From Pseudomonadota bacterium (GTDB lineage: Bacteria; Pseudomonadota; Gammaproteobacteria; Burkholderiales; JABEVD01), in contig JAKBJU010000001.1 of NCBI GenBank assembly GCA_021835845.1, positions 140,908 through 204,907 on the forward strand: 64,000 nucleotides of DNA, in the 5' to 3' direction. Within the stretch, counting starts at the first letter, position 1, and each line of letters starts with the position of its first letter. Under the pieces are notes generated by a model, which was not told the DNA's origin, ran no database searches, and saw only the letters and a list, made by a program, of their open reading frames with translations. Of this stretch, positions 1 to 64,000 are shown piece after piece. The translations under genes were made by a program, and so were the position numbers.

Positions 1-1193
<1,193 letters not shown>

Positions 1194-1243
1194 CTTCTCT
1201 CCTTAGGTCGCCCTGTTCAAATTCAATTCTAAACCGATTTTAT

Positions 1244-1861
1244 TCAATGTGTAATAATTTTTCCCATTCCCAGCAGGTAAACTTCGCTGCTCCTGTCGCG
1301 TGATGCCTTAGGCTTGCGCGCGGAGACCTTTCCGAAATTCGCCTTCATGGCTTTCAGGTAGTCTTCGTATCCCGAGCCCTGAAAAACTTTGACCAGAAAA
1401 TTTCCCCCTGGTTTCAGATGGGTTATGCAAAAATCCAGGGCAAGCTCAACCAGATGCATGCTCCTCGCCTGATCCGTCACGTCTACTCCCGTTATGTTGG
1501 GGGCCATGTCCGAAATTACAAGATCGATCTCCCTGCCTTCCAGGCTTTCTTCCAGCCTGGAAAGCGCATCCTCTTCCCTGAAGTCGCCCAGGATGAATGT
1601 CACGCCTTCGATCGGCATCATCGGCAGGATATCGAGGGCAATCACCCTGGCCCCGTTTTCGACCGCAACCTGCGACCACCCACCGGGAGTCGACCCCAGG
1701 TCGACCAAGGTCATTCCGGGCCTGACGAGTTTGTCCTTTTCGAGGATTTCCATCAGCTTGAATGCCGAGCGCGATCGGTACCCCTCGCTCTTGGCGCGCT
1801 TGACGTAAAAATCGGAGACATGCTCGCGCATCCATGCGCGGCTGGTTTTGCTGCGTTTCAT
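1244..1861 (-). CDS. rlmE: 23S rRNA (uridine-2'-O)-methyltransferase RlmE/FtsJ
   Basis: Protein shows [32 protein letters not shown]; adjacent to ftsH as in many proteobacteria. Confidence 0.95.
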
Positions 1862-1889
1862 CGGTTAAAATGCCCCATTTGGAAACAAC

Positions 1890-2177
1890 ATGCTCAGTCC
1901 CGCCCAAAAGCGCTTTCTAAGCGGCAAAGCCCATCTCGTCAATCCCGTCGTCATCGTTGGCAAGCACGGCCTGTCGAAATCGGTTCTGGATGAAATCGAT
2001 TCCGCGCTGAAAAGCCACGAACTCATCAAGATCAGGTTTCTCTCCGGCGAAAAGGAAGAACGGGATGCTGCGCTCGAATCCATCTGCGAGGCACTTTCCG
2101 CCCACCCGGTCAAGCATATCGGGAAAATCCTGATCGTCTACAGGCAGGCCGAAAAGCCCAGGCTGATCCTGCCCTAA
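1890..2177 (+). CDS. yhbY: YhbY/CRS1-type RNA-binding protein
   Basis: 95 aa, LSPAQKRFLSGKAHLVNPVVIVGKHGLS; divergent from rlmE. Confidence 0.9.
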   Translation: MLSPAQKRFLSGKAHLVNPVVIVGKHGLSKSVLDEIDSALKSHELIKIRFLSGEKEERDAALESICEALSAHPVKHIGKILIVYRQAEKPRLILP

Positions 2178-2629
2178 ACCCGCTTCCTGGACAAGACGAG
2201 AAAAAGACCGAGCAGGCTCTGGACCAGATACAGGATGCTCGATATGCCGTGCCACGCGCTGAACCTGTCCCTGAAGACGCTTTGCATCACGTCCCTGGGA
2301 AGGGCGGCTTCCTTCAGGCGCTCTATGATCGGCTGTATGCCGAAATGGGCAGCGAACGTCAGGATCAGCATGAGCGCAGCCGCCCAGAAGAATCCTTCCT
2401 TGAGCGCCGCCCCGCCGAGGCGGGCAATCCGGTAGACGACCAGATAGCTGCCGCAGGCAATCCCGATATAGGAAATCACCGTGAACATCTTTCCTGCCAG
2501 CATCCCAGCCAGCATCCTGTCAGGAAGGGAGGCGAAAAGCACCGGCGCCACCATGTAGCCGGTGATCCACAGCCCGCCGACCCACAGGGTAAGGGCGATT
2601 TGCTGCAGACTCTCGGCCGGGTTTTTCAT
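2174..2629 (-). CDS. DUF4149 family membrane protein
   Basis: Four hydrophobic segments, ALTLWVGGLWITGYMVAPVLFASL; located next to yhbY/greA. Confidence 0.75.
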   Translation of the reverse strand: MKNPAESLQQIALTLWVGGLWITGYMVAPVLFASLPDRMLAGMLAGKMFTVISYIGIACGSYLVVYRIARLGGAALKEGFFWAAALMLILTFAAHFGIQPIIERLKEAALPRDVMQSVFRDRFSAWHGISSILYLVQSLLGLFLVLSRKRV

Positions 2630-3105
2630 TAGACGTATTTCACGTCCAGGATTTCAAGTTCGCGCAAGCCGCCCGGAGCCGCCACTTCGGCGACATCCCC
2701 CGCGGATTTTCCGATCAGCGCACGGGCGATGGGGGAACTCACCGAGATCTTGCCCAACTTGATGTCGGCCTCGTCGTCCCCGACGATCTGGTAGGTTACG
2801 ATGTCCCCCGAGGAAAGATCCTCGAGCTCGACAGTCGCACCGAAAACGCAACGCCCGTCGGCATCGAGCAGCGCGGGGTTGATGATCTGCGCATTGGAAA
2901 GCTTCGCCTCGAGCTCCGCAATTCTGCCCTCGATGAAACTCTGCCTGTCCTTGGCCGCATCGTATTCCGCATTTTCAGAAAGATCGCCATGCGACCTCGC
3001 CTCCGCAATCGCGGCAATTACGTTGGGCCGTTCGACCGTCTTCAAGTGATGCAGCTCGGCCCTCAGCATTTCAGCTCCCGTGACCGTCAATGGGATTTTG
3101 ACCAT
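2629..3105 (-). CDS. greA: Transcription elongation factor GreA
   Basis: 158 aa, [49 protein letters not shown]. Confidence 0.97.
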
Positions 3106-3117
3106 AGTGTTTCCTTG

Positions 3118-6100
3118 TTATTGATTCCGATGCAATCCCTGAAGGCTGTAGGCATTGAGTTCCTGCATGTGCTGTATGCCGATGCAGGCCGCCTTGGCCT
3201 CGGACATCGTGGTGTAATAAGTCACCCTGCCGTGCAGGGCAGCGTTCCTGATCGAGTAGGAATCCCTGATCGCCGCCTTCTTTTCCTCAACCGTATTGAC
3301 GATCAGGTCGATTTCGCGATTCTTGATCATGTCGAGTACATGGGGGCGACCTTCCCCAACCTTGTTGACCGTAAATACCGAAATGCCGGCCTGTGCGAGT
3401 TCCTGGGCAGTGCCTCGCGTGGCATAGATCCCGAACCCCAGGGAAGACAGCATTCTCGCGATTTCAACAGCCTTGGGCTTGTCCACCTGCTTCACGCTGA
3501 TAAAGGCATTGCCCGAAGCGGGCAATTTCACCCCCGCAGCAAGCTGGGACTTCACGAAGGCCTCAGGAAAGCTCATGCCCACGCCCATGACTTCTCCGGT
3601 GGATTTCATCTCCGGACCGAGCAGCGTATCGACCCCGGGAAACTTGATGAAGGGGAACACCGCCTCCTTGACCGAATAATGGGAAGGAATCACTTCGTCT
3701 TTCACGCCCTGATCGTCGAGGCTTTTTCCTGCCATGGCGCGCGCCGCGATCTTGGCAAGCTGCAATCCCGTCGCCTTGGAAACGAAGGGCACGGTGCGGG
3801 ATGCACGCGGATTGACTTCGAGCACATAAACGTCCTGCCCCTGGATCGCAAACTGGATGTTCATGAGCCCGACGACCTTCAGGGCGTTCGCCAGCAGCAC
3901 GGTCTGCCTTCTCAATTCCGCCTGCATGGCATCCGAAAGGGAAAACGGCGGGAGAGAGCAGGCCGAATCCCCGGAATGGACGCCGGCTTCCTCGACATGC
4001 TCCATGATGCCGCCGATCAACACTCTTTTTCCATCGCAGACGGCATCCACGTCGACTTCCAGCGCGTCGTTGAGGAACCTGTCGAGCAGGACGGGGGAGT
4101 CGTTCGAAACGCTGACCGCCTCTTTCATGTAGCGCTCCAGATCTTCCTGCCTGTGGATGATCCTCATCGCCCGCCCGCCCAGGACATAACTCGGGCGCAC
4201 CACGAGCGGATAGCCGATTTCCCCGGCGAGCCTCAAAGCTTCCTTCTCTTCCCTCGCAGTGCGGTTCGGCGGCTGCCTGAGCCCCAGTTCGTCGATCATC
4301 TTCTGGAAGCGCTCGCGGTCTTCCGCGCAATCGATCATGTCGGGACTCGTGCCGATGACGGGGACGCCATTGGCCGCGAGATCGTCCGCAAGTTTCAGCG
4401 GCGTCTGTCCGCCGAACTGGACGATGACCCCGACCGGCTTCTCGACCGCCACGATTTCGAGCACGTCTTCGAGCGTCAGCGGCTCGAAATAGAGCCTGTC
4501 CGACATGTCGTAGTCGGTCGAAACGGTTTCCGGATTGCAGTTCACCATGATCGTCTCATAGCCGTCTGAACGCATGGCAAGCGCGGCATGTACGCAGCAG
4601 TAGTCGAATTCTATCCCCTGCCCGATGCGGTTCGGGCCTCCCCCCAGAACCATGATCTTCTGCCTGGAAGAGGGGCGCGACTCACATTCTTCTTCGTAGG
4701 TCGAATACATGTAGGCGGTTTTGGTGTCGAACTCACCCGCGCAGGTATCGACCCGCTTGTAAACCGGGTGCAGATCCAGCTCCCACCGTCTCGCGCGAAC
4801 TCCGTCCTGGCCGCAATTCAAAAGCCTGGCCAGACGCCTGTCGGAAAATCCGCTTCTCTTGAGCTTTCTCAATGCGCCGCGATCGATATCCCCCAGGGAC
4901 CTGCCCTTCAGGGCCTTTTCCTGCAGCACCAGATCCTCGATCTGGGCGAGAAACCAGGGGTCGATGTCGCTCAATTTGTGGATTTCGTCGAAAGAAAATC
5001 CGCTCCTGAAGGCATCGGCCACATACCATATCCGCTCCGGACCCGGGTCGCCGAGCTCGGCTTCGATCTCGTCCGCATCTTCGGCGATTTCGTCCAGTCC
5101 GTCCTTTCCCGTCTCCAGGCCTCTCAGCGCCTTCTGGAAGGATTCCTGGAAAGTCCGCCCCATCGCCATCACTTCCCCGACGGATTTCATCTGGGTGGTG
5201 AGCCTGTCGTTCGCCTGGGGAAATTTCTCGAAGGCGAAGCGCGGTATCTTGGTGACCACGTAATCGATGGATGGCTCGAAGGAAACCGGGGTGGCCCCGC
5301 CGGTGATGTCGTTTTTCAGCTCGTCGAGCGTATAGCCCACCGCGAGCTTGGCAGCGACCTTCGCGATCGGAAATCCGGTCGCCTTGGAAGCAAGCGCCGA
5401 AGAGCGCGATACGCGCGGATTCATTTCGATCACCAGCATCTTGCCGTCCCGGGGATTCACCGCGAACTGGACGTTGGACCCGCCGGTATCGACGCCGATC
5501 TCGCGCAGCACGGCAATCGATGCATCGCGCATGATCTGGTATTCCTTGTCCGTCAAGGTCTGGGCGGGAGCCACCGTGATCGAATCCCCGGTATGCACCC
5601 CCATGGGATCGAGGTTCTCGATCGAGCAAATGATGATGCAGTTGTCGTTCCTGTCGCGAACGACCTCCATCTCGTATTCCTTCCAGCCGATCACCGATTC
5701 CTCGATGAGAAGTTCTCGGGTGGGAGATGCGTCCAGGCCGGACTCGCAGATGGCGACGAATTCTTCCTTGTTGTAGGCGATCCCCCCTCCGCTCCCCCCC
5801 ATGGTGAAGGAAGGCCGGATGATCACGGGATAGCCGATGGATGCCTGGACCTGTAGCGCTTCCTCCAGGCTGTGGGCGATCATGGAGCGTGCGCTCGACA
5901 GCCCGATCTTGGTCATCGCCGCCTTGAATTTCTCGCGATCCTCGGCCTTGTCTATGGCCTCCCGTGTTGCGCCTATCATTTCGACGCCGTGCTTCACGAG
6001 AACGCCGTGCTTGGCGAGGTCGAGCGCGCAATTGAGCGCGGTCTGCCCGCCCATGGTGGGGAGCAGGGCATCGGGCTTTTCGATTTCGATGATCTTTTCC

Positions 6101-6321
6101 ACCATCTGCCAGGTGATCGGTTCGATGTAGGTGGCGTCGGCCATTTCCGGATCGGTCATGATCGTGGCGGGATTGGAATTGACCAGGATCACGCGATAGC
6201 CTTCCTCGCGCAGCGCGCGGCAGGCCTGCGCTCCGGAATAGTCGAATTCGCAGGCCTGTCCGATCACGATCGGGCCGGAGCCGATAATCAGTATGCTCTT
6301 GATGTCTGTACGCTTCGGCAT
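3118..6321 (-). CDS. carB: Carbamoyl-phosphate synthase large subunit
   Basis: 1067 aa, [44 protein letters not shown]. Confidence 0.98.
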
Positions 6322-6322
6322 G

Positions 6323-7450
6323 TCAGGCCCTTGCTCCTTCCATCTGCGCCACGAACCTGTCGAAAAGATAATCCACGTCTCCCGGGCCCGGGCTCGCCTC
6401 GGGATGCCCCTGGAAGCAGAAAGCCGGCCTGTCCTTCAGGGAAAAACCCTGGAGGCTGCCGTCGAACAGGGAGACATGGGTGATTTTGGCATTTTGCGGC
6501 AAGGTGGCAGGGTCGACCGCGAAGCCGTGATTCTGGCTGGAGATCATCACTTTCCCGGTATCCAGATCCTGAACGGGATGATTCGCGCCATGATGCCCGA
6601 ATTTCATCTTGAGGGTTCTGGCGCCCACCGCGAGCGCGAGCAGCTGATGCCCTAGACAGATGCCGAAGAGCGGGAGCTTGGTCTCCAGGAGTTCCCTTAT
6701 CGCGGCGATTGCGTAATCGCAGGGCTCGGGGTCTCCAGGGCCATTGGAAAGAAAGATGCCGTCCGGCTTCAATTCCAGCACGTCGCGGCTCGTGGCTCTT
6801 GCAGGGAGCACGGTCACCCTGCAGCCGCGGCTCGCGAGCATGCGCAGGATGTTGCGCTTGATGCCGAAATCGAAGGCCACCACATGATATTTCGGATTTT
6901 CCAGCTTGCCGTAGCCGTGGCCGAGACGCCATTCGCACTCGTTCCATTCGTAGGGCTCATCGCAACTCACCACCTGGGCAAGATCCATTCCTGCGAGTCC
7001 CGGAAATTCGCGCGCAAGGCCGATCGCCTTTGCCTCGTCGATGTCGCCCGCCATGATGCAGGCACTTTGCGCGCCTTTTTCCCTCAGAATCCGGGTAAGC
7101 TTGCGGGTGTCGATATCGGCTATCGCAACCACGCCGTTTTCGGCGAGATATTCCGAAAGCCCTCGCTTCTCCCGCCAGTTGGACGAAGCCAGGGGCAGAT
7201 CCCGGATCACAAGGCCGCTCGCGTAGATTCTGCCCGATTCGACATCCTCCAGGTTGGCGCCGGTATTGCCAATGTGAGGATAGGTCAGGGTGACGATCTG
7301 CCTGCAGTAGGAAGGGTCTGTCAGGATTTCCTGATAACCCGTCATCGACGTATTGAAAACGACTTCCCCGGCGCTCGCCCCTGCCGCACCGATGGATCTG
7401 CCGCGAAAGATTGTGCCATCTGCGAGCGCAAGAATTGCAGTCTGTGGCAC
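6323..7450 (-). CDS. carA: Carbamoyl-phosphate synthase small subunit
   Basis: 375 aa, class I glutamine amidotransferase motif [13 protein letters not shown]; adjacent to carB. Confidence 0.98.
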
Positions 7451-7519
7451 TGTTAAAGACTCCTAGGATGCTGGATGATATAAGGAATGGCGGACTCGAT
7501 CCGAACCATATAGTCGGCA

Positions 7520-8719
<1,200 letters not shown>

Positions 8720-8783
8720 GTCTGTTTCAAAAGACGTTCAAACGCTATATCATACAGGAAAACAAACAACCTGGCATAAGGCT

Positions 8784-9209
8784 ATGAGTAACGCGAGCGA
8801 TCTCAAAAACATCGGCCTCAAGGCAACGCTTCCCCGGATCAAGATCCTGGACCTGTTCGAGAACAACCCGGCCCACCACCTGACCGCGGAAGACGTGTAC
8901 AAGCTGTTGATCAACGAAGGCATGGACACCGGCCTTGCGACGGTTTATCGGGTGCTCACGCAATTCGAGCAGGCAGGACTCCTGGTGCGCCATCATTTCG
9001 AAGGCGGCAAGGCGGTCTACGAGCTCAACAAGGGAACCCATCACGACCATATCGTCTGCCTGCAGTGTGGACGGGTTGAAGAATTCTACGACGCCGAGAT
9101 CGAACGCAGACAGACCAAAATCGCGAAGGAAAAAGGGTTCCAGGTCTCCGACCACTCCCTCTACCTTTACGCCGACTGCATCAAGCCTAACTGCCCCCAC
9201 AAACCTTAA
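8784..9209 (+). CDS. fur: Ferric uptake regulator Fur
   Basis: LKNIGLKATLPRIKILDLFE, HHDHIVCLQCGRVEEF, HSLYLYADC. Confidence 0.95.
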   Translation: MSNASDLKNIGLKATLPRIKILDLFENNPAHHLTAEDVYKLLINEGMDTGLATVYRVLTQFEQAGLLVRHHFEGGKAVYELNKGTHHDHIVCLQCGRVEEFYDAEIERRQTKIAKEKGFQVSDHSLYLYADCIKPNCPHKP

Positions 9210-10849
9210 AGCCCGAGCATTTCCCGCGCGTGAGTGCGCGTCGTATCGGTGATCTCGACGCCACCCAGCATCCTTGCGACTTCCTCGACCCTTCCTTCGG
9301 CACCGAGAAGCTGCGCCCGGCTTCTGCCGTTTTCCTTGGATATTGAAAACTGCCAATCCGCAAGGGAAGCCACCTGGGGCAGATGGGTCACGCACAACAC
9401 CTGCCTGTCGCACCCCAGCTTCGAAAGCAGCCTGCCCACGATTTCGGCAACGCCCCCTCCTATCCCCACGTCCACCTCGTCGAAAATCAGCGTCTGCACC
9501 TTTTGCGCGCGGCTTCCCATCACCTGGATCGCGAGGCTGATCCTGGAAAGCTCGCCGCCGGAAGCAACTTTCGAAAGCGGCCGCAACGGCATTCCCGGAT
9601 TCGCCGAAACCAGGAACTCCACCTTTTCCATGCCGTGTGAATCCCCTTCCTCGATCGCTTCCAGATGCACCTCGAAAGCGCCGCCTGCCATGGACAGCTG
9701 GCGCATCGATTCGGTCACCCCGACGGAAAGCTGCCGCGCCATTTCCCGTCTTTTTTCGCTCAGCCTTCCTGCAAGCTCCAGATAATGCTTTCTCGCCGAA
9801 CTCTCCTTCTCCAGCATCGCATCCAGATCTCCCGCGCTTTCCAGTTCGAGGAGACGCAATTTCGCCTTTTCCAGCAAGTCGGGCAGCTCATGAGGCGGGA
9901 CGCGATACTTGCGCGCCATGGAATGCACGGCATCGATCCTCGCATCCAAAGCCCGCAGGCTTTCCGGGTCAAGATCGAGCCTGTCGACATAATGCCTGAG
10001 CGCGTGGACCGCCTCTGCTATCTGGATTTGCGCGGCATCGATGAAAGAACGGATCGACGCGATTTCGGGATCGAACGATTCGATGGAAGCCAGGCGGGAA
10101 TCGGCCGAACTCAGCCCGGAAGTGCAGGCCCCCTCCGACTCGGAAAGAATATCCAGGACGAATCTCGCCCCATCCAGAAGGCTCGCCGCATGGGACAGCC
10201 TGCCATGCTCGCGAAGCGTCTCTTCCCATTCGCCGGGATCGAAAGCGAGGCGGGAAAGCTCGTTCGCCTGCCAGGAAAGGCTTTCTCTTTGGGCGTCGGC
10301 CTCGAGCCGGTTCTCCTCGAACTGGAGACGGGTTTTTCTGAGAAGCGCCCATGCCCTGTAAGCCTCCGAGACTTCCATGGCGAGCTTTTCCGCTCCGGCG
10401 AGCCCGTCCAGCATTTCCCGCTGCATGGCGGGCTTCAGCAGGGACTGGTGCGCATGCTGGCCATGGATGTCGACCAGATATTCTCCCGCCTCCCGCAATT
10501 GCTGCAGCGTGACGCTCCTGCCGTTGACATAAGCCCTCGACCGGCCGGAAGCATCGACGATGCGCCGCAGCAGGCAGAGGCCGTCGTCGCCTTCGAGGTC
10601 GAGTTCCCTCAGCCATTTCGCAAATTCCGGAATCCCTTCGATAAGAAATTCCGCGTTGATTTCAGCGCGCTCGGCACCCGCCCTCACCACGCCCGCATCC
10701 GCGCGCTCTCCCAGGGCGAAGGCGAGCGCATCGACCAATATCGACTTCCCGGCTCCGGTCTCCCCGGTGAAAACCGTAAATCCGGATTTGAAATCGATCT
10801 CGACCCTCTCCACGATGGCGAAGTCAAGAATTCCGAGCCGCTGCAGCAT
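9206..10849 (-). CDS. recN: DNA repair protein RecN
   Basis: 547 aa, MLQRLGILDFAIVERVEIDFKSGFTVFTGETGAGKSILVDAL; SMC-like ABC motifs. Confidence 0.96.
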   Translation of the reverse strand: MLQRLGILDFAIVERVEIDFKSGFTVFTGETGAGKSILVDALAFALGERADAGVVRAGAERAEINAEFLIEGIPEFAKWLRELDLEGDDGLCLLRRIVDASGRSRAYVNGRSVTLQQLREAGEYLVDIHGQHAHQSLLKPAMQREMLDGLAGAEKLAMEVSEAYRAWALLRKTRLQFEENRLEADAQRESLSWQANELSRLAFDPGEWEETLREHGRLSHAASLLDGARFVLDILSESEGACTSGLSSADSRLASIESFDPEIASIRSFIDAAQIQIAEAVHALRHYVDRLDLDPESLRALDARIDAVHSMARKYRVPPHELPDLLEKAKLRLLELESAGDLDAMLEKESSARKHYLELAGRLSEKRREMARQLSVGVTESMRQLSMAGGAFEVHLEAIEEGDSHGMEKVEFLVSANPGMPLRPLSKVASGGELSRISLAIQVMGSRAQKVQTLIFDEVDVGIGGGVAEIVGRLLSKLGCDRQVLCVTHLPQVASLADWQFSISKENGRSRAQLLGAEGRVEEVARMLGGVEITDTTRTHAREMLGL

Positions 10850-11721
10850 CAGAAGCTCTCGCTCCAGTGCAGCTTCTCACGCAGCGTATGGAAATAATTG
10901 TGCCCCTGAGGATGGAGCAGGCGTATCATTTTTTCGTACCGCCTCACGAATACGCTGTCCCCTTCCCCGAGATCGCAATGGGAGTGGCTGTCGAAATGCA
11001 CGCGGGAATCGCCGCTTTTCTTCATGATGATCTCGATCAACGAATCTCCGCCGATGACGATCGGCCTGTTGCTCAGGGTATGCGGATTGACCGGGACCAG
11101 CGCGATCATGGGAAGCCCCGGATAGAGGATGGGTCCGCCGGAAGAGAGCGCATAGGCGGTCGATCCCGTCGGGGTCGCGACGATCAGCCCGTCGGATCTC
11201 TGCGTATAGACGAACAGCCCGTTTATCCTGACCTCGAATTCGATCATGCTTCCCGTGACGCCGCGGTGAACGACCACATCGTTGAAGGCGAGTCCGCTGA
11301 ACACCCTCTCGTTCTTGCGCACGACCCAGGCTTCCAGCAGCATCCTGTTCTCGGTGACATAGCTGCCATCGAGCATGGCGCCTATGGTTTCCAGCATGGA
11401 ATCGGTGGAAATATCGGTGAGAAACCCCAGCCTGCCCTGATTCACGCCGACCAGCGCGACCCCGTAGGGGGCGAGCGTTCTCGCAATGTTGAGCATGGTG
11501 CCGTCGCCGCCCAGCACGATCGCAAGATCGGCGGCCCGGCCTATCTCGTCGAGGCCGAGGGCAGGGAAATCGCTCCCGGCCACGTTTTCCGCGGTCAGCT
11601 TGTCCTGAATCACGGAAATGCCGCGACTTTCGAGAAACTTCCCGAGGCGGGCGAGAGGCTCGGCGATCTCCGGGCTCTTGTATTTCCCGATCAGCGCGAC
11701 AGTTTTGAAATGGTTTGCCAT
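10849..11721 (-). CDS. nadK: NAD kinase
   Basis: LVLGGDGTMLNIAR-type GGDGT motif, NDVVVHRG, GSTAYALSSGGPI; start taken at MANHFKTVALIGKYKSPE. Confidence 0.95.
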   Translation of the reverse strand: MANHFKTVALIGKYKSPEIAEPLARLGKFLESRGISVIQDKLTAENVAGSDFPALGLDEIGRAADLAIVLGGDGTMLNIARTLAPYGVALVGVNQGRLGFLTDISTDSMLETIGAMLDGSYVTENRMLLEAWVVRKNERVFSGLAFNDVVVHRGVTGSMIEFEVRINGLFVYTQRSDGLIVATPTGSTAYALSSGGPILYPGLPMIALVPVNPHTLSNRPIVIGGDSLIEIIMKKSGDSRVHFDSHSHCDLGEGDSVFVRRYEKMIRLLHPQGHNYFHTLREKLHWSESF

Positions 11722-11753
11722 GGGTGCGATTAAACCATGCGTACCGGACAAAT

Positions 11754-12380
11754 TCAAACCAGCCCGAGGGCGACGTGTATCGCGTCCTTTTCGGTATCGA
11801 GCCGCCTGATCCCGATCAGATCGAACAGCCTGAAGCGCCCCACCCGGGTGGCGAGCGGCTTTTCGAGGGAAGGAATCTTGTCCAGCATGATCCCGATGCG
11901 ATTCCCCTCGGATTTGAAATAGGGTTTTTCATCGATGGCCGATTCGATTCGATCCGAGCCCGAAGCCGCCCGGAAGACGGCAATCGCAAGGGTGCCGAAA
12001 ATCCGCCCGAGCAGGGTATCGCTCGCCGAACTGGCTTCCTCGGAATACTGCATCCAGACAGTGCGGTTCGGCCAGTCCACCTCGAGGAACTTGAAATCCA
12101 CCCTGAGTTCGGTATCCACCGAATTTCGCGTAACCAGGACAACGGTTCCTTTTTCCGGGGTCAGGATCAGGTCCTTCACTTCGGTTTTTTTCGAGTCGAC
12201 CGATTTCCTCAGTTCATCCAGCAGCAGCGCGCGCGGCAGGACGATGCCGTCCCGAGCGAGCCCGGGGAGCTTTCCCTGCGCCTTCAAGGCATCGATCTTT
12301 TCGAGAAGGGAGCCTCCCGCAACAGCCGGCGCGCCAACCACCAGAGCCGAAAACAGGAATGCGATGCGGATCCAATTCAT
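11754..12380 (-). CDS. Conserved exported protein of unknown function
   Basis: 208 aa with N-terminal signal peptide MNWIRIAFLFSALVVGAPAVAG; no recognised domain. Confidence 0.6.
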   Translation of the reverse strand: MNWIRIAFLFSALVVGAPAVAGGSLLEKIDALKAQGKLPGLARDGIVLPRALLLDELRKSVDSKKTEVKDLILTPEKGTVVLVTRNSVDTELRVDFKFLEVDWPNRTVWMQYSEEASSASDTLLGRIFGTLAIAVFRAASGSDRIESAIDEKPYFKSEGNRIGIMLDKIPSLEKPLATRVGRFRLFDLIGIRRLDTEKDAIHVALGLV

Positions 12381-12395
12381 TCCCGGATGATAGCA

Positions 12396-12989
12396 TCAGG
12401 CGAGCAGGGCCGCCACGATCCCGGTAATGAAGATGCCGTCGAAGCTTCCCGCCCCGCCTATGGAAGCGAAAGGCGCCCCCATTCTCTTCAGCTCCCTCAG
12501 GTGCAGCAGGTCGGAGCCAATCAGCACTCCCAGGGTTCCGCTGATGTAGGCAAGCGGCGCAGCCTGCCTGGCATCGAGCAGATAGGATACGGCTGCCGCA
12601 GTAACCGGCGCGAGAAAAACCGGCATCCCTATGCCTATTCCAGGAAGCTGGCGGCTCACCTTCCAGCTCAGCAGGGTCACGACGGAAACTGCGATCAGGA
12701 GGGAAACCGGCTCGAAAGAATGATGCTTCAGGAGATAGATGCAGAACGCCACGGGAACGACACACCCCCCGACATTGACCATGATCCGGGTCGCACCTTC
12801 GTCCGCTTCCGCCTTCATGTCGAAGAGCGGAAGATTGATCATGCTCCCGACCAGAATGGTCATGAAGAGCAGATAGGCGGACTCGGCGGAAAGCCCGAGC
12901 TTGTCGAAAGCGACCGTGAGTATGCCGATCTGGACGAATGCGACGAAGAACATGAAAGCTGCGATGAGCAGCAAAAAGCGCATCGGCAT
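12396..12989 (-). CDS. DUF1614-like integral membrane protein
   Basis: Multiple TM segments; C-terminal GGAGSFDGIFITGIVAALLA resembles the DUF1614 family. Confidence 0.6.
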   Translation of the reverse strand: MPMRFLLLIAAFMFFVAFVQIGILTVAFDKLGLSAESAYLLFMTILVGSMINLPLFDMKAEADEGATRIMVNVGGCVVPVAFCIYLLKHHSFEPVSLLIAVSVVTLLSWKVSRQLPGIGIGMPVFLAPVTAAAVSYLLDARQAAPLAYISGTLGVLIGSDLLHLRELKRMGAPFASIGGAGSFDGIFITGIVAALLA

Positions 12990-13012
12990 GACGCTGTCCC
13001 GGAGCAGTTTAT

Positions 13013-13050
13013 GTTTATTCCAATAAACAACCCCGCGGCAAGCCGTGGGG
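13013..13050. repeat. Tandem hairpins (REP-like): GTTTATT-CC-AATAAAC followed by CCCCGCGGC-AA-GCCGTGGGG
   Basis: Perfect 7 bp palindrome arms at 13013-13028; 9 bp stem (one G:T) at 13031-13050; related GC motif GCAAGCGGCGGGGAATCAACCC near 13154-13175. Confidence 0.5.
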
Positions 13051-13279
13051 TATCTCAAAATAACGCGAGCTGATGATCCTATGAAAATCTGGTCGCTGCT
13101 TAACCCGTTGGACTCCATGAAATCCGTCCGACCTCATCCGCAAAGCTTACGCTGCAAGCGGCGGGGAATCAACCCTAAGAGATGAAATGAAATCCAAAAC
13201 TCCCTTCTTGGCGCAGCGTTTTTAGGCGCGCATCCCTGTGCTAGAATCAGGACAGACATTCAGCCGAGGAAGCCCTGCC

Positions 13280-13792
13280 ATGAAAAAACTCGCCTTCGCC
13301 CTCCTTTGCCTCGCCTTCAGTGCCGCGCATGCCGAAAGCGTCGCGATAACCATGCACCTCATCGATTCGTCAGGCACCGGCAAGGCAATCGGCACGATCC
13401 GGGCCGAGGACAGCCCCTACGGCCTGATGCTCAAACCGGATCTTTCCGGCCTCGCGACAGGAATGCACGGGTTCCATGTCCACCAGAACGGGGACTGCGG
13501 CGCAAAAATGAGTGAAGGCAAATCGGTGCCTGGACTCGCGGCAGGCGGGCATTTCGACCCCAGAAACACCGGGCATCACGAAGGCCCTTATGGCGACGGG
13601 CACCTCGGGGATCTTCCCGCACTCTTTGTAGACGCGCAAGGGAAAGCGACCCTACCCGTACTCGCCCCCCGCCTCAAGGTTTCCGATCTCAAGGGCAGGT
13701 CGCTCATGATCCACGCCGGCGGCGACAACTACTCCGACAACCCCGCTCTCGGCGGGGGCGGAGCGCGCATGGCTTGCGGCCTGGTTCCCTGA
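13280..13792 (+). CDS. sodC: Cu/Zn superoxide dismutase (exported)
   Basis: Signal peptide [44 protein letters not shown]. Confidence 0.95.
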
Positions 13793-14067
13793 GGAACCAC
13801 TGATTTATTCCCGCGCAGATTGCGTTGCTGAGAAAATCGAGATGATCGCGCGAAGCGCGACGCAGATCGTAGCCGGGCCTACGACATCAAGGAGAGCGAC
13901 AAGGCGAGCGCTCGATTTTTACGCAACCCGATTGGGACGGGGCTTTGCGGGCGATCTTCTTTGTTACGCGGCTCGCGAATGGAATAACCATTCGACTTCG
14001 CCGCGCGCCTCGAATCTCATCTCGCAAAGTCGCCGTCGCGACCATGTGGGAATAAATCAGTGGTTCC
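13793..14067. mobile_element. MITE-like element, copy 1 (275 bp)
   Basis: Perfect 20 bp TIRs GGAACCACTGATTTATTCCC (13793-13812 / 14048-14067); flanks CTGA/CTAA; internal sequence matches the reverse complement of 27505-27777; no transposase. Confidence 0.8.
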
Positions 14068-15039
14068 CTAAGGCTGCGCCGGCACGAAAGGGTCGGCGTA
14101 GATGTCCCGCATTGATGCGCCGGCGAGAAAAGTCTGCTTCTTCGCCGCATTCACCATGGCAGGGTTCCCGCAAAGATAGATCCGCCAGCCTGAGAGCTTC
14201 GGGATATCCTTCAGCGCGACATCGAGCACGATTCCGCTCGAGAAACCGTCGGGAGCCTCCCCTTCCGAAACGCATGGCGTATAGGCGAAATTGGGATAAT
14301 CCCGCGCAAGCTGGCGCAATTCTTCGATCAGATAAAGCCCATCCATGGTCAGACTGCCGTGATAGAGCCGGATTGGCCCGGTGTGCCCGACAAGCAGCGC
14401 ATCCCTGACTATGCCGTAAAGCGGTGCAAGCCCCGACCCGGTTCCAATCAGGAGCAGCCCCTGGTCCGGATTTCCAGGCACGTAGAAACAATCCCCCAGC
14501 GCTTCCGAAATATCCACGGTATCTCCGGGATTCAGGCATTCGTGTATCCAGGTGCTGACGCGCCCGTCGGGAATCTTGCGCACATGCAGCTTGATGCACT
14601 CATCCAGGCTGGACACGCTGGCAAGCGAATAGCTTCTGGCTGTGGAATCGTCCCGGAAAAAATTGATGTATTGCCCGGCCCTGTATTCGAAAGGCCCGAC
14701 AGGATTGAGCTTGACGCACATGATTTCCGAATTCAGCGGCTCCAGCCCTGCCACGGTTGCGGGTATCCTTCCTTTGCCGGCCTCCGGGAAAGCCACATCG
14801 ATATCTTCGGCTGGAATGCATGAGCAGGAGAGAAAATAATTCAGCTCGATCAGGGTAGGCTTGAGTCCCTTCTGGGATTCTGGCGGCACCCGTCCTGAAA
14901 GTGCGCGCATCAGGCAGGTCTGGCAAACGCCTGCCTTGCATGAAGAAGGTACCGGCACACCATGGGCAGTGAGGCAATCGAGAACCGATTCATTCTCTTT
15001 GCAGTCGTAGGACGCATTATCGAAAGTGATCCTTGTCAT
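14068..15039 (-). CDS. 2Fe-2S ferredoxin / FAD / NAD(P)H oxidoreductase (phenol-hydroxylase / CDP-6-deoxyglucoseen-reductase type)
   Basis: N-terminal plant-type ferredoxin motif CKAGVCQTC...C, then YRAGQYINFFRDDSTARSYSLAS (FAD) and LLIGTGSGLAPLYGIVRDAL (NAD). Confidence 0.88.
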   Translation of the reverse strand: MTRITFDNASYDCKENESVLDCLTAHGVPVPSSCKAGVCQTCLMRALSGRVPPESQKGLKPTLIELNYFLSCSCIPAEDIDVAFPEAGKGRIPATVAGLEPLNSEIMCVKLNPVGPFEYRAGQYINFFRDDSTARSYSLASVSSLDECIKLHVRKIPDGRVSTWIHECLNPGDTVDISEALGDCFYVPGNPDQGLLLIGTGSGLAPLYGIVRDALLVGHTGPIRLYHGSLTMDGLYLIEELRQLARDYPNFAYTPCVSEGEAPDGFSSGIVLDVALKDIPKLSGWRIYLCGNPAMVNAAKKQTFLAGASMRDIYADPFVPAQP

Positions 15040-15054
15040 GATGCACCGGGTTAG

Positions 15055-15423
15055 TTATTTGCCGAGAACGTCTTTGCGGGTGCTCTCTGCGATCGCCGCA
15101 GCCTGAGCGATGAGATCCGCCGGCACCTTGAGTTCGGTGAGGGTTGCACCGATATGGCCCATGATGGCATCAAAATGCGCATCGTTGAGACCGCGTGCGA
15201 CAAGATGCGCATGCCCGCGCCTCATGTCTTCACCCGTATAATTGTGCGGTCCGCCGAAGGCCATGGTGAGGAAAGCCTTCTGCTTGGCGGCCTGCTTGTC
15301 CATGTCGACGCCTTCGAAGAATTTGTTGACCGTATCGTCCGCCAGCACCTTGCGATAAAAGATGTCGACCGCAGCATTGACTGCGGCTTCGCCGCCGATT
15401 TTTTCGTAGAGACTGCCACTCAT
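15055..15423 (-). CDS. Group I truncated hemoglobin
   Basis: 122 aa from MSGSLYEKIGGEAAVNAAVDIFYRKVLADDTVNKFFEGVDMDKQAAKQKAFLTMAFGG; resembles cyanobacterial GlbN-type sequences from memory. Confidence 0.92.
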   Translation of the reverse strand: MSGSLYEKIGGEAAVNAAVDIFYRKVLADDTVNKFFEGVDMDKQAAKQKAFLTMAFGGPHNYTGEDMRRGHAHLVARGLNDAHFDAIMGHIGATLTELKVPADLIAQAAAIAESTRKDVLGK

Positions 15424-15509
15424 AGCGCTTCCTTTCGGTAGAATTGAAAATGCTCCCTTGTTATTTCCGGAATGCTTGATTAAGATCGGAGTCGAGGCAC
15501 CGTCACCTA

Positions 15510-15532
15510 AACATTCATTCGTAATACATGTT
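15510..15532. promoter_or_regulatory. Putative NsrR operator AACATTCATTCGTAATACATGTT
   Basis: 23 bp (11-1-11) imperfect inverted repeat matching the NsrR consensus AANATGCATTTNAAATGCATNTT at nearly all positions; lies between divergent nsrR-like and trHb genes. Confidence 0.7.
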
Positions 15533-15586
15533 ATTTTTCGCCAATCCATTTGTCAACATAAATCTGAATCCCTGGGAAAATAAATC

Positions 15587-16027
15587 GTGCGCCTGACCCT
15601 CTACTCGGACTACTCCCTGCGTGTTCTGCTGTATCTCAGCCACAAGGAAGGAGAAACCGTGACGATCACCGAGCTGGCCGATTTCTACAAGATATCCAGG
15701 AATCATCTGGTGAAGGTGGTGCACAACCTCGGAATCAACGGATTCATTGCCACATCGAGAGGAAAACATGGCGGAATCAGGCTGGCGCGCCCCGCCCATG
15801 AAATCACGGTCGGAGAAGTGGTCCGGTATACCGAACCCGATTTCGATTTGCTGGAATGCTTCAATCCCGAAACGGATCAGTGCGTGATCACCAACACCTG
15901 CAGCCTGAAATCCATGCTTTTCGAGGCGAGGAGCGCCTTCATCAAGGTGCTGGATCGCTATACTCTGGCAGAAGCGGCAGCCAAGGCGCCTTCAGAATTC
16001 CGCTCCATCCCGATTCTTCAGGGCTAG
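15587..16027 (+). CDS. nsrR: Rrf2-family nitric-oxide-sensing repressor NsrR
   Basis: MRLTLYSDYSLRVLLYLSHKEGETVTITELADFYKISRNHLVKVVHNL; three cluster cysteines in ECFNPETDQCVITNTC; GTG start. Confidence 0.9.
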   Translation: MRLTLYSDYSLRVLLYLSHKEGETVTITELADFYKISRNHLVKVVHNLGINGFIATSRGKHGGIRLARPAHEITVGEVVRYTEPDFDLLECFNPETDQCVITNTCSLKSMLFEARSAFIKVLDRYTLAEAAAKAPSEFRSIPILQG

Positions 16028-16921
16028 CCTCGCGGCCCCCAGCATGCCGGCCCTGTCCCGGGCTTTCGATACCCTGACCTGCGTTTTCCCGCGCAATACC
16101 GGAACCAGGTCCGCCTCCAGGCTTTCCCGGAAGGATTTTTCCATCAAGTTCCAGGATGCGCTCAGCCCCCCTCCGATCACCACATGGGAAATGTCCAGGA
16201 CTTTCTGAATATGGGAAAGCGCACGACCCAGCATTTCCCCGGCCAGATCGAAAGCGCGCAGGGATTCGGGGTCGCCGCCCCCGGCAAGATGAGCGATCTC
16301 CTTCGCCGAAAGATGCGCCCCGGCCAGTTCGAGGTAGGTCTTGACGACGCCGGAAGCCGAAGCATACTGTTCGAGGCAGCCGCAATTGCCGCAGCCGCAA
16401 GCCCTGCCTCCGGGCGCCACGATGATATGCCCGACTTCCATGGCAACGCCGTTCTCCCCGGGATAGGGATTGCCATTCAGCACCAGCCCTCCCCCGACGC
16501 CGGTCCCCAGCCCCATGTAAATCAGGCTGGAAGATTCGCCCAGGGCATGCTCGCCGCAGGCTGCGGCGAGCGCATCGTTCTCGACGACGACGGGAATGCC
16601 GAATCGGCTTGCAAGCGGGGTCGCGATGTCGACATCCCTGAGATTCGGCAAATTGGGAGAGCTCTTGATGCGCATCGTTTCAGGATCGATGAAACCCGGG
16701 AAGCCGATCCCCGCCGCCGCGATGTCCGGAAAACGCTCCAGCGCGCCTGCTATCGCCGCGGATATCGTCGCGACGATGGCTGATTGCGCCTCGACGGAAG
16801 ATTTCGTGTTGCACAGCAGGGAAAAATCCGCTTCGAAACGCTTTTCATCGAGCAAGTCCGCGCCGGAAAAAACGCCTACCCTGAAATTCGTCCCCCCCAC
16901 ATCGATGCCGATCAGGTTCAT
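15992..16921 (-). CDS. ROK-family sugar kinase (probable glucokinase/fructokinase)
   Basis: MNLIGIDVGGTNFRVGVF; ROK zinc motif CGCGNCGCLEQYAS; start set at internal ATG. Confidence 0.88.
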   Translation of the reverse strand: MNLIGIDVGGTNFRVGVFSGADLLDEKRFEADFSLLCNTKSSVEAQSAIVATISAAIAGALERFPDIAAAGIGFPGFIDPETMRIKSSPNLPNLRDVDIATPLASRFGIPVVVENDALAAACGEHALGESSSLIYMGLGTGVGGGLVLNGNPYPGENGVAMEVGHIIVAPGGRACGCGNCGCLEQYASASGVVKTYLELAGAHLSAKEIAHLAGGGDPESLRAFDLAGEMLGRALSHIQKVLDISHVVIGGGLSASWNLMEKSFRESLEADLVPVLRGKTQVRVSKARDRAGMLGAARLALKNRDGAEF

Positions 16922-18930
16922 GCCCGATCGACTCCGAAAACGATGGAAACCGGTCCCTTCAGCTCTTGCGGGCGACAGCTCAAGGAAATCGTTACTGCCT
17001 GCATGATCTTCTCGAATCCCGCCTCGGACTGCGAAACGCTGAAATGCGGCCTGGCATAGCACCTCATTCCCTGATTCAGATGGATGGATACCTTGCCGCC
17101 CAACACACTGTCCTCGAGCACAAGAGATTTGAGATCCTGCACCGTCAGTTCCTGGCCGAATCCTCCCATGATGTCTTCCCCTATCCTGAATCTTCCGGCA
17201 GGGCCGTCGCAACTCGGCATGGCGAGATTGAGCTCGGCGCAGAACATGCCCTGCCCCATCCCCTCGAATTCGTATTCGACGACGAGCCGGTTTTCATCGA
17301 GGCGGATTTTCTTCCCGACTTTCCCCTCCCCGGCTTGCGCCTCGAATGAGAGGCCAAACCGGGAACGATCCGGAACCGGATCGTAGCATAGCTTCTCGAC
17401 GCCGGACTCTGCGATCCATCTTTCCATGAAGATCGCCTTGCGTCCTTCGTCAGCCTTCAAATCTTCCGGAAGTATCCTGTCCTTGAAGCTCACCCGCTCG
17501 TGCGGATTGGCTATCCCGTCCCCTGTATGAGGATCGCTTTCATTGAAATGGATTTTCCTGTGGTAGTGCTCGGAAGGGGCCGAGAGCGTATCGGCGAAAT
17601 TGTGCTCCAGCCGGTAGGCATCCCATTCGCAAACCGAAGCGCTACCGTCGAGCCTGACTGCGATCTGCAACGTGCCGTTCTGGATGAAAACCTCTTCGAA
17701 ACCGTCAAGATCCAGATCGCAGACCTGTTTTTCGCCCCTTGCCGAAACAGAATCGAGCAGATGCTCCAGCTTCACGATCGCGCTGTAGATCGCGCGCCGC
17801 AAATGGGGCAGGTAAAGTCCGCCGAAGAGGCCGTGCCAGTATGCATCGTTTGCCTGCGCCTCATGGAGGGCTTTCCGCATTTCGTCGGTTCTGGATTTCT
17901 TGGGAAGGGCATCGAGGCGAGCCGACAGGGAAAGCATGCGTTTGTGCATCCAGTTCGATTCCGGATAGCGGCTGAAAAAATTCTTCCAGATCCCGCCGCG
18001 CAAGAAGGCCTTGTTCTGCTCGAATTTCCCGGCATTCTTGGATTCCTGCACCAGATCCGCATAATGGTGCGCTGCGGGAACGGTCAGCGTCCATTCGTTC
18101 ATTTCGATGTAGGAAGTGGTCGGGAGGTAGACCACCCCGCGCGTTCTCGCCGTTTGCCTGTAATCCGAATAGCGCATCGTCCTGATGATGGGAGAGGCCA
18201 GCACGCCTTCCACGAAATCCCTGAGCCAGCCCTTTTCGTAGACCCAGGCGTAGGTCTCCGGCCAGATGCCGAATTTCTCGATGTCGTCGAAATAGATCGC
18301 TGCAGGATTCCCCGCCTCCTTCGCCAGCCCCTCCAGGTAGGCGACCACCTCCTGCGCAGGAGAAAAAGGCAGCCTGTAGCGCAGCGCTTCCGAAATCGGA
18401 AACAGATCGACCTGCCTGCCGTCCTCTTCCGTGGTGAAGAATCCGTCGAGCTCCGCAGCCGTTTTCCCGCTGCACAGAAAATGGTAGTCGTCGACCGTGG
18501 TATAGGCGATGCCCGAATCGGCAAGCGCAGGCACGACTGTCGCTTCCCAAACCCTTTCGGTCAGCCAGGCGCCTTCGGGCTTTTTGCCCAGCGCTTCTTC
18601 CAGCCTGCCGGAAAGCCTTTCGATCTGCGCGACCCTGTCGCGATGGGGGATCACGGCAAGCACGGGTTCGGTATACCCTCCCCCGAAAATTTCGGCCTGC
18701 CCCCTCTCCACCATTTCACGAAGGAGCTTCATGTCCTCAGGGTAGCGCTGCATCAGGTCGTCGAACAGCCATCCGCTGAAGTGGATCGAAAACCTGAATT
18801 CCGGATAGCCGTGCATGACCCTCAGAAACGGACCATAGCAGCGCGCCTGGGCATCGTCGATGACATGGCGAAAATTCCCGACGGGCTGGTGAGCATGAAC
18901 ACCGAGAAGCAGGGCAACGGATTTGGGCAT
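16918..18930 (-). CDS. GH57 4-alpha-glucanotransferase-like protein (DUF1925/DUF1926 type)
   Basis: MPKSVALLLGVHAHQPVGNFRHVIDDA; IYFDDIEKFGIWPET corresponds to the GH57 nucleophile region (DDGEKFG in characterised enzymes). Confidence 0.85.
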   Translation of the reverse strand: MPKSVALLLGVHAHQPVGNFRHVIDDAQARCYGPFLRVMHGYPEFRFSIHFSGWLFDDLMQRYPEDMKLLREMVERGQAEIFGGGYTEPVLAVIPHRDRVAQIERLSGRLEEALGKKPEGAWLTERVWEATVVPALADSGIAYTTVDDYHFLCSGKTAAELDGFFTTEEDGRQVDLFPISEALRYRLPFSPAQEVVAYLEGLAKEAGNPAAIYFDDIEKFGIWPETYAWVYEKGWLRDFVEGVLASPIIRTMRYSDYRQTARTRGVVYLPTTSYIEMNEWTLTVPAAHHYADLVQESKNAGKFEQNKAFLRGGIWKNFFSRYPESNWMHKRMLSLSARLDALPKKSRTDEMRKALHEAQANDAYWHGLFGGLYLPHLRRAIYSAIVKLEHLLDSVSARGEKQVCDLDLDGFEEVFIQNGTLQIAVRLDGSASVCEWDAYRLEHNFADTLSAPSEHYHRKIHFNESDPHTGDGIANPHERVSFKDRILPEDLKADEGRKAIFMERWIAESGVEKLCYDPVPDRSRFGLSFEAQAGEGKVGKKIRLDENRLVVEYEFEGMGQGMFCAELNLAMPSCDGPAGRFRIGEDIMGGFGQELTVQDLKSLVLEDSVLGGKVSIHLNQGMRCYARPHFSVSQSEAGFEKIMQAVTISLSCRPQELKGPVSIVFGVDRA

Positions 18931-18955
18931 TTTTCGTTTTCTTGTTATGAAAAAA

Positions 18956-20644
18956 TCAGGCAGAGCGGCGCATCGCCCCTCCGAGGGCGGGGTCTCCCTG
19001 GCCGACGCTGATCACGCGGTCCAGCGCATGCGGCACGGGGAGCTTCAGCAACCGGTAAAGATTGGCGAGGTTCAGGCGGTAGAGCGCATCGAAGGAAGCC
19101 ACGCTGATGGCCGAGTTGTAGTCTCCGAACCACCAGAACCAGTCCGATCCCTCGCAATCGGAAAGCTGCTTCTCGGCCAGCACCTTCTCCTCTTCAGTGA
19201 GGCGTCCGCTTGCCATGACATGGTCGTAGCTCTTCTTGGCCTCGCACAGCAGATCCCACCCGCGGTTCTTGTCTTCCGACCCGATCCAGGTGCTGAAAGT
19301 TCCGTAGACCCAGCTTCCCGCCACGACTCCCGGAAGATTTCCCTCCGGATATTCTGGGGCGCGGGCGGCGCATTCGGCGAAAGTGCTCATGCGGATGTCG
19401 GGATGATTGGCGAGCGCATCGTATAGGTCGGAGAGGAAATAATAGCCGTTGTAGGGATAGGATTCCCAAGCATTCTCCCCGTCCAGAACGACGCTCACCA
19501 CAGGATTCGCATCCTGGGGACTCTGATGCAATATCTCCTCGAGGTAGTGAACGAAATCGTTCGCCGCATCCCTTCCATTCCACTTGGAATATTCGAACCC
19601 TATCCTGTCGGAAAGGTAATCGTCCCTGAAAAAGCAGACGATTTCCCCGATCCGGTAGGGACGGTAAAGATAATCCATCCTGCCAGGAAGCTCCCCGACC
19701 TTCTTCAGGCTGTTGGCCAGAACGGCTTGTCCCGTCGCGGCCCACCCGAACCCGCTTTCCGCAAGCATCCTGAGCGCACCGTCGGACACGCTTCCCTCCG
19801 AAGGCCATACGCCCTGCGGAGCCTGACCGAAAAGAGCCCGGTGGCTCTCGATTGCACGGGCGACATGATATTGCGCTCGCGTCCTTCCCCCCGGGTAGTC
19901 CCCGCATTTCGGCAGAGGGGCATCGGGCATGGCCTCCCTGGCCGACCCGAAATCCAGCAGCAGCGGCAGGATGGGATGGCAATAAGGCGTGGTGGAAAGC
20001 TCGATCCTTCCCGCCTCGGCAAGCGCCCTGTACCGCGGGATGATTCCCCCGACCAGCTCTCCCATCAGGTCGAAGAGGGCTTTCCTGTCTGCGAAGGTGA
20101 AGCGGGTGCCCTTGGCCATCAGGCGCGCGACCGTCTCGTGAGTTCTTCTCACGCTCTCTCCGGTCCAGGCGAGGTGATACCAGACCAGCAGGTCCTCCAT
20201 GTATTGCGCGGATAGATAATCCAGCCCCCCGTCCTCCCGGGTCTCCATGAACTGGAAGACATCGAAAAGATTGCTGTAGGCGGGATAGGGCCTGATCATC
20301 TTGAGGTGGTTGCTCCTGAAGCAGCTGTCCAGAATGTGCTTCCGCTCATCGTCGCTCAGACTGCCCATGTCCTCCTTGACGAGCAGCCTCAGGAGGGGAT
20401 CCCGGATTTTCCCCGAAGAAAACTGCTCCTCGTAATCCTGGATCTGCTCGAGCAGGATCGGGACGAAATTGAAAACGGCCCTGGCGCCTTCGCAGCTCTC
20501 CAGGTGGAAGGCCATGTCCGTGTAATCCTTGATCGCATGCAGATAGGTCCAGGGCAGCACATAATCGCCGCCGAGGTAGTTCCGGTAGTCTGGCTGATGC
20601 ATGTGCCAGCACAACACGAGGTCGAGCTTGCGCGACATGCTCAT
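18956..20644 (-). CDS. GH57 family alpha-amylase/glycoside hydrolase
   Basis: [64 protein letters not shown] overlap with glgC stop. Confidence 0.88.
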
Positions 20645-21921
20645 CGACTCTGATGGATGCGCTGCCCGAGCATGTTCGGGGTGATCAGCGTCACGCCACG
20701 CTCGGTGACGTGAAACCGCTTCGCATCCTCGATGGGGTCGAATCCCACCTCGAGTCCGTCCGGGATGACGCAACGCTTGTCGATCACGACCTTGTTCAGC
20801 CTGACATAGCGCCCGATCTCGACGGACGGCAGAATCACGGAATCGCTGATTTCGCTGTAGCTGTTGACCCTGACGTCGGAAAAGAGCAGGGAGCGGTGGA
20901 TCGTCGCGCCGCTGATGATGCACCCTCCGGACACCATGGAGTCGATGGCGATTCCGCGCCGCTCCTCGTCGTCGAAAACGAACTTGGCGGGGGGAAGCTG
21001 CTCCTGATGCGTCCAGATCGGCCATGTTTTGTCGTAAAGATTGAGATCGGGCAGAACCTTGGTGAGCTCCATGTTGGCTTCCCAGTAGGCATCCACCGTC
21101 CCCACGTCGCGCCAGTAGGCGAGATTCCCCCCCATCCCGACGCAACTGTCCTCGAAGCGATGGGCAAATACGCGATAGCGCTTGACGAGATAGGGAATGA
21201 TGTCGTGGCCGAAATCGTGCGTCGATTCCGGGTCGTCCGCATCGCGCGACAGCTGCTCGTACAGGAAGCGCGTATTGAACACGTAAATGCCCATGCTCAC
21301 CAGCGACTTGTCCGGCTTGCCCGGAATGTGGGGGGGGTTGGCCGGCTTCTCCACGAAATCCAGGATCCGGTCGCTCTCGTCCACCGCCATCACGCCGAAG
21401 GCGGAAGCCTCCGATACCGGCACATCGAAGCAGCCGACCGTCATGTCCGCCTTCGAGGTCACATGGAAAGCCAGCATCTTGCCGTAGTCCATCTTGTAGA
21501 TATGGTCCCCTGCCAGGATCACCACGAATTCCGGATCGTAGGAGCGCAGGATGTCGATGTTCTGGAATACCGCATCGGCCGTTCCCTTGTACCATTCCTC
21601 CTGGATGCGCTGCTGCGCAGGAAGCAGTTCGACGAACTCGTTGAACTCCCCACGCAGAAAACCCCATCCGCGCTGGATATGCTGGATCAGGCTGTGCGCC
21701 TTGTATTGCGTCACGATGCCGATGCGGCGGATGCCGGAATTGATGCAGTTGGAAAGCGGGAAGTCGATGATCCTGAATTTTCCGCCGAAGGGAACGCCGG
21801 GCTTGGCGCGCCAGTCGGTCAGATGCTTCAGCCGGGAGCCGCGCCCCCCCGCAAGAATCAATGCAACCGTGTTCTTGGTCAGTACGCTGATAAAACGCGG
21901 GGAAGTCACTTCCTGCTGCAT
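20641..21921 (-). CDS. glgC: Glucose-1-phosphate adenylyltransferase
   Basis: [62 protein letters not shown]. Confidence 0.97.
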
Positions 21922-21943
21922 TCTCGATCCCCTGTATTCGAAG

Positions 21944-21994
21944 TTGGGTGTGGCATTGCAAGTCAAGTATAATAAGCTTCAGGTAAAGTATCAA
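21944..21994. promoter_or_regulatory. Overlapping divergent promoters for glgC (TTGATA-17-TATACT, minus) and glgB (TTGGGT-18-TATAAT, plus)
   Basis: Minus: -35 21989-21994, -10 21966-21971. Plus: -35 21944-21949, -10 21968-21973. The -10 boxes overlap. Confidence 0.5.
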
Positions 21995-22055
21995 ACACTG
22001 CGCATCGCCATAAAAAAAAATTCATCGAGGCGCGCCACAACCACGGAAAACTGCC

Positions 22056-24224
<2,169 letters not shown>

Positions 24225-24234
24225 GAGATCGATC

Positions 24235-25887
24235 ATGTCAGCCCTTACCCAGTCAAACGCATGGATTGCCCTTCTCTCCCACAAGGAGAAATTTTCCGGA
24301 TTGTCGATGCGGGGGCTGTTCGATTCGGATCCTTCCCGGTTCGACCGGTTTTCCCTGGCATTTCGCGATATCCTGCTCGACTATTCCAAGAATCTGGTCA
24401 CGCCGGAGACGATGAAACTCCTGTTCGAACTCGCCGGAGAGGCGGAGCTCGAAGCCTGGCGGGAAAGAATGTTCCGGGGCGAGAAAATCAACTTCACCGA
24501 AAACCGTGCTGTGCTGCATACCGCCCTCAGGGCCGCAGCCGATCCCTCCAGCAAGCCGGTCATCTGCGACGGCGAAGACGTGCTGCCCAAGATCCGTCGC
24601 GTTCTGGAAAAGATGCGGACCTTTTCCGAAGCTGTCAGGAGCGGAGCCTGGCTGGGCTACACGGGAAAGACCATCACGGACGTCGTCAACATCGGCATAG
24701 GGGGCTCCCATCTGGGACCCTTCATGGTCACCGAGGCCCTGAAGCCCTATGGAAGACCCGACCTCGATGTGCATTTCGTCTCGAACATCGACGGGACCGA
24801 CCTTGCCACCAAGCTCCAGAAGCTCGACCCGGAGACCACCCTCTTCATCGTCGCCTCCAAGACATTCACTACCCAGGAAACCCTGGTCAACGCGAAATCC
24901 GCCAGGAAGTGGTTCCTGGAAAAGGCCAGGGATGCCGCCCACGTGGCGAAGCATTTCGTCGCGCTTTCGACGAATTCGCCGGAGGTCGAAAAGTTCGGCA
25001 TCGATGTCGAAAACATGTTCGAATTCTGGGACTGGGTCGGGGGACGGTATTCGCTCTGGTCGGCGATCGGACTTTCCATCGCCATCGCAGTAGGCATGGA
25101 CAACTTCGAGGAACTGCTCCTCGGGGCAAACGAAATGGACATCCATTTCAGGCATACCCCGATGGAAGAAAACCTGCCCGTCGTGATGGGCCTTCTGGGG
25201 ATATGGTATGTCAATTTCTTCGGCGCAGAATCCCATGCCATCCTGCCCTACGACGAATCCATGCACCGCTTCCCGGCCTACCTGCAGCAGGGCGACATGG
25301 AAAGCAACGGCAAATCCGTCGACAGGGACGGCAATCCGGTCGACTACAAAACCGGCCCCGTCATCTGGGGGGAGCCCGGCACGAACGGGCAGCACGCCTT
25401 CTACCAGCTCATCCATCAGGGCACGCGGCTGATCCCAGCAGACTTCATCGCGCCGCTGGAAACGCATCACCCTCTCGGGGAGCACCACGCCATACTGCTT
25501 TCGAATTTCTTCGCCCAGACCGAAGCCTTGATGAAGGGGAAAACCCCGGAGGAAGCGAGGCGGGAACTCGAGCAATCCGGGATGGATGCCGAAAAAATGG
25601 AACAGCTCCTGCCGCACAAGGTATTCCCCGGAAACCGCCCCACCAATTCCATTCTGTTCAGGAAACTCACCCCGAGAACGCTCGGGGCCCTGATTGCGCT
25701 CTACGAGCACAAGATATTCGTCCAGGGCATCATCTGGAGAATCAATTCGTTCGACCAGTGGGGGGTCGAGCTCGGCAAGCAGCTCGCCTCGAAAATACTG
25801 CCGGAGTTCTCAACGCAGCAGCCCAGCAGCCTGCACGACTCTTCCACCAACCATCTCGTCAACCGCTTCAAGTCGACTTTCCGCTAA
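24235..25887 (+). CDS. pgi: Glucose-6-phosphate isomerase
   Basis: [51 protein letters not shown]. Confidence 0.97.
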
Positions 25888-25891
25888 AGCC

Positions 25892-27292
25892 ATGCGCATC
25901 CTTTTCGTCACTTCTGAAATCTATCCGCTCGTCAAGACCGGCGGCCTTGCCGACGTCAGCGGAGCGCTGCCGGCGGCGCTCCGGTCTCAGGGCGCCGACA
26001 TCCGGATTCTCGTCCCGGGTTACCCCGGCATCCTTTCCAGGCTGAATGATGCCGCGGAATGCGCTATCCTGCCCGAGGGACGGCTTCTGAGCGGCTCCAT
26101 GCCGGATACCGGCGTTCCGGTTTTCGCCCTGGAACACCGCGACTATTACTGGCGCGAAGGCAACCCCTACCTGAACGGGCAGGGCTTCGACTGGCCGGAC
26201 AACGCGGCACGCTTCGGCCTCCTCTCGAAAACCGCGGCCCACCTCGCTTCGAAGCATTCCCCAATGGAATGGAAGCCCGACATCGTGCATTGCAACGACT
26301 GGCAGAGCGGACTCGCCCCGGCATTCATGCATTTTTCCGAAACGCAGGCGAAGAGCCTGATGACCATCCACAACATCGCATTCCAGGGCAATTTTTCTCC
26401 TGACTGGGTGGCAAGGCTCGGGCTTCCCGAGTCCTCCTTCACCATGCACGGCGTGGAATTCCACGGCCACCTGTCCTTTCTCAAGGCAGGGCTCCATTAT
26501 TCGAATGCGATCACGACAGTGAGCCCGAGCTACGCGCGGGAAATCCAGACCCACGAGATGGGATGCGGCATGGAAGGGCTGCTTTCCTGGAGAAAAAACG
26601 AAGTACACGGCATATTGAACGGAATCGACCTTGCCGAATGGAATCCGGCAAACGATCGCCATCTCGCAGCGAACTACGATGCGGCAAGGCTGGATGCGAA
26701 AATCGAAGTCAAGCGCGCGCTCCAGAAGCGCCTCGGGCTGGAACAGAACGACCATGCCCCGCTTCTGGGCGTCGTGAGCCGGCTCACCTACCAGAAGGGG
26801 CTAGACCTCATCGACGGCTGCGCATCCGGGATTTTCGGGCAGGGCGCGCAGCTTGCCGTGCTCGGCAGCGGCGACCACGAGTTCGAGCGGGAATTTTTGA
26901 GGCTCGCCGAGAATCATCCGGGAAAGTGCGCCGTATCGATAGGCTACGACGAAGCGCTGGCGCACCAGATCATGGCAGGCGCAGACATCTTCCTGATGCC
27001 TTCCCGGTTCGAGCCCTGCGGGCTCAACCAGATGTACGGCATGCGCTACGGCACGCCGCCCGTGGTCAGAAAAACCGGGGGGCTAGCCGACTCGGTGGAA
27101 GACAACGAAACCGGTTTCGTTTTCGAAAGCGCGTCGGTCGATGCGCTTCTCGAGGCGATCGGCCGTGCCATCTCCTGCTACCGGGACAATACCGCCTTCA
27201 GGCGCATCCAGAAAAACGGCATGGATCGGGATTTCGGCTGGGGAAGCAGCGCGAGCGCCTATCTCGATCTTTACGAATCGCTGCTCACCTAG
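25892..27292 (+). CDS. glgA: Glycogen synthase
   Basis: [67 protein letters not shown]. Confidence 0.97.
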
Positions 27293-27325
27293 CGGGAACA
27301 GGATATAATGGCGTTCTCTGTTTTC

Positions 27326-27413
27326 GGAGGCGTGGCAGAGTGGTCTATTGCACCGGTCTTGAAAACCGGCGTGCCGCAAGGCACCGTGAGTTCGAATCCC
27401 ACCGCCTCCGCCA
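27326..27413 (+). tRNA. tRNA-Ser (anticodon TGA)
   Basis: GGAGGCGTGGCAGAGTGGTCTATTGCACCGGTCTTGAAAACCGGCGTGCCGCAAGGCACCGTGAGTTCGAATCCCACCGCCTCCGCCA; paired acceptor GGAGGCG/CGCCTCC, anticodon loop CTTGAAA, long variable arm, encoded CCA. Confidence 0.97.
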
Positions 27414-27504
27414 TTTACCATCCCAGACGGATTCAATCATGCATTGGATCCCGCATGCACATTCAGTAAGTTCAGGACCGGAAACTGGCCCGCCGGCTCA
27501 TTAA

Positions 27505-27777
27505 GGAAGCCCTGAACAAGTCCCGCGTGGCCGTGACGGTCGGCTTTGCGGGATGAAACTCGCGAAGCAAGGCGCAGCGAATGGTCATTCCCTTCGCAAG
27601 CCGAGCGACAAGGAGGATCGCCCGCAAAACCCCGTCCCTCAAGGGTTGCGTGAAATCGAGCGCTCGCTTTGTCGCGCTCCTTGGCGTCGTAGACTCGGCT
27701 ACGACCTGCGTTGCGCTTCGCACGATCATCTCGATTTTCCGGCAACACGGCTCATGTGCGACTTGTTCAGGACTTCC
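27505..27777. mobile_element. MITE-like element, copy 2 (273 bp), opposite orientation to copy 1
   Basis: TIRs GGAAGCCCTGAACAAGTCCC / GGAAGTCCTGAACAAGTCGC (18/20); flanks TTAA/CTAA; internal sequence is an inverted match to 13793-14067. Confidence 0.8.
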
Positions 27778-28087
27778 CTAATTACAGGCCATGAGTCAGA
27801 TTTCGCCGATCAACTTGTTCTTGCATCATGCGGGAACCTCCCCTGTCTCTAACAGGCGACACTTATATTCCAATACATTCCAATTAAAATCATAGTGTTG
27901 TGACTTTGACGCGATTCCGGGATCGAACCGCGTCTCTCCTAGGCGACATTCTCGCACCATTGCGGCGAAGCCGGATCTGCTCAATTGAAATAAATACATC
28001 TATTAATCAAGAAGATAGGATAAATATTCAGTTCTGGCCCGATAGTTGCTTCAGACCTTGGGCAGACCATACCACAGGGCCTTGATA

Positions 28088-29983
28088 ATGAATCCAAACG
28101 ACATTCCCGCTGCAATCCTGCGCCAAAGAACGGCCCCCCCCCTGCTGCGCGGCAGCATGACACCACGCCCATGGACGGGCTTCTGGCGCGGCATGCGGCT
28201 TGCGCTGTCCGGGGTCCGCGACAAGGACGCCGGCATGCCGAGCATCCGCCAAGCCTGGGAGTATGCCGCTTCCCGGAGGCGGAAAACGCTGGTGGCGCTC
28301 GTGGCAGCCAGCACTGTCCTGGCTGCGGAACTGCTTTCCTACGCGCAATCGACGAACAACGCTCACCCTGTGCTGCACTTCATTCAACTGGCGCTGTTCG
28401 TGGTGCTGTTCGGCTGGGTGGCGGCCGGATTCGTGACCGCGCTGATGGGGTTCTGGGTACAATGGCATCCCGACGCGCACGCGCTTTCCCTTGCCGGGAC
28501 TGAGAGCATGACCCTGAGCGGGGATGCCAGAACCGCGGTCATCATGCCGATCTGCAATGAGCCGGCAGGCCCGGTATTTTCAGGATTGCGCGCCACCTGC
28601 GAGTCTCTGGCAAAGGGCGCGTCTGCCGAATTGTTCGATGTCTACGTGCTGTCCGACACCAGCGATCCTGCGCTGCGCGCAAGGGAACTTGAAGCATGGT
28701 CTTCCCTGCGCGAGCAGCTCGGGGAAAGCTGCCGGCTCTATTACCGGGTACGCGAGCGCCGCACCCGGCGCAAGGCGGGCAATGTGGCCGACTTCTGTCG
28801 CCGCTGGGGGAAAAATTACCGCTACATGGTGGTGCTCGATGCCGACAGCGTCATGACAGGCGGGACCATCACCAAATTGGTGCGCCTGATGGAAGCGCAT
28901 CCCCGTGCCGGCATTATCCAGACTTCGCCTCGTGCCTGCGGCGTGCAAACGCTGCATGCCCGCATCCAGCAATTTGCCGGAAGAGTGGCGGGCCGCCTGT
29001 TCACCGCAGGCATGCAGTACTGGCAGCTCGGGGAGTCCCATTACTGGGGCCACAATGCCATCATCCGCGTGGAGCCGTTCATGAAGCATTGTGCACTGGC
29101 CAAATTGCCGGGCAGCGGCGGACTTTCGGGCGAGATCCTGTCGCACGATTTCGTCGAAGCGGCGCTGATGCGGCGCGCAGGCTATCACACCTGGCTGACC
29201 ACCGAACTCGAAGGCAGCTACGAGCAGCAGCCTTCCAACCTGATGGAAGAGCTGCAGCGCGACCGCCGCTGGTGCCAGGGAAACCTGATGAATTTCAGGC
29301 TCGTCACCGAGCCGGGACTTCAGCCGGTTCACCGCGCCATGCTGTTCACGGGCGCCATGGCTTATGTTTCCGCCCCCCTGTGGCTGGGCTTCCTGCTGAT
29401 CAGCTTGAGCTTGCGGCTGCTCGAACCGCACATGCATGCGGCGACCCTGTTCCCCTGGCTCGGCATGTCCTCGACGCTGGACCTGCTGTGGACGTTCACC
29501 TTGTCGCTGCTGTTTCTGCCGCGCGTCCTGGCAGTGATCGCCATCATCAAGCAGGGCGAACAGGGTGCCTATGGCGGCAGCGCTGCGCTCGTCAAAAGCG
29601 CCCTGCTGGAAGCCGGGTTGTCTGCGCTGCAGGCCCCCATCCGCATGATGGCGCATACCCTGTTCGTGCTCACTGCGCTGACCGGGCTGAACCTGGAATG
29701 GAAATCTCCCGGGCGAGAAGCGCAATCCATACCGTGGGGCGATGCGCTGCGCAGATTCATGCCGGTCATGATGGCCGTGGCGCTCGCGATGCTCGCCGTG
29801 TACCATTCCCATCGCGATGCCGTATTGTGGCTGCTTCCGGTCGGATTGCCGCTGCTGCTGGCTGCGCCAATGACGGTATTCACCAGCGAATCCCGGTGGG
29901 GACTGTCCCTGCGCCGGCACAGCTGGCTGCTCACCCCTGAGGAATCCGCCATCCCGGCAGTACTGGTGCGCGCCTGGGCATGA
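28088..29983 (+). CDS. opgH: Glucans biosynthesis glucosyltransferase H
   Basis: GT2 membrane glycosyltransferase: AVIMPICNEPAGPVFSGLRATCESL, YMVVLDADSVMTGGTI, QRDRRWCQGNL; followed by a glucan-biosynthesis periplasmic protein gene. Confidence 0.92.
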   Translation: MNPNDIPAAILRQRTAPPLLRGSMTPRPWTGFWRGMRLALSGVRDKDAGMPSIRQAWEYAASRRRKTLVALVAASTVLAAELLSYAQSTNNAHPVLHFIQLALFVVLFGWVAAGFVTALMGFWVQWHPDAHALSLAGTESMTLSGDARTAVIMPICNEPAGPVFSGLRATCESLAKGASAELFDVYVLSDTSDPALRARELEAWSSLREQLGESCRLYYRVRERRTRRKAGNVADFCRRWGKNYRYMVVLDADSVMTGGTITKLVRLMEAHPRAGIIQTSPRACGVQTLHARIQQFAGRVAGRLFTAGMQYWQLGESHYWGHNAIIRVEPFMKHCALAKLPGSGGLSGEILSHDFVEAALMRRAGYHTWLTTELEGSYEQQPSNLMEELQRDRRWCQGNLMNFRLVTEPGLQPVHRAMLFTGAMAYVSAPLWLGFLLISLSLRLLEPHMHAATLFPWLGMSSTLDLLWTFTLSLLFLPRVLAVIAIIKQGEQGAYGGSAALVKSALLEAGLSALQAPIRMMAHTLFVLTALTGLNLEWKSPGREAQSIPWGDALRRFMPVMMAVALAMLAVYHSHRDAVLWLLPVGLPLLLAAPMTVFTSESRWGLSLRRHSWLLTPEESAIPAVLVRAWA

Positions 29984-30026
29984 GCTGCAGTCAGGCTGCA
30001 AGTAGAAACAAGCATCGAGGTACGCA

Positions 30027-31646
30027 ATGTCTGAATTCGATCGCCGTCAATTTATCGGCCTGATGGCTGCAGCAGCGGCCTCCATGGGAGCGCCCTGGTC
30101 CGGGGCGCGCGCCGCCGCGGATACCGGATCGAAGCTGGGTCCTCCGGCCCCTTTTTCCTGGAACGGATTGATCGAAGAGGCGAAGCGGCTGGCGCATCAG
30201 CCATATCGCCCTTCCCTGCAGCCGGATCAGGATGTGCTCGAAAAAATCGATTGGGCGGCCCACGGACAAATCAGGTTCAAACCCGAAGACGCCCTTTTCG
30301 CGAAGGGTCCGGGGCAGTATCCCGTCGAATTCTTCCATCCCGGCAAGTTCTTCCGCTACAAGGTGAGGATGTACCGTCTCGATGCGGCGCTCGATGCCGG
30401 ACGGCCAGATACCACGATGCGCGAAATCCTGTACGATGGGGATCAGTTCGAGATGCCAGCCGGCAGTCCTGCCCGCAGCATGGGATCCCAGACAGGCTAT
30501 GCCGGATTCCGCATCCAGGAAAGCCGCACGGCTGATCAGTCCCGCCTCGACTGGCGTTACAACGACTGGGCCGCTTTTCTGGGCGCCTCCTATTTCCGGG
30601 CCATCGGCGACGAATATCAGTACGGGCTTTCGGCACGGGGCATTGCCGTCAACGTGGTGGAACAGGGCAAACCGGAAGAATTTCCCGCCTTCACCCGCTT
30701 CTATTTCGAACCTGGCAAGGAAGATTCCGACACGGTGATTGTCTACGCCCTGCTGGATGGCCCGAGCCTTGCGGGCGCCTATCGATTCGCCATGACGCGG
30801 GAGACCGGCGTGGTGATGGACATCGAGGCCAATCTGTTTCTGCGCAAGGATATCGCGCGGTTCGGCATTGCCCCCGTGACGTCGATGTACTGGTTCTCGG
30901 ACAAGGACAAGGCATTCCAGGTGGACTGGCGCCCGGAAGTGCACGACTCTGACGGGCTCGCGCTATGGACAGGCACCAACGAACATATCTGGCGCCCTCT
31001 GATCGACCCAAAGGGCATCAACATTTCTTATTTCGCCGACAACAATCCGCGCGGATTCGGCCTGATGCAAAGGGAGCGGCGCTTCGGCGAATATCTGGAT
31101 GCCGTCCATTACGAGAAAAGGCCAAGCCTGTGGGTCGAACCGCTGGAAGGCTGGGGAAAGGGTACGGTTCAGCTGGTCGAATTGCACACTGAAGAGGAGC
31201 TTTACGACAACATCGTCGCCATGTGGGTGCCCAGCGAAAAGGCCAGGGCAGGATCCAGCCACCGTTTGCGCTACCGCCTCCACTGGGCGGCCAGCGAACC
31301 TTTCGAGACGCCTCTGGCGCGCTGCGTGGCCACCCGCATCGGGCGCGGCGGCGAACCGGCCAACCGCCCTCGCGGAGCGCACAAGTTCGTGGTGGAATTC
31401 AGGGGAGGCGGTCTGGACAAGCTGCCCCAGGGTGCCGTGCCCGAGGCGGTATTGACGACTTCGCGAGGCAAAATCTCCAACGTTGCCACGGAACCCGTTC
31501 CCGATGGCGTTCCAGGGCATTGGCGCACGCTGTTCGATCTGGGCGATTTGGCAGAAGCGGAAAGCCCTGCCGAGATTCGCCTCTTCCTCCGTCATTTCGG
31601 AGAAACGCTCAGCGAAACATGGCTTTATCAGTTTTCTACGATCTGA
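30027..31646 (+). CDS. opgD: Periplasmic glucan biosynthesis protein OpgD/MdoD-like (Tat-type signal)
   Basis: DRRQFIGLMAAAAAS twin-Arg leader; FSWNGLIEEAKRLAHQPYRP...; paired with opgH. OpgD chosen over OpgG because of the RR leader. Confidence 0.8.
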   Translation: MSEFDRRQFIGLMAAAAASMGAPWSGARAAADTGSKLGPPAPFSWNGLIEEAKRLAHQPYRPSLQPDQDVLEKIDWAAHGQIRFKPEDALFAKGPGQYPVEFFHPGKFFRYKVRMYRLDAALDAGRPDTTMREILYDGDQFEMPAGSPARSMGSQTGYAGFRIQESRTADQSRLDWRYNDWAAFLGASYFRAIGDEYQYGLSARGIAVNVVEQGKPEEFPAFTRFYFEPGKEDSDTVIVYALLDGPSLAGAYRFAMTRETGVVMDIEANLFLRKDIARFGIAPVTSMYWFSDKDKAFQVDWRPEVHDSDGLALWTGTNEHIWRPLIDPKGINISYFADNNPRGFGLMQRERRFGEYLDAVHYEKRPSLWVEPLEGWGKGTVQLVELHTEEELYDNIVAMWVPSEKARAGSSHRLRYRLHWAASEPFETPLARCVATRIGRGGEPANRPRGAHKFVVEFRGGGLDKLPQGAVPEAVLTTSRGKISNVATEPVPDGVPGHWRTLFDLGDLAEAESPAEIRLFLRHFGETLSETWLYQFSTI

Positions 31647-31790
31647 CCCTCCCCCGAGAAGTCGCCTTCCAAAGGTGATGTGACATTACGATCACATAGG
31701 AAAGGAAGGCGATGAGGATATCGAAACCGTAATATACGACAGAGTTCCGTGAGTTGCTTAGCAACAGGAGAAACTGGTAGCATGAAACCC
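31644..31790 (+). pseudogene. Possible left-end remnant of an IS3-like element
   Basis: TGACCCTCCCCCGAGAAG start; inverted repeat TCGCCTTCC (31662-31670) / GGAAGGCGA (31704-31712); then ATG with MRISKP*YTTEFRELL, resembling an IS3 OrfA N-terminus. Confidence 0.35.
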
Positions 31791-31849
31791 ATCCCCTAGA
31801 ACATGAAAAAAGGGGAAGGTCCGTCTCTCATCAGAAAAAGTTTCGATTG

Positions 31850-33805
31850 ATGTCCAATCAGTTGCCAAGCCCAGACGCGGAAATCGAGCAAAGACTGCAA
31901 CAAGCCATCTCGCATCATGTTATCGGGCAATTGGCACAGGCAGAATCCCTCTACCTGTCCATTCTCGCAGCCAGGCCCGAGCACTTCGACAGCCTGCACA
32001 TGCTGGGCGTTATCGCCTCTCAAGTGGGCAATTACCATCAGGCCATTCGTCTGTTCGACTTGGCAGCGGAACTGGTTAGCACCAGCGAACAGCTGTGGAA
32101 CAACCGCGGAAATGCGCTGAAAGAAATGAATCAGCTGGAAGCGGCACTTGCAAGTTATGACAAGGCCATCGCGCTCAATCCAGGTTTCGCCGAGCCCTAC
32201 ACCAATCGTGGCAATGTGCTGCACAAGCTGGGCCAGCATGAATCTGCCGTTGCAAGCCACGACAAGGCCATCGCCATCAAGCCGGACTTCGCCCTGGCAT
32301 TTTACAATCGGGGCGTTTCTTTGTATGAGCTGGGTCTGCTTGATGCTGCAATCGAGAGTTTTGATCGAGCCATTGCGCTTCGGCCTGATTATGTGGCTGC
32401 CTACAGCAACAGGGGTGCTTCTCTGATCCGTCTGAAACGATTCGATGACGCAGTTGTCAGCCTGAATCGAGCGATCGAAATCAAGCCGGATTGGGCGCCC
32501 GAGTACGTCAATCGCGGTACAGCACACAATGAGCTTGGAGAATACGAAGTGGCGCTCGCCAATTTCGACAAGGCCATTGCCTTGGGCTTCCATGGTGCGG
32601 AAGCCTTCTATCATCGCAGCATCGCGCTGCATCAGCTCGGCCGACTGGAAGAAGCGCTAGTCAGCTGCAATCAGGCCATAGCATTGAATCCGGAATATGT
32701 TGATGCCCTCTATTATCGAGGCACCATTTTGCAAAAGCTCAACCAGATCGATGCTGCCTTGGCGAGTTACGATCAGGCGATTGCATTCAGGCAGGATTGT
32801 GCTGAGACACATTTCAACAAGTCGTTGGCATTGCTGCTGTCCGGCGAGCTGGAAAGAGGATGGAATCTTTACGAATGGCGATGGAAGCTCGAATCGATGC
32901 CCATGCGCATTTTTCAACAGCCGATTTGGTTGGGCAGGGAAACGCTGCAAGGCAAAACGATTTTGCTGTGGCACGAGCAGGGTTTTGGCGACACGATACA
33001 GTTTTGCCGGTATGCAGAACTGGTTGCAGAACTTGGCGCCCAAGTCATCCTGGAAGCACCCGGGCAGCTCGTCTCCTTGCTGAGTAGTCTCAATGTGCAG
33101 GTCATCATGCAGGGAGAGGCCATGCCTGCATTCGATTATCATTGTCCACTGCTCAGCTTGCCGTTGGCTTTCAGGACCCACCTCGAAAGCATCCCGTCAT
33201 TTCCATCCTACCTGAAGGCAGATGACCAAAAAAGGAGAAAATGGGAAAGCAAATTGCCGCCGGGATCGGCAAAGCGTATCGGCCTTGTTTGGAGCGGGAA
33301 CTCGGCGTTCAAAAACGACAGGAATCGCAGTATTCCGTTATCCGATCTCGTGACTTATTTGCCGAACGGCCATCAGTATGTGTGTCTGCAAAAGGAACAG
33401 AGAGAAATCGACCGGGAGGCGCTCCATGCAAGCGACATCGTATTTTATGGCGAGGAAATCGAGGATTTCTCAGATACTGCGGCTTTGTGCGAACTCATGG
33501 ATGTTGTGATCAGCGTTGACACGAGCGTTGCTCATTTGGCGGGAGCACTGGGTACAAGGACATTGATCATGCTTCCCTACAGTCCGGATTGGCGCTGGCT
33601 GATGGGTAGAGAAGACAGTCCATGGTACCCGAGCGTCAGCCTTTGCAGGCAGAATACGTTGAATGACTGGACGAACGTGCTTGAACAGGTCAGGAGGGAA
33701 CTGATCGATTTGAAGGGACGTTCGATCCCCAAATCATCCCGAAGCACCAAACCAGCTGGACGGGACTCGACGAGAAGATCCTGTCGCTCTATTCCTGCGG
33801 CATGA
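31850..33805 (+). CDS. TPR-repeat protein with C-terminal glycosyltransferase-9-like domain; C-terminal tail altered by IS sequence
   Basis: About 8 TPR units (e.g. AEPYTNRGNVLHKLGQHESAVASHDKAIAIKPDF); LLWHEQGFGDTIQFCRYA, KRIGLVWSGN, VDTSVAHLAGALGTRTLIMLP. Confidence 0.85.
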   Translation: MSNQLPSPDAEIEQRLQQAISHHVIGQLAQAESLYLSILAARPEHFDSLHMLGVIASQVGNYHQAIRLFDLAAELVSTSEQLWNNRGNALKEMNQLEAALASYDKAIALNPGFAEPYTNRGNVLHKLGQHESAVASHDKAIAIKPDFALAFYNRGVSLYELGLLDAAIESFDRAIALRPDYVAAYSNRGASLIRLKRFDDAVVSLNRAIEIKPDWAPEYVNRGTAHNELGEYEVALANFDKAIALGFHGAEAFYHRSIALHQLGRLEEALVSCNQAIALNPEYVDALYYRGTILQKLNQIDAALASYDQAIAFRQDCAETHFNKSLALLLSGELERGWNLYEWRWKLESMPMRIFQQPIWLGRETLQGKTILLWHEQGFGDTIQFCRYAELVAELGAQVILEAPGQLVSLLSSLNVQVIMQGEAMPAFDYHCPLLSLPLAFRTHLESIPSFPSYLKADDQKRRKWESKLPPGSAKRIGLVWSGNSAFKNDRNRSIPLSDLVTYLPNGHQYVCLQKEQREIDREALHASDIVFYGEEIEDFSDTAALCELMDVVISVDTSVAHLAGALGTRTLIMLPYSPDWRWLMGREDSPWYPSVSLCRQNTLNDWTNVLEQVRRELIDLKGRSIPKSSRSTKPAGRDSTRRSCRSIPAA

Positions 33806-33831
33806 CAGCTCGGGAGATCAGAGGTACCTAA
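33706..33831 (+). pseudogene. IS256-family (mutator-type) transposase fragment
   Basis: Frame through 33721: ...EGTFDPQIIPKHQTSWTGLDEKILSLYSCGMTAREIRGT*, matching the conserved IS256 N-terminal region (EPQIVPK.QTR..GFDEKIISLYARGMTTREI). Confidence 0.8.
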
Positions 33832-34109
33832 AGAGTTTTCGTGGTGCGATGGATGCGAATTCGTTCAAAACCTGAATGCTGATTTCGCCACAGCAGCCGA
33901 GAATCTCTTCTGCCCGATTCGCTCTGACGTCCCCGGTACTTTCTCAAAGACGCCAGACACTCCTGGCTCCAAGGCTTCCATCTCAATTCGAAGATTCTCG
34001 CACCGACAACATCGATCTCGATATCGTCGCCCTCCTTGAGATCGAGCGTCTCTACCATAGCAGCAGGCAACCGTACTGCCAGACTGTTCCCCCATCTTGC
34101 AACCCGCAT
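33828..34109 (-). pseudogene. MazE/AbrB-type antitoxin fused out of frame to a truncated PIN toxin (decayed TA module)
   Basis: Antitoxin part MRVARWGNSLAVRLPAAMVETLDLKEGDDIEIDVVGARIFEL...SLRKYRGR. A second frame (33922 down to 33818) encodes ANRAEEILGCCGEISIQVLNEFASIAPRKL, a PIN toxin internal segment. Confidence 0.75.
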
Positions 34110-34124
34110 GGCATTACCCCACAT

Positions 34125-34151
34125 GGATATACACTTTTGTGTTGTATATCC
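34125..34151. promoter_or_regulatory. Palindromic operator candidate of the TA remnant
   Basis: GGATATACA-cttttgtgt-TGTATATCC: perfect 9 bp arms, immediately upstream of the antitoxin start. Confidence 0.5.
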
Positions 34152-34250
34152 GCACCGCAAGAACATCAACTGCGTCCGGGCTGTAGCGTGGAGGGACAAG
34201 GTCCGCCAGCACCATCAAGAAAGCCCACATGATGCGGGCATTCCGTTTGC

Positions 34251-34697
34251 CTAGAACGGGATGTCGTCGTCCATGTCGTCGAAGCCGCCCTTCTGCTGGG
34301 CCTGCTGCGCAGGCCGCTGCTGCGGCCGCGATTCGGAGGGAGAATCGGAAACCTCGAAGCTGTTGCCGCGGCTCCCCAGCATCTGCATCCTGTCGGCGAC
34401 GATCTCGGTAGTGTAGCGGTCCTGCCCTTCCTTGTCCTGCCATTTGCGGGTCTGTATCCGTCCCTCGACGTAGACCTGGCTGCCCTTCTTCAGATATTCG
34501 CCTGCGATCTCGGCCAGCTTGCCGAAAAAGGCGACCCTGTGCCATTCGGTCTTTTCCTGCTTCTCCCCGCTCTTGTCCTTCCAGTTCTCGGTGGTCGCCA
34601 GCGTGATGTTGGTGATCGCAGAGCCGTCAGGGGAATAGCGCACGTCCGGGTCCTTGCCCAGATTTCCGATCAATATCGCCTTGTTCACAGATGCCAT
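34251..34697 (-). CDS. ssb: Single-stranded DNA-binding protein
   Basis: [55 protein letters not shown]; acidic C-terminus DDMDDDIPF. Confidence 0.98.
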
Positions 34698-34854
34698 GTA
34701 CGCTTCTCCTTTTGAATGCCGTAGCCATTGTCACATTCTATATGATTAGCCTGCCAACTCAAACCGCAGGAGAAGCTTCGGTGACATGGCGAACAGACCC
34801 ATGCAGGCCGCAGTGCTATAATTTGAAGCGTCACAAAACCATAACAAATGCATC

Positions 34855-36711
34855 ATGCACCACGAACCCGCCCCGGTTTCAGATATTTTCGCATGGGACA
34901 GCCAGTTCGAAACCGGAATTCGTGATCTCGACAGGCAGCACAGGCATCTCGTAGACCTCATCAATTCCCTGGGGCGCATCCTCTCCTCGGAAACGGAATT
35001 CGTCGAAAGCGCCCTGCTCGGCGTTTTCGACGAACTGTCCGACTATGTCGTTTTCCATTTCAGTTACGAGGAAGGCCTGATGGCGCCTTTTTCCTCCGGG
35101 CACGAGTCCGCCCACAGGCAGTCCCATGCGGAATTCGTTCAGCAGCTTGCCGAGGCCAGGGCCGCGGCGAAAATTTCCCCTTTCGAAACCGCCGGGAAGA
35201 TGCTCGCCTTCCTTTCCAGATGGCTGATGCTGCACATCGTCGGCACCGACAGGCGCCTCGCGAAGAAAATCATCGCCGTCGAATCCGGTTTGTCCGTCGA
35301 AGAGGCGGAGCGCGCGGCAAGCGCCGCCATGGGCGATACCGGCGAAATCCTGCTGCATGTCATGAACAGGCTCTACGACAACCTCGCCACCAAAACCTGC
35401 GAACTGCTGGAAACCAAGCGCAGGCTGCGCAGGGAGATCGACGCGCACAGGCTCACCGAATTCGAGCTGAGAAAGCTCTCCAGTGCAGTCGAACACAGCC
35501 CGGTTTCGATCATCATCACGGACGAACGCGGGTGTTTCGAATACGTCAATCCGAAATTCACCGAACTGACCGGCTACGGTTTCCACGAGTTGGACGGAAA
35601 AACGCCGCGGGTACTGAAATCCGGGGAGACGGCCGACATCGCATACGAGAAACTCTGGAAAACCATCAGCTCGGGACGGGCATGGTACGGCGAATTCCAC
35701 AACAGGAAGAAGAACGGGGAGCATTACTGGGATCACGCCTCCATTTCCCCTATTTTCGATTCCAGCGGGAAAATCACCCATTACGTCGCCATCCAGGAAA
35801 ACATCACCGCGCGCAAGCAGGCGGAGGAGCATCTGCAGCAGCAGAAGCAGTTCTCGGACGACATCATCAACAGTCTTCCGGGCATCTTCTACATGCTCAA
35901 CGAGCACGGGCGCTTCGTCAGGGTGAACCCGCAATTTTCCGATGTCACCGGCTATTCCAGGGGCGAAATTCTGGACATGACCGCCCTGGACTTTTTCGAT
36001 GGAGAAGACCGGGACAGGATCGCGGCAAGGATAGCCGAAGTGTTCGAGAAAGGGGAGTCCTGGGTCGAGGCCGATCTCGTCGTGAAGGACGGGCGGAAAA
36101 TCCCCTACTATTTCACCGGGCACAGGACGGCATTCAGCAGCAAGCCCTACCTCGTCGGGTTGGGCACCGACATTTCGGAAAGGCGCAAGCTGGAACTGGA
36201 GCTCGTCCGCCAGGCAAGGATGGACATGCTCACCAACCTCCCCAACCGCCGCCACTTCCTGGACCTCGCCGGGCAGGAACTCGCCCGCGCCAACCGTTAC
36301 GGCAGCGTGCTCTCCGTCCTGATGATAGACCTGGACAAATTCAAGTCCATCAACGACGAATACGGCCACCACACGGGTGACAAGGTATTGATCAAGTTCG
36401 CCGAGATCTGCCGCCAGACGATGCGCGGCATCGACATCACGGGACGCATAGGCGGGGAGGAATTCGCCGTCCTGCTTCCGGAAACCGACGAGAAACGCGC
36501 GCTCGATGCAGCGGAAAGATTGAGGCAGCGCGTCTCCGAGGAAGAAATCGAGTCGGAGGTGGGAAAAATCTTCCACTTCACCGCATCGATCGGGGTGGCG
36601 ACCCTCTCCCCGGCGAGCTGCGACATCGACATTCTCCTGAGCGCAGCGGACAAGGGGCTTTACGAGGCGAAGCGCTCGGGCCGCAACCGGGTCGTCAGCT
36701 TCAGGCCGTAG
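34855..36711 (+). CDS. Bacteriohemerythrin-PAS-PAS-GGDEF diguanylate cyclase
   Basis: Hemerythrin ligands HRHLVD, HFSYE, HRQSH, HIVGTD; two PAS domains; [13 protein letters not shown] with RxxD I-site (RGID, five residues before GGEEF). Confidence 0.92.
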
Positions 36712-38083
36712 TCAGTCTGGCGACGCCCTCTTCGTCGAAGCCGCTCAGATTGGTCTTCAGGTAGGCCACGCCTTCGGAGCCGATCACCTCTGCCTCGTAC
36801 ACCCCCGAGAGGGCGGAGAGCTGCTCGGAAAGCAGCTTCGCCTGAACTTCATCCATCAGCTTCACGTTATACATCTTGGACCGCACCGCCGGAGGCGCCT
36901 TCATCGTGATCGCAAGAAGCAGCCAGAGCGCGCTCATGGCGGCGCCAAAAACAAACACGGAAGCATGCCCGCCGAAGCTCGCAAGCACGCCTCCCACTGC
37001 GCCGCCTGCGAACAGCCCCAGCGACTGGCTGGTGTTGTAAACCCCCATCGCGGTTCCCTTGGCCGAAACCGGCGCGATCTTGGACACCAGCGAAGGCAGG
37101 CTCGCTTCCAGGATGTTGAAGGCGGTGAAGAAAAGCAGCAAGGTCGCCGCAATGCCCCAGAAGGACGCGATCAGCACCGAGAAAAGCAATTGGGAAAAGA
37201 GCAGCAGGGCAATCGCCCCGACGAACACATTCTTGAGCTTGCCCTTTTTCTCGCCGTAAATGATGAGCGGCACCATCAGGATGAAGGCGAAAATCATCAC
37301 CGGCACATAGATCTTCCAGTGCTGGTTCTCGGGCAGGTGCCCGGACTCGATCAGCGCAGAGGGGATCACCACGAACATCGCCATCTGCGCCGCATGCAGG
37401 CTGAAAATGCCGAAATTGAGCCTGAGCAGCTGGGCATTCTTCAGCACACCGGAAAGCCTGGCCGTCGAGACTTCGGTATCCGAATGGAAAAGCCGCCTTT
37501 CCGGGTTCGGAATCAGTTTCGCCACGACGAAGATCGCCGCCAGCGAAAGCATGCCGGTCAGGGCGAACATGCCCGGCACGCCTATCGCCTGATAGATCAG
37601 CGGGCTCACGGCCATGGAAATGGCGAAAGTCATGCCTATCGTCGTGCCGATCATCGCCATCGCCTTGGTTCTGTGCTCTTCGCGGGTGAGATCGGCCAGC
37701 AGCGCGGTGATCGCAGCCGATATCGCCCCTGCGCCCTGGATGGAGCGGCCGATGATGATCCAGTAGATGTCGTGCGCCATGAAGGCGACGAAGCTGCCGA
37801 TGGCGAATATGGCCAGGCCGAAATAAATGACGGGCTTTCTGCCGAACCTGTCGGACGCCATGCCGAAAGGAAGCTGCAGAACGGCCTGGGTAAGCCCGTA
37901 CATGCCGAGGGCGAGTCCGATCAGCATATGATCCCCCCCCCCCGGAAGCGACTTGGCGTAAATCGCAAAAACCGGAAGAATCAGGAACATGCCCAGCATC
38001 CTGAGGCCGAAAATTCCTGCAAGCCCCATGCTCGCGCGCCGCTCCAGAGGCGTCATGTTGTCGGTATTGTTGGTATTCTTCAT
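36701..38083 (-). CDS. MFS transporter
   Basis: 12-TM pattern, [28 protein letters not shown]; start taken at [18 protein letters not shown]. Confidence 0.88.
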
Positions 38084-38149
38084 ATTCCGTTTCCGCAAAT
38101 TCAGATAAGACGGTATATTAGCAGGTTGAGTTCAACTTTTTTAGATTTC

Positions 38150-40969
38150 ATGGAATACATCAGGATCCGCGGCGCCAGGACGCACAACCTCAGGAACGTC
38201 AATCTCGACCTTCCCAGGAACAGCCTCATCGTGATCACCGGGCTTTCCGGCTCTGGAAAATCCTCGCTGGCATTCGACACTCTCTACGCGGAAGGGCAGC
38301 GCCGCTATGTGGAATCGCTCTCGACCTATGCCCGGCAGTTCCTGCATCTCATGGAAAAGCCCGATGTCGACCTGATCGAGGGGCTTTCTCCCGCCATTTC
38401 GATCGAGCAGAAGGCGACCAGCCACAACCCGAGATCGACCGTCGGCACGGTGACCGAAATCCACGACTATTTGCGACTGCTTTTCGCGCGAGCGGGAGAT
38501 CCGGTCTGCCCCGAGCACGGCATCACGCTGAAAGCCCAGAGCGTGAGCCAGATGGTCGACCATATCCTTTCATTGCCTGCCGACACCAGGCTGATGATCC
38601 TCTCCCCGCTGGTGGTGGGCAGGAAGGGGGAGCAGATCGACCTCATCGACGAACTGCGCGCCCAGGGGTTCGTGAGGCTGAGGCTGGACGGCGAGATCCA
38701 CGAAATAGACAACGTTCCGAAGCTGCAGAAGAACCGGAAGCACACCATCGAGGTCGTCGTCGACAGACTGAAGGTCAGCGTCGAGGCCAAGCAGCGCCTC
38801 GCCGAATCCCTGGAAACCGCATTGCGCCATGCGGACGGGCGGGCGCTCGCCGTCGAGATGGATACGGGAGCCGAGCATCTCTTTTCGGCGAAATTCTCCT
38901 GCCCGATCTGCTCCTATTCGCTTCCCGAAATGGAGCCGAGGCTCTTTTCCTTCAACAACCCCATGGGCGCCTGCCCGAAATGCGACGGGCTCGGCCAGGT
39001 CAGCCTTTTCGATCCCAAAAAGGTCGTCGCCTTTCCCCATCTTTCCCTCGCCTCGGGGGCGATCAAGGGATGGGACAAGCGCAACCATTTCTATTTCCAG
39101 ATGCTTCAGTCGCTCGCGGCGCATTACGGGTTCGATGTCGAAGCGCCCTTCGAATCCCTTCCTGAAGCGCCGAGAAACGTCATACTCTACGGTTCCGGGC
39201 GGGAAAAGATCGAATTTTATTACCCCACGGAACGAGGGGCGAAGCGCATCCAGCAGCATGCCTTCGAGGGCATCATTCACAACCTGGAGCGCCGCTACAG
39301 GGAAACCGATTCGGTCATGGTGCGGGAGGAGCTGTCCAGGTTCCTGACCAACAGCCCCTGCCCAGAGTGCCATGGCACGCGGCTGAGGAAAGAGGCGAGA
39401 CATGTGATGGTGGCCGGCCTCACGCTGCACGAAATCAGCCAGAAGCCCCTGAAGGATGCCCTCTCCTTTTTCCAATCCCTTTCCCTTCCCGGAAGCAAGA
39501 AGGCGGTCGCGGAAAAAATCTCGCACGAAATCGTCAGCCGCCTCACCTTCCTCAACAACGTCGGCCTCGACTACCTTTCGCTGGACCGGAGCGCCGACAC
39601 TCTGTCCGGCGGGGAAGCGCAGCGCATCAGGCTGGCCAGTCAGATCGGCTCGGGACTTACCGGCGTCATGTACGTCCTCGACGAGCCTTCAATCGGGCTG
39701 CATCAGCGCGACAACACGCGGCTCCTCGACACCCTCAAGCATTTGAGGAATCTGGGCAACACGGTGATCGTGGTCGAGCACGACGAGGATGCGATAAGAT
39801 GCGCCGACCATGTCGTCGACATCGGCCCCGGAGCCGGCGTCCACGGCGGCAGGATCATCGCGGAAGGGACGCCGGAAGCCATAGCAGAAAACCCGGATTC
39901 GCTCACCGGCCTCTACCTTTGCGGGAAGAAATCCATTCCCGTCCCGAAGAAAAGAATCCCGCCTTCCGAATCGCGCTGGCTGAAGCTCAAGGGGGCCTGC
40001 GGGAACAACCTGAAAGACGTGAACCTCGACCTGCCTGTCGGCCTCTTCACCGCCATCACCGGCGTCTCGGGTTCCGGCAAATCGACCCTGATCAACGACA
40101 CCCTCTATGCTTCGGTATCCCAATCCCTCTACGGCAGCAGCCGCGACGTCTCCCCCTTCGAATCGATCACCGGAATCGAGTATTTCGACAAGGTGATCAA
40201 CATGGACCAGAGCCCGATAGGCAGGACCCCCAGATCGAACCCCGCCACCTACACCGGGCTTTTTACCCCGATCCGGGAACTCTTCTCGGGCACCCCCCAA
40301 TCGAGGGAAAGAGGATACGGCCCCGGGCGCTTCTCCTTCAACGTCAAGGGCGGGAGATGCGAAGCCTGCCAGGGAGACGGCGTGATCCGGGTCGAGATGC
40401 ATTTCCTCCCCGACATCTACGTGCCCTGCGACGTCTGCCATGGCAAGCGCTACAACAGGGAGACGCTGGAAATCCATTACAGGGGCAGGAACATCTACGA
40501 GATTCTCGAAATGACCGTGGAGGCTGCAGCCGAATTCTTCTCTGCAGTACCTGCCGTGTCCAGGAAGCTGCAGACCCTGCTCGACGTGGGGCTGGGCTAC
40601 ATCACGCTCGGGCAGAGCGCGACCACCCTCTCGGGCGGGGAAGCGCAGCGCGTCAAGCTCTCGCTGGAGCTTTCCAAGCGCGACACCGGGAGGACGCTCT
40701 ACATTCTGGACGAGCCGACCACCGGGCTGCATTTCCAGGATATCGCCATGCTGCTCAAGGTGCTGCACCGCCTGCGCGAGCAGGGGAACACGGTGGTAGT
40801 GATCGAGCACAACCTGGATGTCATCAAGACTGCCGACTGGATCATCGATCTGGGCCCTGAAGGCGGAAACGGCGGAGGAGAGATCGTCGCGGAAGGGTCG
40901 CCCGAATCCGTGGCTGAGAACAAGCGCAGCCATACCGGGCGCTATCTGGAAAAAGTGCTGCGCCAATGA
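38150..40969 (+). CDS. uvrA: Excinuclease ABC subunit A
   Basis: [58 protein letters not shown]; start placed inside a longer spurious ORF. Confidence 0.98.
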
Positions 40970-40999
40970 AAAACCCGCCACCTCATGCAAGGTGGCGGG
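40969..40999 (-). terminator. Rho-independent terminator after rplQ (end of the ribosomal cluster)
   Basis: Minus strand: CCCGCCACCT-TGCATG-AGGTGGCGGG followed by TTTTT; the T-run abuts the uvrA stop codon. Confidence 0.8.
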
Positions 41000-41023
41000 C
41001 TTCTGATCTCGGAATTCCCCGGT

Positions 41024-41392
41024 TTATTCGGCCTCGGGCTGATCCATCAGCATGACCAGCGCCATGGGGGCATTGTCGCCCTGGCGGAAGCCTGCCTTCA
41101 GTATCCTGAGATAGCCGCCGTTGCGGTTCGCATAGCGGGGGCCGAGCTCGTCGAAAAGCTTGACGACCATGTCGCGGTCGCGCAGCCTGTCGAAAGCGAG
41201 CCTGCGGTTCGCCAAGGAGGGCTTCTTGCCCAGCGTGATCAGGGGCTCTGCAACGCGGCGCAGTTCCTTAGCCTTGGGGAGCGTGGTCGTGATGGTTTCA
41301 TGCTTCAGGAGCGAGTTGGTCATATTCCTGAGCATCGCCAGACGATGACTGCTCGTGACATTCAGTTTTCTCAATCCGAGACGGTGGCGCAT
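41024..41392 (-). CDS. rplQ: 50S ribosomal protein L17
   Basis: [32 protein letters not shown]. Confidence 0.98.
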
Positions 41393-41405
41393 AACTTATC
41401 CTTTC

Positions 41406-42383
41406 TTAAGGCTTTTCCAGCCCTGCAGGAGGCCAGTTTTCCAGTTTCATTCCCAGGGAAAGGCCGCGCGATGCGAGCACTTCCTTGATTTCGTTGAGCG
41501 ACTTGCGCCCCAGGTTCGGCGCTTTCAGGAGCTCGTGCTCGGTGCACTGGATCAGGTCGCCGATGTAAAAAATGTTTTCAGACTTCAGGCAGTTGGCGCT
41601 TCTCACGGTCAGCTCGAGATCGTCCACGGGCCTCAGCAGGATCGGGTCGATCTGGGGTGCCTTGGGCTGCTCGGCAAGCGCGGGCGTCCCTTCCAGGTCC
41701 GCAAAAACAGAGAGCTGGTCGACCAGAATCCTGGCTGCATGCCTGATCGCATCCTCGGGATCGATCACACCGTTGGTCTCGATATTCATAACCAGCTTGT
41801 CGAGGTCGGTGCGCTGCTCGACGCGGGCGCTCTCGACCGCATAGCTGACGCGGCGCACCGGGCTGAAGGAAGCATCCAGCATGATCCTGCCGATTGCCCT
41901 GTTCTCGCCGGATTTGATGCGCACGGCGCTGGGCTGATAGCCGCGCCCCTTCTCGACCTTGATTTCCATTTCCAGCTTGCCGCCTTCGGTCAGGTGGGCG
42001 ATCACATGCTCGGGATTGATGATCTCCACATCGTGGGACGTTTCGATGTCGCCGGCCGTGACCATGCCCTCTCCTTCCTTCTTCAGGGTGAGGAAAGCCT
42101 CATCGCGGTTGTGCAGCTTGAGCACGATGCCCTTGAGGTTGAGCAGGATGTCGACCACGTCCTCCTGCACGCCGTCCAGGCTCGAATATTCGTGGAGCAC
42201 GCCGCTGATCTGAACCTCGGTAGGGGCATAGCCCGTCATCGAAGACAGCAAGATGCGACGCAGTGCATTGCCCAGCGTGTGGCCGTAACCGCGCTCGAAA
42301 GGCTCCATGGTGACCTTGGCATGCGTAGGTGCCAGGCTCTCGACCTCGATAATACGCGGCTTAAGAAGAGTACTGCTTTGCAT
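41406..42383 (-). CDS. rpoA: RNA polymerase alpha subunit
   Basis: [48 protein letters not shown]. Confidence 0.98.
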
Positions 42384-42406
42384 ATCCTGATTCCCTCGGT
42401 TGCGAA

Positions 42407-43033
42407 TTACTTGGAATACAACTCGACAACAAGATTCTCGTTGATGGTGGAAGGCAATTCGGAGCGCTGCGGCTTGGCCTTGAACACACCCTTCATCGCC
42501 TTGGCGTCGACATCGACCCACTCGGGGAAGCCGCGCTGCTCGGCTGCCTCGACGGATGCCTTGATCCTGAGGTGCTGCTTGGCGCCTTCGGCAACTTCGA
42601 CCACGTCGCCCACCTTCACCTGGTAGGAAGGAATGTTGACCCGCCTGCCGTTGACCAGAATCCCGTTATGCCTGACAACCTGCCTTGCCTCGCTTCTGGA
42701 AATGCCGAAACCCATCCTGTAGGCCACGTTGTCCAGGCGGCACTCGAGAAGCTGGAGCAGATTGTCGCCGGTGATGCCGCGCCTTCTGTCGGCCTCCTTG
42801 TAGGAAAGGCGGAACTGGCCTTCCAGAATGCCGTAGATGCGGCGCAGCTTCTGCTTGGCGCGCAACTGGACGCCATAGTCGGAAAGCCTGCCCTTCTTCT
42901 GTCCGTGCTGGCCCGGCGCATAATTCCTGCGCTCGATCGCGCACTTGTCGGAGAAGCACTTTTCCCCCTTCAGGAAAAGCTTTTCGCCTTCACGCCGGCA
43001 CTGGCGGCACTTTGCATCGAGATTTCTAGCCAC
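42407..43033 (-). CDS. rpsD: 30S ribosomal protein S4
   Basis: [44 protein letters not shown]. Confidence 0.98.
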
Positions 43034-43048
43034 TATCAGACTCCTGAA

Positions 43049-43438
43049 TTAAATACGGCGCTTCTTGGGCGGACGGCAGCCGTTGTGGGGAATGGGGGTC
43101 ACATCCGAAATGCTGGTGATCTTGAACCCTGCCGAATTCAGCGCGCGGACAGCGGACTCGCGTCCCGGGCCGGGGCCCTTGATGCGCACTTCCAGATTCT
43201 TGACGCCGCATTCCTGGGCAAGCTTGCCGGCCGTTTCCGCCGCGATCTGCGCAGCGAATGGCGTGCTCTTCCTGGAACCCTTGAAACCGCCGCTTCCCGA
43301 AGTAGCCCAGGAAAGCGCATTGCCCTGGCGGTCGGTGATCGTGACGATGGTGTTGTTAAAGGAGGCGTGGATATGCGCAATGCCTTCCGAAACGTTCTTC
43401 TTGACCTTCTTGCGCACCCTGGTATTAGTTTTTGCCAT
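43049..43438 (-). CDS. rpsK: 30S ribosomal protein S11
   Basis: [39 protein letters not shown]. Confidence 0.98.
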
Positions 43439-43452
43439 ATCGGTTCCCCTGA

Positions 43453-43812
43453 TTATTTAGCGCGCATCGACTTGCGCGGCCCCTTGCGGGTCCTGGCATT
43501 GGTCCTGGTGCGCTGCCCGCGAACGGGAAGCCCGCGCCTGTGACGGAGGCCGCGATAGCAACCCAGATCCATCAGGCGCTTGATATTCATGGACACTTCG
43601 CGGCGAAGATCGCCTTCCACCGTGATATGCGCCACCTGATCGCGCAGCTTTTCGACCTCGGCCTCGCTCAGATCCTTGATCTTGGTCGAGGTGCTGATCC
43701 CTGCCGCAGCGCAAATTTGACGTGCCCGAGTGCGACCAACACCGTAGATCGCGGTCAACGCGATTTCAGCGTGCTGATGATTCGGAATGTTAACCCCTGC
43801 TATCCGGGCCAT
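43453..43812 (-). CDS. rpsM: 30S ribosomal protein S13
   Basis: [34 protein letters not shown]. Confidence 0.98.
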
Positions 43813-43871
43813 TCGTTCACTCCAACTTAGAAAAATTGATAATTATAACACCAGAACCGATCGAAACTCAA

Positions 43872-43985
43872 TCAGCCCTGACGTTGCTTGTGCCTGCGGT
43901 CGGTGCAAATGACGCGCACCACCCGGTTGCGGCGGATGATCTTGCAATTCCGGCAAATCTTTTTCACCGATGCCTGAACTCTCAT
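43872..43985 (-). CDS. rpmJ: 50S ribosomal protein L36
   Basis: Not in the ORF track (too short); manual translation [37 protein letters not shown] (37 aa). Confidence 0.96.
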
Positions 43986-43997
43986 TTTCTTCTCCTG

Positions 43998-44216
43998 TTA
44001 CTTCGCTCTAAATGTGATTCTCACTCGGCTCAGGTCATAGGGGGTCATCTCACAGGTGACCTTGTCCCCGGGCAATATGCGGATGTAATGCATCCTCATC
44101 TTGCCCGAAATATGCCCCAGAACCACATGCCCGTTTTCCAGCTTCACGCGGAAAGTCGCATTGGGGAGGGTTTCGAGTATCTCCCCCTGCATCTGGATCG
44201 TTTCTTCCTTCGCCAT
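43998..44216 (-). CDS. infA: Translation initiation factor IF-1
   Basis: [41 protein letters not shown]. Confidence 0.97.
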
Positions 44217-44217
44217 G

Positions 44218-45525
44218 TTACGCGCCGCCCTTGAAACTGGCCTTCTTCAGCAGGCTTTCATACTGGTTCGACATCATGTAGGCCTGAACCTGCGCCATGA
44301 AGTCCATGGTCACGACCACGATGATCAGAAGCGATGTGCCGCCGAAATAGAAGGGCACGTTCCACTTCACGATCAGGAATTCCGGCAGCAAGCAGACCAG
44401 CGTGATGTACAGTGCGCCGATCAGCGTGAGACGCATCATGATGCGCTCTATGTATCGCGCGGTCTGCTCCCCCGGCCTGATTCCGGGGACGAATGCGCCG
44501 CTCTTCTTCAAGTTGTCCGCCGTCTCCTTCGGATTGAAGACGAGCGCCGTATAGAAGAAGCAGAAAAAGATGATCGCACTGGCGTACAGCAGCACATAGA
44601 CGGGCTGCCCCGGAGAGAGCGCATCCTTGATGTCGGAAAGCCATAAAAGCGACTTGTGGCTGCCGAACCATCCCGCCACCGTAGCGGGAAAAAGAATGAT
44701 CGAGGAAGCGAATATCGGCGGAATCACCCCTGCCATGTTCAGCTTCAACGGAAGATGCGAGCTCTGCCCGCCGTACACCTTCCTCCCAACCTGCCTCTTC
44801 GCGTAATTCACCAGTATCTTACGCTGTCCGCGTTCGACGAACACCACCAGGGCGGTCACTGCCACCACGCCGACCAGCAACACCAGCACCATAGGAATCG
44901 AGAATGCGCCGGTGCGCGCAAGCTCGAGCGTTCCACCGATGGCATGCGGCAAGCCCGCAGCGATGCCGCTGAATATGATCATCGAAATGCCGTTGCCTAT
45001 GCCGCGCTCGGTGATCTGCTCGCCCAGCCACATCAGAAACATCGTTCCCGTCACCAGCGTGATCACGGTGGTGATCCTGAACAGAAAGCCGGGATCGGGA
45101 ACGAGCCCCGGCTGCCCTTCGAGCGCAACCGATATCCCTATCGCCTGGAATACGGCAAGGCCCAGCGTGCCGTATCTCGTGTACTGCGTGATTTTCTTGC
45201 GCCCGCTTTCGCCTTCCTTCTTCAGCTGCTCGAGCTGAGGAACCACCACTGCCCCGAGCTGCAATATGATCGAGGCGGAAATGTAGGGCATGATCCCCAG
45301 CGCGAAAATCGTGAACCTGGAAAGCGCGCCACCGGAAAACATGTTGAACATGCCGAGGATGCCGCCCTGCTGGCTCTTGAAAAGATCGGACAGGACGTTC
45401 GCGTCGATTCCGGGAACCGGAATATGCGCCCCGATCCGGTAGACGATCAATGCCCCCAGCAGGAAAATCAGGCGCTTGTTCAGGTCGCCGTATTTCGCCG
45501 AAGACGCTTGCGCAGGGTTCGCCAA
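44218..45525 (-). CDS. secY: Preprotein translocase subunit SecY
   Basis: [53 protein letters not shown]. Confidence 0.98.
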
Positions 45526-45526
45526 A

Positions 45527-45961
45527 TCAGGCCTCTACCGATCCGCCGGCAGCCTCGATCGCCGCCTTCGCACCCTTGGTCGCGGCAAGCCCCTGAAGCT
45601 TGACAGCTTTGGTGATGGCGCCGGAAGCGATCACCTTGGCGTGGAGCGCATCGTGCGCAACGATGCCGGACTTCTTAAGAAGCAGCAGGTCGATCGTTTC
45701 GACAGGCATCTTCTCCAGATCGGAAAGCCTCACTTCCGCCGTGCTTCCCGCCGTCAGGGAAACGAAGCCGCGCTTCGGCAGGCGCCTTTGCAGGGGCATC
45801 TGACCGCCTTCGAAACCGACCTTGTGAAAGCCGCCGGACCGGGATTTCTGTCCCTTGTGCCCGCGCCCTGCCGTTTTGCCCAGGCCGCAGCCGATTCCCC
45901 GGCCCACCCTGCGCTTTGCATGCTTGGACCCTGCTGCAGGTTTGATGTCGTTCAATTGCAT
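45527..45961 (-). CDS. rplO: 50S ribosomal protein L15
   Basis: [44 protein letters not shown]. Confidence 0.97.
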
Positions 45962-45962
45962 C

Positions 45963-46163
45963 TTAAGCCTCGCACTTCACTAGATAATTCACCTTGTCGA
46001 TCATGCCGCGATTCGCAGGAGTGTCGTCGACAACCACGGTATGGTTCATGCGGCGGAGCCCCAGGCCGCGCACGCAGGCGCGATGCGACTCCTTGGTTCC
46101 GATCACGCTTTTCACCAGCGTAACGCTGATTTTCTTGGGTTCCGCTTTTTTAGCCTTTGCCAT
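45963..46163 (-). CDS. rpmD: 50S ribosomal protein L30
   Basis: [46 protein letters not shown]; start at internal Met. Confidence 0.95.
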
Positions 46164-46165
46164 GA

Positions 46166-46690
46166 TTATTGCCCCAAAATTTCTTCTACGCTCTTGCCGC
46201 GCTTCGCTGCGATTTCCGAAGGCGAGTTCATCGCCTGCAGGCCGTTCAGCGTCGCCCTGACCATGTTGTAGGGATTGGTCGAGCCGATGCATTTCGCCAG
46301 CACGTTGGTCACGCCCATTACTTCGAAGATGGCGCGCATCGGGCCGCCCGCGATGATTCCGGTACCTTCCGAGGCAGGCTGCATGTAAACCTTGGCGGCG
46401 CCGTGGCGACCGATCACGGCATGATGCAAGGTGCCATTCTTCAGATCGATCTTGACCATTTTGCGGCGCGCTTCGTCCATCGCCTTTTGCACTGCAACCG
46501 GCACCTCGCGCGATTTTCCCTTGCCCATACCCACGCCGCCATCGCCGTCGCCGACCACGGTGAGCGCGGCAAAGCCGAGAATACGCCCGCCCTTTACAAC
46601 CTTGGTCACGCGATTGACGCTGATCATCTTTTCCCTGAGACCGTCGCCGCGCTCCTCAGCCTGTTGTACTTTAGCCTGCATTTTCGCCAT
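46166..46690 (-). CDS. rpsE: 30S ribosomal protein S5
   Basis: [46 protein letters not shown]. Confidence 0.98.
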
Positions 46691-46703
46691 TATCTAACCC
46701 CGA

Positions 46704-47057
46704 TCAAAACACGAGACCGTTCTCGCGCGCGGCATCAGCCAGCGCCTTGATACGACCGTGATACTTAAATCCGGAACGGTCGAAGGCAACCGTTTCGATA
46801 CCTGCCTGCTTCGCCTTCTCGGCGATTCGCTTGCCAATCGCCGCAGCCGCAGCGACATTCCCGCCGTTTTTCAATTCCTTGCGAACTTCGGGCTCCAGAG
46901 TCGAGGCGCTGACCAGAACTTTTGCTCCGCTCGCATCGATGATCTGGGCATAAATATGCGAATTGCTCCGATGGATCGACAAGCGGGTCGCTCTTTGCTC
47001 AGCAATTTTGGCACGGGTTTTGCGTGCTCTGCGCTGACGCGCGTCAAAGTTGATCAT
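46704..47057 (-). CDS. rplR: 50S ribosomal protein L18
   Basis: [56 protein letters not shown]. Confidence 0.97.
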
Positions 47058-47082
47058 TTCCAGTCCTTAAATATTAAAACGA

Positions 47083-47616
47083 CTATTTCTTCTTGGTTTC
47101 CTTGAGGATCACGACCTCGTCGGCATAGCGCACACCCTTGCCCTTGTACGGCTCTGGGCTGCGGTAAGCGCGAATTTCCGCGGCCACCTGTCCGACCTTC
47201 TGCTTGTCGGCACCCTTGAGCAGGATTTCGGTTTGCGTCGGGGTTTCCACCTTCACGCCCGCGGGCATCTTGTATGCAACCGGGTGCGAGAATCCCAGAG
47301 TCAGATTCAGGGTATCCCCTGCAGCCTGGGCGCGATAGCCCACGCCGACCAGGGTCAGCTTCTTCTCGAAGCCGGAAGACACGCCCTTCACCATGTTCGC
47401 GACTAGGGCTCTCAGCGTTCCCGACATTGCATGGGACTGAGCGGAATCGTTCGCCGCCTTGCAATGCAGCAGCTCGCCTTCGGACTCCACGCTCACATAA
47501 TCGGGATAATCCTGGGACAGGGAGCCCAGCGGGCCCTTCACGGCGATCTTACCGACCGACAGGGAAACTTCTACGTTTTTCGGCACGACGACCGGATTTT
47601 TAGCTACTCGAGACAT
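47083..47616 (-). CDS. rplF: 50S ribosomal protein L6
   Basis: [52 protein letters not shown]. Confidence 0.98.
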
Positions 47617-47625
47617 GTTTCATCC

Positions 47626-48021
47626 TTACGCAACAATGCACAGCACTTCGCCGCCGATGCCGGAGGCACGAGCCTTGCGATCGGTCATCACGCCCCTGGA
47701 AGTCGAGACAATCGCAACCCCCAGACCGTTCATCACGCTGGGAATATCGGCATGCCCCTTGTAAGTGCGCAGGCCGGGCCGACTGACCCGCTCGATCTTC
47801 TCGATCACGGGACGTCCCGCATAATATTTCAACTCGATATCCAGGGAAGGCTTGGCTTCGCTCCCGGCCACCTTGTATCCGCCGATGTAGCCCTCGTCGA
47901 GCAGCACCTTGGCGATCGACACCTTGAGCTTGGAAGAGGGAATGGATACCGTCGGCTTTTCAGCCATTTGCGCATTCCTGATACGCGTCAGCATATCGGA
48001 GATGGGATCGCTCATACTCAT
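47626..48021 (-). CDS. rpsH: 30S ribosomal protein S8
   Basis: [40 protein letters not shown]. Confidence 0.98.
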
Positions 48022-48034
48022 ATGTAATAGTCTC

Positions 48035-48340
48035 CTACCAGCTCGCCTTGACCACGCCCGGAACTTCGCCGCGCATGATGGTTTCGCGCAGCTTGATTCG
48101 CCCCAGACCGAACTTGCTGTATACCCCGCGGCCCCTTCCCGTCAGCGCGCAGCGATTGCGCAGCCTGACCGGGCTGGAGTTCCTGGGCAGCGCCTGCAGA
48201 GCGAGACGCGCGGCATGACGCGCTTCCTCGTCCAGGCTCATGTTGTTGATGATCGAATTCAGTTCGGCGCGCTTGGCAGCGAATTTCGCCACCGTGTCGC
48301 GGCGCTTCTTTTCGCGGTTGATCAAAGCAAGTTTGGCCAT
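48035..48340 (-). CDS. rpsN: 30S ribosomal protein S14
   Basis: [26 protein letters not shown]; 101 aa zinc-independent type. Confidence 0.97.
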
Positions 48341-48348
48341 TGTCTACC

Positions 48349-48888
48349 TCAATTCTTGAATGGAAATTTGAAGGCGGCCAGCAGCGCGCGCGCCTCTTCG
48401 TCTGTTTTCGCGGTGGTGGTGATGGTGATGTTCATGCCACGCAACGCGTCGATCTTGTCGTACTCGATTTCGGGAAAAATGATCTGTTCCTTGACGCCCA
48501 TGTTGTAATTACCGCGGCCGTCGAAGGATTTTCCGGAAATGCCGCGAAAATCGCGGATTCGCGGAATCGCGATCGAAATCAGACGATCCAGGAATTCGTA
48601 CATCCTGACGTTGCGCAGGGTCACCTTGCAGCCCACCGGATAGCCTTCGCGGATCTTGAATCCGGCGATCGACTTCTTCGATTTAGTGACGACAGGCTTC
48701 TGTCCGGCGATTTTCTGCATGTCGCCGACGGCGAAATCCATCACCTTCTTGTCGGCAACGGCCTCCCCGACCCCCATGTTGAGGGTGATCTTCTCGATCC
48801 TCGGCACTTCCATGACCGACTTGTAGCCGAACTGGTTCGTCAATTCGCGAACCACCGTTTCTCTGTAAAAATCCTTTAAACGAGCCAT
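48349..48888 (-). CDS. rplE: 50S ribosomal protein L5
   Basis: [53 protein letters not shown]. Confidence 0.98.
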
Positions 48889-48890
48889 CC

Positions 48891-49208
48891 TTACGCTCCG
48901 ATCACTTCGCCGTTCGATTTGAAATAACGGACCCTGCGTCCGTCTTCCAGCACCTTGACCCCAACCCTGTCACCCGCCTTGGTCGCGGGATTGAAGATCG
49001 CGATATTGGAAACATGGATCGGCATTTCCTTGTCGACGATACCGCCCTGCTCATTCTTGGCCGGGTTGGGCTTGACGTGCTTCCTGACCTGGTTCACGCC
49101 GGTGACGATCACGTGCTCCTCGTCGACCACCCGCAGCACAGCGCCGCGCTTGCCCTTGTCCTTGCCCGCGATGACGATCACGTCATCGCTCTTTCTGATC
49201 TTGCGCAT
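48891..49208 (-). CDS. rplX: 50S ribosomal protein L24
   Basis: [27 protein letters not shown]; start at internal Met. Confidence 0.97.
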
Positions 49209-49240
49209 AAATTCTCCTATCCAAGCCTGTACGGCAGCCC

Positions 49241-49609
49241 TCAAAGCACTTCAGGTGCAAGGGACACGATCTTCATGAACCGCTCGTTCCTGAGTTCGCG
49301 GGTCACGGGGCCGAAAATGCGCGTCCCGATCGGCTCGAACTTGTTGTTCAGCAGCACCGCGGCATTGCCGTCGAAGCGGATCAGCGAACCGTCCGGGCGG
49401 CGCACGCCGCTCGCGGTCCTGACCACCACTGCATTGTAGACTTCGCCCTTCTTGACGCGCCCACGGGGAGCGGCATCCTTGATGCTCACCTTGATGATGT
49501 CGCCAATGCCCGCATAACGGCGCTTGGAACCGCCCACCACCTTGATGCACATCACCGAACGCGCACCGGTGTTGTCGGCCACATCGAGCCTGGATTGCAT
49601 TTGTATCAT
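49241..49609 (-). CDS. rplN: 50S ribosomal protein L14
   Basis: [37 protein letters not shown]. Confidence 0.98.
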
Positions 49610-49717
49610 TTTTCACACTCCAACTTATCCCGACCACGGCAACAAGGCCGCTTTGTCGACCAGTATTGGATCCCGTCCGGGTCAGGTCGCCGTTTTGGCT
49701 GAACACAAAAGAGGGGG

Positions 49718-49746
49718 ATTATATCGCCTATCCCCCGGCATTGCAA
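49718..49746 (-). promoter_or_regulatory. Putative spc-operon promoter (TTGCAA-17-TATAAT)
   Basis: -35 49741-49746, -10 49718-49723, 17 bp spacer, in the ~140 bp rpsQ-rplN gap where E. coli has Pspc. Confidence 0.7.
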
Positions 49747-49748
49747 GA

Positions 49749-50015
49749 TTAAACAGTGCGCGCCTTTTCCACCAGCTTGGACACGCGCCAGCTTTTCGTC
49801 CTGGAGAGCGGACGGCATTCCTCGATCACGACGATATCGCCGGTGTGGAATTCGTTGTTCTCGTCGTGCGCATGATATTTCTTGCTGCGCTTGACGATCT
49901 TGCCGTAAAGGGGATGCTTCACCCTGCGCTCCACCAGAACGGTCACCGTCTTGTCCATCTTGTCGCTGACGACTGCGCCTGTCAGCGTACGCTTCAATTC
50001 GTTGAGTTCACTCAT
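49749..50015 (-). CDS. rpsQ: 30S ribosomal protein S17
   Basis: [44 protein letters not shown]. Confidence 0.97.
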
Positions 50016-50206
50016 GACTGGCCAGCCTTCTCTTTCATGACGGTCCGAACGCGCGCGATGTCCCTGCGCACTTTTTTCATTTGACTATAGTTCGCAAGTT
50101 GCTGGGTCGAAAGCTGCATGCGCAGACCGAACTGCGTCTTCAGCAGATCCAGCAGCTCATCGTTCAACCCGTCCTTGTCCTTTTGCCTCAATTCGCTTGC
50201 TTTCAT
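50012..50206 (-). CDS. rpmC: 50S ribosomal protein L29
   Basis: [39 protein letters not shown]. Confidence 0.96.
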
Positions 50207-50210
50207 GGCC

Positions 50211-50624
50211 TTATCCTACCTGACGAACGACAAATGTCGTGGAAATCGGCAACTTGGCAGCGGCAAGCCTGAAAGCTTCCCTTGCGATCGCTTCGTCCAC
50301 GCCTTCCATTTCGTACAACACCTTGCCTGGCTGAATCTCGGCGACCCAGTACTCCGGACTGCCCTTGCCGTTACCCATACGCACTTCAGCCGGCTTCTTG
50401 GAGATCGGCTTGTCCGGGAAGATCCTGATCCAGATGCGCCCACCCCGCTTGATGTGACGGGTCATGGCGCGACGCGCCGCCTCGATCTGGCGCGCAGTCA
50501 GGCGGCCGCGCTCGACAGCCTTCAGGCCGAACTCGCCGAAGGACACCTTGGCGCCTCTTGTCGCAACGCCGGTATTGCGGCCCTTCTGCTGTTTACGGAA
50601 TTTCGTTCTAGACGGCTGCAGCAT
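50211..50624 (-). CDS. rplP: 50S ribosomal protein L16
   Basis: [36 protein letters not shown]. Confidence 0.98.
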
Positions 50625-51315
50625 TTTTCACTCCTGTTTTCCTGGCCTTCTTTTCCGGCTCTGCTGGCTGGGCGGCAGGCGCTTCAATCCTGCTCGCCTC
50701 GCCCTTGTAAACCCATACCTTGACGCCGATCACCCCATAGGTGGTCTTGGCTTCGGATACGCCATAATCGATATCCGCGCGCAGGGTATGCAGCGGCACG
50801 CGCCCTTCCCTGTACCACTCGCGCCTGGCGATTTCGATGCCGTTCAGGCGCCCGGCGCTCATGATCTTGATGCCCTGTGCGCCAAGGCGCATTGCATTCG
50901 TCATGGCGCGCTTCATTGCACGACGGAACATGATCCGCTTCTCCAGCTGCTGGGCAATGCTGTCCGCGATCAGCTTGGCATCGATTTCAGGCTTCCTGAT
51001 TTCCTCGATGTTGATATGCACCGGAACGCCCATCATTTTCTGCAGTTGCGCCTTCAGCACTTCGATGTCTTCGCCCTTCTTTCCGATCACGATGCCGGGC
51101 CGCGAGCTGTAAATCGTTATGCGCGCATTCTTGGCGGGACGTTCGATGACGATCTTGCCGACCGATGCGTGAGCAAGCTTCTTGCCGAGGAATTCCCTGA
51201 CCTGGATGTCTTCGAGCAGCATGGAAGGAAACTTCTTGCTGTTGGCGTACCATTTGGACGACCAGTTTTTCAGTACGGATAACCGAAATCCTGTCGGATG
51301 AATTTTCTGACCCAT
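50608..51315 (-). CDS. rpsC: 30S ribosomal protein S3
   Basis: [43 protein letters not shown]. Confidence 0.98.
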
Positions 51316-51337
51316 TACCTATCCTTTATAAAGGGCA

Positions 51338-51667
51338 TCAAATGCCCACAGTGACCTGAATGTGGCAGGTGCGCTTGCTGATCCTGTTGCCGCGCCCCTT
51401 CGCCCTTGCGGTGAACCGCTTCAGCGTGGTGCCTTCGTCGACCAGGATTTCCGATACCTTCAGTTCGTCGATATCGGCACCCTCGTTGTGTTCGGCATTC
51501 GCAATCGCCGACTCAAGCACCTTGCGGATAATGGCCGCACCCTTCTTCGGGCTGAAAGCAAGCAGATTGAGCGCCTTGTCGACAGGCAGCCCCCTGATCT
51601 GGTCAGCGACCAGCCTGCCCTTCTGAGCAGACAGTCTCACGCCGCGCAATATTGCAGAAGTTTTCAT
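51338..51667 (-). CDS. rplV: 50S ribosomal protein L22
   Basis: [55 protein letters not shown]. Confidence 0.98.
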
Positions 51668-51676
51668 CTCGGGCTC

Positions 51677-51952
<276 letters not shown>

Positions 51953-51962
51953 ATGCTACCTC

Positions 51963-52790
51963 TTATCTCTTGTGACGACTGCGGACAATCATGCCCGAAG
52001 TGCGCTTGTTGCTGCGGGTACGATAGCCCTTCGCAGGAACACCCCAGGGGCTGACCGGATCGCGTCCGGCAGCAGTCTTTCCTTCGCCGCCGCCGTGCGG
52101 ATGGTCGATCGGATTCATCGCCACGCCGCGCACCGTCGGCCTGATGCCTCTCCAGCGGTTGGCGCCGGCCTTGCCTATCGAACGCAGCGAATGCTCTTCG
52201 TTGCTAACTTCGCCAAGGGTAGCGCGGCAGTCCACGTGAACCTTGCGGATTTCGCCGGAGCGCAGCCTCAACTGGGCATAGCTGCCTTCCCTCGCCAGAA
52301 GCTGCACCGAAGTGCCGGCGGAACGGGCCAGCTGCGCGCCTTTTCCGGGAAGCATCTCGACACAGTGAACCGTCGATCCGACAGGGATGTGCCTCAGCGC
52401 CAGGCAATTGCCGGGCTTGATCGGCGCTTCCGGTCCGTTCAGCAGAATCGTGCCTTCGGTCATGCCCTTGGGAGCGATGATGTAACGGCGCTCGCCGTCC
52501 GCATAGCACAGCAATGCAATGTGCGCACTCCTGTTCGGGTCGTATTCCAGCCGCTCGACCTTCGCGGGAATGCCGTCCTTGTTCCGTCTGAAATCGACAA
52601 TCCGGTAATGCTGCTTGTGTCCGCCGCCCATGTGGCGCGTCGTGATGTGGCCGTTATTGTTGCGGCCGGCCGTCTTCGACTGCTTCTCGACGAGCTTCGC
52701 AAGAGGAGCCCCCTTGTGCAAACCCGGGGTTTTCACCTGGATCACGGCCCTGCGGCCGGGAGACGTCGGTTTTACTTTAATCAGTGCCAT
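51963..52790 (-). CDS. rplB: 50S ribosomal protein L2
   Basis: [45 protein letters not shown]. Confidence 0.98.
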
Positions 52791-52805
52791 ATTCGATCCT
52801 TATCC

Positions 52806-53114
52806 TCAGCTCTCGCCGGCCGCAAAGTTGATTTCCTGCCCGGGCTGCAGCGAGACGTAAGCCTTCTTCCAGTCCTTGCGGCTTCCCATGAAGCGGCCGA
52901 AGCGTTTGGATTTGCCCTTGACGTTCAGCATCTGCACGGAGTCGACCTTGACGTTGAACATCAGTTCGACCGCAGACTTGACCTCGATCTTGGTCGCATC
53001 GGTAGCAACCTTGAAGATGATCTGCTCGTGCTTGTCGGCGACATGGGTGCTCTTTTCGGAGATCACCGGCGCGAGCAGCACCTGCATCAGACGTTCCTTG
53101 TTCATTCCACTCAT
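52806..53114 (-). CDS. rplW: 50S ribosomal protein L23
   Basis: [45 protein letters not shown]. Confidence 0.97.
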
Positions 53115-53731
53115 GCCATCATCTCCTCAATCTTGGCCACTGCGCCCTTCGTCATCAGCACGGTTGGCGAACGAACAAGGCTGACAGGATCGGCATATTG
53201 CGCTTCCACGACATAAACGTTCGGCAGGTTGCGGGAAGACAGGTAGAGGTTTTCGTCGAAGCTGTCGGTCACGATCATCACCTGCTCCAGCCCCATCCCC
53301 TTGAGCTTGGAAACCAGCTCCTTGGTTTTCGGGGTTTCCAGGCTCAGCTTGTCGATGACCGAAAGCCTGTCTTCGCGAACCAGCTGGGAAAGGATAGTGC
53401 AGATCCCCGCACGGTACATCTTCCTGTTCACCTTGTGACCGAAGTTCTCCTCCGGGCTGTTCGGGAAAATCTTGCCGCCTCCGCGCCACAGAGGGCTGGA
53501 TGCCATACCGGCGCGGGCGCGTCCGGTGCCTTTCTGGCGGAACGGCTTCTTGGTCGACTTGGCGACATCCGAACGCCCCTTCTGGGCACGGTTGGCGCTC
53601 CTGGCGTTGGCCATGTAAGCGGTGACTATCTGGTGAACCAGGGCTTCGTTGTAATCGCGCCCGAACAGAGTGTCGGAAGCCGCAACCTTGGAAGCCTTGC
53701 CTTTTTCGTCTATCAGTTTCAGTTCCATCAT
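53111..53731 (-). CDS. rplD: 50S ribosomal protein L4
   Basis: [49 protein letters not shown]. Confidence 0.98.
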
Positions 53732-54366
53732 GCACCTGCCTTAACGCTTGGACGTACGATCACCGTGCCGCCGTTCCATCCCGGAAGCGCGCCCTTGATG
53801 AGCAGGAGCTGGCGCTCGGTGTCTATTCTCAGAACCTCGAGATTCTGCACCGTTTTCTTGACATTGCCATACTGGCCGGCCATTTTCTTGCCGGGGAAGA
53901 CGCGACCGGGATCCTGCGCCATGCCGATCGACCCGGGGCTGTTGTGCGAACGCGAATTGCCGTGGCTGGCGCGGTTCGACGAGAAATTGTGACGCTTGAT
54001 CGGGCCCGAAAAACCCTTGCCCTTCGAAGTTCCGGTCACATCGACCATCTGCCCGACCGAGAAAATCTCCACGCTGATTTTCTCTCCGGGCTGGAGGCTC
54101 GGTGCCGACTCCAGGCGGAATTCCTTGAAAACGGAACCTGACTCGACTCCGGCCTTGGCGCAATGGCCTGCCGTAGCCTTGTTCACGCGGCTTGCACGGC
54201 GCGTGCCATAGGTAACCTGAACGGCATTGTAGCCGTCCGTTCCGTCGTTCTTGATCTGGGTAACGCGATTGTCGGACATGTCCAGCACCGTCACGGGAAG
54301 GCTCGCGCCTTCTTCGGTGAAAATGCGGGTCATGCCGATCTTGCGACCGACAAGTCCTAAGCTCAT
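53728..54366 (-). CDS. rplC: 50S ribosomal protein L3
   Basis: [56 protein letters not shown]. Confidence 0.98.
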
Positions 54367-54434
54367 AATTATTATCCTCTAAAACAGCCGGTTACGATTG
54401 ACCGGCATCAAACGGGGAAAATGCCCCGAATTCC

Positions 54435-54743
54435 TTACAGCTTGATTTCCACGTCCACGCCAGCAGGCAGATCGAGCTTCATCAACGCATCGACCGTCTT
54501 GTCGGTCGGGTCGATGATATCCATCAGCCTCAGATGCGTCCTGATTTCGTACTGGTCGCGCGATGTCTTGTTGACATGGGGCGAACGCAGCACGTCGAAA
54601 CGCTCGATTTTGGTAGGCAAGGGAACGGGGCCCTTGACCACGGCGCCGGTGCGCTTGGCCGTATCGACGATCTCCAATGCCGACTGATCGATCAGACGGT
54701 AATCGAAGGCCTTGAGACGGATCCTGATTTTCTGGCTTTGCAT
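54435..54743 (-). CDS. rpsJ: 30S ribosomal protein S10
   Basis: [56 protein letters not shown]. Confidence 0.98.
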
Positions 54744-54761
54744 AATAGTATATTCCGGTTT

Positions 54762-55952
54762 TTACTGGATGACCTTGGCGACGACGCCTGCGCCCACGGT
54801 GCGGCCGCCTTCGCGGATCGCAAAACGCAGACCTTCTTCCATCGCAACCGGCGCAATCAAGGACACCGTCACCGACACGTTGTCACCCGGCATCACCATC
54901 TCAGTGCCTTCCGGCAGATCGATCGAACCCGTCACGTCGGTCGTCCTGAAAAAGAACTGCGGACGATAGCCGTTGAAGAAAGGCGTATGACGACCCCCTT
55001 CATCCTTCGACAGCACATAGATCTCGGCCGTGAACTTGGTGTGCGGCGTGATCGAACCGGGCTTGGCCAGAACCTGGCCGCGCTCCACTTCCTCGCGCTT
55101 CGTGCCGCGCAGCAGCACCCCAACGTTGTCACCCGCCTGACCCTGGTCAAGCAGCTTCCTGAACATCTCGACGCCGGTACACGTGGTCTTCTGCGTCGGA
55201 CGAATCCCGACGATCTCAACCTCGTCGCCAACCTTGATGATCCCGCGCTCGACACGCCCCGTCACCACCGTGCCGCGTCCGGAAATCGAGAAAACGTCTT
55301 CAACAGGCATCAGGAACGCCCCGTCAACCGCACGCTGCGGATCAGGAATATAGCTGTCCAGCGCTTCGGCCAGCTTGAAAATCGAGGGCTCGCCGATATC
55401 CGACTGGTCTCCCTGCAGCGCCTTCAGCGCGGAGCCCGTGATGATCGGGGTGTCGTCCCCGGGGAAATCGTACTTCGACAGCAGCTCCCTGATCTCCATC
55501 TCGACCAGCTCCAGCAGCTCCGGATCGTCGACCATATCCGCCTTGTTCATGTACACCACGATGTACGGAACACCAACCTGGCGCGCCAGCAGAATGTGCT
55601 CGCGCGTCTGCGGCATCGGGCCGTCCGCAGCCGACACCACCAGAATCGCACCGTCCATCTGCGCAGCACCCGTGATCATGTTCTTCACGTAGTCGGCGTG
55701 CCCAGGGCAGTCAACGTGCGCATAGTGCCGCTTCACCGTCTCGTATTCCACGTGCGCCGTGTTGATCGTGATCCCCCGCGCGCGCTCTTCAGGCGCAGAA
55801 TCAATCTGGTCGTAGCTCTTCGCCTCGCCGCCAAACTTCTTCGTCAGAACCGACGTGATCGCCGCCGTCAGCGTCGTCTTGCCGTGGTCAACGTGACCAA
55901 TCGTTCCTACGTTTACGTGCGGCTTCGTCCGCTCAAACTTGCTCTTTGCCAT
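54762..55952 (-). CDS. tuf: Elongation factor Tu
   Basis: [36 protein letters not shown]. Confidence 0.99.
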
Positions 55953-55998
55953 GATGATTTCCTCTGGTTACGCCCTGCGGGCTCCAATTAAATTAATA

Positions 55999-58092
55999 TC
56001 ACTTTTTGCTGACGACGGCTTCCGCCACATTCTTCGGCGCTTCGCTGTAATGCTTGAATTCCATGGTATAGGTAGCGCGCCCCTGGGTTGCGGAACGCAG
56101 CGACGTGGAATACCCGAACATTTCCGCGAGCGGCACTTCTGCTTTGACTACCTTGCCGCCGCCGGGCATATCGTCCATGCCCTGAACCATGCCGCGACGG
56201 GAAGAAAGATCGCCCATCACCGTGCCGGTATATTCTTCCGGGGTTTCCACTTCAACCGCCATCATCGGCTCGAGCAGGACAGGATTGGCTTTCCTCATGC
56301 CGTCCTTGAACGCCATGGATGCCGCCATCTTGAACGCATTCTCGTTCGAGTCGACGTCATGGTAGGAGCCGTCGAAAAGCGTCACCTTCACATCGACCAC
56401 GGGGAAGCCCGCGATCACGCCGTTCGGCAGCGTATCGATCAGGCCCTTCTCGACTGCAGGGATGTATTCGCGGGGAACGGTCCCCCCCTTGATCATGTCG
56501 ACGAATTCGAAGCCCTTGCCCGCCTCGTTCGGTTCCATCTTGATCCAGACATGCCCGTACTGGCCGCGGCCGCCGGACTGCTTGACGAACTTGCCTTCGA
56601 CCTCGACGGCCTTCTTGATCGCTTCGCGGTAAGCCACCTGGGGCGCCCCGACATTGGCTTCCACCCCGAATTCTCGCTTCATCCGGTCGACCAGGATTTC
56701 GAGGTGCAACTCGCCCATGCCGGAGATGATGGTCTGCCCGGACTCCTCGTCGGTCCTGACGCGGAAGGAAGGATCTTCCTGGGCCAGACGATTCAGCGCA
56801 ATGCCCATCTTTTCCTGGTCGCTCTTGGTCTTGGGCTCAACAGCCACGTGAATCACGGGCTCGGGGAAAACCATGCGCTCCAGGGTGATGATTTTGCCCG
56901 GATCGCACAGCGTATCGCCGGTGGTCGCCTCCTTGAGGCCCACCGCAGCCGCGATGTCGCCGGCGCGAACTTCCTTGATTTCCTCGCGCTGGTTCGCATG
57001 CATCTGCAGGATACGGCCGATGCGCTCCTTCCTGCCCTTCACCGGGTTGTAAATGGTGTCGCCGGAATTCACCACGCCCGAATAGACGCGGAAGAAAATC
57101 AGCTGGCCGACGAAAGGATCGGTCATGATCTTGAACGCGAGGCCCGAGAAAGGCTCGTCATCGCTGGCGTGACGCTCGCCCTCGGAACCATCTTCCATTT
57201 CGCCCTTGATCGCGGGAATGTCCACCGGAGCCGGCATGTAGTCGAGAACCGCATCCAGCATCGCCTGGACGCCCTTGTTCTTGAACGCGGAACCGCACAT
57301 CATCGGCACGATTTCGCTTGCAATGGTGCGCGCCCTCAAAGCTCCCTTGATCTCGGCTTCGGAAAGGTCGCCCTCCTCGAGATACTTGTTCATCAATTCC
57401 TCGGAAGCTTCGGCAGCAGTCTCGACCATCTTTTCGCGCCATTCCCGGGCGAGCTCCTTGAGCTCGGCAGGAATCTCGCGCAACTCGAACTTCATGCCCT
57501 GGGACGCCTCGTCCCAGTAGATTGCCTTCATCGTAATGAGGTCAACCACCCCCTCGAACTTGTCTTCGGCGCCAATCGGGATCTGAATGGGGATCGGGTT
57601 CGCCTTCAGGCGGGTGCGCATCTGGTCGTAAACCTTGAAGAAGTTCGCGCCCGAGCGGTCCATCTTGTTGACGAACGCAAGCCTCGGAACCTTGTATTTG
57701 TTGGCCTGGCGCCACACCGTTTCGGACTGGGGCTGAACGCCGCCCACCGCACAGTAGACCATGCAAGCGCCATCCAGCACGCGCATGGAGCGCTCGACCT
57801 CGATGGTGAAGTCGACGTGCCCGGGGGTATCGATGATGTTGATGCGATGCTCGGGGCGATTTCCGTCCATGCCCTTCCAGAAGCAGGTGGTCGCAGCAGA
57901 AGTGATGGTGATGCCGCGCTCCTGTTCCTGTTCCATCCAGTCCATGGTCGCAGCGCCGTCGTGCACTTCGCCGATCTTGTGCGATACGCCGGTGTAATAC
58001 AGGATGCGTTCGGTGGTCGTCGTCTTGCCGGCATCGATATGCGCACTGATGCCGATGTTACGATAACGCTCAATAGGTGTTTTACGTGCCAC
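55999..58092 (-). CDS. fusA: Elongation factor G
   Basis: [66 protein letters not shown]. Confidence 0.99.
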
Positions 58093-58122
58093 AATATACC
58101 CTTAGATCATGCCTGACGGCCA

Positions 58123-58593
58123 TCAAAACCTGAAATGCGAGAATGCCTTGTTGGCTTCCGCCATGCGATGCACTTCCTCGCGCTTTTTCACTGCGCCGCC
58201 GCGGTTTTCAGCCGCATCCAGCAATTCCCCGGCGAGCCTCGCACCCATCGATTTTTCCCCGCGCTTTCTCGCTGCATCCTTCAGCCACCTCATGGCCAGC
58301 GCGGTACGGCGCGACGCGCGCACTTCGACCGGAACCTGATAGTTGGCACCGCCCACGCGGCGACTCTTCACCTCGACCAGAGGCTTGACGTTCGACAGCG
58401 CCTGGAGAAACACCTCTACGGGATCCTTGCCGCCCTTTTTCGAAACCTGATCCAGCGCGCCATAAATGATGCGCTCGGCAACCGACTTCTTGCCGTCCTG
58501 CATCAGCACGTTGACGAACTTGGCTAAATCCTGGCTCCCGAACTTGGGATCCGGCAGAATCAATCGTTTTGGTACTTCTCTACGTCTTGGCAT
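58123..58593 (-). CDS. rpsG: 30S ribosomal protein S7
   Basis: [40 protein letters not shown]. Confidence 0.98.
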
Positions 58594-58618
58594 ATCATCC
58601 TCGATTCAATTAAATGGC

Positions 58619-58996
58619 TCACGCGCCCTTCGGACGCTTCGCGCCGTACTTGGAGCGAGCCTGCTTGCGGTCCTTCACGCCGGCAGTATCCAGGCTGCCG
58701 CGCACCATATGATAGCGAACGCCCGGGAGATCCTTGACACGGCCGCCGCGGATCAGAACCACCGAGTGTTCCTGGAGGTTGTGGCCTTCGCCGCCGATGT
58801 AGCTCGAAACTTCGAAGCCGTTGGTCAGGCGCACACGAGCAACCTTCCGCAGCGCCGAGTTCGGCTTCTTCGGCGTGGTCGTGTACACGCGGGTGCAGAC
58901 GCCCCTTTTTTGCGGGCAATTCTCCAGAGCAGGCACCTTGCTCTTCACGCGCTTCTCTTTACGGGGGTTGCGCACTAACTGATTTATCGTTGGCAT
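58619..58996 (-). CDS. rpsL: 30S ribosomal protein S12
   Basis: [55 protein letters not shown]. Confidence 0.98.
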
Positions 58997-59007
58997 CGTT
59001 TATTCCT

Positions 59008-59035
59008 AAAAAACCGGGACGGCCTGAGCCGTCCC
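59008..59035 (-). terminator. Rho-independent terminator between rpoC and rpsL
   Basis: Minus strand: perfect GGGACGGC-TCAG-GCCGTCCC hairpin followed by GGTTTTTT. Confidence 0.8.
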
Positions 59036-59073
59036 AATCAAATCAACCTTAGCCGCAGCTAAAAAGATTGTGG

Positions 59074-59098
59074 ATTTTATGGTGTTATGCAGGATATG

Positions 59099-59102
<4 letters not shown>
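59074..59102 (-). promoter_or_regulatory. Putative strong sigma70 promoter for rpsL operon (TTGACA-17-TAAAAT)
   Basis: -35 59097-59102 overlaps the rpoC stop; -10 59074-59079; 17 bp spacer. Confidence 0.65.
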
Positions 59103-63328
<4,226 letters not shown>

Positions 63329-63377
63329 GAAAACCTCCAGTTTTGGCTTCCGGCCATACTACAATCCCAAATTCAAC

Positions 63378-64000
<623 letters not shown>

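Follow-up and report, generated by a model that had tools for sequence, protein, structure and literature searches.

Non-autonomous elements of the MITE kind are usually defined by their ends. The 64,000-nt stretch of DNA analysed here (the window) contains two such elements of about 275 bp, which have a core in common but differ in their ends, while the two ends of each copy agree. This raises the question of how one core can come to lie between different, internally matched ends. An initial annotation had described the elements at 13793-14067 and on the minus strand of 27505-27777, and had offered three explanations for the agreement of the ends: selection on a terminal stem, mobilization by different parental transposases, or end-to-end conversion. 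Both elements are present at these positions (Table 1). The 20-bp terminal inverted repeats (TIRs) of copy 1 are perfect, while those of copy 2 have 2 mismatches between them. The two TIR types, termed A (copy 1) and B (copy 2), differ at 6 of 20 positions when the GTCCC end of copy 2 is compared with copy 1. The cores are homologous (~80% over ~245 bp), and neither of these short, non-coding elements carries a transposase.

Table 1. Features of the two elements in the window. Model R1 was built partly from copies 1 and 2, which bears on the arm 2 scores given here.
Feature	Position	Strand	Remark
Left target-site tetramer CTGA, copy 1	13789..13792	+	flanks contiguous in relatives
Copy 1, non-autonomous element (MITE), type A, 275 bp	13793..14067	+	
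Copy 1 left TIR, type A, GGAACCACTGATTTATTCCC	13793..13812	+	20-mer also opens an IS5-family transposase gene of a sister species
Copy 1 arm 1, hairpin arm, inverted relative of arm 2	13820..13941	-	model R1, 40.9 bits
Copy 1 arm 2, hairpin arm bearing a conserved motif at the tip	13922..14041	+	model R1, 119.9 bits
Copy 1 right TIR, type A, perfect inverted copy	14048..14067	-	
Right target-site tetramer CTAA, copy 1	14068..14071	+	
Target-site tetramer TTAA at copy 2	27501..27504	+	
Copy 2, non-autonomous element, type B, homologous core, 273 bp	27505..27777	-	
Copy 2 TIR, type B, GGAAGCCCTGAACAAGTCCC	27505..27524	+	20-mer forms one of the ends of an intact IS5-family element (G274)
Copy 2 arm 2	27531..27650	-	model R1, 138.1 bits
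Copy 2 arm 1, inverted relative of arm 2	27631..27750	+	model R1, 48.8 bits
Copy 2 other TIR, type B, GGAAGTCCTGAACAAGTCGC	27758..27777	-	
Target-site tetramer at copy 2	27778..27781	-	TTAG on one strand, CTAA on the other

A search with the core in the same genome and in relatives, the check that the initial annotation had suggested, returned many further copies with several end types rather than one. The genome itself (2.2 Mb, 32 contigs) contains about 20 A-type and 7 B-type copies. It also has a further family of ~273 bp with a third end type, GGGCCTGTTAACACTT, and ~60 bp of core in common; members of this family (L028, L029, L030, and L057) are flanked by CTAG, and one of them (L030) directly abuts an A-type end. 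The resemblance between the window copies is not due to chance, as this genome has at least 20 further copies and sister species have many more. Short, non-coding, bounded by TIRs, and multi-copy, the elements have the features of type II bacterial MITEs. Across the nine genomes of the genus there are more end variants, each matched within its copy (GGAACCGCTGATTTAATCCT, GGAACCACTGATTTAATCCA, GGAAGCACTGATTAATTCCT, GGAACCTCTGAACAGGTCSC). The covariation of the ends is borne out by 54 copies, in which the agreement between left and right ends is far above that of permuted ends (68 TIR mismatches observed versus 89.6 expected by permutation within TIR class and genome, p = 0.0008); the B class of the genome taken alone has no excess of end matching (13 mismatches observed, 11.0 expected). 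B-type copies of four genomes (G000, G004, G005, and G008) combine a GTCGC end with a GTCCC end. This G/C difference at TIR position 19 is fixed in several species and represents a conserved mismatch in a would-be stem.

The elements range in length from 44-53 bp, barely more than two ends, to 307 bp, with one of 356 bp in a sister species. The mini-elements of 44-53 bp (G000:C32:35862-35905, C16:103541-103593, C24:79049-79100, C15:23077-23128, and C17:71766-71815; also in G008 and G002), some of which have identical flanking tetramers, may represent either the shortest form that is mobile or products of deletion. A 79-bp element at L055:1504-1582 (G000:C14:57475-57553), flanked by CTAA/CTGA, has one B-type and one A-type end and is a frozen chimera of the two types. 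At another locus (L022, G000:C16:97623-98852), only 650 bp separate an A-type from a B-type element; the pair flanks an open frame of ~645 bp and resembles a mixed composite.

The 4-bp YTAR duplication that the initial annotation had read from the flanks is real. Flanking tetramers are identical in 24 of 54 copies (7.5 expected by permutation), including 11 of the 27 copies in the genome of the window. Such duplications are often imperfect, as they are at both window copies (CTGA/CTAA at copy 1, TTAA/CTAA at copy 2); one-transition mismatches could represent drift within duplicated stop codons. At 6/6 loci of this genome, copy 1 included, the flanks are contiguous without the element in at least one relative of the genus, and wherever the alignment is clear, the empty site contains a single YTAR-type tetramer (CTAG, TTAG, TTAA, or CTAA). 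At the copy 1 locus the relatives lack the element, with an alignment too unclean for the exact target to be read. Thus, an excess of target-site duplications and empty sites, as found with MITEs, are both present. A mechanism free of duplication, considered for the mismatched tetramers, was rejected because identical pairs exceed the permuted number and clear empty sites hold a single tetramer.

Within the genus, copies are found between genes that are convergent (26), tandem (23), or divergent (3), as assigned by an orientation caller that scored 28/28 in a self-test on its own training genes. On 60 of 109 sides, a frame of at least 100 codons has its stop codon no more than 6 bp from the element, compared with 2-6 at control offsets; for distant copies, described below, the corresponding values are 25 of 89 sides and 1-5. 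At copy 1, the TGA within the left CTGA is the stop codon of a Cu/Zn superoxide dismutase gene (13238-13792), and the right CTAA holds the stop (TAG, minus strand) of an opposing oxidoreductase gene (14068-15039). Since YTAR carries TAA/TAG on both strands, both stop codons can be re-formed when the target is duplicated. Insertion would in this way regenerate a stop codon on either side, allowing gene 3' ends to tolerate the element.

The resemblance of the ends to those of the IS5 group, noted in the initial annotation, proved to be exact: A- and B-type TIRs recur, at 20/20 positions, each at the end of its own, distinct IS5-family transposase gene. The A-type 20-mer lies shortly before an IS5-family transposase frame in a sister species (G002); this frame is truncated at about 186 aa, and no right end was seen. 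An intact IS5-family element of ~1167 bp, in a genome from another family of the same order (G274), has the B-type 20-mer at one of its ends. That element has CTAG on both flanks and a 318-aa transposase, and at its opposite end the match is lost after 17 bases. A decayed IS5-family relative from the genus itself (L156) has a left end with 1 mismatch to the B-type 20-mer. The scores of the A- and B-type transposases both exceed the NF033581 cut-off, and the two proteins share 58% identity over 185 aa. Because the A and B ends are each identical to the end of a different IS5-family transposase lineage, two transposase specificities are the most likely source of the two end types, as the second of the proposed explanations has it. 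Parental insertion sequences (ISs) could be assigned to only two of the many end types. Outside the TIR, blastn found nothing significant in common between the A-type IS fragment and the element core; thus, as in other MITEs, the TIRs match an IS while the core is unrelated to the fragment compared. Within the genome of the window, no intact transposase with A or B TIRs was found, the two IS5-related families searched being decayed or other elements. A transposase of this genome was rejected as the parent, since its decayed genes (L061, L113, and L114) lack A or B ends by blastn.

When forty full copies are aligned end to end, the consensus fold has the TIRs as a terminal stem closing two long arms. 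In this alignment 97.3% of cells are paired, compared with 90.9% after shuffling and 34-41% when the pairing is slid by 1-3 columns, and 174 cells carry double changes, compared with 47 after shuffling; 0 of 500 shuffles reach either value. On the core tree, 30 double changes of the internal helices fall on single branches, versus 2.7 with partners permuted. Such changes are as compatible with selection and fast compensation as with template switching. Arm 1 is matched on the opposite strand by R1, a covariance model of arm 2 that leaves the flanking ends outside, and the element is therefore an inverted pair of related arms. An excess of GU over AC cells, the mark of a selected single-stranded RNA, is seen neither here (25 GU versus 31 AC, for pairs predicted on both strands) nor phylum-wide (57 versus 48), and the two strands fold equally well. 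Compensatory change without a GU strand bias argues for pairing at the DNA level or for a function of either strand rather than of one RNA strand, and the element resembles a palindrome kept at the DNA level more than an RNA under selection. The idea of selection on a terminal stem consequently stands in part: pairing is conserved with compensatory change, but it spans the whole element and not just the ends; the RNA form of the idea does not fit the lack of strand bias, and the fixed mismatch at position 19 speaks against a perfect stem. Selection of a single-stranded RNA as the sole cause was rejected on the equal GU and AC frequencies and the equal fold energies of the two strands. Neither window element has a gathering-score match among the Rfam covariance models, and a relaxed Rfam scan with one distant copy yielded no more than a chance match below threshold.

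The core tree places B-type ends in one main clade and in a copy from another family (G383). These ends arose at least 2 times, a single origin being rejected (p-AU 0.03), and the switch of end type involves both ends at once. End-to-end conversion, the third of the proposed explanations, may lie behind the matched ends, given this joint switch and the 79-bp chimera.

The core extends far beyond the genus. R1 matches 83 of 399 genomes of the order (45 of 159 genera), 18 genomes outside the order in a class-level sample, and genomes related at the phylum level only, that is, from another class, with E values down to 1e-17. All 70 R1 matches in 199 kb of loci fall on elements, and paired hits place a second element at one locus. 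Nearly all complete loci lie between inverted repeats that match at 16-18 of 18 positions, compared with at most 15 at random positions. The ends of 45 distant copies, most of which are 261-286 bp long, differ by 0.49/18 within a copy and by 12.4/18, close to random, between copies; the choice of ends maximizes agreement within a copy, and the random-position null (at most 15/18) provides the fair comparison. Loose clustering gives 10 groups of distant ends, the largest of which is a chain of IS5-like variants, which makes 10 only a rough guide to how many end types are truly unrelated. In an alignment of 70 arms from across the phylum, which was fitted to the structure and is thus biased towards pairing, 94.3% of cells are paired (62.1% shuffled) and 660 carry double changes (168 shuffled). 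The arm tip is conserved, reading roughly GTTGC....CTTGC.AAGGGAA..ACCATT.GCTGCG....GCGCCTTGC. Searches of plasmid and viral collections returned nothing for the element or its TIRs. Some distant members (L256, L257, L264, L265, and others) have other apparent targets, such as GTAC, and ends unlike those of IS5, which suggests transposases of other groups. The breadth of the core and the variety of its ends suggest one small passenger DNA carried by many different transposases.

The reading that we favor, with a probability of about 0.7 as judged from sequence, is that these elements are MITEs moved in trans by IS5-family transposases, with the end type set by the transposase lineage and the pairing maintained at the DNA level. 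The transposases would cut at the TIRs and insert the element at 4-bp YTAR sites; A-type and B-type ends would derive from two different lineages, and the ends of one copy would agree because one transposase has to bind both. With a core made of an inverted pair of conserved hairpin arms, the whole element would form one long palindrome with the TIRs at its base. Mobilization in trans by itself leaves the pairing of the arms and their persistence unexplained. Pairing could be kept by template switching between the arms during replication, by selection for a cruciform or hairpin, or by both, and either could help an altered end to appear at both ends, the palindrome being a route by which the alteration is copied onto the opposite end. 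Template switching at quasipalindromes is known in E. coli (PMC7202029) and has been proposed as a source of compensatory changes (PMC8794818). The outcome would be one conserved core between many different, always matched ends across Proteobacteria. More tentatively, with the odds somewhat against it, the elements might constitute a phylum-wide superfamily of ~270-bp two-armed palindromes, in which the arms are functional in their own right (for example, as a DNA cruciform or hairpin that a conserved host protein binds or that is recognized in the course of transposition), the ends are repeatedly swapped and matched by hairpin-templated copying, and the core is the evolving lineage.

Other explanations account for parts of these data. 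The folded element could be selected as RNA, either as a bidirectional terminator or stabilizer at mRNA 3' ends or, like Neisseria NEMIS, as a site for RNase III. The very stable folds (z about -6) and the location of copies at gene 3' ends, with its orientation bias and excess of stop codons, are in keeping with this. However, it is rendered unlikely by the lack of a GU bias, the equal folding of both strands, the absence of a gathering-score Rfam match, and TIRs that are identical to IS5 ends; stop codons are, moreover, favored by the YTAR targets themselves. RNA-level roles at 3' ends are possible as a secondary effect. A quite doubtful alternative is that recombination between copies, or with IS ends, homogenizes the ends, so that new types arise in one step and spread by gene conversion. 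The 79-bp chimera and the mosaic look of arm variants in the alignment would agree with such a process, but the chimera is the single one among 55 elements and a short deletion derivative, and conversion between copies alone cannot make the ends of one copy agree. The elements might instead be ordinary MITE subfamilies, in which the needs of the transposase match the ends and an ancient inverted duplication has left the core paired as a passive relic. Exact parental TIR matches and the inverted relationship of arms 1 and 2 are what this would predict; yet a passive relic ought to lose its pairing, whereas the base stems of the arms vary freely and stay paired phylum-wide, which makes this explanation improbable. 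Thus, mobilization in trans combined with DNA-level pairing is the preferred reading.

REP units have a GTAG-type foot, are 20-40 bp long and are dispersed by RAYT tyrosine transposases without target-site duplication, whereas the present elements have ~120-nt arms and target-site duplications. REPINs resemble them in being an inverted pair of a smaller palindromic unit (PMC3116915). IS5-family (NF033581) ISs and their type II MITEs are similar in TIR sequence, 4-bp YTAR target, intergenic insertion, and lack of coding capacity; however, the present elements have only the ~17-20-bp TIR in common with the parent, and their core, unrelated to the IS fragment compared, is common to many end types. 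Bacterial MITEs with stable folds are well known (PMC10969869, PMC2229807). Neisseria Correia/NEMIS, enterobacterial ERIC, and Coxiella QMITE2 are short palindromic mobile repeats with a stable full-length stem-loop, but are described there with one TIR type per family and not with a core common to many TIR types. The CIR repeats of Caulobacter and Brucella (PMC2229807) also have two long hairpin arms; these are joined by a linker, have no 5'-3' terminal stem, and contain a GANTC motif. Coral CMITEs have an inner region that is more conserved between families than the TIRs, with a core of unknown origin, but they are eukaryotic and piggyBac-related, and the abstract mentions no two-armed covarying fold (PMC2872659). 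A search of open-access literature found neither the present core nor a comparable range of matched ends surrounding a single bacterial core.

In these elements it is the ends that are the replaceable part, while the folded, non-coding core has been kept in different genera and orders and in two or more classes. The contribution of a MITE core to its own spread and the joint change of two distant ends can now be tested. Covariation at the DNA level without a GU bias also provides a natural data set for the correction of palindromes by template switching, a process that can mimic the signature usually taken to indicate a functional RNA. Elsewhere in the window, a tRNA-Ser (TGA) is located at 27326-27413, ~90 bp from copy 2, and an Alpha operon ribosome binding site (Rfam RF00140) at 43780-43886, as expected for a ribosomal protein operon.
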